DNA of 64,000 nt from Pseudorhodobacter antarcticus (GTDB taxonomy: Bacteria; Pseudomonadota; Alphaproteobacteria; Rhodobacterales; Rhodobacteraceae): contig CAMAXX010000004.1 of NCBI GenBank assembly GCA_945862435.1, forward strand, positions 1 through 64,000, in the 5' to 3' direction. The position numbers were made by a program, and so were the translations under genes. Position 1 is the stretch's first letter. Every line of letters begins with the position of its first letter. The notes beneath the pieces were generated by a model. The model was given only the letters and a program-made list of their open reading frames with translations, had not been told where the DNA came from and ran no database searches. Below are positions 1-64,000 of the stretch, piece after piece.

Positions 1-66
1 CGCTGGCGCGTTTTCACCCGAGAAGGGGCAAACTTTGCGGCGGCGGAAAAATGGTTTGGTCGCCAT
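1..66 (-). CDS. rpsR: 30S ribosomal protein S18 (partial, runs off the window start)
   Basis: Reverse complement of 1-66 reads ATG GCG ACC AAA CCA TTT TTC CGC CGC CGC AAA GTT TGC CCC TTC... = MATKPFFRRRKVCPFSGENAPA, typical S18 N-terminus; directly downstream of rpsF. Confidence 0.9.
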   Translation of the reverse strand, partial: MATKPFFRRRKVCPFSGENAPA

Positions 67-89
67 GATTTATGCCTTTCTGTCTGGGA

Positions 90-536
90 TCAACGACGGC
101 GCTCGCCGCCGAACGACGGACGATCACCACGCTCGGGACGGTCACCGAAGGATGGGCGAGGCGGACGGGACGAATCAAAGCCCATATCGCCGCGGTCGCC
201 GCGTTCACGGTCGTCACGCTTTTGCATCTGCACCGATGGGCCTTCGACATGGGCGTCAACCTTAATGGTCAGAACGCGCATCACGTCGTCATGCAGGCGC
301 ATCAGACGCTCCATTTCCTGCACGGCGGCAGAAGGGGCATCCGACTTCAGCATGGCATAGTGGCCTTTGCGGTTTTTGTTGATCTTATAGGCCATCGTCT
401 TGACGCCCCAATATTCATGCTCGACGACTTTGCCGCCGTTATCTGCAAGAACGGTTGAGAAATGTTCAACAAGGCCTTCAGCCTGCGCCGAGGACAGATC
501 CTGCCGCGCAATCATGACATGCTCGTATAGGGGCAT
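90..536 (-). CDS. rpsF: 30S ribosomal protein S6 with charged RG/D-rich C-terminal tail
   Basis: MPLYEHVMIARQDLSSAQAEGLVEHF...WGVKTMAYKINKNRKGHYAML; followed by rpsR. Confidence 0.95.
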   Translation of the reverse strand: MPLYEHVMIARQDLSSAQAEGLVEHFSTVLADNGGKVVEHEYWGVKTMAYKINKNRKGHYAMLKSDAPSAAVQEMERLMRLHDDVMRVLTIKVDAHVEGPSVQMQKRDDRERGDRGDMGFDSSRPPRPSFGDRPERGDRPSFGGERRR

Positions 537-702
537 GTAAACTCCGATCTGGGGCGCATTTCATAGGACGGGCACACACTTTCCACCGCCCGTCCACGAG
601 AGGCTGCGCCGTTACGTGAAATGTGGAAAGCTGAGGGTTCATAGGGGCAAATCCCTGCTAGCGCAAGCAGAATACGCGCTATTTCTGGGATTTTGCGCCA
701 AA

Positions 703-2127
703 TCAGACCTTATAGGCCAGGCGCAAGCCACCCCAATGCCGCCCTGCGATCATAATGGGGGAAGAGACATCTTTCATCATGGCGAATGCGCCGTTGCCCA
801 TGTCGCGCCGATACGCTTGCAGGAGAAATACTTCGGTATTCTGGCCTGCAGCAAGGCCAACGCGATCATCAAATATGCGCCGATTGCGGCAATTGGCCGT
901 GTTCCATACCACATCGCCTAAACGCTGAGGGTGGGAGAACTTGCGGTTATGCGTGGGTAAATAGCCGCGCCGATCAACTGCGGCGCAGAATACCACATTG
1001 TCTGCAATCTGCAACATTTCTTCTTGGATTGGGGTAAAGATACGGTCGGCCAGCGCTGTAAAAGGGGCCAAAACCTGCGCTGGGTTTGAACCATCAAGGG
1101 GTTTAAACCGCTGGTCAAAGAACACTTCCGCCGTGGCTTCGCCAACGTCAATAGCGGCGGTGATCGCGTCAGAAATGCGCTGGGCTGCGCCCGTGACTGC
1201 GCGAATAAACGGGGTATCAACGGTTTCAACGCCCAGTTTGGCGCAGGTAGATGTCACGCGTTCGCCCGCTGTAATCAGGCTGGCAATTTGCGCGCGCGTA
1301 TCGCGCACCTCGCTTGCGGCGGCGTTGATACTGCCTGTCAGTGCGGAAATACCCGCCTCGACCCGTGTCACTGACTTTGTGGCAGACCCCGTGGCATTGG
1401 CAATCAGACCTTGTTGAAGGTCAACCAAAGCGGCCGCGCTGGCGATATCTGCCATGGCGGCATCAAGCTGTTTTGTGTCATTTTCCAAATCTACCGAGCG
1501 GTCAACAGCCGCAAAAGACCGCTTTCCCAGTTCGGAATTGCGATCATCGAGGTCGGCTAAACGCTGTTCGATAGACTGAATGGCAACTTCGGTGCGCCCA
1601 GCCAATTGTTTGATTTCTTGGGCGACCACCATAAACCCTTTGCCTTCTGCCCCCGCGCGGGCCGCCTCGATCGAGGCGTTGATGGCCAGCAGATTGGTGG
1701 TGCGCGCGATGTCGGAAATTTCCCCCGCCACGCGCGAGACTTCGGAAAGTGATTCGCGTAAATCGGTTATCCCATCGCCCAAATCGGCCACATCTTTGAA
1801 CAGCGCCTTTAGGTTGTACATCGTCACCGAAATACGCGCTTTGCCGCCATCGACCGCCGATTTCGCGGTGCTGCTTGCGTCCAAGGCAGCTTGCGCTGCG
1901 CTGGCCACTTCGGAATTATGGGCCAACATTTCATGCGCCAACATCTTGATTTCATTTACAGTTTTTACATTTCCCGACAGGATATTATCGATGCCATCGA
2001 TGTGGCCGTTCACCTCGGCCAAGGCGACGGTCAAAAGACCCGCATCTGATGCCATTGATTGAAGCGCTGGGTTTGCGCCAGCATTTTCGTGCGGAATTGG
2101 CGGAGAAATCTTTGCAATGGCATTCAT
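703..2127 (-). CDS. Soluble methyl-accepting chemotaxis protein (N-terminal signalling domain, C-terminal sensor-like domain)
   Basis: Contains the MCP hairpin region '[52 protein letters not shown]'; no evident TM segments; C-terminal '[46 protein letters not shown]...[13 protein letters not shown]'. Confidence 0.85.
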
Positions 2128-2276
2128 GTGAAAATTAATCCCTTTTATGACATGTTTAATTTTAGAGCCATCAGGTTAATTTTCTCTAACATCTGTCTTG
2201 TATTTTTCGCGCACGGGCAATCGTTGCAAGCGGCGGCTTGGCGCGATATGGAGGGCAAACATTGGGGGAGGGCAAC

Positions 2277-3200
2277 ATGAGCCTTGCATTTGTATTTCCA
2301 GGCCAAGGGGCGCAAACCATTGGCATGGGGCGGGATTTGGCGCAAAGCTATCCTGCAGCCAAAGCCGTTTTTGACGAGGTGGATCAGGCGCTGGGGCAAA
2401 ACCTGTCGGCGCTGATTTGGGATGGTGACATCGCTGAATTGACGCTGACGCAAAACGCGCAGCCTGCACTGATGGCCACGTCTTTGGCCGCTATGGCGGC
2501 GTTAAAAGCTGAAGGGATTGAGATTTCCCGCGCCAGTTTCGTGGCAGGCCATTCGCTGGGCGAATATAGCGCGCTGTGCGCGGCGGGGGCGATTGGGCTG
2601 GCTGATACGGCGCGGCTTTTGCGAATTCGCGGCCGCGCCATGCAAGATGCCGTGCCCGTAGGTGTGGGCGCGATGGCCGCGCTGCTGGGGCTGGATTTTG
2701 CTGCCGCTGCGCAGGTGGCCACTGAGGCCGCGCAAGGCGAGGTGTGCGAGGCCGCCAATGACAATGACCCCGCGCAGGTGGTGGTATCTGGCCACAAGGG
2801 CGCAGTTGAGCGGGCGTTAGAGATTGCAAAAGCCAAGGGCGCAAAACGCGCGCTGCTGCTGCCCGTGTCAGCGCCGTTTCACTGCGTACTCATGCAGCCT
2901 GCAGCGGATGTCATGACGCAGGCTCTTGCCGATGTGGCCATTTCTGCCCCGCTCGTGCCGCTGGTGGCCAATGTGCAGGCCAGCGCCGTAACCGATCCTG
3001 CGCAAATCCGCGCGCTGCTGGTCGCCCAAGTGACGGGGCGCGTGCGCTGGCGCGAGTCCGTGCAGTGGATGGCTGCGCAGGGCGTAAGTGCATATTGGGA
3101 GGTTGGCGCTGGTAAGGCGCTATCGGGGATGATTAAGCGCATCGCCGCAGGTGCGGAAACGCGGGCCGTTGGAACGGCGGCCGATGTTCTGGCAACGTAG
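2277..3200 (+). CDS. fabD: Malonyl CoA-acyl carrier protein transacylase
   Basis: MSLAFVFPGQGAQTIGMGRDLAQSYPAAK... GHSLGEYSALCAAG; start refined from ORF 2238 to ATG 2277. Confidence 0.95.
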   Translation: MSLAFVFPGQGAQTIGMGRDLAQSYPAAKAVFDEVDQALGQNLSALIWDGDIAELTLTQNAQPALMATSLAAMAALKAEGIEISRASFVAGHSLGEYSALCAAGAIGLADTARLLRIRGRAMQDAVPVGVGAMAALLGLDFAAAAQVATEAAQGEVCEAANDNDPAQVVVSGHKGAVERALEIAKAKGAKRALLLPVSAPFHCVLMQPAADVMTQALADVAISAPLVPLVANVQASAVTDPAQIRALLVAQVTGRVRWRESVQWMAAQGVSAYWEVGAGKALSGMIKRIAAGAETRAVGTAADVLAT

Positions 3201-3215
3201 GGATGGGAGAAGTAA

Positions 3216-3953
3216 ATGTTCGATTTAAAGGGTAAAAGCGCGCTGATCACAGGTGCATCTGGCGGGATTGGCGGGGCGATTGCCCGCGCGTTGCATGCCC
3301 AAGGTGCCACTGTTGCGCTGTCAGGCACGCGCGAGGGGCCACTTGCGGAACTGGCCAGCGAGCTGGGCGCGCGCGCGCATGTGCTGGCGTGCAATCTATC
3401 GGACGGGGCGGCGGTGGACGGGCTGCCAAAGGCTGCGGCCGAGGCTATGGGCAGCTTGGATATTTTGGTGAATAATGCGGGGATCACCAAGGATAATTTG
3501 TTTATGCGCATGTCGGACGAAGAATTTGAACAGGTTATCGACATTAACCTGACCGCCACGTTTCGCCTGTGCCGCGCCAGTTTGCGGGGCATGATGAAAG
3601 CGCGCTGGGGGCGGATTATCAACATCACCTCGGTTGTGGGGCATTCGGGCAACCCCGGGCAGGGAAATTACACAGCCGCCAAGGCTGCCGTGACGGCGAT
3701 GTCCAAATCGCTGGCACAAGAGATCGCTTCGCGCAATATCACCGTCAATTGCGTGGCCCCTGGTTTTATTGAAACCGCGATGACCGATAAGTTGAACGAC
3801 GATCAAAAAGCGCGCATTCTAACGATGGTTCCCGCAGGCCGCATGGGGCAGGGGGACGAGATTGCTGCAGGGGTGGTCTATTTGGCATCCAACGAGGCGT
3901 CGTATGTGACGGGCACAACGCTGCATATCAATGGTGGCAGCTTTATGGTTTAA
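3216..3953 (+). CDS. fabG: 3-oxoacyl-ACP reductase
   Basis: SDR: TGASGGIGGAIAR, NNAGITKDNLFMRM, YTAAKAAV; between fabD and acpP. Confidence 0.95.
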   Translation: MFDLKGKSALITGASGGIGGAIARALHAQGATVALSGTREGPLAELASELGARAHVLACNLSDGAAVDGLPKAAAEAMGSLDILVNNAGITKDNLFMRMSDEEFEQVIDINLTATFRLCRASLRGMMKARWGRIINITSVVGHSGNPGQGNYTAAKAAVTAMSKSLAQEIASRNITVNCVAPGFIETAMTDKLNDDQKARILTMVPAGRMGQGDEIAAGVVYLASNEASYVTGTTLHINGGSFMV

Positions 3954-4141
3954 GTTTTGCATGGTGCGTAACTGCCCTGTTGCCATAAGCAGCGGGGCTT
4001 GCTATAGGCGCGGCAGACATGCGAGGGCGGTGGTTTTCGTATTTCTTGGCCCTGCCAGACATGGCGGACAGGGGCCTTAAACGCCTTGGCAACAAGGCAC
4101 GAACAGAACGCGGCAAAGCCGCCTGCAACTGAGGAAATGAC

Positions 4142-4375
4142 ATGAGCGACATCGCTGATCGTGTGAAGAAGATCGTCGTCGAACATCTTGGCGTAGAGGC
4201 CGATAAAGTGACGGAATCCGCATCGTTTATCGACGATCTGGGCGCTGACAGCCTTGATACCGTGGAATTGGTAATGGCGTTTGAAGAGGAATTCGGCATC
4301 GAAATTCCTGATGACGCTGCTGAAACTATCCAAACCTTTGGCGATGCGGTAAAGTTTATCTCGTCGGCTGCCTAA
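4142..4375 (+). CDS. acpP: Acyl carrier protein
   Basis: [58 protein letters not shown]; 4'-phosphopantetheine site DSLD. Confidence 0.98.
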
Positions 4376-4398
4376 GTTTTTCAGACTGGGTTATATAG

Positions 4399-4428
4399 AA
4401 AAGGCACCCTGCGGGGTGCCTTTTTTTG
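4399..4428. terminator. Intrinsic terminator (possibly bidirectional) between acpP and the efflux operon
   Basis: aaaaGGCACCctgcgGGGTGCCttttttt. Confidence 0.9.
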
Positions 4429-4471
4429 TGCGCGAATATGCGGTAGGGGGGCCTTTGCGCCCCCCTTTGAA

Positions 4472-7400
4472 TTATTCTGCTGCCATGCCCTTGGGCGTGG
4501 TGCGCCCGCCCATCAGCGATTTGATTTGCGCCAGCAAGCCCTGCTGCTGGGCCTTTAGTTCGGCCACCTCGGCGGACAGATGTTCGTTGTCCAGCACTGG
4601 CGCTTCTTCTTCGCGCGGGCCAATCATGGGCGATAGGAGGCGCGTTACAAAGTCCGACAGATCATCCATTATCAGATAGAACGATGGCACAATTACCAAG
4701 GACAGCACGGTTGAAACGATAATCCCGCCGATGACCGCCGTGGCCATGGGCGCACGGAACGCCCCGCCTTCACCGACGCCAAGCGCCGATGGCAGCATCC
4801 CCGCAGACATAGCGATGGATGTCATTACAATGGGACGGGCGCGTTTGTGGCCTGCTTCCATCACCGCCTTAAACCGATCAAATCCACGCACGCGCATTTC
4901 AATCACGAAATCCACCAGAAGAATGGCGTTTTTGGTGACAATACCCATCAGCATCAAGATACCGATCAGCACAGGCATCGAAAGGGCGGCATTGGTCAGG
5001 ATCAGCGCGGCGGCCACCCCGCCAATGGCAAGGGGCAACGAGAACAAAATCGTAAAGGGTTGAAACACTGATTTAAACAGCAAAATCAGTACCGTCAGCA
5101 TCAGCATCAAGCCCAAGATCATGGCCTGGCCAAAGGATGCGAACAACTCGCCCTGCACTTCGGCATCGCCCGCCGCTTGCACTTTTGCCGTACCCGGCAA
5201 AGTGACCAATGGGGCCACGCCATTTGCAGGATCGCCTTCGACAATTGCTTTCAGGCGGGTTTGCGCTGTGCCAAGCGCCACGCCCAAGGGCAAGTCTGCA
5301 CCAATAGACGCGGTGCGTTCGCGGTTAAAACGGTTGATCGTGGCTGGGCCTTCGCCAATGACCACATCGGCCACAATCGACAGGGGAACAGACGTGCCTG
5401 TGTTGGTCGGCACCCGCATCGCGGCAATGCGCGCAAGATTTTCGCGCACATCGTCGCGCACGCGCACCCGAACTGGAATCTGCCGCCCATCCAGCGATAT
5501 TTTCGCCAGCGCCCCATCAACATCGCCAATGGTGGAGACGCGTAGGGTTTCAGCAATGGCAGCCGTGGTCACACCCAAACGGGCGGCCTCATCGGCACGC
5601 GGGGTCACCTGAATTTCGGGCCGTGGCACTGCGCCTTTGGTCGACACATTGGCAAACAGCGGATCGCCTGCCATCGCCTCTTCCAGCAAAGTTGCCGCGC
5701 GGTTTAAGTCTTCTTCGTTGGTTGCCAAAATCGAATAGCTAAGTTCGCGCTGGCCACGGTCGTCCACCTTTAGAACGCGCGCGTCTGGGATTGCGGCCAG
5801 ACGTTTAAACACCTCTGCCGCGATTTCCGATTGCGGAACTGTGCGGCCATTATTTGGCAAATCAGGAACCAGCAAATCCACTAAAGGAATTTTGTTAAAA
5901 GATTCCGACAGCTTTAGGAGCAAGCCATGATCGAGGCTTTCTAATATAATGGTCAGGGTGCCATTGCGCAGATCAATCTCGCCCGTGGGCGACGCGCCTG
6001 CAATAACCAAAACCGATTTGATACCTTCAATATCGGCAATGGCCTGCCGCATCGCTTCGGTGGTTTTGTCAGTTTGTTCCAGCGTGGTGCCAGGGGGCAA
6101 TTCGACTGACACGGAAATGCGGCTGACATCCTCGGGTGGCAGGAACGCGCCGGGTACTTGGGCCATGAAATACAGCGACACCATCAGCACACCAAAGGCC
6201 GCGACCAAAGTGATGTAGTAGGATTTGATTGTGCGCACGGGGTTGGTGACCCAGCCTAGCGCAAAGTTCACAACTCCAAAGGCAATAGCCAACGCAAACG
6301 AGCCTACCCACGACGACAGGCGAATGGCGATTGCCAAAAGCCCCATCGGGATCGCTAAAAGTGCAAATTTCGGAAATGCAGCGATCAGTTTGTCAACCAC
6401 GGGGGTCAGATGCGGGCGCTCGATGCGATTGGGCACGCGGCGCAGAAACGGAATGAGCGGCAAGAAGCCGTTCTTCCAATGAATTTCCCCGTGCGTGGTC
6501 AGCGAGACAAACCACAAATAGCCGCGCATGACGGCGCCGTCTTGCTCGCCCTCGTGATCGCCAACATTGGCATCTTTGGCTGTCATAAAGAAGGCTGCCA
6601 TCATGGGGGTGATTAGGCGGGCGACCAGCAGCGAAAACGCCACGGCAATGGCCACAGTTAGGCCAAACTGCATGAAATATTGCCCCGGAATTCCACCCAT
6701 AAAAGATACCGGCACGAAGACCGCGATAATTGTAAAGGTCGTTGCAATAACGGCAAGGCCAATTTCATCGGCGGCTTCAATTGCTGCGCGGTAGGGCGTT
6801 TTGCCCATGCGAATGTGCCGCGCGATATTCTCGATCTCGACAATGGCATCGTCAACCAGGATCCCTGTGGCCAGTGTGATGGCAAGGAAAGAAACGAGGT
6901 TCAGCGAGAAGCCGAGCAAATCCATAATCCAGAAGGTTGGCACGGCAGATAGGGGCAGGGCGACTGCGGTTATGATTGTTGCGCGCCAATTGCGCAGGAA
7001 CGCGAACACCACGATCACGGCCAAAAGCGAGCCTTCCAGCAGGGTGTGGAGTGCGGCCTCGTAGTTGCCATAGGTATAAAACACTGTGTCGTCGATCATA
7101 TTGATCGCCACATCGGGATGGTCGGCGCGCACCTCCTCCAAGGCGGCGTGAACAGTTTCGGCAACCGACACTTCGGATGCACCCTTGGCGCGGTACACGC
7201 CAAAGGTCACTACTTGGGCACCGTCAAGTTTGGTCATGGATCGCAGTTCTTGGTTTGTGTCCAGCACTGTGCCCAAATCGGACAGGCGTACATAACGGCC
7301 CGACGGCAGTGCAATAATGCTGTTGCCAAGGCTTTCAACCGAGCGGGCATCACCCAGCGTGCGTATAGATTGCTCGCCCGCACCAATTTCGCTACGGCCC

Positions 7401-8047
7401 GCGCCCAAGTTCACATTGGTTTGGCGCAACTGTGCGTTCACGGCAGACGCGGTGATGCCATAGCTGTCCAGCCGCGAGGGGTCTAGTTCGATGCGGATTT
7501 CGCGGTCGGCCCCGCCGAAACGGTCAACACGGCCCACGCCCGCCCGCCCTTGCAGCGCGCGTTTGACTTTATCGTCAATAAACCACGAAACCTCTTCCAG
7601 AGACATGTTCGGCGCTGTCACCGAAAACGTCATAATAGCCTGACCTTCGACATCTAGCTTCGCGACATTAGGTTCCGTCACCCCGCCCGGCAAATCGCCG
7701 CGCACACGGTCCATGGCATCTTTGACATCTTGCACGGCCTGATCGGTTGGCACTTCCATCCGAAATTCGATCGCGGTCATCGACATGCCATCATTGACAG
7801 TGGAGGTGACATTTTTCACCCCTGTGATGCCAACAACCGCGTCTTCGACGATTTTGGTGACTTGGGTTTCCAGTTCGGCTGGGGCCGCGCCTGGTTGGGC
7901 GACGGAAACCACAACTAAGGGAAAGTCTATGTTTGGAAAACGGGTGATTGGCAGGGCGTTAAAGCTTTGCCAGCCCAGCACCATAAGGATAAAAAATGCC
8001 AGAATTGGCGCGATGGGGTTGCGGATAGACCATGCGGAAAAGTTCAT
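4472..8047 (-). CDS. RND multidrug efflux permease (AcrB/MexF-like)
   Basis: 1191 aa; MNFSAWSIRNPIAPILAFFILMVLGWQSFNALPITRFPNIDFPLVVV..., RND repeats GILVDDAIVEIENIARHI and GIVTKNAILLVDFVIEM. Confidence 0.95.
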   Translation of the reverse strand: MNFSAWSIRNPIAPILAFFILMVLGWQSFNALPITRFPNIDFPLVVVSVAQPGAAPAELETQVTKIVEDAVVGITGVKNVTSTVNDGMSMTAIEFRMEVPTDQAVQDVKDAMDRVRGDLPGGVTEPNVAKLDVEGQAIMTFSVTAPNMSLEEVSWFIDDKVKRALQGRAGVGRVDRFGGADREIRIELDPSRLDSYGITASAVNAQLRQTNVNLGAGRSEIGAGEQSIRTLGDARSVESLGNSIIALPSGRYVRLSDLGTVLDTNQELRSMTKLDGAQVVTFGVYRAKGASEVSVAETVHAALEEVRADHPDVAINMIDDTVFYTYGNYEAALHTLLEGSLLAVIVVFAFLRNWRATIITAVALPLSAVPTFWIMDLLGFSLNLVSFLAITLATGILVDDAIVEIENIARHIRMGKTPYRAAIEAADEIGLAVIATTFTIIAVFVPVSFMGGIPGQYFMQFGLTVAIAVAFSLLVARLITPMMAAFFMTAKDANVGDHEGEQDGAVMRGYLWFVSLTTHGEIHWKNGFLPLIPFLRRVPNRIERPHLTPVVDKLIAAFPKFALLAIPMGLLAIAIRLSSWVGSFALAIAFGVVNFALGWVTNPVRTIKSYYITLVAAFGVLMVSLYFMAQVPGAFLPPEDVSRISVSVELPPGTTLEQTDKTTEAMRQAIADIEGIKSVLVIAGASPTGEIDLRNGTLTIILESLDHGLLLKLSESFNKIPLVDLLVPDLPNNGRTVPQSEIAAEVFKRLAAIPDARVLKVDDRGQRELSYSILATNEEDLNRAATLLEEAMAGDPLFANVSTKGAVPRPEIQVTPRADEAARLGVTTAAIAETLRVSTIGDVDGALAKISLDGRQIPVRVRVRDDVRENLARIAAMRVPTNTGTSVPLSIVADVVIGEGPATINRFNRERTASIGADLPLGVALGTAQTRLKAIVEGDPANGVAPLVTLPGTAKVQAAGDAEVQGELFASFGQAMILGLMLMLTVLILLFKSVFQPFTILFSLPLAIGGVAAALILTNAALSMPVLIGILMLMGIVTKNAILLVDFVIEMRVRGFDRFKAVMEAGHKRARPIVMTSIAMSAGMLPSALGVGEGGAFRAPMATAVIGGIIVSTVLSLVIVPSFYLIMDDLSDFVTRLLSPMIGPREEEAPVLDNEHLSAEVAELKAQQQGLLAQIKSLMGGRTTPKGMAAE

Positions 8048-8056
8048 AGCAAACCC

Positions 8057-9070
8057 CTAGTTGGCTGTTTCGGGAACAGGATTAACTTTGTCGCCATTGC
8101 GCACAAAAGCGCCTGCTTTGGTGACAATCGTCTCGCCTTCGGTCAGGCCAGATGCGATTTCGATCCAGCCGCCTTCGCGAATGCCTGTTTGCACTTCGCG
8201 CCGTTCGGCAGTGCCATCGACAATGGCCATCACGGTCGGCTTGCCTTCATAGCGGCCCACGGCGGTGACGGGCACCGCAATCGTATCACGCTCGGCCACA
8301 GAAATGGCGGCTTCGACAAACATGCCCACGCGCACCAATGCGCTGTTATCAAACGCGATGCGCACGCGTCCAAGGCGGGTTTGCGCATTGATGGTGGGTT
8401 CTACAAGGCGCACAGAGCCAGATAGTTCGCTGTCAGCCCCAACCAGTTTTAGCGCCACTTTTTGCCCTTTTTGGAGACGCAAAAGATCACTTTCCGACAC
8501 ATCGGCCTGCAATTCCAGCGCGCCATCGCGAATGATGGTAAACATCGGCTGGCCGCTGGCCCCTGCAAGCGCACCCAGTTCCGCCGTGCGCGCCGAAATC
8601 TCGCCAGCGACGGGGGCCACAATTTCAGTGCGCCGAATGGTCAGATCGGCGCGGGCCAAATCTGTTGCGACTTTTGCAAGTTCCGCCTCTAGGGTGGTTT
8701 GCGCGGCACTATCTGCTGCGGCTTTCGCCGCCTCTATGGCGGCAACAAGCTGTGCGCTTTGCAGCGATAGCGCTGATGACGAAAGCCGTGCCATGACTTG
8801 ACCTGCGATGACCATGTCGCCCACATCTACCAGCATTTCTGCAACTTGCTGACCCTGAACCATGGGATTGATCTGCACCTCTTCTTGCGCACCAACAAGA
8901 CCTGAAACGATAATCACATCGCGCAGCAACCGCTTTTCGGCGCTGGACACAGTGATTGCGGGCAGGCTGGTGGCCGCCGCAGACGCCGCTGCATCCTGCG
9001 CAAAGGCAGGGGCAAGTCCCACAGGAAGGACTGCGGCGGAGATTGCCAAAAACAAAGTAACAGAGCGCAT
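8057..9070 (-). CDS. RND efflux periplasmic adaptor subunit
   Basis: Signal peptide; EEVQINPMVQGQQVAEMLVDVGDMVIAGQVMARL; HlyD-like; downstream of tetR and upstream of the permease. Confidence 0.9.
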   Translation of the reverse strand: MRSVTLFLAISAAVLPVGLAPAFAQDAAASAAATSLPAITVSSAEKRLLRDVIIVSGLVGAQEEVQINPMVQGQQVAEMLVDVGDMVIAGQVMARLSSSALSLQSAQLVAAIEAAKAAADSAAQTTLEAELAKVATDLARADLTIRRTEIVAPVAGEISARTAELGALAGASGQPMFTIIRDGALELQADVSESDLLRLQKGQKVALKLVGADSELSGSVRLVEPTINAQTRLGRVRIAFDNSALVRVGMFVEAAISVAERDTIAVPVTAVGRYEGKPTVMAIVDGTAERREVQTGIREGGWIEIASGLTEGETIVTKAGAFVRNGDKVNPVPETAN

Positions 9071-9072
9071 TG

Positions 9073-9747
9073 CTAGCCTTTCAAACCTGCGCTGGCGATA
9101 TCGTCCAGCACTTGGTTAATTGTACGCAGGATAAGGGTGTTTAGATGACTGGACTGGTCGGTATTCTTCGGGGCGATCATCGCAGCAGAGCGGATCAGCA
9201 AGATGATAAACGCAGACTCGGTGGCGAATCGGCGCAGCGCTTCGGCCAACGGCAGGCCTGTTTCGGCGGCAAATACTTGGGCCAAATAGCCGCTGACAGT
9301 ATTTTCCATCGCGCAGGCGCTGGCGGCGATTTCGGGTTTGCGCACAGCGGCGGCCGCGATTTCGGCCCAAAGCGGGCCCTCTTGCGGAACAGAGGCATCG
9401 TGTACACGGTGCGCAATCAGCGCGCGCAGTGTGGCCATCGGGCTGGCAGAGGACAAAACGCGGGCAAATTCCGCCTCGATTTCAGCCATATCCAGCGCTA
9501 TCATCTGCGCGACAATGGCATCTTTAGATGGAAAATAACGGTAAAAATTGCCTACAGACATGCCCGCTGCGCGGGCCAAATCCTGCATCGATGCCCCGTC
9601 AAAGCCCTTTTCGATAAAGGCAGCTTTAACCGCACGCAAAATCTCGGCGGATTTTGGTGCGGCTGCGGCGGCAAGGGGGTGTTCGATCTGAAGCTGCATG
9701 CGGTTCATCGTCCAGCGTGCCGAAATATGGCGTGAATGAATATTCAT
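9073..9747 (-). CDS. TetR/AcrR family transcriptional regulator of the efflux operon
   Basis: HTH 'SMQDLARAAGMSVGNFYRYFPSKDAIVAQM'. The ATG at 9747 lies inside a perfect palindrome, so the true start may be 9708 or 9699. Confidence 0.88.
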   Translation of the reverse strand: MNIHSRHISARWTMNRMQLQIEHPLAAAAAPKSAEILRAVKAAFIEKGFDGASMQDLARAAGMSVGNFYRYFPSKDAIVAQMIALDMAEIEAEFARVLSSASPMATLRALIAHRVHDASVPQEGPLWAEIAAAAVRKPEIAASACAMENTVSGYLAQVFAAETGLPLAEALRRFATESAFIILLIRSAAMIAPKNTDQSSHLNTLILRTINQVLDDIASAGLKG

Positions 9748-9751
9748 TCAC
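9732..9751. promoter_or_regulatory. Perfect 20-bp palindromic operator (probable TetR autoregulatory site)
   Basis: GTGAATGAAT|ATTCATTCAC; minus-strand promoter-like TTGACC(9776-9771)-16 bp-TATGTG(9754-9749) directly upstream. Confidence 0.75.
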
Positions 9752-9958
9752 ATAGCAAGCGCGCGCTAAAGGTCAAGGCAAAGCCGCAAATTTGCGCCTA
9801 AAATCTAATTGTGCGGCATAATTTAGGATAGAGCCGCGCAGTTTTAAGGCGGCGGGGCATTGCCAATGCGCAAGGGGTTTGGTTGCGCGGGGCAAAACGG
9901 CGGTGTATCACGGCGAAAAGCGCGCTCTTTGGCGCGGAAAGAACACAGGAGATTTGCC

Positions 9959-11218
9959 ATGCGCCGCGTTGTTGTCACGGGTTTGGGAATGGTCACGCCG
10001 CTTGCCTGCGGGGTTGAAGAAACTTGGTCGCGCCTGCTGGCGGGGCAATCTGGTGCTGGCAAGATCACCCGCTTTGATACATCGGGCGTGATAACTCAAT
10101 ATGCCTGCGAAGTGCCTTACGGCGATGGCACCGCTGGCACCTTTAACCCCGATGATTGGATGGAGCCAAAAGACCGCCGCAAGGTGGATGATTTCATTCT
10201 GTATGGCATGGCTGCGGCCATTCAAGCGGTGCAAGATTCGGGCTGGGCGCCGAAAACCTTTGAGGAACAGTGCCGCACGGGAGTTATGATTGGATCAGGC
10301 ATTGGCGGGCTGTCCTCGATTGCCGAAACTGCCGTTTTAATTAAGGAAAAGGGGGCAAAGCGTGTCTCGCCATTCTTTATTCCTGGCGCGCTAATCAACC
10401 TAATTTCAGGGCAGGTGTCTATTCGCTTTGGCTTTAAAGGGCCAAATCATGCTGTTGTAACGGCGTGCTCGACCGGAGCGCATGCGATTGGTGATGCCGC
10501 ACGGCTTATTCAATGGGGGGACGCAGATGTGATGATTGCAGGCGGCGCAGAAAGTCCTATTTCGGAAATTGGTATTGCGGGCTTTAACGCCTGCCGGGCC
10601 CTATCAACCAAGCGCGAGGACGACCCAACCAAGGCATCGCGCCCTTATGATGCAGACCGCGATGGGTTCGTGATGGGCGAAGGCGCGGGCGTGGTAGTGT
10701 TGGAGGAATACGAGCACGCAGTTGCGCGCGGGGCCAAGATATACGCCGAGGTTTTGGGCTATGGCCTATCTGGGGACGCGCATCACATTACCGCCCCGTC
10801 TGAAGATGGCGAGGGCGGCTATCGCAGCATGGAAATGGCGCTGAAACGGGCAGGATTGGCCCCTAGTGCCGTCGACTATATCAACGCCCATGGCACATCG
10901 ACCATGGCCGATACGATTGAACTGGGCGCGGTCGAGCGGCTGCTGGGGGATGCGGCGGAAAAAGCGACGATGTCATCGACCAAATCCAGCATCGGACATT
11001 TGCTGGGCGCTGCGGGCGCGGTTGAGGCGATTTTCTGCGTGCTGGCGATCCGCGATCAAATCGCACCGCCCACGATCAACCTTGATAACCCCGCTGTTGC
11101 GCCGCGTCTGGATTTGGCAGCGAACAAGGCGGTAAAGCGCAAGATTGACGTGGCGCTGTCGAATAGTTTTGGCTTTGGCGGCACCAACGCCAGCCTTGTG
11201 ATGGGCTGCGTCACATGA
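9959..11218 (+). CDS. fabF: Beta-ketoacyl-ACP synthase II
   Basis: MRRVVVTGLGMVTPLACGVEETW... VVTACSTGAHAIGDA, NAHGTST, SFGFGGTNAS; start refined from 9860. Confidence 0.96.
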   Translation: MRRVVVTGLGMVTPLACGVEETWSRLLAGQSGAGKITRFDTSGVITQYACEVPYGDGTAGTFNPDDWMEPKDRRKVDDFILYGMAAAIQAVQDSGWAPKTFEEQCRTGVMIGSGIGGLSSIAETAVLIKEKGAKRVSPFFIPGALINLISGQVSIRFGFKGPNHAVVTACSTGAHAIGDAARLIQWGDADVMIAGGAESPISEIGIAGFNACRALSTKREDDPTKASRPYDADRDGFVMGEGAGVVVLEEYEHAVARGAKIYAEVLGYGLSGDAHHITAPSEDGEGGYRSMEMALKRAGLAPSAVDYINAHGTSTMADTIELGAVERLLGDAAEKATMSSTKSSIGHLLGAAGAVEAIFCVLAIRDQIAPPTINLDNPAVAPRLDLAANKAVKRKIDVALSNSFGFGGTNASLVMGCVT

Positions 11219-12393
11219 TGGCAAAAGCCATTGCATCTGGCGCGCTGACGCTGCTGATTGTGGTTTTGTTCAGCTTTGCTGGATTTTTGGGCTGGGCGCA
11301 GGGGCAATATACGGGGGCAGGGCCACTGGCGCAGCCCATATGCTTTGAGGTGAAAAAGGGCGCAAACCTAACTGCCGTTGCCGAGGATTTGTCAGCGCGC
11401 GGGGCCATTTCGAACGAGCGGATTTTCCGTATTGGCGCATCTTACGCCGAACTGGCCGATGATCTGAAATTTGGCAGCTATTTGATGCCTGCGGGCGTAT
11501 CGATGCAAGCCGCGCTCGAGGCGATGACTGCGGGTGGGCAATCGACGTGCGGGCGCGAAAAGAATTATCGTATCGGTGTCAACAGCGCAGATATTGTGCT
11601 GCGAGAGTTGGATCCCAAGACAAATGAATATGTGGAGGTCGTGAAATATGACCCCGCAGTTGATCCGCGCCCCATAGTTTTGGATGATGAGGCTTGGAAA
11701 GTTGATCTACGCCTTCGCATCACACTGGCCGAAGGCGTGACAAGCTGGCAAGTGGTGGAAGCGCTGAAAGCGGCAGACTTCCTGACAGGGGATATAGCCG
11801 AAGTGCCAGCCGAAGGCAGCCTTGCGCCCGACAGCTATGAGGTTACCCAAGGGGCTGTGCGGGGCGATATTTTGGCCGATATGACGGTGCGGCAGGCCAA
11901 AACTCTTGCTGATTTTTGGGAGAAACGCGCCGAAGGTCTGCCCTATGATACGCCGCAAGACGCGCTGATTATGGCCTCGATTGTGGAAAAGGAAACAGGT
12001 ATTGCCGATGAGCGCCGCCAAGTTGCTTCGGTATTTTTGAACCGCATTGCCGAAGGTATGCGCCTGCAAACTGACCCGACAGTGATTTATGGGATTACAA
12101 ACGGGCAGGGCGTTTTGGGGCGTGGCCTGCGCCGATCTGAATTGAAGCGCGAGACACCGTATAATACCTATGTCATCGACGGGATGCCGCCGACCCCCAT
12201 CGCCAACCCTGGACGGCTGAGTATTGAGGCCGCTCTAAACCCCGACAGCACCGAGTATTTGTTCTTTGTAGCTGATGGCACAGGCGGGCATGCTTTTGCC
12301 AAGACCTTGAAAGAGCATAACAAAAACGTGGAAGTTTGGCGCCAGATCGAGGCAGAGCAAGCCAAACAAGCTGAAGAGGCGTTGCCGCAGTAA
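11215..12393 (+). CDS. mltG: Endolytic transglycosylase MltG (YceG-like)
   Basis: LIMASIVEKETGIADERRQVASVFLNRIAEGMRLQTDPTVIYGI ... NTYVIDGMPPTPIANPG; ATGA overlap with fabF. Confidence 0.93.
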   Translation: MMAKAIASGALTLLIVVLFSFAGFLGWAQGQYTGAGPLAQPICFEVKKGANLTAVAEDLSARGAISNERIFRIGASYAELADDLKFGSYLMPAGVSMQAALEAMTAGGQSTCGREKNYRIGVNSADIVLRELDPKTNEYVEVVKYDPAVDPRPIVLDDEAWKVDLRLRITLAEGVTSWQVVEALKAADFLTGDIAEVPAEGSLAPDSYEVTQGAVRGDILADMTVRQAKTLADFWEKRAEGLPYDTPQDALIMASIVEKETGIADERRQVASVFLNRIAEGMRLQTDPTVIYGITNGQGVLGRGLRRSELKRETPYNTYVIDGMPPTPIANPGRLSIEAALNPDSTEYLFFVADGTGGHAFAKTLKEHNKNVEVWRQIEAEQAKQAEEALPQ

Positions 12394-12506
12394 GGTTAAG
12401 CATGCTCTAAGAAAGCGCGCGCAAGGCACTGATATAAAACAATAAAACTTGACACACCGCACGGGGCTGTGGCATGTTTTGGTTATGCTGGCAGAAATGC
12501 GATGGG

Positions 12507-12536
12507 CGGCGCTGGGGAAACCCTTGCGCCGTTTTT
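12507..12536 (+). terminator. Terminator-like hairpin in the mltG/GTA intergenic leader
   Basis: CGGCGCtggggaaacccttGCGCCG followed by TTTTT. Confidence 0.65.
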
Positions 12537-12581
12537 GCATATTGCGGGTGGGCGAACGGCAGGAAAGGCAGGCATTAACCT

Positions 12582-12932
12582 ATGAACACCTATCATCCCC
12601 CAACACCTGAAGAAGATGTGGCCGATTTGGTGACCGAAACCCGAATATTGTTTCACCGGTCGAAGACCGCCTTGGTCAAGCGGATCAATGCGTTGGAAGA
12701 GGCTTTTCCCCCCGAGGAGAAAGCCACAAGCACCGTGATGAAAGACCTGCGCCAAGCGTTAGGCGTGGCCATGGAAGAGAGCAAACATGTTGAAAAAGTT
12801 GAAAAATCCCTTGCAGCCGCAGCTAGCCCCGTTGGATACGACCTTGATGCCGCCCGATCTGAAATTGGGGGCAGATTGGCTCGCTTGCGCGCGGCCAGAG
12901 GTGACGCAGGAGTTTTTGGGCAGCCTGAGTGA
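12582..12932 (+). CDS. GTA g1, probable small terminase subunit
   Basis: Position directly before the large terminase; 116-aa helical, charged protein (VTETRILFHRSKTALVKRINALEEAF). Confidence 0.65.
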   Translation: MNTYHPPTPEEDVADLVTETRILFHRSKTALVKRINALEEAFPPEEKATSTVMKDLRQALGVAMEESKHVEKVEKSLAAAASPVGYDLDAARSEIGGRLARLRAARGDAGVFGQPE

Positions 12933-14205
12933 TAATGCACTTCTGTCCTTGCCCTATTTGTTCGAGTTTTGGGCGATGCCCCATCAAACCCCGCCTGCGG
13001 GCAATTGGAAAACATGGGTTATCATGGGCGGGCGCGGGGCGGGTAAAACCCGCGCGGGGGCCGAATGGGTGCGCAGCATGGTCGAAGGCGCGGGGCCGCT
13101 GGACGTAGGGACGGCGCGGCGCGTGGCGCTGGTCGGGGAAACCATCGACCAAGTGCGCGAGGTGATGGTCTTTGGTGACAGTGGCATTTTGGCCTGTTCC
13201 CCCCCTGATCGGCGCCCGGAATGGCAGGCCACGCGCAAGCGGTTGGTTTGGCCCAACGGTGCGGTTGCGCAAGTTTTCTCTGCGCACGAGCCAGACAGTT
13301 TGCGCGGCCCGCAATTTGATGCGGCCTGGGTGGACGAACTTGCCAAATGGAAAAAAGGCGAAGGCGCGTGGGATCAGTTGCAATTTGCGCTGCGGCTGGG
13401 GGACAACCCGCGCCAAGTGGTGACAACAACGCCGCAAAACGTGGCCGTTCTAAAGGCGATTTTGGCCAATGACAGCACTGTTGTGACCCACGCCCCGACC
13501 ATCGCCAACCGCGCAAACTTGGCGGCAAGTTTCCTTGCCGAGGTGCACATCCGCTATGCGGGCACGCAACTGGGGCGACAAGAGTTGGAAGGTCTGCTGA
13601 TTGATGGCGTGGAAGGCGCGCTGTGGAACGCAAGTATAATCGAGGCGGGGCGGATTGATACCGCGCCAGCCCTTTCGCGTATTGTTGTGGCGGTTGATCC
13701 GCCTGTGTCGGCGCATAAATCATCCGACACTTGCGGCATTGTCGTGGTGGGGGCCATCACGGAAGGGCCGCCGCAAAACTGGCGCGCGGTGGTACTGGAA
13801 GACGCCAGCGTGCAAGGGGCATCGCCCGAAGCATGGGCGCGCGCGGCGCTCGACGCCTATGCGCGGCACGGGGCAGATCGTTTGGTGGCCGAGGTGAACC
13901 AAGGGGGCAATTTGGTAGAAGCGGTTATTCGCCAGATTGACGCGCTGGTGCCGTTTCGCGCGGTGCACGCCCGCGCAAGCAAAGGCGCGCGCGCCGAACC
14001 TGTGGCGGCGCTGTATGAACAAGGCCGCATCGCTCATGTGCGGGGCCTAGGCCACCTAGAAGAGCAAATGTTTTTGATGACGGCACAAGGGTTTAGCGGG
14101 CGCGGCAGCCCTGACCGCGTGGATGCTTTGGTCTGGGCGTTGACGGAACTAATCATCCAGCCCGCCGAAAAGTATCGCCGCCCGCAGGTGCGTTCGCTGG
14201 GTTAA
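12787..14205 (+). CDS. GTA g2, terminase large subunit
   Basis: Walker A 'VIMGGRGAGKTRAGAEWVRSMVEG'; overlaps g1. True start may be internal (e.g. ATG 12847). Confidence 0.92.
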   Translation: MLKKLKNPLQPQLAPLDTTLMPPDLKLGADWLACARPEVTQEFLGSLSDNALLSLPYLFEFWAMPHQTPPAGNWKTWVIMGGRGAGKTRAGAEWVRSMVEGAGPLDVGTARRVALVGETIDQVREVMVFGDSGILACSPPDRRPEWQATRKRLVWPNGAVAQVFSAHEPDSLRGPQFDAAWVDELAKWKKGEGAWDQLQFALRLGDNPRQVVTTTPQNVAVLKAILANDSTVVTHAPTIANRANLAASFLAEVHIRYAGTQLGRQELEGLLIDGVEGALWNASIIEAGRIDTAPALSRIVVAVDPPVSAHKSSDTCGIVVVGAITEGPPQNWRAVVLEDASVQGASPEAWARAALDAYARHGADRLVAEVNQGGNLVEAVIRQIDALVPFRAVHARASKGARAEPVAALYEQGRIAHVRGLGHLEEQMFLMTAQGFSGRGSPDRVDALVWALTELIIQPAEKYRRPQVRSLG

Positions 14206-14281
14206 AAGCCCTTAAACTTTTAGTCAATATGTTTGTTTTCAACACAGGCGATCACCTGCCACAGGTTGCAAGGAGCAAGCG

Positions 14282-15472
14282 ATGTTCGACTTTCTAAAAC
14301 GCGGAGCCACGGCGCATTTGCCCGAAAAGAAGGCCTCGGCAACTGGTCGCGTTGTGGCGTTTAACACTTCGGGCCGTGTGGCTTGGTCGGCGCGCGATGC
14401 GGTCAGCCTTGTCAAAACGGGGTTTCAGGCCAATCCAATGGGCTTTCGCGCGGTCAAGCTGATTTCTGAAGCGGCTGCGGCGCTGCCGCTGATCTTGCAA
14501 GACGCAAGCCAACGCTTTGAACAGCATCCCATTCTAACGCTGATCGCGCGGCCCAATGGCGCGCAAACCCGTGCCGAGCTGCTTGAGGCGATTTATGGGC
14601 ATCTGCTGCTTTCGGGCAATGCCTATATCGAGGCAGTCGGCCAAACAGGCCTTCCGGCAGAATTGCATGTGCTGCGGACAGATCGCATGGCGGTGGTGCC
14701 CGGTGCCGATGGCTGGCCGATGGCCTATGATTACACCGTTGGCGGGCGCACGCACCGTTTTGCGATGGGGCCTGATGCCCAGCCTATATGCCATTTGAAA
14801 ACCTTCCATCCACAGGATGACCATTACGGCCTGTCGCCTTTGCAGGCGGCAGCAGTGGCGGTGGATGTGCATAATTCGGCATCCGCGTGGTCAAAGGCGC
14901 TGCTAGATAATGCCGCGCGCCCATCAGGGGCGATTGTGTACCGCGGCGCGGATGGGCAATCGCAATTGTCATCCGATCAGTATGACCGATTGGTTTCGGA
15001 AATTGAAAGCAATCATCAAGGCGCGCGCAATGCGGGTCGCCCGATGTTGCTGGAAGGCGGGCTGGATTGGAAGCCAATGGGGTTTTCGCCATCGGATATG
15101 GAATTCCAAAAAACCAAAGAGGCCGCAGGGCGCGAGATTGCCACGGCATTTGGCATTCCGCCGATGCTGATGGGCATTCCAGGGGATGCGACCTATGCCA
15201 ATTACCAAGAGGCCAACCGCGCCTTTTACCGCCTGACGGTGCTGCCCCTTGCGGCGCGGATGACAGCGGGGCTGTCGGCGTGGCTGTCGGGGTTTACGGG
15301 CGAGGCTGTCGATCTGCGCCCCGATTTGGATCAGATCCCCGCCCTTGCCACCGAGCGTGATGCGCAGTGGCTGCGCGTGGGGGCGGCAGATTTTTTAACG
15401 CCGCAGGAAAAGCGGGTTTTGCTGGGCCTGCCGGCACTGGCCGCTGACCCAATGCCAGCGAGCGAGGTGTAA
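14282..15472 (+). CDS. GTA g3, HK97-family phage portal protein
   Basis: ANPMGFRAVKLISEAAAALPLIL... HLLLSGNAYIEAVG... PPMLMGIPGDATYANYQEANRAFYRLTVLPLA. Confidence 0.93.
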   Translation: MFDFLKRGATAHLPEKKASATGRVVAFNTSGRVAWSARDAVSLVKTGFQANPMGFRAVKLISEAAAALPLILQDASQRFEQHPILTLIARPNGAQTRAELLEAIYGHLLLSGNAYIEAVGQTGLPAELHVLRTDRMAVVPGADGWPMAYDYTVGGRTHRFAMGPDAQPICHLKTFHPQDDHYGLSPLQAAAVAVDVHNSASAWSKALLDNAARPSGAIVYRGADGQSQLSSDQYDRLVSEIESNHQGARNAGRPMLLEGGLDWKPMGFSPSDMEFQKTKEAAGREIATAFGIPPMLMGIPGDATYANYQEANRAFYRLTVLPLAARMTAGLSAWLSGFTGEAVDLRPDLDQIPALATERDAQWLRVGAADFLTPQEKRVLLGLPALAADPMPASEV

Positions 15473-15730
15473 ATGCCGCCCATGCGCAAATCTGACGAGA
15501 CGGCCACGGGGTCGCGGTTTTTATACGACAGTTTTGATGCGGCCCATGCGCGGATCGAGGCGAATGAGCGCGTGGCCGATGAACGTTGGACGGCGCTGGA
15601 CTATCGCCTTGGGCTGATTGATGCGGCGCTAGAGCGGCTGGAAAAGCGTATCTGGCTGGGGGTTTACGGGGTGGCGGCGTTTTTGCTGGCACAAATGGCC
15701 GAGGCGTTGATTGCGGCTGCAATGACATGA
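15473..15730 (+). CDS. GTA g3.5-like small protein
   Basis: 85 aa between portal and protease, tightly packed on the same strand; C-terminal hydrophobic segment. Confidence 0.7.
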   Translation: MPPMRKSDETATGSRFLYDSFDAAHARIEANERVADERWTALDYRLGLIDAALERLEKRIWLGVYGVAAFLLAQMAEALIAAAMT

Positions 15731-16338
15731 GGTGCGGTATGAATTGGAAGATGGAAGGCGCGCCAGAGCGCAAATTTCTTGCCCCCGAAAGGGGTGGCAA
15801 AACAGGGCTGACAGTGGCCGATGGTCATGTGATTTCCGGCTATGCCAGCCTGTTTGGCGCGCGCGATCAGGGCGGTGATGTGGTGCAAAAGGGCGCCTAT
15901 ACGGCCAGCCTTGCCCGCCTGTCCGCCGCCGGGCGAGGAGTGAAAATGCTGTGGCAGCACGACCCCGCCCAACCCATTGGCGTGTGGGACGCGGTGCGTG
16001 AGGATGGCCAGGGCCTGTGGGTGAAAGGGCGTATTCTAACGGCAGTGGACAAGGGCCGTGAGGCGGCTGCCCTGCTGGAAGCTGGCGCAATTGACGGACT
16101 GTCGATTGGCTACCGCACCCTAAAATCCACCAAGGATGCAGGCGGGGCGCGCCTGCTGACCGAGCTTGAGCTGTGGGAAGTGTCGCTTGTGACCTTTCCC
16201 ATGCTTTCCGAAGCGCGGGTTTCGGCCAAATCGGATGCGCAAGATGCAAATCTGCGCGCAGAGGAGGCTGCCGAAATCTGGGCAGAGTTTGCCGCGATAC
16301 TGAAAGACGCACGCCAAACTTTGGCAGCCCGCCGCTAG
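15727..16338 (+). CDS. GTA g4, HK97-family prohead protease
   Basis: VISGYASLFGARDQGGDVVQKGAYTASL... MLWQHDPAQPIGVWD... GLSIGYRTLKS... LWEVSLVTFPM. ATG 15739 is an alternative start. Confidence 0.9.
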   Translation: MRCGMNWKMEGAPERKFLAPERGGKTGLTVADGHVISGYASLFGARDQGGDVVQKGAYTASLARLSAAGRGVKMLWQHDPAQPIGVWDAVREDGQGLWVKGRILTAVDKGREAAALLEAGAIDGLSIGYRTLKSTKDAGGARLLTELELWEVSLVTFPMLSEARVSAKSDAQDANLRAEEAAEIWAEFAAILKDARQTLAARR

Positions 16339-16378
16339 CGCCCGCAGCTATGAGGGCCAACCTTTAACCCAAGGACAA

Positions 16379-17578
16379 GTGATGACCCAGACCAAGGCTG
16401 GGGCCGATGGCGGTTTGCCAAAAGCCCAAAACCCTGCGGCCGAAGCCAAGGCCGCGATGACTGAATTTCTGAACGCTTTCAAAGGCTTTCAGACCGATGT
16501 GACGCAATCTTTGCAACAACAGGAAGAGCGACTAACCATGCTTGATCGTAAAACAATGACCTATGGCCGCCCCGCCCTTAGCGCGGCGGTAGAAGCTGAT
16601 GTGCCGCACAAAAAGGCCTTTGGTGCCTATTTGCGCAGCGGCGATGATGATGGCCTGCGCGGATTGGTGCTGGAAGGCAAGGCTATGTCGACCGCCGTGG
16701 CGGCTGATGGTGGCTATTTGGTCGATCCGCAAACGGCAGATACCATCCGCTCGATGCTGGTTTCAACATCATCGCTGCGCTCTATTGCTAATGTGGTGCA
16801 GGTCGAAGCCACGTCTTTTGACGTGCTGGTGGATCGCAGCGAAGTGGGCAGCGGTTGGGCAACCGAAGTAGCTGCCACAACCGAGACTGCAACGCCATTG
16901 ATCGAGCGTATTGCGATCAAGCTGCACGAATTGTCAGCTATGCCAAAGGCTTCGCAGCGCCTCTTGGACGATTCCGCCTTTGACGTAGAGGGTTGGCTGG
17001 CAGGCAAAATCGCCACCCGCTTTATCCGCGCCGAGGCGGCTGCCTTTGTCAGCGGCGATGGCATTGACAAGCCGAAGGGCTTTTTGACCGCGCCAAAAGT
17101 GGCCAATGGCACCTGGACGTGGGGCAGTCTTGGCTATGTGCCCACGGGCGCTGCTGCCGATTTCGCCCCAACCAATTCGGTCGATTGTATCATCAATCTG
17201 GTTTACGCATTGGGCGCTGAGTACCGCGCTAATGCGTCCTTTGTGATGAATAGCAAAACCGCAGGCGCAGTGCGCAAGATGAAAGATGCGGACGGGCGTT
17301 TCATGTGGTCGGACGGATTGGCCGCTAGCGAGCCTGCCCGCCTGATGGGCTATCGTGTGCTGGTGTGCGAAGATATGCCTGATATCGCGGCAAATGCCTT
17401 TGCGATTGCCTTTGGCGATTTCAATGCAGGCTACACCATTGCAGAGCGCCCCGATTTGCGTATTTTGCGCGACCCGTTCAGCGCCAAGCCCAATGTTTTG
17501 TTCTATGCCAGCAAGCGTGTGGGCGGCGATGTGACTGACTTTGCCGCGATCAAGCTGCTGAAAATCGCTGTCTCGTAA
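16379..17578 (+). CDS. GTA g5, HK97-family major capsid protein
   Basis: GGYLVDPQTADTIRSMLVSTSSLRSIANVVQVEATSFDV... ASFVMNSKTAGAVRKMKDADGRFMW... DFNAGYTIAERPDLRILRDPF. Confidence 0.95.
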   Translation: MMTQTKAGADGGLPKAQNPAAEAKAAMTEFLNAFKGFQTDVTQSLQQQEERLTMLDRKTMTYGRPALSAAVEADVPHKKAFGAYLRSGDDDGLRGLVLEGKAMSTAVAADGGYLVDPQTADTIRSMLVSTSSLRSIANVVQVEATSFDVLVDRSEVGSGWATEVAATTETATPLIERIAIKLHELSAMPKASQRLLDDSAFDVEGWLAGKIATRFIRAEAAAFVSGDGIDKPKGFLTAPKVANGTWTWGSLGYVPTGAAADFAPTNSVDCIINLVYALGAEYRANASFVMNSKTAGAVRKMKDADGRFMWSDGLAASEPARLMGYRVLVCEDMPDIAANAFAIAFGDFNAGYTIAERPDLRILRDPFSAKPNVLFYASKRVGGDVTDFAAIKLLKIAVS

Positions 17579-17593
17579 GACACAGTGATCCGC

Positions 17594-17700
17594 GCCCCCG
17601 CTGCAAGTTAGCGGGGGCGATTTGGGCGCGCGGCATAAGCCGTTTGGCTGCTCTCCCCCCAATCTCCCCCCCCGCGCAGACGGCTTTCGCGCGCCCAAAT
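17594..17700 (+). promoter_or_regulatory. Structured RNA element between capsid gene and g6
   Basis: Perfect 9-bp hairpin GCCCCCGCT-gcaagtt-AGCGGGGGC (17594-17618), then inverted repeat ATTTGGGCGCGCG (17620-17632)/CGCGCGCCCAAAT (17688-17700) extended by AAGCCG/CGGCTT. Confidence 0.7.
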
Positions 17701-17714
17701 GGGGAGGCTTTGCG

Positions 17715-18350
17715 ATGAAAGGCTACAGGATGCTTTTGACCGAACTGATTCAAACCGCCAGTGCCGATTTGCCCGTGGCGGGCCTGAAAGATCATCTGCG
17801 CCTTGGTACGGCTTTTGGTGTGGATGGTTTGCAAGACGGGTTGATCGAGGCGCATTTGCGCGCGGCCATTGCGACGATTGAGGCGCGCATTGGCAAGGCG
17901 CTGCTGACGCGCGATTTCAAGCTGAGCTTGCCCGATTGGCGCAGTTTGTCGGCGCAGACCTTGCCGCTGGCTCCAGTTGTGGCGGTGACCAGACTGTCTG
18001 TGTTTGATGTTATGGGCGTGGAAATGGTGCTGGACGCCGCGCGCTTTGCCCTGCAAGCCGACACGCATCGGCCCAAGATTGTGGCAGTGGGTATGCTATT
18101 TCCGAACGTGCCTAGCGACGGGCGGATCGAGATTATGTTTTCTGCGGGCTATGGCCCAGCTTGGGCCAATGTGCCCGCCGATCTGCGCCAAGCGGTGATG
18201 CTGCTGGCCGCGCAATACTATGAGACGCGCCACGATGCAGCGGCATCAGCGCAGGGCTTTGGCCTGCCGATGGCGGTCCAATCGCTGATCGAACGGTATC
18301 GCAACATCCGCGTTCTGGGCGGTGGCGCAGCAAAAGGCGGCGCGATATGA
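17715..18350 (+). CDS. GTA g6, head-tail connector protein
   Basis: MKGYRMLLTELIQTASADLPVAGLKDHLRLGTAFGVDGLQDGLIEAHLRAAIATIEARIGKALLTRDF; start refined from 17622 (SD ggggagg 17701-17707). Confidence 0.85.
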   Translation: MKGYRMLLTELIQTASADLPVAGLKDHLRLGTAFGVDGLQDGLIEAHLRAAIATIEARIGKALLTRDFKLSLPDWRSLSAQTLPLAPVVAVTRLSVFDVMGVEMVLDAARFALQADTHRPKIVAVGMLFPNVPSDGRIEIMFSAGYGPAWANVPADLRQAVMLLAAQYYETRHDAAASAQGFGLPMAVQSLIERYRNIRVLGGGAAKGGAI

Positions 18351-18685
18351 GCGCGCCGCACTTGACGCATTTGCTGGTGCTGGAACAGGCGACGCGCCTA
18401 TCCGATGGCGCGGGTGGGTTCACCAGCACTTGGGCCGAGGTGTGCACCCATTGGGCGGAGATTACTTCGGGGGCAGGGCGCATCACGGCGGGTGAGGAAG
18501 TTTTTGTCAGCCAAGTGCCCTATCGTATCACCTTGCGCGCGGCTCCTGTGGGCAGTGCGGCGCGCCCGCGCCCAGAACAGCGCCTAAGGCTGGGCACACG
18601 GATTTTTATCATTCTGGCTGTGGCTGAACGCGATGCAACAGGGCGCTATCTGGTTTGCTTTTCCCGCGAGGAGGTTCCCGCATGA
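18347..18685 (+). CDS. GTA g7, phage head-tail adaptor protein
   Basis: SDGAGGFTSTWAEVCTHWAEITSGAGRITAGEEVFVSQVPYRITLR; ATGA overlap with g6. Confidence 0.85.
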   Translation: MSAPHLTHLLVLEQATRLSDGAGGFTSTWAEVCTHWAEITSGAGRITAGEEVFVSQVPYRITLRAAPVGSAARPRPEQRLRLGTRIFIILAVAERDATGRYLVCFSREEVPA

Positions 18686-19080
18686 GCTATGTCGCAAGTG
18701 CCGCACTGCAATCGGCGATCTTTACGCAGCTATCTAACGCCCCCGCGCTGGCAGGTGTGCAGGTGGTTGATGCGCTACCGCCCGGAACGCCCGTGGGCAG
18801 CTTTGTGCTGCTGGGGCCAGAGGTGGCGCTGGATCAATCAGACAAAACGGGCGCAGGGGCAGAGCACCGGCTTGAAATTTCGGTGATATCCGATGCGGCT
18901 GGGTTCCTGCCTGCCAAGGCCATTGCCGCCGCAGTTTCTGACGCGCTGGTCGGCGCAAGTTTGACCCTAAGCGTGGGACGGTTGGTGTCACTGAATTTTC
19001 TGCGCGCGACAGCGCGGCGGTTGGACGATGGTACGACACGGCGGATTGATTTGCAATTTCGCGCAAGGGTTGAAATCTAG
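18682..19080 (+). CDS. GTA g8, DUF3168 family tail-completion protein
   Basis: MSYVASAALQSAIFTQLSNAPALAGVQVVDALPPGTPVGSFVLLGPE; start refined to 18682 (ATGA overlap). Confidence 0.85.
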   Translation: MSYVASAALQSAIFTQLSNAPALAGVQVVDALPPGTPVGSFVLLGPEVALDQSDKTGAGAEHRLEISVISDAAGFLPAKAIAAAVSDALVGASLTLSVGRLVSLNFLRATARRLDDGTTRRIDLQFRARVEI

Positions 19081-19158
19081 GCTATTATACTTTTACAACA
19101 TTCAGGCAGGTTAATCGGGCATTTAAAAACCCAAAACTAGCACAAATAGGAGGCTGTG

Positions 19159-19572
19159 ATGGCTGTTCAAAACGGAAAAGACCTGCTGGTTAAGGTCGAT
19201 ATGACGGGCACTGGTGTATTTGAAACCTTGGCAGGGCTGCGCGCGACGCGCCTTGCCCTGAACACCGAAACGGTGGATGTGACATCGCTGGAAAGCACGG
19301 GCGGCTGGCGCGAATTGCTTGCAGGCGCAGGGATGAAGACTGCCGCCATTTCGGGCAGCGGCGTGTTTCGCGATGCCAATACTGATCTGCGCGCGCGCCA
19401 GATTTTCTTTGATGCCGAAATGCCCAATTTCCAAGTGATCGTTCCCGATTTTGGCGTAATCGAAGGCAAATTCCAGATCACCGCGCTGGATTATGCGGGC
19501 AGCCACAACGGCGAGGCGACCTATGAGGTTTCGCTGGCATCTGCGGGCGCACTTACCTTTCTTGCGCTGTAA
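19159..19572 (+). CDS. GTA g9, major tail protein (TP901-1 family)
   Basis: MAVQNGKDLLVKVDMTGTGVFETLAGLRATRLALNTETVDVTSLESTGGWRELLAGAGMK. Confidence 0.9.
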   Translation: MAVQNGKDLLVKVDMTGTGVFETLAGLRATRLALNTETVDVTSLESTGGWRELLAGAGMKTAAISGSGVFRDANTDLRARQIFFDAEMPNFQVIVPDFGVIEGKFQITALDYAGSHNGEATYEVSLASAGALTFLAL

Positions 19573-19581
19573 GAGGGCGCG

Positions 19582-19911
19582 ATGAGCAACCCTTTTGCAG
19601 GTGAAGTGACCATCACGCTCGATGGCGCGGCGCAGGTGGCCAAGCTAACTCTTGGCGCGCTGGCGGAACTAGAGGCCGCGCTGGGGGAAGATAGCCTGCT
19701 GGCGCTGGTGGAAAGGTTCGAGGCGGGGCGCTTTTCCAGCCGTGATGTGCTGGCGTTGGTGGTGGCGGGCCTGCGCGGCGGCGGTTGGCGCGGCGGGGCG
19801 GGCGATTTAATCGCTGCGGAAATTGGCGATGACGTGGGCACTGGGCCAGTGGCCGCCGCCCGGATCGCGGCGCAATTGCTGGCGCGGGCCTTTGCCCTGC
19901 CAGAAAGCTAA
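19582..19911 (+). CDS. GTA g10, gene transfer agent family protein (tail assembly chaperone-like)
   Basis: MSNPFAGEVTITLDGAAQVAKLTLGALAELEAALGEDSLLALVERFE; GTA position. Confidence 0.8.
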   Translation: MSNPFAGEVTITLDGAAQVAKLTLGALAELEAALGEDSLLALVERFEAGRFSSRDVLALVVAGLRGGGWRGGAGDLIAAEIGDDVGTGPVAAARIAAQLLARAFALPES

Positions 19912-19914
19912 CGC

Positions 19915-20121
19915 ATGCGCGGCCTTGATTTTACGGGGCTTTTGCGCGCTGCGCTGACCCCGCCAGCGCTGGGGGGCCTTGGCCTGACCCCGCAAGTTTT
20001 CTGGGTGCTGACACCGATTGAACTGCGCCTGATGCTGGGGCGCGAAGGTGGCGGCGCGCTGATGAACCGCGCGCGGCTGGACGAATTGACAGCCGCCTAT
20101 CCCGACCGAAAAGGGGACTAA
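19915..20121 (+). CDS. GTA g10.1-like small phage tail assembly chaperone (rcc01693-like)
   Basis: 68 aa 'TPQVFWVLTPIELRLMLGREGGGALMNRARLDELTAAYPD'. Confidence 0.8.
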   Translation: MRGLDFTGLLRAALTPPALGGLGLTPQVFWVLTPIELRLMLGREGGGALMNRARLDELTAAYPDRKGD

Positions 20122-20124
20122 ATC

Positions 20125-20778
20125 ATGACACAAGTGCAAGATCTGCAAGACCAAATTGCAGCGCTAGAGGCCTCGGTAGGGCAAACGGTGGGGGTTGTTT
20201 CGGCCTTTGACGGGGAACTCGCCAAAATGCGCGAAAGCCTTGTTTATACGGGCCGCGAGGTGAACGCGCTAACCAATGGCATTTCATCAGGTCTGCGCCG
20301 CGCCTTTGACGGGGTGGTGTTTGACGGGATGAAACTGCAAGATGCGCTGCGCGGCGTGGCGCAGTCCTTATCCCAAACGGCCTATGATATTGCGATAAAG
20401 CCCGTGCAAAACGCCGTGGGCGGGGCCATTGCCAACGGGATCAACGGGCTGATTGGCGGGCTGATGCCGTTTGAAAAAGGCGGCGCTTTCGCCTCGGGCC
20501 GCGTGACTGCCTTTGCCAAGGGCGGCGTTGTTTCAGCCCCCACGCAGTTTGCCATGCGCGGCGGAGCGGGTCTTATGGGCAAGGCGGGGCCGGAGGCGAT
20601 TATGCCGCTGGCGCGCGGCCCTGACGGACGGCTGGGGGTGGCAGCATCTGGCGGCGCGCGCGCTGTGACAGTGGTGATGAACATCCAAACACCTGATGTT
20701 GCAGGGTTTCAGCGCAGCCAAGCCCAAATTGCCGCCAGCGCCCAGCGTATGCTGGCGCGCGGCCAAAAGAACCGCTGA
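20125..20778 (+). CDS. GTA g11, short tail tape measure protein
   Basis: 217 aa; 'FDGMKLQDALRGVAQSLSQTAYDIAIKPVQNAVGG... GGAGLMGKAGPEAIMPLARGPDGRLGV'. Confidence 0.88.
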   Translation: MTQVQDLQDQIAALEASVGQTVGVVSAFDGELAKMRESLVYTGREVNALTNGISSGLRRAFDGVVFDGMKLQDALRGVAQSLSQTAYDIAIKPVQNAVGGAIANGINGLIGGLMPFEKGGAFASGRVTAFAKGGVVSAPTQFAMRGGAGLMGKAGPEAIMPLARGPDGRLGVAASGGARAVTVVMNIQTPDVAGFQRSQAQIAASAQRMLARGQKNR

Positions 20779-20790
20779 AGGGAGCGATAA

Positions 20791-21423
20791 ATGGCTTTTC
20801 ACGACACCCGCTTTCCAGCCAACCTGTCTTATGGCAGCCTTGGCGGCCCGCAACGCCTGACCGAAATTGTCACGCTGGCCAATGGGCATGAGGAACGATC
20901 AACCCCTTGGGCCCATGCGCGGCGTAAATATGACGCGGGCTTTGGCCTGCGCAGTTTGGACGATTTGGAAACGCTGCTGGCGTTTTTCGAGGCGCGGCGC
21001 GGGCAACTACACGCCTTTCGCTGGAAAGATTGGACAGATTACAAATCGTGCGCCCTTGCCGCCGAAATCTCTCCCCTAGATCAACGCCTTGGGCTGGGCG
21101 ATGGGGTGCAGACGCAGTTTCCGCTGATCAAACGCTATGCCTCGGGCACGCAAGAATACCTGCGCCCCATCAAAAAGCCTGTTGAAAATATGGTGCTGGT
21201 CGCCGTGGGGGGCGATCCCAAAGTGCTGGGAATGGAATATTGGGTGGATCATGCCACGGGTATTGTGACCTTTACGCTTGCGCCTGACATTGGCGCAGAA
21301 GTGACGGCAGGTTTTGAATTTGACGTGCCTGCGCGCTTTGACAGCGACGCAGTGCAAACCTCGATCGCGGCATTTCATGCAGGCGACATCCCGAATGTTC
21401 CGATTATCGAGGTGCGGCTATGA
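20791..21423 (+). CDS. GTA g12, DUF2460 distal tail protein
   Basis: MAFHDTRFPANLSYGSLGGPQRLTEIVTLANGHEERSTPWAHARRKYDAGFGLRSLDDLETLLAFFEARRGQLHAFRWKD. Confidence 0.9.
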   Translation: MAFHDTRFPANLSYGSLGGPQRLTEIVTLANGHEERSTPWAHARRKYDAGFGLRSLDDLETLLAFFEARRGQLHAFRWKDWTDYKSCALAAEISPLDQRLGLGDGVQTQFPLIKRYASGTQEYLRPIKKPVENMVLVAVGGDPKVLGMEYWVDHATGIVTFTLAPDIGAEVTAGFEFDVPARFDSDAVQTSIAAFHAGDIPNVPIIEVRL

Positions 21424-22310
21424 GCACGCGGGATGATTTTCTGGCGCATTTGGCGAGCGGAACAACCACCCTTGCGCGGGCATGGCAGGTGCGGCGGCGC
21501 GATAAGGTCACTTTAGGCTTTACCGACCATGACGAGGATATCGTCCTAAACGGGATGGTGTTCAAGGCCGCCACGGGCATGGCGGCCAAGGCGTTGCAGC
21601 AAACAACGGGGCTGGCGGTGGACAACACCGAGGCGATTGGCGCGCTGTCAGATGCGGGCATTGACGAGGACGATGTGATGGCGGGGCGTTATGATGGGGC
21701 GGAAGTCACGATTTGGCTGCTGAACTGGGCCGATCCTGCGCAGAATATTATCGAATTTAGCGGCACATTTGGCGAGGTGACGCGTGCTGGCGGTGCCTTT
21801 ACAGTGGATTTGCGCGGCCTGACCGAGGCGCTGAACACCCCGCAGGGGCGCGTGTATCAGCGGGGCTGTGATGCGGTTTTGGGCGATACTGCCTGCAAGG
21901 TTGATCTATCCGCATCCGAATTTCGCACGGATATGGTGGTGCAATTGGTCGCGGGTAGCGGCGAGATCACCTTATATGGGGCCTCGGATCATCCGGAAGA
22001 GTGGTTCCAACTGGGACGCTTTGCCGTGGTGACAGGCTCTGCTGCCGGGCTGGTGGGAATGGTCAAGCAAGATCGCGCTTTGGGCGGCGGCGCGCGGCGC
22101 GTGGCCTTGTGGCAGGCCCTACCCGCCGCGCTGGCCACGGGCGATATTGTTACCCTTGAGGCAGGCTGCGACCGCGCGAGCGACACCTGCCGCATAAAGT
22201 TCAACAACCTTCTGAACTTTCAAGGTTTCCCCCATATTCCAGGCGAGGATTGGCAAATCAGCTATCCCAATGAGGGCGTGGCCAAAGATGGCGGGAGCCT
22301 GTTCAAATGA
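21420..22310 (+). CDS. GTA g13, DUF2163 hub protein
   Basis: MSTRDDFLAHLASGTTTLARAWQVRRRDKVTLGFTDHDEDI... CDRASDTCRIKFNNLLNFQGFPHIPGED. Confidence 0.9.
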   Translation: MSTRDDFLAHLASGTTTLARAWQVRRRDKVTLGFTDHDEDIVLNGMVFKAATGMAAKALQQTTGLAVDNTEAIGALSDAGIDEDDVMAGRYDGAEVTIWLLNWADPAQNIIEFSGTFGEVTRAGGAFTVDLRGLTEALNTPQGRVYQRGCDAVLGDTACKVDLSASEFRTDMVVQLVAGSGEITLYGASDHPEEWFQLGRFAVVTGSAAGLVGMVKQDRALGGGARRVALWQALPAALATGDIVTLEAGCDRASDTCRIKFNNLLNFQGFPHIPGEDWQISYPNEGVAKDGGSLFK

Positions 22311-22738
22311 CTAGTATTGCGGCACTTGCCCGCACTTGGATTGGCACGCCCTATGTGCATCAGGCATCAAGCTTGGGGGCAGGGACGGATTGCCTAGGCC
22401 TGCTCCGCGGGGTTTGGCGCGCCGTTTATGGGGCAGAGCCCTGCGCCATACCCCCGTATAGCATGGATTGGAGCGAGGCTGGCGCGCGCGAAGATTTGAT
22501 GCAGGCGGCAGACACTTGGCTCATCCGCAAAGAAATAACCGATGCGGCAGCGGGCGATGTTTTGCTGTTTCGCATGCGCGCAGGTGCCGTGGCCAAGCAT
22601 TTGGGCATTGCGGGCGAGGTTGGGCAAACCCCAACCTTTATCCACGCCTACAGTGGACATGGCGTAATCGAAAGCCCGCTGTCTGACCCTTGGGCGCGCA
22701 AAATTGCCGCCCGCTATCAATTTCCTGCAAAGGTGTAA
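22307..22738 (+). CDS. GTA g14, NlpC/P60 family cell-wall peptidase
   Basis: ARTWIGTPYVHQASSLGAGTDCLGLLRGVWRAVYG... AKHLGIAGEVGQTPTFIHAYSGHGVIE. Confidence 0.9.
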   Translation: MTSIAALARTWIGTPYVHQASSLGAGTDCLGLLRGVWRAVYGAEPCAIPPYSMDWSEAGAREDLMQAADTWLIRKEITDAAAGDVLLFRMRAGAVAKHLGIAGEVGQTPTFIHAYSGHGVIESPLSDPWARKIAARYQFPAKV

Positions 22739-22739
22739 C

Positions 22740-25079
22740 ATGGCAACCATTCTTCTTTCGGCGGCAGGGGCGGCGGTTGGGGCCGGCTTTGGCGGCACGG
22801 TCTTGGGCCTATCGGGTGCAGTCATTGGCCGCGCCGTTGGGGCCACCATTGGCCAAGCGATTGACCAGCGCCTGCTGAACCAGCGTGTGATGGGTGCGGG
22901 ATCCGAAGCGGTAGAAGTGGGCAGGATTGACCGCCTGCGCCTGATGGGCGCATCCGAGGGGGCGGGCATTGCGCGGCTATGGGGGCGCCAGCGCATTGCA
23001 GGCCAAGTGATTTGGGCGACGCGGTTTAAAGAAACTGTCACAACCGATACCACCACTACGGGCGGCAGCGGTAAGGGTGGTGGGTCTGGCCAAGAAACCA
23101 GCCAAACAACGCAGACCTATAGCTATTCCGTGTCGATTGCCGTCGCGCTGTGCGAAGGGCAAATCACCCGTGTGGGGCGCATTTGGGCCGATGGCAATGA
23201 AATCTCGCCGCGCAAGTTGACCATGCGGGTCTATAAAGGCGCCCAAAGCCAATTGCCCGATGCAAAGATCGAGGCGGTTGAAGGAACGGGCCGCGCCCCT
23301 GCATACCGCGGCATTGCCTATGTCGTGATCGAAGATTTGCAGCTGGCCGCCTTTGGCAACCGTGTGCCCCAGCTGTCGTTCGAGGTGATCCGCCCCGTGT
23401 CGGGCGCGGCGGCGGACGCACATCCTGACCTATCGCGCCTGATAAAGGGCGTGGCGATGATTCCTGGCACAGGCGAATATGCACTGGCCACAACGCCAGT
23501 TTTTTACGATTTTGGAACGGGCGCAAAGCGCAGCGCCAACCGTAATTCCATCGCGGGGGGCACGGATTTTACCGCATCTCTGCGCGATTTGCGCAATGAA
23601 TTGCCCGATGCAGATGCCGTTGCATTGGTGGTTTCTTGGTTTGGCGATGATCTGCGCGCGGGCAGTTGCACCGTTCGCCCCAAGGTCGAACAAATGCAAA
23701 AAGATGGCATTGAAATGCCTTGGCAGGTCAGCGGCCAAACACGGGCCAGCGCGCTGGAATTACCAAAGCTTGCAGGCCGCGCTGTTTATGGCGGAACGCC
23801 GACCGATCAATCAGTAATCGAGGCGATTAAGGCACTGAAAAACGCGGGCAAAGAGGTAACCTTTTTGCCATTTATCCTTATGGATCAATTGGCAGGCAAC
23901 GTGCTGCCGAACCCCTATTCGGATGATCTGGGCCAACCTGCTTTGCCTTGGCGCGGCCGCATCACGGGGTCGATTGCACCGGGCCGCGTGGGCAGCCCCG
24001 ATGGCACACCCACCGCCACCACCGAGATTGATAATTTCTTTGGCACTGCCGCGCCTGCGCAATTCTCGCACAGCAGCACTGCGGTCACTTATACTGGGCC
24101 AAATCAGTGGCGTTATCGCCGTTTTATTCTGCATTACGCGCATCTTTGCGCAGCGGCAGGAGGCGTGGACAGTTTTCTGATTGGATCAGAAATGCGTGGG
24201 CTGACCCAATTGCGCGGCGGCAGCCACAGCTTTCCTGCCGTGACCCGCCTGCGCACGCTGGCAGGCGAAGTGCGCGCCATTTTGGGCTCGAACTGCAAAA
24301 TCAGCTATGCGGCCGATTGGTCGGAATACTTTGGCACCCATGTTGACGGCAACATCTATTTCCACCTTGATCCGCTGTGGAGCGACGCGCATATCGACTA
24401 TATCGGAATTGATAATTATATGCCAATGGCCGATTGGCGCGATGGCACAACGCACGCAGATGCCGCCTATGGCAGCGTTCTAAACGCTGATTATTTGATC
24501 GCCAATATTGCAGGCGGCGAGGGGTATGATTGGTATTATGCCAGCCCCGCGGCCGAAGCCGCACAAATTCGTACGCCGATTTTCGACGCAGACTGGGCCG
24601 AGCATTGGATTTACCGTTATAAAGACCTGCGCGGCTGGTGGGATAACTTTCATTATCAGCGCATTGGCGGTGTTCGGGCGGCTACTCCCACGGCTTGGGT
24701 GCCGCAATCTAAACCGTTTCGCTTTACCGAATATGGCTGCGCGGCAATTGATCGCGGTGCAAATCAGCCTAACCGCTTTTTGGATCCGAAATCATCGGAA
24801 GGGGGCACACCGAAATATTCTAATGGGATGCGCGATGATGCCATGCAATTGGCTTATTTCGCTGCTCAATCGCAGTTTTGGCAAGACGCGGCCAACAACC
24901 CTACTTCGGCTATTTATGGCGGGGCGATGCTGGATTTCGCCCGCAGCCATGCTTGGGCGTGGGATGCGCGGCCCTTCCCCGATTTTCCGCGCAATCTGGC
25001 GCTGTGGTCGGATGGTGACAATTATGAGGCTGGCCATTGGAAAACGGGCGCACGGGCAATCAGCCGATTGCGGGTGTGA
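22740..25079 (+). CDS. GTA g15 N-terminal part (glycoside hydrolase TIM-barrel domain, megatron protein), reading frame interrupted
   Basis: MATILLSAAGAAVGAGFGGTVLGLSGAVIGRAVGATIGQAIDQRLL... ends prematurely '...NYEAGHWKTGARAISRLRV*'; continuation is in the -1 frame from 25043. Confidence 0.9.
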   Translation: MATILLSAAGAAVGAGFGGTVLGLSGAVIGRAVGATIGQAIDQRLLNQRVMGAGSEAVEVGRIDRLRLMGASEGAGIARLWGRQRIAGQVIWATRFKETVTTDTTTTGGSGKGGGSGQETSQTTQTYSYSVSIAVALCEGQITRVGRIWADGNEISPRKLTMRVYKGAQSQLPDAKIEAVEGTGRAPAYRGIAYVVIEDLQLAAFGNRVPQLSFEVIRPVSGAAADAHPDLSRLIKGVAMIPGTGEYALATTPVFYDFGTGAKRSANRNSIAGGTDFTASLRDLRNELPDADAVALVVSWFGDDLRAGSCTVRPKVEQMQKDGIEMPWQVSGQTRASALELPKLAGRAVYGGTPTDQSVIEAIKALKNAGKEVTFLPFILMDQLAGNVLPNPYSDDLGQPALPWRGRITGSIAPGRVGSPDGTPTATTEIDNFFGTAAPAQFSHSSTAVTYTGPNQWRYRRFILHYAHLCAAAGGVDSFLIGSEMRGLTQLRGGSHSFPAVTRLRTLAGEVRAILGSNCKISYAADWSEYFGTHVDGNIYFHLDPLWSDAHIDYIGIDNYMPMADWRDGTTHADAAYGSVLNADYLIANIAGGEGYDWYYASPAAEAAQIRTPIFDADWAEHWIYRYKDLRGWWDNFHYQRIGGVRAATPTAWVPQSKPFRFTEYGCAAIDRGANQPNRFLDPKSSEGGTPKYSNGMRDDAMQLAYFAAQSQFWQDAANNPTSAIYGGAMLDFARSHAWAWDARPFPDFPRNLALWSDGDNYEAGHWKTGARAISRLRV

Positions 25080-26677
25080 TCGCGGAAATCGCTGCGCAAA
25101 GCGGAGTGGATCAGTTGGCAACAAATGCGGCTTATGGCATTGTGCGCGGCTATATCCTGTCTGATCCAACCACCGCCCGCGCCGCGCTGCAGCCCGTGCT
25201 TCAGGCCGCGGGGGCCGAAGTGGTTGAACGCGAGGGGCTGCTGCATTTTGGCCTTCGTGCACAGGCAAAAACCTATGAAATAGCCCCAGAAAACCTTGTG
25301 CGCAGCCAAGAGATAGGAAGCACAATAGAAGTGACTCGCGGCGCGCTGATGGAAGAAACGGGCCGTCTGCGGCTGGGATATGTCGAGGCGGAGGGGGCCT
25401 ATGAGGCCCGCGTTGCCGAGGCGATTTTCCCCGACCAGGGCCCGTTAAACCTTGCCCAAAGCGAATTGCCAATGGTTCTAACCGAAGCCGAGGCCCGCGC
25501 GCTGGCGCAGCGGTTTATGGCAGAGGTGCGGGTGGCGCGCGACAGCGCCCGTTTTGCGCTGCCCAAATCTTTGGCCCATATTGGCGCAGGCGACCGCTTG
25601 ATAATCGCAGGGCAAGATTACCGTATCGACCGTTTGGATAGCGCAGCATATCAGTTGATCGAAGCGGTTCGCAGCGAGCCTGCCCTATTCACCCCTATGA
25701 TTGCGCCGCCCCCAACGCGCCGCTATACTTCGCCCGTTACCGATGCGCCTTTGGCCGTCCAATTCTTTGATCTGCCATTGATGACGGGCGACGAGTTGCC
25801 CCATGCACCCTATGTTGCGGCTTTTGCTACACCGTGGCAGGGGGCGGCGGGGGTTTGGTCTTCGATCAGCGATGACGGGTATAGCCTGACCAGCGCTTTG
25901 GCCGAACCGGCGGTGTTTGGCCAGACCCAAACTGAAATGGCGGCGGCGCAAACAGGGGTCTGGGATCGCGGCCCTGCCTTGCGTGTTCTGCTTGCAGGCG
26001 GCGGATTACAATCGCGCACAATGGATGAAGTGCTGGCAGGCCAGAACCTTGCGCTGATTGGCAACGGCGCGGCAGATGGGTGGGAATTGTTCCAATTTGC
26101 AAGTGCCGTGCTGGTTGCGCCCAATACATACGAGCTTTCTCTGCGCCTACGCGGCCAAGCGGGCAGTGATGGGCTGATGGCCGCTGTCTGGCCCGTTGGT
26201 GCGCAATTCGTGCTGGTCAATTCTGCTGTGCGGCAAATTCCCTTGCCTGCATCAGCGCGGGGACTGCTGCGCAATTACCGCATAGGGCGGCTAAGCGCGG
26301 GCTATGATGCGCCCGATGTGGTCCATCAGCAAGCAGCCTTTGCGGGGGCGGGCCTGCGCCCTTATCCAGTGGCGCATCTGCGGGCCAAGCTGCAGGGCGG
26401 TGATTTGGCTGTGACGTGGCTGCGCCGCACGCGGATTGATGGCGACAGCTGGCAATCGATCGAGGTGCCTTTGGGCGAGGCAAACGAGACCTATGTGCTT
26501 CGCATTTCAAACGGGGCGAGTTTGCTGCGTGAAGTGGTTCGATCGGCGCCCAGTTTCGTCTATACTACCGCAATGCAGTCTGCCGACGTTGCCGGGGGGG
26601 CGCTGACGATTTCCGTAGCGCAGCAGTCGGATGCATTTGGTCTGGGGCCCCTGCGCAGCATATCGATCACGGTTTAA
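25037..26677 (+). pseudogene. GTA g15 C-terminal part in -1 frame (frameshifted or programmed-frameshift continuation)
   Basis: ENGRTGNQPIAGVIAEIAAQSGVDQLATNAAYGIVRGYILSDPTTARAALQPVLQAAGAEVVEREGLL...; a one-base back-step at AAAA 25041-25044 gives continuous '...GHWKNGRTGNQPIAGV...', about 1312 aa in total. Confidence 0.8.
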
Positions 26678-26680
26678 CCC

Positions 26681-26989
26681 ATGCGCCGCGTGCTGATGGG
26701 CGATTTGGTGGCAGCGGCGCAACTGCTGGCCGCCGCCGATGCACCGCAGCGCGCGGCTTTGGCGCAGCGCCTGATCGCCGAGGCCGATGCCGCGCACCGC
26801 TACATGAAACGTTACGGTCGCTCACATTCTCAATGGGGAATCGGCACGTTAGAGGCACGGGCGCGGGGACAGTGCCCTGCGCAGCAGGTCTGCTTTGATC
26901 TGGGCGATGCCCGTATTCTAGACGCGCTGGCCGTGCTGGCGGCAACCTTGCCTTGCCGCGCCCGCGCCACTTGTGATAGACTGATATAG
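26681..26989 (+). CDS. Small hypothetical protein at the 3' end of the GTA cluster (DUF7742-like)
   Basis: MRRVLMGDLVAAAQLLAAADAPQRAALAQRLIAEADAAHRYMKRYGRSHSQWGIGTLEARA; adjacent to g15 on the same strand. Confidence 0.7.
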   Translation: MRRVLMGDLVAAAQLLAAADAPQRAALAQRLIAEADAAHRYMKRYGRSHSQWGIGTLEARARGQCPAQQVCFDLGDARILDALAVLAATLPCRARATCDRLI

Positions 26990-27008
26990 CATCAAGGGGA
27001 GTATAATC

Positions 27009-27818
27009 GTGGCCAATTCCAAAATTAAACTCGCCAGCATTGACCCTGTTTGGGATCGTGTCCGCTTGGAAGCGGCTGATATGGTGCTATCAGAGCCTTT
27101 GCTGGGCGGGCTGGTGCATTCTAGCTTGCTGCACCACGCGACAATGGAGCGTGCGCTGGCCTATCGTTTTTCGCTAAAACTCGCCAGCGGTGAGATGAGC
27201 GAGCAGATCCTGCGCGAAATCGCCGATGAAGCCTACGATGCTGATACAGATCTGGGCGCGGCCGCCCGCGCCGACCTGACTGCGGTCTTTGACCGCGACC
27301 CTGCCTGCCTGCGATTCATTCAGCCGATGCTGTTTTTCAAGGGATATCAGGCAGTACAAGCCTACCGTGTGGGCCATTGGCTATGGCAGCAAGGGCGGCG
27401 CGATATGGCCTATTTTGTGCAAATGCGCGTGTCCGAAGTGTTCGGGGTAGATATCCACCCCGCCGCCCGTATTGGCCGTGGCATCATGATAGACCATGCC
27501 CATTCCATCGTTGTGGGGGAAACAGCTTTGGTTGGGGATAACGTATCGATGCTGCATTCCGTTACCCTTGGCGGTACGGGCAAAGAAGATGGCGACCGCC
27601 ATCCCAAAATTGGAAATGGAGTGCTGATTGGGGCAGGGGCGGCGATACTGGGCAATATCACCATTGGCCACTGCTCGCGCATCGCCGCAGGCTCGGTCGT
27701 GCTGGCAGATGTGCCGCCATGCAAAACTGTCGCTGGCGTGCCTGCGCGCATTGTCGGCGAGGCCGGATGTGAACAGCCATCGGTAACGATGGATCAACTG
27801 GTCAAGGGCGAGATTTAG
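27009..27818 (+). CDS. cysE: Serine O-acetyltransferase
   Basis: DPVWDRVRLEAADMVLSEPLLGGLVHSSLL... left-handed beta-helix 'HPAARIGRGIMIDHAHSIVVGETALVGDNVSMLHSVTLGGTG'. Confidence 0.95.
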   Translation: MANSKIKLASIDPVWDRVRLEAADMVLSEPLLGGLVHSSLLHHATMERALAYRFSLKLASGEMSEQILREIADEAYDADTDLGAAARADLTAVFDRDPACLRFIQPMLFFKGYQAVQAYRVGHWLWQQGRRDMAYFVQMRVSEVFGVDIHPAARIGRGIMIDHAHSIVVGETALVGDNVSMLHSVTLGGTGKEDGDRHPKIGNGVLIGAGAAILGNITIGHCSRIAAGSVVLADVPPCKTVAGVPARIVGEAGCEQPSVTMDQLVKGEI

Positions 27819-27871
27819 GGCGAGATTTAGGGCGCGCCGAGTGGGGGGGCGCCGAGTGGGGGGCGTTTGCC

Positions 27872-27993
27872 GCCCCCTCGTCGCTTACGCTCCTCACCCC
27901 CTGCAGGATATTTTTCGAGTTAGGAAGCGGGCCGCTGAAATTGACGTCCTAACTCTGCAAATATCCTGCGGGGGGTGAGCGCAGCGAGGGGGC
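27872..27993. repeat. Long imperfect inverted repeat between convergent cysE and pdhC
   Basis: Left gccccctcgtcgcttacgctcctcaccccctgcaggatatttttcgagttagga, right tcctaactctgcaaatatcctgcggggggtgagcgcagcgagggggc; arms are near reverse complements. Confidence 0.8.
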
Positions 27994-28010
27994 CGCAAAG
28001 GCCCCTTTTG

Positions 28011-29282
28011 TTACGCAAGCATTGCCAACGGATTTTCCAAATTGGCGCAGATCGCGGCAAGCAGAGTTGCGCCCAAAGCGCCATCTATGACGCGGTGATC
28101 GACCGATAGGGTCATTGACATGACTGTTGCCACGCCAAGGCTGCCATCCGCCTGAACCACAGGCTGTTTAGTCCCCGCGCCCACGGCCAAAATCGCAGCC
28201 TGCGGTGGGTTAATCACAGCATCAAAATTCTCGATCCCCATCATGCCAAGGTTGGAAATGGCAAAACTACCACCTTGGTATTCATGAGGGGCGAGTTTGC
28301 GGGTTTTGGCACGGGCGGCGAGGTCTTTCATTTCCACCGATAGGGCAGACAGCGATTTCTGATCGGCGTCTTTCAGAACGGGTGTAAACAAACCGCCCTC
28401 AATTGCCACAGCGACGGCAACGTCAGATGGTTTCAGGCGCAAAACACGGTCGCCGGCCCAAACAGCATTGGCATCTGGCACGCTTTGCAGCGCCATTGCG
28501 CAAGCTTTGATGATGAAATCATTGACAGAAAGCTTGACGCCGCGCGATTCTAAACCTTTGTTCAGTTGTTCCCGAAAGGCCATCAAACCATCAAGCCGAA
28601 CCGAACGGCGCAGATAGAAATGCGGGATGGTTTGTTTAGCTTCGGTCAGGCGCGCGGCGATGGTGCGGCGCATGCCGTCAAGTGGTACTTCGGTAAACGC
28701 GCGACCTTGATACATTTTCAGGACCGTGTCGGTTGACATACCTTGCGCTGGCGCTGCGGCCACAGGCGCAGATACGGCAGGCGCGGCTTTTGGCGCGGCA
28801 ATGGGCGATTGCCCTTCAACATCGGCGCGGATGATGCGGCCATGTGGGCCAGTACCGGAGACTTTGGTCAGATCCAGACCCTTTTCAGCGGCAATGCGGC
28901 GGGCAAGGGGGGATGCGAATATCCTTGCACCCGCAACTTTTGGTGCGGCGGGGGCAGGTGCGGAAATTGCGGCTTTAGCCGCCACGGCAACGGAGGCAGC
29001 CGTAGGTTTGGTGGCGGCAGGGCTTGCGCCCAAATCTTCGCCATCTTCGACCAGAACCGCAATGGCTACATTCACCTTGACCCCTGCCGTGCCAGCAGGG
29101 ATCAAGATTTTGCCAATGCGGCCTTCGTCCACCGCCTCAAACTCCATCGTGGCCTTATCGGTTTCAATCTCGGCGATGACTTGACCAGATTTAACTGTAT
29201 CGCCTTCTTTGACCAGCCATTTGGCCAGCGTGCCTTCCTCCATCGTGGGGGAAAGGGCGGGCATTAAGATATTGATTGCCAT
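28011..29282 (-). CDS. pdhC: Pyruvate dehydrogenase E2, dihydrolipoamide acetyltransferase
   Basis: Lipoyl domain '[17 protein letters not shown]', E3-binding '[29 protein letters not shown]', catalytic 'DHRVIDGA'. Confidence 0.95.
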
Positions 29283-29292
29283 GTCTTTTCCT

Positions 29293-30654
29293 TTATCGAT
29301 AGCAGACAGATTTAACGGCAGCGACCACTTCCGCCGTGGTCACCAACGCCAGTTTTTCAAGGTTCGCGGCATACGGCATTGGCACATCTTTGCCCGTGCA
29401 AGTAATCACGGGCGCGTCCAGATAATCAAAGGCGCGCTGCATGATGGTGCTGGCCAGATGGTCCGACATTGAGGCCACGGGGAAGCCTTCTTCGACACAG
29501 ACGCAGCGGTTGGTTTTCTGGATCGATGCCAGCACCGTGTCATAGTCCAGCGGGCGCAACGTGCGCAGATCGATCACTTCGACGCTGATCCCGTCTTTGG
29601 CCAAAAGATCAGCCGCCTCTAAAGCATAACGCATACCAATCCCGAAGGAAACGATAGTGGCGTCCGTGCCTTCGCGCCAAATGCGGGCCTTACCGAAGGG
29701 AATGGTGAAATCGTGCAGGTCGGGCACCTCGAACGTCTGCCCATACATAATTTCGTTTTCCAAAAAGACCACGGGGTTCGGATCTCGGATCGCCGATTTC
29801 AATAGCCCCTTGGCGTCCGACGCCGAATACGGTGTGACCACCTTAAGACCAGGAATGGCCGCATACCATGCCGAAAAATCCTGAGAATGCTGTGCGCCCA
29901 CCCGTGCTGCCGCGCCATTCGGGCCACGGAAGACGATGGGACAACCCAATTGACCGCCCGACATATAATTGGTTTTGGCGGCGGAATTGAGAATATGATC
30001 GATAGCTTGCAAGGAAAAGTTAAAAGTCATGAACTCAAGGATCGGGCGCAGACCACCCCAAGCGGCCCCGACGGCAATCCCTGTGAAACCCATCTCGGTG
30101 ATCGGCGTATCAACGACACGTTTCGGGCCAAACTCATCTAAAAGGCCCTGAGAAATCTTATAGGCCCCTTGGTATTCGCCCACCTCTTCGCCCATCAGCA
30201 TAACATTGGGGTCGGCGCGCATTTCTTCGGCGATCGCCTCACGCAGGGCCTCGCGCACGGTCATGGTTTTCATCGGCGTGCCTGCGGGCCAATCTGGGCT
30301 GGCTTTGGCGACAACTGCAACTGCGGCGGCAGTTGGTGCGGCGGCGGCGGAAACAGGCGCGGCAACAGGCCTTGCCGCCATGATGAGGGCAGGGGCCGCG
30401 TTTGCATCTTCGCCTGCCTCAATTAGGCGCATAATGGGATCGTTCACTTTGACCCCCGAAGTGCCCGCAGCCACAAGGATTTTGCCAACAATGCCCTCAT
30501 CAACGGCTTCAAATTCCATCGTGGCCTTGTCAGTTTCAATCTCGGCGATGATTTGGCCAGATTTCACGCTGTCGCCTTCGGCGACCAACCATTTGGCCAG
30601 CGTGCCTTCCTCCATCGTGGGGGAAAGGGCGGGCATAAGAACATCAATTGCCAT
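29293..30654 (-). CDS. pdhB: Pyruvate dehydrogenase E1 beta with N-terminal lipoyl domain
   Basis: [23 protein letters not shown]... lipoyl '[15 protein letters not shown]'; '[46 protein letters not shown]'; start refined from 30723. Confidence 0.95.
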
Positions 30655-30664
30655 AGTTTTCCCC

Positions 30665-31666
30665 TTATGCGTAAATATCGGTGTAAAGTTCAGAAACAGA
30701 CGGCTCGGGGCTTTCTTTGGCAAATTCAGCCGATGCGTTCACCACATCTTTGATTTGCTTATCAATTGCCTTCAACTCGTCTTCATTGGCAAGGCCCGCG
30801 CCCAAGAGCAGATCGCGCACATGTTCGATCGCGTCTTTTTCGGCCTTCATCTTTTCCACCTCTTCGCGGGTGCGGTATTTCGCGGGGTCAGACATGGAAT
30901 GGCCGCGATAACGATAGGTCATCATTTCCAAAATATAGGGGCCTTTGCCCGCGCGGCAGTGGGCCACGGCTTTTTCGCCGGCCGCTTTGACCGCCAGAAC
31001 ATCCATGCCGTCCACCTGTTCGCCCGGAATGCCATATGCCAGCCCGCGCCCATACAGCGATGTTGACTTAGTGGAACGCTTGACCGAAGTGCCCATCGCA
31101 TAGCCGTTGTTTTCAATCACGAAAATCACGGGCAAGTCCCAAAGTTCTGCCATGTTATAAGTCTCATACACTTGGCCTTGGTTCGCAGCGCCATCGCCGA
31201 AATAAGTGAAGGTGACGTTGTCATTGCCCTTATACTTATCGGCAAACGCCAGACCTGCGCCGATGGGCACCTGCGCACCCACAATGCCGTGGCCGCCATA
31301 GAAATGCTTTTCACGGCTGAACATATGCATCGAGCCGCCTTTGCCGCGCGAATAGCCCCCCTCACGGCCCGTAAGTTCGGCCATCACGCCGTTGGCTTCC
31401 ATGCCGCAGGCCAGCATGTGGCCGTGGTCGCGGTAGGAGGTCACGCGCTTGTCGCCTTCTTTTGTGCAAGCCTCTAGCCCGACAACAACGGCCTCTTGTC
31501 CGATATACAAATGGCAAAAGCCGCCAATCAGGCCCATGCCATACAGTTGGCCCGCCTTTTCTTCGAAACGGCGGATCAGCAGCATCTCGCGGTAGTATTT
31601 CAGCAGTTCATCCTTAGACACATTGGATTTCTTGCCCGTTTCGGGTGTGGTGGATTTGGCAGCCAA
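30665..31666 (-). CDS. pdhA: Pyruvate dehydrogenase E1 alpha
   Basis: [36 protein letters not shown]... TPP motif [37 protein letters not shown]. Confidence 0.95.
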
Positions 31667-31695
31667 AGGGGTTCCTCCCAGATGTGACCGTAAAG

Positions 31696-31742
31696 TAGTT
31701 TACCGTTAAACTATTTATATCATAACGGAAAAAATAGGGCAA
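31696..31742 (-). promoter_or_regulatory. Candidate pdhA promoter with operator over the transcription start
   Basis: Minus strand: TTGCCC(31742-31737)-17 bp-TATAAA(31719-31714), immediately followed by TAGTTTA-acgg-TAAACTA (31713-31696). Confidence 0.65.
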
Positions 31743-31796
31743 ATAGCATTTTTCATTGCCGCAACGCGGCAATCTTTCGAAAAACGCATATCTGGA

Positions 31797-32114
31797 TTAG
31801 CGGATGACCACTTCGTCAGCACGCAAATAGCCCAACACAATGCGGGCGCGTTCATCCAAAAGGTCGATGTCCAAATACGTGTCAGACAGCCGCAAGTTTA
31901 GGTTTTCTATACGCTTTAGGTCCGCTTGCAGGACATCGCGTTCGATACGCAAGGCGGCGGCTTCAGCGTTTAACTCGACACGGCGCATGACGCCAAATTC
32001 ACCTTGAACTGCGGCAACAACAAAACTGCCACCCATGACCATCATGGTGACCAAAAGCAGGCTGCCCATAACAGCCGAGCGTATAGATAAACCGATCATC
32101 CCGCGCCTCATCAC
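31797..32114 (-). CDS. FtsB/DivIC-family septum formation initiator
   Basis: Single TM followed by coiled coil 'ELNAEAAALRIERDVLQADLKRIENLNLRL... DLLDERARIVLGYLRADEVVI'. Confidence 0.85.
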   Translation of the reverse strand: MMRRGMIGLSIRSAVMGSLLLVTMMVMGGSFVVAAVQGEFGVMRRVELNAEAAALRIERDVLQADLKRIENLNLRLSDTYLDIDLLDERARIVLGYLRADEVVIR

Positions 32115-32190
32115 CCCTCTGACGGGGGCCTAAAAGCAATTTGCCACAAAATCGCGGTCAGGCAAACGAAAAGTTACGCGCGAGCGAAGT

Positions 32191-33120
32191 TTAAGCGCGG
32201 CCGCGATAAATTTCCACCAATTTACCCAGCATGGTCAGCGCATCGGCGCGCGGGCGCTGAAATGAATTGCGCCCAATGATGCTGCCGTGGCCGCCGCCAT
32301 CGCGAATGGCGCGGGCATCGTCATAAACAGCATCCGCACCTTTGGCCGCACCGCCCGAAAAAATCACTATGCGCCGCCCGCCAAAGGCCGCGTCCATACA
32401 ATGCCGCACGCGGGCGGTCTGAGTGGCGATATCGATCTTTTCGCTCTCATATACCTTCTTCGCCTCTGCCAACATCAGATGATCGGTCGAAAGTTTTATC
32501 TTGATAATATGCGCGCCCAAAAGAGCGGCAATTTGTGCAGCATATGCGGCAACATCTATAGCCGTCTCGCCGTCTTTTGTTATTGCTGGCCCGCGCGGGT
32601 ATGACCAGATGACCGATGCCACGCCCTTGGCCGCTGCCTCGCGCCGCATGTCTTTGATTTCTTCGTACATTTCCAGTTGCTGATCCGATCCTGGATAGAT
32701 CGTAAAGCCTATTGCCGCGCAGCCAAGTCGCAGCGCATCATCGACAGATGCTGTTATCGCTTGGTTTTTGCCCGCGCCTTCGCCCATCAGCGAATTGGCC
32801 GAATTCACCTTTAGAATGGTTGGAATCTGCCCTGCAAAAGTATCGGCGCCTGCCTCTAACATACCCAACGGTGCGGCATAGGCGTTAAGGCCCGCGTCAA
32901 TCGCCAATTGGTAATGGTAATGCGGATCATAGCCAGCGCTGTTCATGGCAAAACTACGCGCGGGGCCGTGTTCAAAGCCTTGATCCACCGGCAGGATAAT
33001 CATCTTTCCCGTGCCGCCCAGTTTACCTTCCATCAGCATCCGCGCCAAATTGCCTTTGACGCCTGCGGTTTCGCCTTCGTAATTTGATAGGATTTTTTGA
33101 ACGATTTTGCTGCTACGCAT
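32191..33120 (-). CDS. Class I (DhnA-type) fructose-bisphosphate aldolase
   Basis: MRSSKIVQKILSNYEGETAGVKGNLARMLMEGKLGGTGKMIILPVDQGFEHGPARSF... HIIKIKLSTDHL; next to pgk; start refined from 33150. Confidence 0.9.
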   Translation of the reverse strand: MRSSKIVQKILSNYEGETAGVKGNLARMLMEGKLGGTGKMIILPVDQGFEHGPARSFAMNSAGYDPHYHYQLAIDAGLNAYAAPLGMLEAGADTFAGQIPTILKVNSANSLMGEGAGKNQAITASVDDALRLGCAAIGFTIYPGSDQQLEMYEEIKDMRREAAAKGVASVIWSYPRGPAITKDGETAIDVAAYAAQIAALLGAHIIKIKLSTDHLMLAEAKKVYESEKIDIATQTARVRHCMDAAFGGRRIVIFSGGAAKGADAVYDDARAIRDGGGHGSIIGRNSFQRPRADALTMLGKLVEIYRGRA

Positions 33121-33122
33121 GT

Positions 33123-33160
33123 CAGCCCCCCTGATGCCTGATATTGGCATAGGGGGGCTG
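33123..33160. other. Very stable hairpin directly before the aldolase start codon (contains its SD on the minus strand)
   Basis: CAGCCCCCCTgATGCC (33123-33138)/GGCATAGGGGGGCTG (33146-33160): 15-bp stem with one bulged base, loop TGATATT. Confidence 0.8.
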
Positions 33161-33177
33161 TTTTAACTGTGCAAGAA

Positions 33178-33212
33178 TGTTTGCGCTAACGCCCTAAATG
33201 TTTGCGCAAACA
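33178..33212. promoter_or_regulatory. Two tandem LacI-type operators
   Basis: TGTTTGCGCTAACG (33178-33191) and TGTTTGCGCAAACA (33199-33212, perfect palindrome), start-to-start distance 21 bp. Confidence 0.65.
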
Positions 33213-33228
33213 ATGGCTTAAAGATGGA

Positions 33229-34410
33229 TTATGGGTGCAGCAAAGCCGCCACGCCGGGCAATTCTTTGCCTTCCATCCATTCCAAAAACGCGCCGCCTGC
33301 GGTCGAGATAAAGGTAAAATCATCCGCGGCGCCCGCCATATTCAGCGCCGCAACTGTATCGCCGCCGCCTGCAACGGACACCAATTTGCCTGTGCGGGTC
33401 AACTCTGCCGCCGCCTTGGCCGCTGCATTTGTGGCCATGTTAAAGGGCTCGAGTTCGAACGCGCCAAGCGGGCCGTTCCAGATCAGTGTTTTGCAAGCGC
33501 CAAACAAGGCCGTCAGCGCCGCCACAGTTTGGGGGCCAGCATCCAAAATCATCGCGTCGGGCGGGCAGGCTGTTGCCGCAACCGTTTCGCTGGGCGCGTG
33601 GGCGCGAAACTCGCGCGCAACAACAATATCGACGGGCAGGTGAATGATGCAACCTGCCGCTTTGGCCTTTTGCACAATGTCCAATGCCGTGGGGGCCATA
33701 TCCCGCTCGGCCAAGGATTTGCCAACTTCGATGCCGCTGGCCACCAAAAACGTGTTTGCCATGCCGCCACCAATCACCAAGTGGTCAACTTTGGTCACCA
33801 AATTGCCTAGCAAATCCAGCTTGGTTGACACTTTCGCTCCGCCCACAACGGCGACAACGGGGCGGGTCGGCTTGCCCAAAGCAGCCTCTAGGGCTGCAAG
33901 TTCTTCGGCCATCAAACGCCCTGCAAAACTGGGCAATGCATGGGCGATACCTGTGGTAGAGGCGTGGGCGCGGTGCGCGGCAGAAAACGCATCATTGCAG
34001 AAATAATCGCCAAGGCTGGCAAGAAAGGCTACCATTTGAGGCGCGTTTTCTTCCTCCATGGCGGAAAAGCGAGTATTTTCGGCCAAGATCACCGCGCCCG
34101 CAGGCAGCGCATCAATCGCAGCGCGGGATGGTCTTTCCATAAAAGTAACGCCATACCCTAGCGCTGCCTCCAAAGCGGGTTGCACATGGCGCAGCGACAT
34201 TTCTTCCACGGGCTTGCCTTTGGGCCGCCCAAAATGCGCCAGCAGAACAACTTTGGCCCCAAGGCTTTGCAAATCACGCACGGTTGGCACAATTTTCTCG
34301 ATCCGCGTCGCGTCTGTCACGCGCCCGCCTTCCATGGGTACGTTGATGTCCACCCGGGTCAAAACGACTTTGCCCGCTACGTCCATATCGTCAATCGTTT
34401 TCCAAGCCAT
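33229..34410 (-). CDS. pgk: Phosphoglycerate kinase
   Basis: [44 protein letters not shown]... HFGRPKG; start refined from 35124. Confidence 0.95.
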
Positions 34411-34524
34411 GCAAGCCTCCAAAATTGCGCCCTGTTTCCGCTGAAACGCGGGCTTCGTCAACCTGCCCCTTTTCCTTTGCCGCGCTGCGCGATAAAACCA
34501 CCCCATAAATGAAAAGGAGCCACC

Positions 34525-35034
34525 ATGGCCGAGATCAAAGATCCCGAGAATACCGTCATCATCACGCTGAAAGGCGGCGACGTGGTAATTGAACTGCTTG
34601 CCGATATCGCCCCAAAACATGCCGAGCGAATAAAGACCTTGGCCCGCGCCAAATCCTATGACAATGTTGCCTTTCACCGCGTCATCGACGGTTTCATGGC
34701 CCAAACTGGGGACGTGGAAAACGGCAATATGGAAAAAGATTTCAACCTGCGCCGCGCTGGCACGGGTGGCTCGCAGCACCCTGATCTGCCTGCCGAATTT
34801 TCGGGTATTCCGCATGATCGCGGCACCATTGGGGCGGCGCGCTCGTCTAGCCCAAACTCGGCCAACAGCCAGTTTTTCATCAACCTGTCTGACAACCATT
34901 TTTTGAACCGCCAATATACAGTGTATGGGCGGGTGATTTCTGGGATGGAACATGTGGACGCGATCACGCGCGGCGAGCCGCCAGCATCGCCTGACCGAAT
35001 GATCACTGTAAGGGTAGCTGCCGATGCTTCGTAA
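34525..35034 (+). CDS. Peptidyl-prolyl cis-trans isomerase (cyclophilin), cytoplasmic
   Basis: [20 protein letters not shown]... [38 protein letters not shown]. Confidence 0.93.
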
Positions 35035-35581
35035 ATATTTGTTTGTATTGGCCCTTTTGGCCAGCCCTGCAGGTGCAGAAGGTTTTGAAGATACCGCTGC
35101 GCCCAATCTGGTGATCGACATCACGGGCGCGGCTGCGGGCCAAGTCGCAATTGATCTGGCCGCTGATACCGCCCCGCAACATGCAACCCAACTGATGGCG
35201 CTTGCAAAAGCAGGGGCTTATGATGGTGTTGTGTTTCACCGTGTGATTGATGGTTTCATGGCCCAAACGGGCGATGTGCAGTTCGGCAAATTGGGCGGCG
35301 ATACCAGCATGGCAGGCATGGGCGGCAGTGATATGCCCAATATTCCAGGCGAATTCACGCAGGAAACCTTTGCGCGCGGTGTGGTTGGCATGGCGCGGGC
35401 GCAAGACCCGAATTCTGCCAACAGCCAGTTCTTCATCATGTTCGCCGATGGGCCGTTCTTGGATGGCCAATATACTATTGTCGGGCGCGTGGTGGCTGGC
35501 ATGGAAGTGGTTGATGCGATCACGCGCGGCGAGCCGCCTGCGACACCCGATGTGATGCGCAAAGTGACTGTTCAGGAATAA
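35024..35581 (+). CDS. Peptidyl-prolyl cis-trans isomerase (cyclophilin), exported
   Basis: N-terminal signal sequence [20 protein letters not shown]; cyclophilin core [16 protein letters not shown]; overlaps the upstream cyclophilin gene. Confidence 0.93.
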
Positions 35582-35596
35582 TCTGGTCAAAATAGG

Positions 35597-35620
35597 AAAG
35601 GGGGCAGCAGCCCCCTTTCT
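35597..35620. terminator. Bidirectional terminator between converging ppi and tyrS
   Basis: aaaGGGGGcagcagCCCCCtttcttt. Confidence 0.8.
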
Positions 35621-36868
35621 TTATCCCAATTTCACCAGCGCGTGGCGCTTTTTGCCAGCCGTCAATTTGATACCATTGCGCAGTTCATCCTCGCCAATCA
35701 GGCGCGGGGCGGTCTCGATAATATCGTTTACTTTTGCCCCGCCGTCAGCAAACAGACGCTTTGCGTCTTTGCCAGATGCCGCAAGCCCCGCCTGCACAAA
35801 AAGCGCGGCCGTGGACATGCCTTCGGACAATTGATCGAAGGTCACGGTGATGGTTGTAAGCTCTTCGCCCACGCCGCCCTGTTCGAACACGGCCTTAGCG
35901 GTGGCTTCGGCGGCTTTCGCAGCATCCGCCCCGTGCAAAAGGATGGTCACTTCGTTGGCCAAAACGATTTTGGCGGCGTTGATGTCTGATCCTTGCAACG
36001 CGCCCAGTCTTGCACATTCGTCCAAGGGCAGTTCGGTGTAGAGTTTCAAGAAACGCTCAACATCCGCATCGGTCGTATTGCGCCAAAACTGCCAAAATTC
36101 ATAAGGCGGTAGCATATCACCGTTCAGCCAAATCGCCCCGCCCGCCGATTTGCCCATTTTCTTGCCGTCAGATGTTGTCAGCAAGGGCGAGGTCAGGCCG
36201 AACACTTCGCCCTCAACCACGCGGCGCGTCAGATCAACCCCGTTGACAATGTTGCCCCACTGATCCGACCCGCCCATCTGCAACATGCAGCCATAGCGGC
36301 GATGAAGTTCAAGAAAATCATAGGCTTGCAGGATCATATAGTTGAATTCAAGGAACGACAGCGATTGTTCGCGGTCAAGACGTGATTTCACGGACTCAAA
36401 CGACAACATCCGATTGACTGAAAAATACCGCCCAATATCGCGCAGAAAAGTCAGATAGTTCAGGTCATCCAGCCACTGCGCGTTGTTGACCATAACCGCA
36501 TCACTGGCGCCGTCACCAAAGCGAATATAAGGCGAAAAGGCGCGTTTTATTCCTTCGATATTGCTGTCAATTTGTGCATCTGTCAGCAGCGGACGCTCTT
36601 CGGCGCGAAAGCTAGGGTCACCCACCTTGGTCGTCCCACCGCCCATAAGAACAATAGGTTTCCCACCCGACTTTTGTAGCCAGCGCAGCATCATAATCTG
36701 GATAAGGCTGCCCACATGCAGCGATGTCGCCGTTGCATCAAATCCGATATAGGCGGGCATGCCGCCATTAAGCAGCGCCTCGTCTAACGCCTGATAATCG
36801 GTGCAATCTGCAACAAAGCCGCGCGCCAGCATCACGCGCAGAAATTCGGATTTTGGATGGTAGGTCAT
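35621..36868 (-). CDS. tyrS: Tyrosyl-tRNA synthetase
   Basis: [65 protein letters not shown]... KMGKS; start refined from 37108. Confidence 0.95.
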
Positions 36869-36942
36869 GGTAAACTCATGCGATAAGGTTGCACACCTAT
36901 AGCGAGGGTAACGCTGTAGGGAAAGGTGGGGGCAGGGGGAAT

Positions 36943-38040
36943 ATGAAAGAAACGGGGCCGATCTGGGCGCTGGGGATGATGTCGGGCACCTCTTTGGATG
37001 GGGTGGACGCGGCCATGATTCGCACCGATGGCGTTTCGATTTTCGAATTCGGCCCGCATGATTATCGCCCCTATACAGATGGCGAGCGCGCGGTTTTGCA
37101 CGCCGCATTAGGCAAATGGCAGGGCGAAAGCGGTGTGGCAGAGGCCGCCGAGGTGGTCGAGGCCGCGCATGTCGAACTGGCCAGTCGCTTTTCGGGGGCC
37201 GAAGTCATTGGCTTTCACGGCCAAACCTTGGCGCATGATCCAGCGCATGGCCGCACCCATCAGGCGGGCAATGGCGCGCTTATTGCCCGCGCATTGCGCC
37301 TGCCCGTGGTTTGGGATTTTCGCAGCGCAGATGTGGCGATGGGCGGGCAGGGCGCGCCGTTGGTTCCCTATTTCCACCACGCCTGCGCGGGCTGGGCAGG
37401 GCTTGATGCGCCGCTGGCTATGCTAAATTTGGGCGGGGTAGGCAATATATCCTACGTCGATCCGCGATTGACCGACCCGCAAGACCATGGCGCGGTTTTG
37501 GCCTTTGACACAGGCCCCGCCAATGCGCCGATGAATGATCTGATGCGGGCGCGGCGTGGGTTGGCCCAAGACGACGGCGGCGCATTGGCGCTGATCGGCA
37601 CTGTCGATCAGGGGATAGTCGAGGCTTTTTTGCGCCACAGTTATTTTTCAATAATGCCGCCCAAATCATTGGATAGAAATGATTTTTCACAATCGTTTAA
37701 CGTACTTGGCGATCTAAGCGATGCCGATGCCGTCGCGACCGCAACTGCCATTGCTGCGGCTTCGGTCGCAGCAAGTATGCAGCATTTGCCCGATGTGCCT
37801 TCTCAAATTTTGGTCGCAGGCGGCGGGCGGCATAATATTGCCATGATGAAGATGTTAGTGGGCAAGTTGAGGATCCCCGTGCATCCGATTGAAAGCATTA
37901 ATCTTAACGGCGATATGCTAGAGGCGCAGGCCTTTGGATATCTGGCACTGCGGGTCATGCGGGGGCTGGCCACATCTGGCCCCAGCACCACGGGCGCGCC
38001 TGTCTATGTCAGCGGCGGGCTGATTGGCAGACCGGCTTAG
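36943..38040 (+). CDS. anmK: Anhydro-N-acetylmuramic acid kinase
   Basis: [22 protein letters not shown]... [13 protein letters not shown]... [13 protein letters not shown]... [14 protein letters not shown]; start refined from 36889. Confidence 0.94.
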
Positions 38041-38939
38041 GCGGCCCGCTTTTGCGCAAAGAACGACCAAGTATACAGTGCTAAACCCGCCCAAATCATT
38101 GGGAAGGCAATAGCGCGGGCAGGGCCGAAAGGTTCATTAAACAAGAACACTGCGGTTAGAAAAATCATTGTCGGCGCGATATACTGCATCACGCCAATGG
38201 TCGAAAGGCGCAGTTGTTTGGCCCCGTTTGCATAAAACATCAAGGGAATTGCCGTGATTAGTCCTGTGCCCATTAGCAGCAGCGTATCAGACATGTTCTT
38301 GCCGAAATTCCCCGCGCCCGTGCCCGCGCTATAGACCAGGTAAGCAAGTGCAAAGGGTGTAAGAAGCAACACTTCCAGCAAAAAGCCTTGGTTGGGGCCG
38401 ATTGGCAGAGATTTTTTGAAATACGCATAGGCGGCCCACGACAGGGTCAGCCCCAGCGCAACCAGCGGCACGCGGCCCGCATCCACAGTCAGCACCACAA
38501 CGGCAAGGCCGGCCAAAGCAACCGCGGCCCATTGCAGTTTTGACAGCTTTTCTTTTAGGATCACAAAGCCAATCAGCACGGAAAACAGCGGGTTAATATA
38601 ATAGCCCAAGGCTGCGTCCAACGCATGACCTGTTCCAATGGCCCAAACATAAATCATCCAATTGAGCGAGACCAGCGCCGCCGTGACCGCGCCCATCGCC
38701 AGCATCGACGGCGTCGTAAGCGCGCGTTTTAAATCGCCCGTTCGGCCCTGATAGATCAGCACGCCAGCGGCAATGGGCAGCGACCAGACAATGCGATGCG
38801 CAACAACTTCTGCGGGTGGAATGTGCGCAAGGGCTTTCATATAAAGGGGCAAAAACCCCCAGATAAGATAGGCAGACAGCGCATAGCCAAAACCAGCCAT
38901 GGTATCTTTGTTTTCGGGAATGGGGGGATGGGTATTCAT
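38037..38939 (-). CDS. rarD: EamA-family transporter RarD
   Basis: GFGYALSAYLIWGFLPLYMKALAHIPPAEVVAHRIVWSLPIA... FNEPFGPARAIAFPMIWAGLALYTWS. Confidence 0.9.
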   Translation of the reverse strand: MNTHPPIPENKDTMAGFGYALSAYLIWGFLPLYMKALAHIPPAEVVAHRIVWSLPIAAGVLIYQGRTGDLKRALTTPSMLAMGAVTAALVSLNWMIYVWAIGTGHALDAALGYYINPLFSVLIGFVILKEKLSKLQWAAVALAGLAVVVLTVDAGRVPLVALGLTLSWAAYAYFKKSLPIGPNQGFLLEVLLLTPFALAYLVYSAGTGAGNFGKNMSDTLLLMGTGLITAIPLMFYANGAKQLRLSTIGVMQYIAPTMIFLTAVFLFNEPFGPARAIAFPMIWAGLALYTWSFFAQKRAA

Positions 38940-39031
38940 AACGCATCCTTACGCGCGCCCGAACAAAAGCGCGACCTGAAAGCTGCGGCAAAACTGTCCA
39001 GATTGCAGATTTTTACCAGCCCAAGGTAGCA

Positions 39032-39453
39032 CTATGCCCCGCGCGGCAGTTCAAATTCGGGCGAAGCAAGGGTAAAGCCTGCAAAATCAAAGCCTGGACT
39101 AACGGTGCAAGACACCAGCGAATATTCCCCAGTGGTGGCGGCTGCCTGCCAATGATGGGCGGGAACAATGGCTTGCGGCAGTTGTCCACCCAAAACATCG
39201 GGGCCAAGGGTGATGTCGCGGGCGGAAGTTTCGCCCAAGGACAGGATCATTGGCGCGCCTGCGTGCCAAAGCCAAATCTCATCTGCATCAACGCGGTGCC
39301 AATGGCTGCGCTGCCCTTTTGTAAGCAGAAACAAAATCGCAGTGCCACTGGCGCGGCCCTGAACGGTGGGGCCAACCCATGTTTGCCTATACCACCCGCC
39401 TTCGGGGTGGGGGCTAAGGGCAAGCCGTTCGATCAGGGCGCGCGCCGTGTCCA

Positions 39454-39454
<1 letters not shown>
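39032..39454 (-). CDS. Cupin domain protein (DUF985)
   Basis: LALSPHPEGGWYRQTWVGPTVQGRASGTAILFLLTKGQRSHWHRVDADEIWLWHAGAPMILS; coupled to eno. Confidence 0.88.
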
Positions 39455-40794
<1,340 letters not shown>

Positions 40795-41661
40795 TTACTG
40801 CGCGCGCGCAACCGCGCGTTGGCGCATAAAGGCATAAAGACCAGAGCCGACGATGATCGCAGCGCCAATCAGGGTGTAATGGTCGGGAATTTCGGCAAAA
40901 ACCACCAGCCCGATCGCCATGGCAAAGACCAGCCGCACATAGCGGAAGGGGGCAACGATGCTGACTTCGCCTGTACGCGCGGCAGTTGTGATGGCTAGGT
41001 AGCCAACGGTGCCAAAAATCACACCGCCCAGCAGCCAGAGCGCATTTTGTTGCGCAACAGCAGTAACCCCGCCGCGCAGCATCATGAGCGCACCCAAAAG
41101 CGTGACGGCAATCAGCCCCCAAGCCGAAACCTGCGCATTGCCAAGCCGCGCGGGAATTCTGCGCGAGACCAGATCGCGCCCGCCCATGCCCAAAACCCCC
41201 AGCACCAGCCAAAGGGCAGTGGGGTCAAACCCCTCCATCCCTGGGCGGATCACCAACAAAACCCCGCAAAAGCCGACTACAATCGCCGTCCAGCGCCGCC
41301 ATCCAACCGATTCGCCCAAAAACAGTGCCGCCCCCATAGTCACGACCAAAGGCATCGCCTGCATCACCGCCAAAACCAGCGCCAAGGGCAAGGCTGCAAG
41401 AGCGATTATAAAGCCCAACGTGCCGACCATCTCGCCCAAATTACGCGCTAAAACAGCGGGATGCAGGGCATCTTGGATAAAAATCGCCTCGCCCCGCCGC
41501 CATGCCAGCAGGAAAAACAAGGGCGCACCGCAGGCCCCAAGAATAAACACGATCTGCCCAGAGGGCAGGCTATCGGCGGCCAATTTGATGAACATATCTT
41601 CAACGGCAAACAGTGCCATCGCCGCAATCATCAGCAAACTGCCCTTCAAATTGTCGGTCAT
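40795..41661 (-). CDS. DMT/EamA family transporter
   Basis: MTDNLKGSLLMIAAMALFAVEDMFIKLAADSLPSGQIVFILGACGA; about 10 hydrophobic segments; start refined from 41727. Confidence 0.88.
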   Translation of the reverse strand: MTDNLKGSLLMIAAMALFAVEDMFIKLAADSLPSGQIVFILGACGAPLFFLLAWRRGEAIFIQDALHPAVLARNLGEMVGTLGFIIALAALPLALVLAVMQAMPLVVTMGAALFLGESVGWRRWTAIVVGFCGVLLVIRPGMEGFDPTALWLVLGVLGMGGRDLVSRRIPARLGNAQVSAWGLIAVTLLGALMMLRGGVTAVAQQNALWLLGGVIFGTVGYLAITTAARTGEVSIVAPFRYVRLVFAMAIGLVVFAEIPDHYTLIGAAIIVGSGLYAFMRQRAVARAQ

Positions 41662-42202
41662 GGTATCCAAAATCCTGCGCGCACCGCCCGATTGCGTTTT
41701 TCTGCGCAAGTTTTCGGCATAGCGCAAATGACAAACAGAGACCAGTCGCTGCGAAAAAGAGTAGGTGATTCGATCAAATTTACAGGGGCGCAGCGAGTGC
41801 AGAGGTGCGAGGAGTTCACCGAAAATCTTAAATATGCCGCCTAGAAGCGCGATTTTGTTGCAAGAATTGCCGCAACGGAAAGTTGGCTTAGGCGTGGCGC
41901 AGAATCAACCCGTGGCAGATCGCCTGCAACGGGAAAAGTACAGCCGCGCAGTCAAGCCCAAAATTTAGGGTTGGAAGTAAATAAATCGTTTGAAGCCCCC
42001 ATCGATTTACCCCATGTTGGGGATCAATCGCCAGCAGACACTAAATCTGGGGCATGTGGGGCAGCGACATGAGTTAGTGAACACACCCAAACGAGGGCTG
42101 TTCCATTTCGTTTGCTTCAAAACATGCCGCAAAGGCGCAAAGATTGGCGGTAAACCGCCTGCAAAATAAGGCCAGCAATGGTTATAAGTAAAGGACGGGG
42201 CA

Positions 42203-45200
42203 ATGAAAATAGAGCGAAATTTTACCACAGAAGACAGCGGCGCCTACGGCGCAATGGCGTTTACGACCATTGTATCGGAAATCCGCAACCCAGATGGGTC
42301 AGTCGTGTTCCACAACGATGCAGTTGAGGTGCCAAGTGGATGGAGCCAAGTGGCGGGCGACGTTTTGGCCCAAAAATATTTTCGCAGGGCAGGGGTACCC
42401 GCTGCGCTGAAAAAGGTCAAAGAAAAGGGCGTTCCCGAATTTTTGTGGCGCTCGGTTCCCGATACGGCTGCGATGAAATCGCTGCCCGCCGAAAGCCACT
42501 TTGGCGGCGAAACCAGCGCCAAACAGGTGTTTGACCGTTTGGCAGGCGCTTGGGCCTATTGGGGCTGGAAGGGCGGCTATTTCACCACCGAAACCGATGC
42601 GCGCGCTTATTACGACGAAATGCGCTTTATGCTGGCAAACCAAATGGCTGCGCCAAACTCTCCGCAGTGGTTCAACACAGGCCTTCATTGGGCTTACGGC
42701 ATCGATGGGCCAAGCCAAGGGCATTACTATGTCGATCACGAAACGGGAGCCTTGACCAAATCGGCATCCGCCTATGAACACCCGCAACCGCACGCCTGCT
42801 TTATCCAATCGGTCAAGGATGATCTGGTAGGCGATGGCGGCATCATGGATTTGTGGGTGCGCGAGGCACGCCTGTTCAAATACGGCTCGGGCACGGGCAC
42901 GAATTTCTCGTCCTTGCGTGGCCAAGGGGAAAAGCTGTCTGGCGGTGGTAAATCATCGGGCTTGATGGGCTTTTTGAAAATTGGCGACCGTGCGGCGGGC
43001 GCGATCAAATCGGGCGGCACGACGCGCCGCGCCGCCAAGATGGTTATCATCGATATGGATCACCCCGATGTAGAAGAATTTATTAACTGGAAAGTGATCG
43101 AAGAGCAAAAGGTGGCCTCACTGGTCGCAGGCTCGAAAGCACACGAGCTGCGCCTGAACGATATCTTTACCGCCATTCGCATGTGGGATGGCAGCACTGA
43201 AGCCTCTGTTGACCCTGCCAAAAACCCCGCGCTGAAGGCAGCGATCAAAGCCGCTAAAAAGGCGATGATCCCCGACACTTACACAAACCGCATTTTGCAA
43301 TACGCCAAACAGGGCTTCACGAGCATCGAATTCCCCACCTATGATGTAGATTGGGATTCTGAGGCCTATGTGACTGTTTCGGGGCAAAATTCTAACAATT
43401 CGGTGCGCGTAACTGATGCGTTTCTGAAGGCGGTAAAAGACGATGCTGATTGGGCATTGATCCGCCGCACCGATGGCAAGACCGCAAAAACTGTCAAAGC
43501 GCGCGAATTGTGGGATCAGGTTGGCCATGCCGCATGGGCCTGCGCCGATCCAGGAATTCAGTTCCACGACACCGTCAACGCATGGCACACCTGCCCCGAA
43601 GATGGCGCGATCCGCGGGTCTAACCCTTGCTCTGAATACATGTTCCTAGACGATACTGCCTGCAATCTGGCGTCGATGAACCTGCTGACCTTTCACAAGG
43701 ATGGTAAGTTCCAAGCAGAGGCTTATATTCACGCAACGCGTCTGTGGACAGTGACATTGGAAGTGTCGGTGATGATGGCGCAGTTCCCGTCACAGGAAAT
43801 TGCACAATTGTCTTATGACTTCCGCACGCTGGGTCTGGGCTATGCCAACATCGGCGGGCTCCTTATGAACATGGGCCTAGGTTACGACAGCACTGAGGGC
43901 CGCGCGATGTGCGGCGCTTTGACTGCGCTGATGACGGGCGTCAGCTATGCGACATCAGCCGAAATGGCGCGCGAGTTGGGGGCGTTTTCAGGCTATGGCC
44001 GCAACGCCCAGCACATGCTGCGCGTCATTCGCAACCACCGTGCAGCGGCCCATAATGCGGGCGCTTATGAAGGGGTAAACGTCAATCCCGTCGGTCTGGA
44101 CGCGGCTAATTGCCCCGATCAAAAACTGATAACCTTTGCGCAATCCGCTTGGGACGAGGCGCTGCATTTGGGCCAGCAGCACGGGTTCCGCAATGCACAA
44201 ACTACCGTTATCGCGCCCACAGGCACGATCGGCCTTGTCATGGATTGCGACACAACGGGGATTGAGCCAGATTTTGCACTGGTCAAGTTTAAGAAACTTG
44301 CAGGCGGTGGCTATTTCAAAATAATCAACCAATCTGTGCCTGCTGCGCTTGAAAAACTGGGCTATCCCACATCGCAAGCGGCCGAAATTGTGGCCTATGC
44401 CGTGGGTCACGGCAGCATCGGCAATTGCCCTGGCATCAACACTACTGCTTTGATCGGCCACGGATTTGGCGCGCGCGAATTGGAAAAGATCGAGGCTGCT
44501 TTGCCCTCGGCCTATGATATCCGCTTTGTGTTCAACCAGTGGACCCTGGGGGCAGATTTCTGCAAAGGCACTTTGGGCATTCCCGACGACAAGCTGAACG
44601 ATCCTACCTTTGATCTGCTACGCCATTTGGGCTTTACCAAGGCACAGATCGATGCTGCCAACGACCATGTTTGCGGCACGATGACGCTGGAAGGGGCACC
44701 GCACCTGAAGACGCAGCATTACAGCGTGTTCGATTGCGCCAATACCTGCGGCAAAAAGGGCACGCGCTATCTGTCGGTGAATGCGCATATCTATATGATG
44801 GCGGCAGCGCAGTCGTTCATTTCGGGCGCGATTTCCAAAACAATTAACATGCCAAATTCTGCCACCATTAGCGAGACCTTGGCCGCCTATGAATTATCTT
44901 GGTCGCTGGGTATCAAAGCCAATGCGCTGTACCGCGATGGATCGAAACTAAGCCAGCCCTTGGCGTCAGCCTTGGTCGAAGATGATGAAGAGGCCGAAGA
45001 GATATTGGCCACAGGATCGGCACAGGAAAAGGCCGCCGTTCTGGCCGAAAAGATTGTCGAGAAAATTATCTACCGCGATATCATCCGCACAAACCGCGAA
45101 AAACTGCCCGAACGCCGCAAGGGTTATACCCAAAAGGCAATTGTTGGTGGGCACAAAGTGTATTTGCGCACGGGCGAATATGGCGATGGACGTCTTGGCG

Positions 45201-45922
45201 AAATTTTCATCGATATGCACAAAGAAGGCGCCGGTTTCCGCGCGATGATGAACAATTTTGCCATCGCTGTGTCAGTAGGTCTGCAATACGGCGTGCCGCT
45301 GGAAGAATTTGTCGAGGCGTTTACCTTCACGCGGTTCGAACCTGCGGGCATGGTGCAAGGGAACGATTCGGTGAAAAACGCCACCTCAATCTTGGATTAC
45401 ATCTTCCGCGAACTGGCAATTTCCTATCTGGATCGTACTGATTTGGCGCATGTCAAACCCACGGGCGCATCTTTCGATGATCTGGGGCGCGGCGAAGAAG
45501 AGGGCAAGCGCAATATCTCGGAATTGTCCGATCAGGCAACGACGCGCGGGCTGGAAGTGCTAAAGCAGATCTCCTCAACAGGTTATCTGCGCAAGCGTTT
45601 GCCAAGCGAATTGGTCGTGCTACAAGGCGGTATGGGTCAAAGCGCGCTGGCCAATGGCACCGATCCCGTATCGACGTTGAACATGCTAATCCCAGAAACC
45701 GCACGCGCGGTTGGGGCAGGGTCTATGGGCATGACTTCGGTTCTGTCGTCAGGTGCCAGCACGGCGGTCGCCTCGGGCGTGGTCGGAATGGACGCGCGCA
45801 CCAAAGCCAGAATGCAAGGCTATGAGGGCGACAGCTGCGGCGAATGCGGCAACTACACGCTGGTGCGCAACGGCACCTGCATGAAGTGCAATACTTGCGG
45901 CGGGACGAGCGGGTGTTCTTGA
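42203..45922 (+). CDS. nrdJ: Vitamin B12-dependent (class II) ribonucleotide reductase
   Basis: 1239 aa; [73 protein letters not shown]-terminal [28 protein letters not shown]. Confidence 0.97.
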
Positions 45923-45942
45923 TCACAGCCGAATGAATGATA

Positions 45943-45978
45943 AATGGCCGAACGTAGTGATGCGTTCGGCCATTTTAT
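45943..45978 (+). terminator. Intrinsic terminator downstream of nrdJ
   Basis: AATGGCCGAACG-tagtgatg-CGTTCGGCCATT-ttattt. Confidence 0.88.
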
Positions 45979-46081
45979 TTGAGAGTTACATGAATGAGTA
46001 AAAGGCTTAGAGTTAGACATCTACTTATCCGATAATCAATATTATGTAATATAATCGCCATATCTAAACCCAAGCGCCGAC

Positions 46082-46741
46082 TTAAGCTTCGAAGTCTATG
46101 TTTCTGAAAACGTTCGAAAAAAACGCATTCGCCGCGGTTATCACTGTGGCGCGCGCCTCGGACATGGAATAGGCGTTCGGTAAGGTCATCAGGTCCAGCC
46201 AGACCCCTTGGATCGTCACGCGCAGAATGCGCGACACGCGGATCGGATCGCTGTTAAGGCCAAGTTCGTTATTCATTTGCACGCAAAGCGTTTCGATGAA
46301 CGCATTATATGCGGCGTCAAAACTGCCGCAGCGGTCTTGGTAGATTGGGCGGCTAGCAGCCTCGCCCCAAAAGGCGCTCCATGCGGACAAACGATCTGGT
46401 GTGCAGATGGCTGGATGAAAATCCGCCATCAACAACGCCAGTAACTGATCTTGGGGGTTTGCCCCCGCCTCTGCTACAGCGGCCTGCCAATTGGCGTGAT
46501 ACTCTGCCGACAAAAAAAGGAGCGTTTCTAAAAGCAGGTTCTCTTTGCTTTGAAAGTGGAAATTGACCAATCCGTGCGACAGACCCGCCGTGCGTGCCAC
46601 GTCCGACATGGTCGTGCGTGCATATCCCATTTTGGCGATAACTTTGATCGTTGCCTCGATCAACTGCGCGCGGCGATCATCGCGCGGCATCGTGCGCGGC
46701 GGGTCTTGGGGAGCGTCTAAAGGGGCGTCGTGCTGTTCCAT
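46082..46741 (-). CDS. TetR/BetI-like transcriptional regulator
   Basis: RRAQLIEATIKVIAKMGYARTTMSDVARTAGLSHGLVNFHFQSKENLLLETLLFLSAEYHANW; start refined to ATG 46741. Confidence 0.88.
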   Translation of the reverse strand: MEQHDAPLDAPQDPPRTMPRDDRRAQLIEATIKVIAKMGYARTTMSDVARTAGLSHGLVNFHFQSKENLLLETLLFLSAEYHANWQAAVAEAGANPQDQLLALLMADFHPAICTPDRLSAWSAFWGEAASRPIYQDRCGSFDAAYNAFIETLCVQMNNELGLNSDPIRVSRILRVTIQGVWLDLMTLPNAYSMSEARATVITAANAFFSNVFRNIDFEA

Positions 46742-46788
46742 GACGCCGTTTAGCAAATTCTTGTAGAAATGAAAACCACGGGCCTTAT

Positions 46789-46806
46789 TGATTGACAAGT
46801 CAGTCA
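46789..46806. promoter_or_regulatory. Near-perfect palindromic operator upstream of the BetI-like regulator
   Basis: TGATTGAC-AA-GTCAGTCA (7/8 arm complementarity), about 47 nt upstream of the regulator ATG in the divergent intergenic region. Confidence 0.6.
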
Positions 46807-47219
46807 GAAATGCGCCACCTTTGGATAAATGCGAAGGAGCGATCATGCGGTCTCGCGGTCTGACAAAATCGAACGAAAACTTTCAAAAGGCGGTGTGCAG
46901 ATGGCCGGTGGGCTTGGCTTCGGCCTTTCGCTACTGCGGCGACGACCAGATGGTCTATGTCAAAGATGGCAAGGGTGGCCCAAGATTTGACATTGACAGC
47001 AATTCCTATGTCCAATCAATATTCAAAAATACTCCCGAAAACTTTGTTTATGCTGACCGTCGATTTGGCAGTTCGGCGTCCCTTGCCCTAATCCCCGTGT
47101 GGGGTTTTGATGCAGCGTCATTATAAGTATCTGAAATTTATACATTTTTGTCTCCAGCCCTTTGATTTTATGACCAAACCCAATTTCCGAACTCTGCTAG
47201 ATGTAAAAAGGATGCCCTT

Positions 47220-48407
47220 ATGACGATTTCTGTGCCACAAACTTGGGATCGGCGCGGTTTGCCTGGATGGACGTATCAGTCGGATGCGTTCTTTGCCTTG
47301 GAACGCACGCATCTTTTTTTGAACCATTGGCAACTTGCATGCCATGTTCATGATATTCCCGATTCAGGCGATTGGCGCGGCTTTGATCTTTTGGGCGAGC
47401 GCGCGGTGGTCATGCGCGGCGCAGATGGACAAGTGCGGGCATTTCACAATCTTTGCCGTCACCGTGGTGCGCGCGTGGTGGATGGGGTCAAAGGTCACTG
47501 CAACGGAGCTATGGTCTGCCCTTTTCACGGCTGGGTTTATAATTTGGACGGCACTCTGCGGGGTGCAGCGCGTCCCGAAACATTTGCCACATTAGACCGT
47601 GCTCAATTAGGCTTGAAACCCATCGAAATGGAAATTTGGCACGGATTTGTGTTTTTGCGATTCTTGCCTGGGCCACAGCCCAGCGTGGCGCAGCTTTTGC
47701 ACCCATTTGATCAGGATTTCACCGATTTTCGCGCCAGCGGTGTTATGCCGTCGGGCGAACACGGCTTTTGGGGCCAAACACCAGTCAATTGGAAATCGGT
47801 GTGTGATGTCGACAATGAGGGCTATCATGTTCCGCTTGCGCATCCCAGCCTGCAAGAGCTGTATGGTCGCAGTTATGACAATATCTTCTTTGAGCATGGA
47901 ATAAATCGCGCCAATGCCACCTACGGTGACCGTCCTGGTCGGCGTTGGTCCGTGCGCAATTATGTCAAACACTCGCCCCGACAAGATTGGCTGCCAAATC
48001 GCCTGCAGCGCGCGTGGAATTATTACGGGGTTTTTCCCAATCTTGTGTTTATCTTCACCCCCGAATCCGTGCAGTTCTATCAAGAAATCCCCAAATCAAC
48101 GGGGGAAACTTGGATGTCTTTTCATGGCTATCGTCAGCCCGATGAAACCCGCGAAACCCGCCTTGCGCGCTACCTTGGCGCGCGCATCGATCGTGACACG
48201 TCGGCCGAGGATCAACAATTGACTATCTGGTCGCATGAATCGATGCAATCTTCGGCGTTTGACGGCTTTCATCTCTCAGATCTGGAATACGGTTTGCGCC
48301 TACATCACGATCAGATCAGGGCACTTTTGCCCGTTGCTACCTTAGAAAATGCCCCGCCCGAGCATAAAATTTTCGCTTTAAATACGGAAATGCTTGGCAA
48401 ACGATAA
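47220..48407 (+). CDS. Rieske [2Fe-2S] aromatic-ring-hydroxylating-type oxygenase alpha subunit
   Basis: Rieske ligands 'CRHRGARVVDG...CPFHGWVYNLDG'; mononuclear iron region 'NWKSVCDVDNEGYHVPLAHPSL'. Confidence 0.93.
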   Translation: MTISVPQTWDRRGLPGWTYQSDAFFALERTHLFLNHWQLACHVHDIPDSGDWRGFDLLGERAVVMRGADGQVRAFHNLCRHRGARVVDGVKGHCNGAMVCPFHGWVYNLDGTLRGAARPETFATLDRAQLGLKPIEMEIWHGFVFLRFLPGPQPSVAQLLHPFDQDFTDFRASGVMPSGEHGFWGQTPVNWKSVCDVDNEGYHVPLAHPSLQELYGRSYDNIFFEHGINRANATYGDRPGRRWSVRNYVKHSPRQDWLPNRLQRAWNYYGVFPNLVFIFTPESVQFYQEIPKSTGETWMSFHGYRQPDETRETRLARYLGARIDRDTSAEDQQLTIWSHESMQSSAFDGFHLSDLEYGLRLHHDQIRALLPVATLENAPPEHKIFALNTEMLGKR

Positions 48408-48446
48408 AATCAAGATCACCCTGATATAAACACGCGGAGAAAAAAC

Positions 48447-49550
48447 ATGAACATTACCAGACGCAGCAGTCTAGCCTTGATCGGCAGCACCCTTGCCGTT
48501 CCTTATGTGCGTCCGTCCTGGGCGCAAGCGGCCACATTGAACGTTTACAACTGGACAGATTATATTGGCGAAACGACCATCGATGATTTTCAAACCGAGA
48601 CAGGCATCGGCGTGGTCTACGACGTTTATGCCAGCACCGAAGAGATGGAAGCAAAGATGCTTGCTGGCTCTACGGGATATGATGTTGTGATCCAAGCGGG
48701 CAGAAATCTGGCGCGGTTGCGCGATGCGGGGGTTTATCAAAAAATTGACCGCAGTCGTTTGAAAAACTGGGGGAACCTTGACGAAAGTATTCTGAAAATC
48801 GTCGAAGGCTTCGATGCTGGGAATGACTTTGGTGTGCCATATACTTGGGGATCGGTCGGAATGACCTATAACTTAGACATGGTGAAAGAGCGTTTACCAA
48901 ATGCAGATCTGAGTTCTCTGGCTACAATCCTTGACCCTGCAAATGCGGCAGCCTTGGCCGATTGTGGAATTTCTTTGCTAGACAGCCCTACCGATTGGGG
49001 CCCAATGGTACTGAAATATCTTGGGCTGGACCCCAACACCGCAGGCCCCGCCGAATTTGCCAAATTGGCCGAGGCTATGGCGCCAATTCGGCAATATATT
49101 ACCACTTTTGACAACTCGAATTACCTCACCAGCATTCCCAACGGTGAATTGTGCGCAATTAATAACTGGTCTGGCGACTATGGTGTGGCCAAGGCCCGCG
49201 CGGCCGAAGCGGGTATCACAATGAACCTTGGCTATTTCGTACCGAAATCGGGCGTGCCAGCGTGGTTCGATCTGTGGTGCATCCCTTCGGATGCGGCCAA
49301 TATCGATCCAGCAATGGTGTTTTTGGATTATATGCTGCGCCCCGAAGTGGTGGCCGCAACAACTAATTATACCGGTTATGCCAGCGCCAACGCCGCCGCC
49401 ACTGCCTTTGTGGACCCTGCGATTGCCGCCGACCCCGCCGTTTACCCTGATGAGGAAACGCTTGCACGCATGTACACGCCCACGCCTCAAACCCCTGAAC
49501 AAGAAAGCGAATTGGTAAGAATTTGGACTGATATCAAGTCGGGCAGCTAA
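48447..49550 (+). CDS. Polyamine-type ABC transporter substrate-binding protein (PotD/PotF-like)
   Basis: Signal sequence; LNVYNWTDYIGETTIDDFQTETGIGVVYDVYASTEEMEAKMLAGSTGYDVVI. Confidence 0.9.
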   Translation: MNITRRSSLALIGSTLAVPYVRPSWAQAATLNVYNWTDYIGETTIDDFQTETGIGVVYDVYASTEEMEAKMLAGSTGYDVVIQAGRNLARLRDAGVYQKIDRSRLKNWGNLDESILKIVEGFDAGNDFGVPYTWGSVGMTYNLDMVKERLPNADLSSLATILDPANAAALADCGISLLDSPTDWGPMVLKYLGLDPNTAGPAEFAKLAEAMAPIRQYITTFDNSNYLTSIPNGELCAINNWSGDYGVAKARAAEAGITMNLGYFVPKSGVPAWFDLWCIPSDAANIDPAMVFLDYMLRPEVVAATTNYTGYASANAAATAFVDPAIAADPAVYPDEETLARMYTPTPQTPEQESELVRIWTDIKSGS

Positions 49551-49551
49551 G

Positions 49552-50637
49552 ATGGAGCCTTTCCTTCGCATCGAGGGGGTGTCAAAGTTCTTTGGTCAAT
49601 TTCAAGCGGTCAAGGATGTAAGTCTGACCATCGCCAAGGGGGAAATATTTTCTTTGCTGGGTGGTTCTGGTTGCGGCAAGACAACGTTGCTGCGAATGCT
49701 TGCAGGCTTTGAGACCCCCAGTGCGGGGCGGATCTTTCTGGATGGTGAGGATTTGGCGGATGTGCCCGCCTATGCCCGACCAATTCATATGATGTTTCAA
49801 AGTTACGCTTTGTTTCCGCATATGACAGTTGCTAAAAACATAAGTTATGGTCTGAAGTACGAGAATATGACACCCGCCCAGCGGAAAGACCGTTTGCGCG
49901 AAATGTTGGACCTGGTACAACTGACCCCATACGCTGATCGCAAACCGCATCAGATATCCGGCGGGCAACGGCAGCGCGTGGCCTTGGCGCGCGCCTTAGC
50001 CCGCCAGCCGAAGTTGCTGCTGCTAGACGAACCACTTGCAGCTTTGGACAAGAAATTGCGCGAACATACGCAATTTGAATTGATGTCGATCCAAGCCCGA
50101 ACCGGGGTTACTTTTATCGTCGTCACACATGATCAAGAAGAGGCGATGACATTATCAGACCGCATCGCGGTGATGGACAAGGGAAGCGTGCAGCAAATTG
50201 GCAGTCCGACCGCAATTTATGAATATCCAAACAGTCGTTTTGTGGCCGGATTCATTGGATCAATCACGACTTTCGCGGCCACGGTGGCCGCATTGAACGG
50301 CGATCAAGTGCGGTTGCATGTCGCAGATTTTGGTGCGGAAATTACAGCGCGGGCGATTGAGAATCTAAACGTTGGACAAGAGGTTGTTTTGGCGCTGCGC
50401 CCTGAAAAACTGCACATCAGCCATGACTGCACCTTGGAGGGCAACGTTATTGCAGGTCAAGTTAAGGATTTGGCCTATTTTGGCAAAGACAGCCTTTACC
50501 GCATTGTCCTGCCTTCAGGTGCACTCGTTTCGGCGCATATGGTGAACGCAAGCCGCGGGTCGGGCACACGCGCCGACTGGGATGATAACGTGTTCTTGTC
50601 CTTTGATCCCGCATCAGCCATCGTGTTGCCTGCATGA
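49552..50637 (+). CDS. potA: Polyamine-type ABC transporter ATP-binding protein
   Basis: Walker A GGSGCGKTTLLRMLAGFE; signature SGGQRQRVALARAL; Walker B LLLLDEPLAALD. Confidence 0.93.
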   Translation: MEPFLRIEGVSKFFGQFQAVKDVSLTIAKGEIFSLLGGSGCGKTTLLRMLAGFETPSAGRIFLDGEDLADVPAYARPIHMMFQSYALFPHMTVAKNISYGLKYENMTPAQRKDRLREMLDLVQLTPYADRKPHQISGGQRQRVALARALARQPKLLLLDEPLAALDKKLREHTQFELMSIQARTGVTFIVVTHDQEEAMTLSDRIAVMDKGSVQQIGSPTAIYEYPNSRFVAGFIGSITTFAATVAALNGDQVRLHVADFGAEITARAIENLNVGQEVVLALRPEKLHISHDCTLEGNVIAGQVKDLAYFGKDSLYRIVLPSGALVSAHMVNASRGSGTRADWDDNVFLSFDPASAIVLPA

Positions 50638-51530
50638 TCGGATGGTTCCACCGCCGAGGATGGTCAGATATCATCATCGCATTGCCTTATCTTTGGCTTG
50701 TGGTTTTATTCTTGATCCCGTTTGCCATTGTTGTAGGGATCAGCCTGTCGACCCGCACTGTGACCGCCCCACCTATTGGATTTGGCGGCGACAACCCGTG
50801 GGTCAGCCTATCAAGTTATGCGCGCCTCTTTCAAGACGATCTCTATCTGCGCGCGTTTTTTACTTCGATTACCAATGCTTTTGTCGCGATGATCCTGTGT
50901 TTAGCGATTGGCTATCCGATGGCTTTGGGGCTGACGCGGGTATCAAGAAATTGGCGCAACATTCTGCTGATGCTTGTAATTTTACCATTTTGGACATCGT
51001 TTCTTTTGCGCGTTTACGCCTGGATGGGTTTGATGAGCAAGAATTCGTGGTTCAACGAAATGCTGCGCGACAGTTGGAATTTTCTAGTTCCAGTCAATTG
51101 GGCCGTAACGTTCGTTCCAATGATGTATTCCAACTTTGCGGTCGTTTTGGTGATGGTCTATACCTATCTTCCGTTTATGATCTTGCCACTTTTCGCCAGC
51201 TTAGAGCGATTGGACCCAGTATTAGACGAGGCCGCCTTTGATCTGGGTAGCCGTCCTTGGCAGGTGTTTGTGGACATCACCTTGCCGCAAAGCATTCCTG
51301 GAATTATTGCGGGCGGGCTTTTGGTGTTCATTCCAGCGGCGGGCGAATTGGTGATACCCAGCCTGGTTGGCGACACGCGGGCCCCAATGATTGGGCGCGT
51401 GATTTCGGATACATTTTCATCTGCCCGTGATTGGCCTATGGCGGCGGCGGTGGCGGTGGTGCTGCTTCTTCTTATGGTCGTGCCGATGATGGTCTACAGC
51501 CATTATCAGGCCAAAGGCGGTGCTAGATGA
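50634..51530 (+). CDS. Polyamine-type ABC transporter permease (PotB-like)
   Basis: Multi-TM; EAA-like 'LDEAAFDLGSRPWQVFVDITLPQSIPGIIAG'. Confidence 0.9.
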   Translation: MIGWFHRRGWSDIIIALPYLWLVVLFLIPFAIVVGISLSTRTVTAPPIGFGGDNPWVSLSSYARLFQDDLYLRAFFTSITNAFVAMILCLAIGYPMALGLTRVSRNWRNILLMLVILPFWTSFLLRVYAWMGLMSKNSWFNEMLRDSWNFLVPVNWAVTFVPMMYSNFAVVLVMVYTYLPFMILPLFASLERLDPVLDEAAFDLGSRPWQVFVDITLPQSIPGIIAGGLLVFIPAAGELVIPSLVGDTRAPMIGRVISDTFSSARDWPMAAAVAVVLLLLMVVPMMVYSHYQAKGGAR

Positions 51531-52366
51531 ACCGCCGGCCTATGTTTTTGGTATGCGTACTCGTTTTTGGATTTGCATTTTTCTACATCCCGATCTTATC
51601 GATGATGGTCTATTCGTTCAACGCCTCGCGGCTCGCCACTGTCTGGGGCGGATTTTCGGTAAAATGGTATATCTCGCTGTTCTCCAACGAACAAATTGTA
51701 GCAGCGTTTTGGCTTTCGCTGAAGATCGCATTCATTTCAGCAACCTTCGCCACAATCTTGGGTACAATGGCGGCAATAGCGCTAGTGCGGTTTCCTAAAT
51801 TCCGTGGCCGTACCCTATTTTCAGGGCTGGTGAATGCCCCCTTGATTATGCCCGAGGTGATTACAGGGATTTCCGCGCTGATCTTCTTCATCCTGCTTGC
51901 CAAATTAGTCGGTTGGCCCGCGCAGCGCGGCTTTGCAACCATCACTTTGGCACATATCACTTTTTCCATGGTGTTCGTCACCACCATCGTGCAGTCGCGG
52001 CTACAACAGTCTGACCGCGCCATTGAAGAGGCTGCGATGGATCTGGGGGCAAAACCGTGGCAAGTGCTATGGGATATAACCCTTCCAGTGATCTCTCCAG
52101 CAATCTTGTCAGGATGGCTGCTCGCCTTTACGATTTCATTGGATGATGTGGTGATAACCTCTTTTACCACCGGGCCTGGAAACACCACGCTTCCCTTGCT
52201 GATTTGGTCAAAGGTCAAATTGGGTGTAACGCCAGACGTCAACGCCTTGGCAACTATCACAGTTTTGGTGGTGGGCCTGGGCGTGATCGTTGCGGGGATT
52301 GTCATGGGGCGGGCGGATCGGCGGCGAGAACTGGATGCGCAGATGGCCTATCGGGACAACAAATGA
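51527..52366 (+). CDS. Polyamine-type ABC transporter permease (PotC-like)
   Basis: EAA loop 'IEEAAMDLGAKPWQVLWDITLPVISPAILSGWLLAFTISLDDVVITSFTTGPGNTTLPLLIWSKVKLGVTPDVNALATI'. Confidence 0.92.
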   Translation: MNRRPMFLVCVLVFGFAFFYIPILSMMVYSFNASRLATVWGGFSVKWYISLFSNEQIVAAFWLSLKIAFISATFATILGTMAAIALVRFPKFRGRTLFSGLVNAPLIMPEVITGISALIFFILLAKLVGWPAQRGFATITLAHITFSMVFVTTIVQSRLQQSDRAIEEAAMDLGAKPWQVLWDITLPVISPAILSGWLLAFTISLDDVVITSFTTGPGNTTLPLLIWSKVKLGVTPDVNALATITVLVVGLGVIVAGIVMGRADRRRELDAQMAYRDNK

Positions 52367-52566
52367 CGCTGCTTGGAATTCCATTAGGTGCTGGATCGGG
52401 GCGTACGCGCTATGCTAGGGCTATGTTGCTTTACCACGAAGGGGAAATCACCATCGACCAACTTGAGGCATATCGCATCGCAAGTGCCGAAGATCATTTA
52501 GGCCCAGAAATTGAGTTGCAGAAAGTTGAGGCCAGCGTTGCCGCCGGCCCCAACCTTAAAGAATAA
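52363..52566 (+). CDS. 67-aa hypothetical protein, last gene of the Rieske/ABC operon
   Basis: ATGA overlap with the potC-like gene; MTLLGIPLGAGSGRTRYARAMLLYHEGEITIDQLEAYRIASAEDHLGPEIELQKVEASVAAGPNLKE*. Confidence 0.7.
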   Translation: MTLLGIPLGAGSGRTRYARAMLLYHEGEITIDQLEAYRIASAEDHLGPEIELQKVEASVAAGPNLKE

Positions 52567-52572
52567 CTTAGA

Positions 52573-53469
52573 TCAACCCTGAACCATCTTCGCAACTTCC
52601 GCTGCGAAGTCTTCTTCTTTCTTCTCGATCCCTTCGCCGCACGCCATGCGCACAAAACCCGTGATCGTCACGCCAGCCTCTTTCGCGGCTTGCTCGACAG
52701 TCAGGTCCGGGTTAATTACGAACGCTTGGCCCAGCAGCGTATTCTCGGCAAAGAATTTCTTCATACGGCCTGGAATGATGTTGTTTTGGATAACGGACTC
52801 TGGCTTGGGCTTGGCGTTAGCTGCGTTTTCTTCCAGCGCTTTGCTGGTCTGAACAGCCAATTCGCGTTCTACCACAACGGGGTCAAGGTCGGCTTCCGAC
52901 AGTGCTAATGGGCTGGTTGCCGCGACGTGCATCGCGACTTGTTTCGCAAAGGCCGCGTTCGAACCCGTGATCGCAACCAACACGCCGATTTTGCCCATAC
53001 CATCGGCGGCAGCGTTGTGCACATAAGACGCCACATGCTCGCCGTCCAAAATCGCCATGCGGCGCAAGGACAGGTTTTCGCCAATGGTCGCCACAGCTTC
53101 GGCGATCACAATATGCACAGGCTGGCCGTTTAGATCAGCCTCGCGCAGCGCATCGACGTTTTCGCAGCGAACAGCGGTTTTGGTGACATTGTGCAGCAGC
53201 TCTTGGAAGCTGGCATTTTTGCCAACGAAGTCGGTTTCCGAGTTGATTTCCACGGCCACGCCGCGCGTGCCAGCAACGGCCACGCCAACCAGACCTTCGG
53301 CGGCCAGACGGTCGGCCTTTTTCGCGGCTTTCGCCAGACCCTTGGTGCGCAGCCAATCAACGGCCGCTTCCATATCGCCGTCGGTCTCGACCAAGGCTTT
53401 TTTCGCATCCATCATGCCTGCGCCTGTGGATTCGCGCAGTTCTTTCACCATTTGTGCGGTGATGCTCAT
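52573..53469 (-). CDS. tsf: Translation elongation factor Ts
   Basis: [59 protein letters not shown]; start refined from 53604. Confidence 0.97.
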
Positions 53470-53536
53470 GTTCAGCTCCTGTGAAATAGGTGCGGCGGGG
53501 ATATACCCCCGCCGTAAATTTTGCATGACAAAAGGC

Positions 53537-54304
53537 TTACGCCTCGATTGGTTCGGCGATGGCTTCTTCGACAGGTGCCATTTCCAGCGCGCCAAGATCA
53601 ACACCAGCCGCGCCCATTTGCGCCGACATGCCGTCCAGCGCAGCGCGGGCGATTAGCTCGCAATACAGGCCAATAGCGCGGGCCGCATCGTCATTGCCAG
53701 GGATCACATAATCAACGCCTTTGGGCGAGTTGTTGGTATCGACAATACCGATCACTGGGATGCCCAGCTTTTGCGCCTCGAGGATGGCCAGATCTTCTTT
53801 GCCCACATCGATGATGAAAATCAGATCAGGGGTGCCGCCCATTTCGCGGATACCGCCCAACGACGCCTGCAACTTGGACTGATCGCGTTCCATGCCAAGG
53901 CGTTCTTTTTTGGTCAGGCCTTCGCCCCCTGCCCCAAGCACCTCGTCAATCATTTTCAGGCGTTGGATGCTGGCCGAAACCGTCTTCCAGTTGGTCAGCG
54001 TGCCGCCCAGCCAGCGGTGATTCATGTAGAATTGCGCGCAACGCTCGGCTGCTTCGGCGATAGGCTTTTGCGCTTGGCGCTTGGTGCCCACGAACAAAAT
54101 CCGGCCGCCCTTGGCGACAGTGTCACGCACCACTTTTAATGCAAGGTCCAGCATTGGAACGGTTTGCGTCAAATCAAGAATATGAATGCCATTGCGGTCG
54201 CCGTAGATATAAGGCCCCATTTTTGGGTTCCAACGGGCGGTTTGGTGGCCGTAGTGTACGCCTGCTTCAAGCAATTGGCGCATGGTAAACTCTGGAAGAG
54301 CCAT
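53537..54304 (-). CDS. rpsB: 30S ribosomal protein S2
   Basis: [52 protein letters not shown]; start refined from 54454. Confidence 0.97.
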
Positions 54305-54447
54305 GTCGTTATCCTTTCCGGTTTCAATCCTCAGCGGGGCGCTTAGGCATATGCCCAACCGGCGGAAGCTGCGGGATTTCTCCCCACACCTCCCAAGCCC
54401 CGCTTGTGAAGTGACGAGCGTATAGGCGAGTATCGCCCCCCGCGCAA
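54305..54447 (-). promoter_or_regulatory. Candidate rpsB promoter and structured 5' leader
   Basis: TTGCGC(54447-54442)-17 bp-TATACG(54424-54419); about 107-nt leader with long-range 8-bp complementarity AGCGGGGC/GCCCCGCT (54397-54404 with 54333-54340). Confidence 0.6.
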
Positions 54448-54481
54448 GGCGCAATCTGCTGGAATTTGGCCGAAATTCGCC

Positions 54482-55135
54482 TTAAAACGAATAGCTGACA
54501 CCAATATTCAGCGCGTTGGTGATGATGTCAGTGTTAAACGTGCCCGCGCCATCCAGCTTGACCGCGTGCTGTGAATAACTGCCCTTATATTCTGCAAAGG
54601 CCTTCCATCGGTCATTGATCGGCAACGATGCCCCCGCCACCCATTGCACGGCAACACCCGTCAGTTGATAGCCGAATGTATGCTGCCCACCATTGGGTGT
54701 GATATCAACATGCGGCACAGCAATGCCGATTCCTGCGCCAATATAGGGTGTGATCTTACCCTTGCTTTTATAGCGCTGAAAGGCATTTAACGTGACCAAA
54801 TTCAGGCCATCAGTAAACTCCATCCGCTCAAACCCATAGTTTGACGGCTGGTCGGCGTAAACCTTGGCATGGTTCAACTCAACCCCCCAGCCAAATCCAC
54901 TAGGCTGCCACATGATTGCGCGCACCCCGTAATAGGGCGGCATTGAAAAAGATTTGCCCTTCCAGCCCACTGTAAAATTGCCAAAATCGCTGGTCGTGAC
55001 CACGCTGTGCGGCGCTGTCTGATAGCCGCCGTAAAATGACAGTTCGGTTTCGGCCAAGGCGGGGGCAGCGGCAGCGGCAGCGATAAATGCAAACGCAATG
55101 CGTTGGGATGTTTGAGGATATGAAATAAACTTCAT
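54482..55135 (-). CDS. Outer-membrane beta-barrel protein
   Basis: Signal peptide; 'ETELSFYGGYQTAPHSVV', repeated amphipathic strands, C-terminal '...ITNALNIGVSYSF' ending in F. Confidence 0.8.
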   Translation of the reverse strand: MKFISYPQTSQRIAFAFIAAAAAAPALAETELSFYGGYQTAPHSVVTTSDFGNFTVGWKGKSFSMPPYYGVRAIMWQPSGFGWGVELNHAKVYADQPSNYGFERMEFTDGLNLVTLNAFQRYKSKGKITPYIGAGIGIAVPHVDITPNGGQHTFGYQLTGVAVQWVAGASLPINDRWKAFAEYKGSYSQHAVKLDGAGTFNTDIITNALNIGVSYSF

Positions 55136-55293
55136 CGAAGCAACCTTTTGTGTTTTCTCAAGTATAGTCCCAAATCTGCGCTATGCGCAATCGCTCTACC
55201 CAAGCAGCGCTGCATTGCGCGGATTTGGCGCAGCGTTGTGGGGGGGGGCGTTACCTGCTTGCACTGGCGCGCGCAGGCTGGCAAAATAACCAC

Positions 55294-56178
55294 ATGATAC
55301 CCGATATCCTTTGCATTGGCGCGGTTTTGTGGGACATTATTGGCCGCACCCCTGCCCCGATGCAGGCTGGCCAAGATGTGCCGGGCCGTATCACACGACT
55401 ACCCGGGGGCGTGGCGTTCAATATTGCAATGACGCTGGCGCGGATGGGTCTGCGCCCTGCTGCGCTTTGCGCCATTGGCCGCGATGGCGCTGGCGATGAA
55501 TTGATGGCCGCCTGCCAAGCATTGGGATTAGACATGACCCTTGCCTATCGGAGCGCTGATCCTACGGACGTTTATCTGGCGATTGAGGGGGCGGGCGGCC
55601 TAGTTGCCGCTATTGCCGATGCGCATTCTTTGGAACATGCGGGCGCAGCGATCCTCGCCCCGCTGCTGGATGGGCGTCTTGGCAGCGTTGACGAGCCGTA
55701 TTTGGGGATGATCGCCCTTGATGGAAATTTAACTATAGATTTGCTGGCAGAAATCGCCGCCTCGCCTGCATTTGCCGCCGCCGATTTGCGCCTTGCCCCC
55801 GCCAGCCCCGGCAAAGCGGAACGCTTGGCACCCCTGCTGCCCCACCTGCGCGCCACGCTTTATGTAAACCTGATTGAGGCAAATGTTTTGGCAGGCCGCG
55901 CACATGGAACTGCCCAATCTGCCGCGCAAGAATTGGTTGCACGCGGTGCGCAGCGAGTGATGGTGACCGATGGCGCAAGACCCTGCGCTTTGGCTGGCAA
56001 AGATATGGCCACGCTCACCGCCCTGCCCCCCAGCATCACCCCGCGCCGCATCACCGGGGCTGGGGATACGTTTATGGCCGCCCATATCGCTGCCGAACGA
56101 CGCGGACAATCGGGCGAAATTGCTTTGCAAGCAGCCCTTGCTGCCGCTGCCTCTTATGTATCAGGAATAGACCTATGA
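55294..56178 (+). CDS. psuK: PfkB-family carbohydrate kinase, probable pseudouridine kinase
   Basis: ILCIGAVLWDIIGRTP... GGVAFNIAMTLARMG... GAGDTFMAAHIAA; followed by psuG with ATGA overlap; start refined from 55183. Confidence 0.85.
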   Translation: MIPDILCIGAVLWDIIGRTPAPMQAGQDVPGRITRLPGGVAFNIAMTLARMGLRPAALCAIGRDGAGDELMAACQALGLDMTLAYRSADPTDVYLAIEGAGGLVAAIADAHSLEHAGAAILAPLLDGRLGSVDEPYLGMIALDGNLTIDLLAEIAASPAFAAADLRLAPASPGKAERLAPLLPHLRATLYVNLIEANVLAGRAHGTAQSAAQELVARGAQRVMVTDGARPCALAGKDMATLTALPPSITPRRITGAGDTFMAAHIAAERRGQSGEIALQAALAAAASYVSGIDL

Positions 56179-57101
56179 CAGTAATTCCCCTGCGATTTTC
56201 GCCTGAAGTGGCAGACGCCCGCGCAAACGGGCTTCCAATTGTCGCGCTGGAATCAACCATTATCAGCCACGGCATGCCCTTTCCGCAGAATATTCAGGCG
56301 GCCCGCGCGGTAGAGGATGCAGTGCGTTCCGCCGGCGCGGTGCCTGCGACGATTGCGGTGATGGGCGGCGAAATTCTAATCGGGCTGACCAATGCGCAGC
56401 TTGCCAGCTTTGGCCAAGCGCAGGGCGTGATGAAGCTGTCGCGCGCTGATCTGCCCGCCTGCCTTGCCCTTGGCAAAACAGGGGCGACGACTGTGGCCGC
56501 CACAATGATCTGCGCCCATTTGGCGGGGATAGCCATCTTTGCCACGGGCGGAATTGGCGGCGTGCATCGCGGCGCGGAACTGAGTTTTGACGTTTCCGCC
56601 GATCTGTTAGAGCTGGCGCAAACCCCTGTCACTGTGGTCTGCGCAGGGGCTAAGGCAATCTTGGACATCTCCAAAACCCTAGAGGTTATGGAAACCCATG
56701 GCGTGCCCGTTATCACCTATGGCGCGGATGATTTTCCCGCCTTTTGGTCGCGCAGCATCGGAATTAAATCTCCTTTGCGGATGGATTGCGCCGCCGAAAT
56801 TGCTGCCAGCGCGATGATGCGGGCAAAACTGGGGATGAAGGGCGGGCAATTGGTGGCAAATCCTATTCCCGCAGGCGACGAGATTGCTTACAGCGTCATA
56901 GGCCCCATTATCGAAGCCGCGCTGCAAGACGCTAAAACAGCGGGCATTGCTGCAAAAGAGGTAACGCCATTTCTACTGGACCGCATTTTTGCGCTGACAA
57001 AGGGCCGCTCGTTGCAATCAAATATCGCTTTGGTCTTGAACAACGCGCGGCTTGCGGCGCAAATAGCAATAGCAATGCAAGAAAAGGCCCGATACCCATG
57101 A
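56175..57101 (+). CDS. psuG: Pseudouridine-5'-phosphate glycosidase
   Basis: GLPIVALESTIISHGMPFPQNIQAARAVEDAVR... GKTGATTVAATMICAHLAGIAIFATGGIGGVHRGAE. Confidence 0.95.
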   Translation: MTVIPLRFSPEVADARANGLPIVALESTIISHGMPFPQNIQAARAVEDAVRSAGAVPATIAVMGGEILIGLTNAQLASFGQAQGVMKLSRADLPACLALGKTGATTVAATMICAHLAGIAIFATGGIGGVHRGAELSFDVSADLLELAQTPVTVVCAGAKAILDISKTLEVMETHGVPVITYGADDFPAFWSRSIGIKSPLRMDCAAEIAASAMMRAKLGMKGGQLVANPIPAGDEIAYSVIGPIIEAALQDAKTAGIAAKEVTPFLLDRIFALTKGRSLQSNIALVLNNARLAAQIAIAMQEKARYP

Positions 57102-57778
57102 CCGATCCCGCCGCGCCCAAACGATCCTTCCTTGCCGCTGTACGCAGCTCATTCTTTACGGGGCTAGTGGTGGTTTTGCCAGTGGGGCTTACGATTTACG
57201 TCGTCTGGGCAGTTATCGGCTGGATTGACGGCTGGATATTGCCGCTTATCCCCGCAGCCTATCAGCCCGAAGAATTGGTCAACCGCTTTTTCGGGCCTGA
57301 GGCACAGTTTCCCGTGCGCGGGATTGGGGTATTGGTGTTTTTGGTTGTCACCGCCGCCGTGGGCTGGGTGGCGCGCGGGCTGATCGGGCGCAGCATTATT
57401 CGCCGCGCAGAAAATCTGGTTGACCGCCTGCCCATCGTCCGATCTGTCTATTCGGGCGTCAAGCAAGTGACGGAAACTTTCTTTACAAAGGCGGAAAAGA
57501 ACTTTGATCGCACCTGCCTGGTGCGCTTTCCCCATCAAGGCGCTTGGGCGGTCGGATTGATCGCCAGCGCGCCGCAAGGTGAAATTGCAGCCAAGCTGCC
57601 CTCTGAAGAACAGATGGTGGCGGTTTTCGTGGCGCTGACGCCAATGACATCGGGTATGCTGATTTACGTGCCTGCGCGCGATGTCATCTTGCTGGACATA
57701 AAGGCTGATGAGGCGATTAAGCTGGTTGTATCAGCGGGGCTTGTCTATCCCGCTGGCAAAACCCAAACTCTGCTATAG
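57098..57778 (+). CDS. DUF502 domain membrane protein
   Basis: SSFFTGLVVVLPVGLTIYVVWAVIGWIDGWILPLIP... IPxV-type 'RLPIVRSVYSGVKQVTETFF'. Confidence 0.9.
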   Translation: MTDPAAPKRSFLAAVRSSFFTGLVVVLPVGLTIYVVWAVIGWIDGWILPLIPAAYQPEELVNRFFGPEAQFPVRGIGVLVFLVVTAAVGWVARGLIGRSIIRRAENLVDRLPIVRSVYSGVKQVTETFFTKAEKNFDRTCLVRFPHQGAWAVGLIASAPQGEIAAKLPSEEQMVAVFVALTPMTSGMLIYVPARDVILLDIKADEAIKLVVSAGLVYPAGKTQTLL

Positions 57779-57795
57779 ACCAAACTCTGCTATAG
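57763..57795. repeat. 17-bp-period tandem microduplication carrying both convergent stop codons
   Basis: ccaaactctgctatag at 57763-57778 and again at 57780-57795. Confidence 0.95.
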
Positions 57796-58560
57796 CGCCG
57801 TCCAACCGCCATCAACGGAAATCGTAGTGCCGGTAATTTGGGCAGCATGTTCGCTGCACAAAAACACCGCTGTGCCGCCAATTTGGCCCGTCGTGGCAAA
57901 TTCGCGACTTGGTTGACGCGCGAGCATCACCTTTGCAATCACCTCATCGCGGCCCATGTTGTGGACGGCCATCTGTTCAGGGATCTGCGCCTCGACCAAA
58001 GGGGTCAGCACATAACCTGGGCAAATTGCGTTGCAGGTAATGTTTTGCCCCGCCGTTTCCAGCGCCGTGGTTTTTGATAGCCCCACGATCCCATGCTTTG
58101 CCGCGATATAGGCAGACTTATAGGGCGATGCTGTTAGCCCGTGCGTGGAGGCGATGTTAATCACCCGCCCCCAGCCGGCACGGCGCATCATGGGAAGGGC
58201 AGCGGCGGTGGTATGAAAAGCGGAAGAAAGATTGATCGCGATGATCTGATCCCATTTTTCGGTGGGAAATTCTTCAATTGGGGCGACAAACTGGATACCC
58301 GCATTGTTGATCAGAATATCGCAGCGACCCGCGCCTTCGATCAGCGCACGGCAATCAGCGGCTTTGGACATATCTGCAGCGATATAGCGGGCCTTCACGC
58401 CAAAGCGCGCAGCTATACCATCCGCCAGCGCATGATCGGCCGCGCACTTGGTAAAGCTGTTAAGCACAACATCAGCGCCCGCGCGGGCCAGTTCTTCGAC
58501 GATGCCAAGCCCAATACCAGACGTACTGCCCGTAATCACCGCCAACTTGCCCTTTAGCAT
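57790..58560 (-). CDS. 3-hydroxybutyrate dehydrogenase (SDR)
   Basis: GKLAVITGSTSGIGLGIVEELARAGADVVLN... ASTHGLTASPYKSAYIAAKHGIVGLSK. Confidence 0.9.
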   Translation of the reverse strand: MLKGKLAVITGSTSGIGLGIVEELARAGADVVLNSFTKCAADHALADGIAARFGVKARYIAADMSKAADCRALIEGAGRCDILINNAGIQFVAPIEEFPTEKWDQIIAINLSSAFHTTAAALPMMRRAGWGRVINIASTHGLTASPYKSAYIAAKHGIVGLSKTTALETAGQNITCNAICPGYVLTPLVEAQIPEQMAVHNMGRDEVIAKVMLARQPSREFATTGQIGGTAVFLCSEHAAQITGTTISVDGGWTAL

Positions 58561-58636
58561 TTGCGCCCCCTATGTTCGCGGTCATCATAGCGCGCAATTG
58601 CTGCGGCTGCAAAGCACGTGGTGCCATGAGTGCAGA

Positions 58637-58721
58637 ACAAAAAAACGCCCGCTGGCCAAAGGCAAAGCGGGCGCAAGTCATTGAGGCAGGTTTCATACAG
58701 GCAAGAAACCTATCGAGCAGT
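58637..58721 (-). ncRNA. Candidate small regulatory RNA (about 85 nt) with own promoter and intrinsic terminator
   Basis: Minus strand: TTGGCC(58756-58751)-17 bp-TATAAA(58733-58728); hairpin AGGTTTC-ttgcctgtat-GAAACCT (58711-58688); terminator CGCCCGCtttgcctttggccaGCGGGCG followed by TTTTTTTG. No annotated minus-strand gene upstream. Confidence 0.6.
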
Positions 58722-58841
58722 AGCATCTTTATAGCCCTATCCTTCGGCTTGGCCAAGTTAAAAGTTTGAATTTCCTACACCAAGCGCTTAGACTATGACA
58801 AAAGGCCATAAAAAATTGAACAAAATACGAGGGGTTTAGCC

Positions 58842-60671
58842 ATGAAACTGATACAAATTCCATACACTCTGCGGCAAGTCGGGGTCATTTTTGCCTTGTC
58901 GGTAGCGGGAATCTCCGCTCATGCGCAAGTCAATCCCGCGCCAACGCATGGAATCGCCATGTATGGCGCGCCTGCTCTACCCCTAGATTTTGTGTCCCTG
59001 CCCCAAGTTAACCCCGATGCGCCCAAGGGCGGGCGAATCGTTTTTGGTGAATCGGGCGGGTTTGATTCGCTTAATCCCTTTATTGTCAAAGGCTCGGCCC
59101 CTGCGGGCGTGTCGCTGCTGACAGTGGAAACCTTGATGGGACGTAGCTACGACGAGCCGTTCACCCTGTATGGCACGCTTGCCGAAGGGATCGAGACAGA
59201 CGAGGCGCGCAGCTATGTCGCCTTTACCCTTCGCGAGGGGGCCAAGTTCTCGGACGGCAGTCCAGTAACCCCCGAAGATGTTCTGTGGTCATTTGAAAAG
59301 CTGGGGGTCGAAGGCAACCCGCGCTATGCCACAGCTTGGAAGAAAATCGCCACATCGGAACAGGTTGGGGATCGGGGGGTAAAGTTTACCTTCACCGAGG
59401 CTGACCGCGAAATGCCACTTCTGCTGGGCCTGCGCCCGATTTTGAAAAAGGCACAGTGGGAAGGCAAAGATTTCACCGCCAGCACGCTGGAAGCGCCCAT
59501 TGGGTCAGGCCCCTATGTTGTAGATGCCTTCGAGCCGGGCAAGTTCATCAGCTTTAAGAAAAATCCAAACTGGTGGGGCACAGATGTGCCCTTCTACCGC
59601 GGCCAACACAATTTTGATGAAGTGCGTTATGAATATTTCGGCGACGGCGGCGTGGTTTTTGAGGCGTTTAAGGCAGGCGAAATTTCCTCCTACCGCGAAA
59701 CCAACCCTGCCAAATGGGCCAGCAATTACGATTTCCCTGCTGTTCAAGCGGGCGATGTCGTGAAATCTGAAATCCCGCATTCCCGCCCATCTGGCATTGA
59801 AGGGTTCGTCATGAACACCCGCCGCCCCATCTTTGCCGATTGGCGCGTGCGCGAAGCAATGATACAGACATTCAACTTTGAACTGGTAAACCAAACCTTA
59901 AACGGCGGGGTCTATCCACGCATTCAATCCTATTTCTCAAACTCTGATCTGGCGTCCGACATGGCCGCCCCTGCCCCAGAACCTGTGGCGGCGCTTCTGA
60001 AGCCCTATATCGACGATCTGATGTCAGGAACAGTGCGCGGCTATACCTTGCCAAAAACCGATGGAACCGAGGCCAACCGCGACGGTTTGCGTGCGGCCAC
60101 CACCCTGCTAGAGGAGGCGGGATGGACCGTGCAAGACAGCGTTCTAAAGGATGCAAATGGCGCGCCCTTTACCTTTGAGATTTTGCTAACCAACGGCCAA
60201 GACGATATGATAGCCGCTGCCAATATCTATATCGAGGCGCTGAAACGTTTGGGAATTGAGGCCAAGCTGACCACGGTGGACAGTGCCCAGTTCAAAGAAC
60301 GCAGCACCGCCTATGACTATGATATGACACATTATGTGCGCAGCCTATCGCTGTCGCCCGGCAATGAACAAACGCTGTATTGGGGGTCTGCTGGGGTCAC
60401 GGAACCTGGCACGCGCAACTGGATGGGCATGAATGTGCCCGCCGCCGAGGCAATGATCAAAACCATGGTGCAGGCGAAATCCCGCGACGAATTCGTGATC
60501 GCCACGCAAGCGCTGGATCGTATCCTGACAGCGGGGCGTTATGTTATCCCGCTATGGTATTCGGACAAATCGCGCCTCGCGCATGTAAAGGCGCTGAAAT
60601 TCCCAGCCAAGACACCCATTTACGGCGATTGGCTGGGGTTCCAACCCGAGGTGTGGTGGTATCAGGAATAA
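58842..60671 (+). CDS. Extracellular solute-binding protein family 5 (YejA-like ABC binding protein)
   Basis: VNPDAPKGGRIVFGESGGFDSLNPFIVKGSAPAGVSLLTVETLMGRSYDEPFTLYGTLAEGIETDEARSYVAFTLREGAKFSDGSPVTPEDVLWSFE. Confidence 0.93.
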   Translation: MKLIQIPYTLRQVGVIFALSVAGISAHAQVNPAPTHGIAMYGAPALPLDFVSLPQVNPDAPKGGRIVFGESGGFDSLNPFIVKGSAPAGVSLLTVETLMGRSYDEPFTLYGTLAEGIETDEARSYVAFTLREGAKFSDGSPVTPEDVLWSFEKLGVEGNPRYATAWKKIATSEQVGDRGVKFTFTEADREMPLLLGLRPILKKAQWEGKDFTASTLEAPIGSGPYVVDAFEPGKFISFKKNPNWWGTDVPFYRGQHNFDEVRYEYFGDGGVVFEAFKAGEISSYRETNPAKWASNYDFPAVQAGDVVKSEIPHSRPSGIEGFVMNTRRPIFADWRVREAMIQTFNFELVNQTLNGGVYPRIQSYFSNSDLASDMAAPAPEPVAALLKPYIDDLMSGTVRGYTLPKTDGTEANRDGLRAATTLLEEAGWTVQDSVLKDANGAPFTFEILLTNGQDDMIAAANIYIEALKRLGIEAKLTTVDSAQFKERSTAYDYDMTHYVRSLSLSPGNEQTLYWGSAGVTEPGTRNWMGMNVPAAEAMIKTMVQAKSRDEFVIATQALDRILTAGRYVIPLWYSDKSRLAHVKALKFPAKTPIYGDWLGFQPEVWWYQE

Positions 60672-60701
60672 GGCTGTTTATAATCCAAGATACATATACT
60701 G

Positions 60702-60734
60702 CACTGGCGCGCGAATTGTAGCGCTAGTGTTTTT
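60702..60734 (+). terminator. Intrinsic terminator of the yejA-like gene
   Basis: CACTGGCGC-gcgaattgta-GCGCTAGTG-ttttt. Confidence 0.88.
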
Positions 60735-60767
60735 GCGTGATAAAAGACGCTTTTAAAAAGGTAAATG

Positions 60768-62423
60768 TCAGCTTTCTAAAATATTGCGTAAAGCATCGAA
60801 AATTACATCTCCGCTGACCGAGTAATTGCGCGTCTGATAGCGCGGCTCGTTTGGATCGTCTATAATGTGCTCGGCAGGAATTACGATATAGGGTTTCAAG
60901 TTTTCTGCAAAAACAAACCGTTGATCGATGTCTGGATGCATAGCACTTTGTTGCACATAATGCGAGTTGGCATGAACGATCGAAGGCAGATTTGCGACAA
61001 GGCAGGGCAAAGTCATTCCGCTGCCAAATGAAACAACACTGGCGCTGCATCGAAAGGCCCAACGTAGTTTTTCTTCGCTGCTTAAACCTACACCGCAAAT
61101 GACTGGCAAGCGGCCAGTCGCAAACTCTGCAACTTCTTTGTATATTTTCATGTCAAGGCCAATTTGAACATTGTCCTCTTCACTCGGATCCGCTGGTAAT
61201 GACCAACCAGCTATGAATACAGAAGCGCTGGGATAGCGATCGATCAACTTAGCGATTATGGTTTTAATTGCATCAGCTTGGTTAGTCCAAATGCGGTGGT
61301 TGTTGCGCACTTCGATCCAAATAATGGCCGATTTCTGCTGGTTCACAACCGCTTCCACATTGAAACTGGCACCACGCATTCTACCGAGCCACACCTGAAA
61401 TTTTCGGATTAGATCTTGTTGAACATTAGTCTTTATCCCAACGGAAACATTGCGAAGGCGCGCGCGAAATTTTTCAGAAATGAAATAGTGCCGCATCATC
61501 GGGCGAACAGGTAACATGGAGTTTTCCAAACAATAAAGAAAAAGATCTGACCCATTGAGATCAAACTTTGAAACATTTTTGCTTGCAAACTCTGGAAAAA
61601 CTGAAGTTATTGGAAAAAATTCATGTGGACCAACCAAAACGGGCAGTCGCGCAACATCGTCAATCTCATCCAAAACAAGGTCAAATCCTGGTAGTTCGTT
61701 AAGCAGCGTATGCCCCGTGTGCTGCATAAAGGAAGAAATTAGAACAGTCTTAGAGGCGGATTCACTGGAAATATACTTTTTAACCTGTTCTTTATGCTTT
61801 AAAATTTCAATCTTTAGACGCGCAATTGGTTTTTCGTATTTGAATTCATGGCCTATAATGAAATTTCGGTGAGGAATGTAAATAGCAATAATATTTCCCA
61901 TATTCGGATTAACAATAACGATTGCAGGAAATTGGTCATAGAAAATGTAGAAAATGTACGGTTTTCCGTCAAGATAATGAATAAATCCCTTATCGGAAGT
62001 CAATTTTGTACCGTCTCTAGGTGAAGGATAGCTGATCACACCATTGGAAAGAATCTCAGAAACATAAGTGACAACTTCGCTCAACTGCCCCGCTCCAAAG
62101 ATAAGACGGTCAACACACTCTTTGCAAACATCAAAATTATTCACGCCTAGCCGCAATTGCTGTAGTGTTGTTCCGCTTGAATGTAGTGTCGGTGTCTTTA
62201 GCGCGCGCAGCAACGTCTCGATCATGCCCCAATGCGGTTTCCAATCCCATTCGGGAAGGCTCTCTGAATTGTTTGAAATCGCGTTTAGAAAAATATCGTC
62301 AACTCTATCAATAAATCCCGAATCCAGCGCGTGGGCTATCAAAGCATCCTTAGACACTTTGCCGCTTTTGACTTTGCGATAAGTTTGCAAAAGAAGGTCA
62401 TGGGTTTTCCGCAGATTTTGCAA
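60768..62423 (-). CDS. Hypothetical 551-aa protein, AT-rich, possibly glycosyltransferase-like
   Basis: Long uninterrupted ORF; likely TTG start with GGAG 8 nt upstream; C-terminal 'LRWAFRCSASVVSFGSGMTLPCLVANLPSIVHANSHYVQQ' resembles a nucleotide-sugar-binding GT-B region (weak inference). Confidence 0.75.
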   Translation of the reverse strand: MQNLRKTHDLLLQTYRKVKSGKVSKDALIAHALDSGFIDRVDDIFLNAISNNSESLPEWDWKPHWGMIETLLRALKTPTLHSSGTTLQQLRLGVNNFDVCKECVDRLIFGAGQLSEVVTYVSEILSNGVISYPSPRDGTKLTSDKGFIHYLDGKPYIFYIFYDQFPAIVIVNPNMGNIIAIYIPHRNFIIGHEFKYEKPIARLKIEILKHKEQVKKYISSESASKTVLISSFMQHTGHTLLNELPGFDLVLDEIDDVARLPVLVGPHEFFPITSVFPEFASKNVSKFDLNGSDLFLYCLENSMLPVRPMMRHYFISEKFRARLRNVSVGIKTNVQQDLIRKFQVWLGRMRGASFNVEAVVNQQKSAIIWIEVRNNHRIWTNQADAIKTIIAKLIDRYPSASVFIAGWSLPADPSEEDNVQIGLDMKIYKEVAEFATGRLPVICGVGLSSEEKLRWAFRCSASVVSFGSGMTLPCLVANLPSIVHANSHYVQQSAMHPDIDQRFVFAENLKPYIVIPAEHIIDDPNEPRYQTRNYSVSGDVIFDALRNILES

Positions 62424-62519
62424 TTCGTTGTCTCCAAAGCTTGGATCAACGCTGCCTTAGTACCGAACCAATAAGGAGAACTGTTAGCCGAAGTTCTACT
62501 TCAGGTAAAGTTGATTGTT

Positions 62520-63140
62520 CTAAACGGCCGACGTCACCCACAGCAAGGTTGCGTCATCTTCTGACAGCGAAATCACGTTATGGCCCATGCCTGCGTCATA
62601 ATAGGCGCTGTCGCCGCGCCGCAGATCGACGGGTTCATAAAATTCTGTGTAAAGGCGCACAACGCCGGTGAGGACATACAGAAATTCTTCGCCCTCGTGG
62701 CGCACCCAGCCGTCAAAATCTTCCATCGTGCGGGCGCGGATTGTGGCGCGGTAGGGCAGCATTTGCTTTTTGGTCAGGCCCGCTGCCAGCAATTCATGCT
62801 CGTAAGTGATGGTGGCATGGGCTTGGCCCTCGCCGCCCTTTGTGGTAACCATGCGGCCAGATACTTGCGGTGCAGGCGCAGGAGTAAACAACTGCGGCAC
62901 CGATATGCCAAGCCCAAGCGCTAGCTTCTTAAGTGCTTCAAAAGTGGGCGACATTTGCCCGTTTTCAATTTTTGACAGGGTCGATCTTGCAAGGCCGCCT
63001 TGGACTGCCGCCTGCTCTAGGGTCCATCCTTTTGCGCGGCGCAAATCACGCACCCGCGCGCCCAAATCAAGCGGCGCAGGCGGGGCCGCATCACCGCTTT
63101 CGCGGGCAAGTTTTATCATGCGTTTGGGATCGCTGGACAT
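62520..63140 (-). CDS. XRE-family HTH regulator with C-terminal cupin domain
   Basis: VRDLRRAKGWTLEQAAVQGGLARSTLSKIENGQMSPTFEALKKLALGLGISVPQLF; cupin 'RHEGEEFLYVLTGVVRLYTEFYEPVDLRRGDSAYYDAGMGHNVISL'. Confidence 0.92.
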   Translation of the reverse strand: MSSDPKRMIKLARESGDAAPPAPLDLGARVRDLRRAKGWTLEQAAVQGGLARSTLSKIENGQMSPTFEALKKLALGLGISVPQLFTPAPAPQVSGRMVTTKGGEGQAHATITYEHELLAAGLTKKQMLPYRATIRARTMEDFDGWVRHEGEEFLYVLTGVVRLYTEFYEPVDLRRGDSAYYDAGMGHNVISLSEDDATLLWVTSAV

Positions 63141-63265
63141 GGGCTGGGCGATACCCTATCGCGCCGCGCGATGCAACCTTGGGGCAAATGCCGCGCCGCA
63201 CCCGACCCTGCCCCTTGACCCCGCCCAAGAAACAGAAAACAACGGGGAAAATCAATGAGGATGCT

Positions 63266-63907
63266 ATGACACGCCTTGATATTTTCTCTGACCCAGTCTG
63301 CCCGTGGTGCCTTGTGGGCAAAACACATCTTGATCGCGCCTTGGCGGACAAGCCGCTGCATCCCTTTGCTGTTCAATGGCATCCGTTCCAGTTAAACCCC
63401 GATCTGCCCGTTGAAGGGGTCAATAAGCGCGAATACCTTGAACGCGCTTTGGGTGGGGCGGGCCGCGTAGACGCGGTGCATGAACGCCTGCGCGAAATTG
63501 CTGGTAAAGCAGGGCTTGATCTAAACCCCGACTTGCCCCAGCGCATTCCCAATACGCTTAAGGCGCACCGCCTGATCCATTGGGCGGGGATTGAGGGCGC
63601 GCAAAACGCCGTCGTAACTAATATGTTCACCGCCTATTGGCTACAGGGTCGGGACATTGGCGCAGATGAAGTGCTGGCAGATATAGCCCACGCGAATGGG
63701 ATGGACCGCGCGGCTACCCTGCGCCTGTTGCAATCGGCGGCAGATGCTGATGATATCATGGCCCGCGACCGTGATGCGCGGCAAAAGGGCGTGACCGCAG
63801 TGCCGACCTATCTGATCGCGCAGCAATATGTCGTATCAGGCGCACAGCCCCCCGAGGTGTGGGCCGATGTCATAGCCGAGTTGTCGGACAAGGTAAAACT
63901 TCATTGA
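63266..63907 (+). CDS. DsbA-family oxidoreductase (FrnE-like)
   Basis: MTRLDIFSDPVCPWCLVGKTHLDRAL... VQWHPFQLNPDLPVEGVNKREYLERALGG; CPWC motif; start refined from 62933. Confidence 0.93.
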   Translation: MTRLDIFSDPVCPWCLVGKTHLDRALADKPLHPFAVQWHPFQLNPDLPVEGVNKREYLERALGGAGRVDAVHERLREIAGKAGLDLNPDLPQRIPNTLKAHRLIHWAGIEGAQNAVVTNMFTAYWLQGRDIGADEVLADIAHANGMDRAATLRLLQSAADADDIMARDRDARQKGVTAVPTYLIAQQYVVSGAQPPEVWADVIAELSDKVKLH

Positions 63908-64000
63908 CAGATCAAGGCGAGTTACAGCGCCCCGCCCTGAACTTTGTGCTGATGATGGCGGCGCTGTTTTCCACCATAGCGCTGTCTATCGACGCTATGT
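63904..64000 (+). CDS. Probable MFS transporter, Bcr/CflA-like (partial, runs off the window end)
   Basis: TTG at 63904 overlaps the upstream TGA; reads (M)TDQGELQRPALNFVLMMAALFSTIALSIDAM... Confidence 0.6.
   Translation, partial: MTDQGELQRPALNFVLMMAALFSTIALSIDAM

Follow-up and report, generated by a model that had tools for sequence, protein, structure and literature searches.

In Rhodobacteraceae clusters that encode the gene transfer agent (GTA), a domesticated virus, it is near certain that a conserved structured element lies between the major capsid gene (g5) and the head-tail adaptor gene (g6), where it would serve as a family-wide cis-acting RNA element within the long GTA mRNA. We consider it about evenly probable that this element and the hairpin preceding it (Hairpin 1) form an intercistronic boundary for mRNA stability or processing, and the element would thereby probably set the amount of capsid relative to the tail parts. 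The window, i.e., the whole 64,000-nucleotide stretch of DNA that was analyzed, lies in such a cluster, in which Pfam recognizes the terminase, portal, protease, capsid, adaptor, tail tube, and GTA TIM-barrel proteins. Its capsid-g6 junction is made up of the following features.

16379..17578, + strand: GTA major capsid gene, g5 (Pfam Phage_capsid PF05065, E = 3.7e-88; list of open reading frames)
17593..17619, + strand: Hairpin 1, a 10-bp GC-rich stem right past the capsid stop (inverted repeat, arms 17593-17602 / 17610-17619)
17620..17699, + strand: whole element as matched by covariance model R1 (28 bits, E = 0.005 in 64 kb, the best match in the window)
17620..17633, + strand: 5' arm of the outer stem, with 13 perfect pairs and one G.U (fold, inverted repeat), equivalent to covarying helix 1 of the family
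17637..17648, + strand: 5' arm of the inner stem (fold, inverted repeat)
17639..17653, + strand: GCCGTTTGGCTGCTC, the portion still carrying conserved loop sequence (GCCGTCTGGCTGCTC in the sister species; sister-species and covariance model alignments)
17649..17673, + strand: C-rich loop that corresponds, in diverged form, to the conserved loop (fold, sister-species alignment)
17674..17686, + strand: 3' arm of the inner stem (fold, inverted repeat)
17687..17700, + strand: 3' arm of the outer stem, followed by no U tract (sequence, inverted repeat; base makeup past the arm across the family)
17701..17707, + strand: Shine-Dalgarno sequence (SD) of g6, GGGGAGG (sequence)
17715..18350, + strand: g6, head-tail adaptor (Pfam Phage_connect_1)

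An earlier note on this DNA, made from the sequence alone, had described a perfect 9-bp hairpin after the capsid stop; the hairpin is there, with a stem of 10 bp rather than 9. The perfect 13-bp inverted repeat that it reported was recovered exactly (arms 17620-17632 and 17688-17700, 13 nt, 100% complementary), as was the end of the outer arm at 17700, with the g6 SD beginning directly after it at 17701. Beyond the outer stem, the second hairpin has three unpaired bases on the 5' side and then an inner stem of ~12 pairs (arms 17637-17646 and 17677-17686, 90% complementary) that closes a 25-nt C-rich loop. In the fold check that the note had proposed, the minimum-free-energy structure of the region includes all three helices. 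Folded by itself, the second hairpin gives a z score of -4.1, with an equally good fold in 0 of 200 shuffles, and the whole region with both hairpins has a z score of -2.5. Most g6 homologs align from residue 6 of the window protein, i.e., they start at the codon matching 17730; the g6 start in the window lineage thus appears to lie five codons upstream of theirs (17715 versus 17730), and the new GGGGAGG SD of this lineage abuts the second stem.

To assess conservation, capsid-g6 gaps were taken from loci found by capsid homology alone. Their lengths fall mainly into two classes, ~45 to 90 nt (first hairpin only) and ~120 to 200 nt (with a second long stem in addition). In the long-gap loci, the loop of the second stem is near-invariant (consensus YCUAGCUGCUCCCUCCGUCCGAGC) and the homologous element is ~76 nt long; the majority of Rhodobacteraceae GTA clusters have such an element, and the consensus loop is present in R. 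capsulatus, Thioclava, Actibacterium, Tropicimonas, Gemmobacter, Defluviimonas, and others. An alignment of 56 capsid-anchored loci, filtered to permit up to 5 mismatches in about 24 loop positions, has two-sided compensatory changes in 16 of 20 pairs, and 95.8% of its cells are paired. Its double-change cells number 144, versus 43 +/- 6 in shuffled alignments (0 of 500 shuffles reach 144), and the covariation signal collapses when the partners are slid by one to three columns. The stems are also present in 100 further loci chosen by the loop motif alone (276 versus 79 double-change cells), a set in which the invariance of the loop is a consequence of selection. A possible inner GCUC/GAGC pairing within the loop hardly varies and so speaks neither for nor against itself. 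The covariation across Rhodobacterales capsid-g6 regions that the earlier note had suggested looking for is therefore strong, and related GTA clusters do keep the structure. The frequency of G.U pairs in the stems, together with the compensatory changes, argues that the element acts as RNA and not as a DNA cruciform. Taken in its entirety, the R. capsulatus region has no better fold than its shuffled versions (z = 0.24), so that conservation, rather than stability, is the evidence for the element there.

The place and spread of the element were examined partly with R1, a covariance model built without the window. R1 matches the window copy at 28 bits (E = 0.005), versus 19 bits for the opposite strand of the same palindrome. 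Among 157 loci with the loop motif (IMG/VR contigs and model loci), 155 carry it on the strand of the capsid gene, 55 to 112 nt beyond the end of that gene, the two exceptions being one contig without a capsid match and one rearranged locus. In the 40 genomes common to the capsid and model lists, a comparison of coordinates by hand placed the element 34 to 71 nt past the end of the capsid match in all 40. R1 recovered a match, almost always exactly one, in 207 of 397 family genomes and in 109 of 198 genomes of an order sample (one copy each); these counts are lower bounds, since the model in whole-genome mode overlooks weak copies, including that of the window. Of the 83 genomes in which a GTA capsid is strongly matched, 52 also have an R1 match, as against none of the 18 family genomes that lack such a capsid match. 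The conserved element spans over 200 genera of Rhodobacteraceae, and a sample of 385 class-wide genomes yielded two matches, both from this family, with none outside it; likewise, no distant relative in other alphaproteobacteria was matched in the model search. Many of the IMG/VR loci (L129-L278), contigs of ~10 to 14 kb filed as viral, are Rhodobacteraceae GTA clusters. At one locus (L160, positions 325-1744), the capsid and upstream genes lie on the strand opposite to the element and g6, an arrangement that is an inversion or an assembly join between the capsid and the element.

On the capsid tree, element-free loci are nested inside element-bearing groups, and 11 changes are required to account for where it is missing, of which well-supported branches force at least 7. 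The element is therefore probably ancestral and repeatedly lost, and the several losses suggest that it is modulatory and not essential. Hairpin 1 is a general post-capsid hairpin that is retained in lineages without the second element; a stem of at least 8 bp lies within 50 nt of the capsid stop in 82 of 98 loci, compared with about 20% in shuffles. Other families also have structures at this place. In one locus (L333, genome G176), whose capsid is 56% identical, a stem CCCGCGCGCG/CGCGCGCGGG with the C-rich loop CCUGUCCCCUCCCUCCC lies just 3' of the capsid gene and is possibly a distant relative of the element, with no match from R1. Strong hairpins or palindromic repeats past the capsid in five loci from other alphaproteobacterial families (L320, L322, L328, L330, and L331) are apparently unrelated to it.

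The window copy belongs with the R1-defined family by its place between g5 and g6 on the same strand and by its outer and inner stems (the match given above and the sister-species alignment), and it lacks the complete invariant loop CUAGCUGCUCCCUCCGUCCGAGC. It is atypical in that C runs stand in place of the conserved 3' loop half, which in the family reads CUCCGUCCGAGC, and, as seen in the alignment with the sister species, the inner 3' arm is altered and now pairs with a shifted partner. Near relatives (L010/L039 and L011) share this derived loop, with only the 5' half kept. Judged from the aligned sequences, the C-rich loop of the window is a lineage-specific derivative of the conserved loop. 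The complementarity of the C runs to the SD that the earlier note had stressed is therefore a local feature of a few species.

We favor stabilization or processing of mRNA segments as the role of the junction because the U tract is absent, pairing with the SD is unsupported (see below), the puf operon provides a precedent, and the two flanking genes differ in product: in the GTA particle, g5 forms the full shell (T=3 or oblate), whereas the g6 adaptor is only a dodecamer (PMC7296036). In this view, the earlier note's idea of capsid stoichiometry would still be the best explanation. Hairpin 1 and the element would then stably divide the capsid part of the messenger from its adaptor/tail part, most likely acting post-transcriptionally. 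The downstream part would first be cut or degraded, the two hairpins would then block 3'-to-5' decay of the upstream capsid segment, and capsid mRNA would consequently be longer-lived than adaptor and tail mRNA. GTA segments have been suggested to differ in mRNA stability (PMC3423380). Several points count against such a boundary: the element is missing from several lineages, the window copy has kept just half of the conserved loop, and the R. capsulatus region lacks an exceptional fold (the z score given above). Moreover, a stabilizing hairpin needs no invariant loop, which the model thus leaves unexplained; this suggests a sequence-specific partner, and the conserved loop is probably where a trans-acting factor that tunes the boundary docks (an RNA-binding protein, a nuclease, or a small RNA).

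The precedent comes from the puf operon of R. capsulatus, the textbook example of its kind, where an intercistronic stem-loop is an mRNA decay terminator according to the title of Chen 1988 as cited in PMC9690577; Klug 1987, cited with it in PMC9690577 and PMC6238624, also concerns puf intercistronic stem-loops. The puf operon resembles the GTA junction in having strong hairpins between high-copy and lower-copy products of one operon in the same bacterial family, and the GTA junction does have stable nonterminator hairpins between genes of unequal product demand. The operon is a different one, however, and the GTA element additionally keeps, across hundreds of genera, a near-invariant loop of ~24 nt and a stem in two parts.

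The junction could instead control translation of g6, with the loop pairing with the SD, or the SD-adjacent stem hindering ribosome loading, so that the adaptor is kept low. The window lends itself to this explanation in that the C runs of its loop can pair with GGGGAG and its stem terminates right at the SD, and family-wide, the CUCCG of the loop can pair with the CGGAG of many g6 SDs. We nevertheless regard it as unlikely. The two C-rich motifs that the earlier note had presented as complementary to the SD exist, but their complementarity does not go beyond C-richness (-16.7 kcal/mol versus -15.7 +/- 2.2 for shuffled loops; p = 0.29). Over 198 distinct loci, a loop pairs no more strongly with its own SD than with swapped ones (-14.80 versus -14.73 kcal/mol, sd 0.08, p = 0.2), and the covariation of loop and SD expected of an SD-sequestering switch was not seen. 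SDs of the CGGAG type are about equally common at loci with the element (129/198) and without it (14/27). As a target of the loop, g6 has no excess over shuffled loops (+0.10 +/- 0.18), with g8, g12, and g14 scoring better, and the distance from stem to SD varies across loci, being mostly 0 to about 50 nt. In the window, the SD is at the base of a ~24-bp stem and the loop is at its other end without a linker, so that the stem would presumably have to open before the two could pair within one molecule. Sequestration of the g6 SD by the loop, as the note had proposed, is thus unsupported in the window, and the swap and shuffled-loop tests led us to reject loop-SD pairing as a general mechanism.

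We likewise doubt that the element partially terminates or pauses transcription, thereby reducing that of the tail genes, until a GTA activator comparable to the Caulobacter antiterminator GafZ overrides it. GafZ does read through a GC-rich repeat terminator inside a GTA cluster (PMC11150451), and stable GC stems could pause polymerase; however, the Caulobacter terminator follows the first gene and not the capsid gene (PMC11150451), and such a role would leave the invariant loop unexplained. There is also no U tract at either window hairpin or after the element family-wide, in keeping with the opinion of the earlier note that this is not a simple terminator, and an intrinsic (Rho-independent) terminator was rejected on that ground. 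The terGTA of Caulobacter crescentus shares with the element GC-rich inverted repeats in a GTA cluster but differs in its place after the first gene, its three ~150-bp direct repeats, and its status as a tested terminator (PMC11150451); R1, for its part, has no match outside the family in the class-wide sample. A boxA-like antitermination signal was also rejected, as the UGCUC of the loop is not strictly conserved (AGCAGCUC and GCAUCUC variants occur), unlike the CUCC after it.

It is comparably improbable that the element is freed from the GTA mRNA and becomes a small RNA with a C-rich loop that binds SDs in trans, on the pattern of the anti-SD CcsR/cuckoo small RNAs known from Rhodobacter and rhizobia. 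The invariant loop carries CUCCCUCCG, CcsR RNAs arise from a 3' untranslated region by processing (PMC8625941), and the complementarity of the loop to several downstream GTA SDs is slightly above that of shuffled loops. That excess, however, is what a CUCC block gives against AGGAG, and no recurrent specific target was found. The two systems are alike in having a C-rich hairpin loop, 3' of an open reading frame, that is able to pair with SDs (PMC8625941). CcsR/cuckoo RNAs carry CCUCCUCCC in tandem hairpin loops, whereas that motif is itself absent from the GTA consensus, whose loop is CUCCCUCCGUCCGAG, in one motif hairpin rather than a tandem and inside an operon.

A DNA site (for protein binding, packaging, or recombination) or a neutral leftover of an ancestral phage, to which the palindromic GC runs of the outer arms might point, is very improbable and is already largely refuted by covariation: the frequent G.U pairs and compensatory changes need RNA, the identity of the loop over hundreds of genera speaks against neutrality, and 50,697 phage records gave chance-level matches only.

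Several other identities were considered and rejected. The element is not a repeat or mobile element, being single copy in the window's genome and present in one copy per genome elsewhere. A phage or plasmid source was dismissed on chance-level matches only (for phages, in the records just cited), and a phage origin by way of the motif-bearing IMG/VR contigs fails because these are GTA clusters filed as viral. When the loop or its complement was sought elsewhere in the genomes, the exact 16-mer turned up in 3 of 121, always at the GTA place. The earlier note knew of no described element of this kind in GTA clusters, and it is apparently undescribed: no Rfam family (release 15) is matched in the window above its gathering threshold, with chance-level hits only for the window and R. 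capsulatus copies, and we found no published description among open-license papers, to which our search was limited (an earlier account elsewhere is possible).

Phage head genes can likewise be followed by structured RNA motifs (Mu-gpT-DE type), conserved RNAs that lie just past a head-protein gene; the GTA element differs from them in having no Rfam match at all. It is conceivable, though we hold this with clearly less than even confidence, that the element represents a new class of RNA regulator tied to GTAs, in which a dedicated trans-acting factor would read the loop and couple capsid output to tail-gene expression, or the excised element would act in trans on SDs. Possible candidates for this factor would be a small RNA or a protein that the GTA itself makes, for example its capsid or adaptor. 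That the loop is near-invariant across hundreds of genera implies the existence of a partner, which apparently has not yet been described. Although the cluster of RcGTA, the model gene transfer agent, is described as yielding one primary transcript, its gene segments are not equally abundant. In the species that serves as the model, the element sits where the capsid and adaptor genes meet; with a single copy and natural pairs of presence and absence across the family, it makes post-transcriptional control of GTA assembly directly testable.
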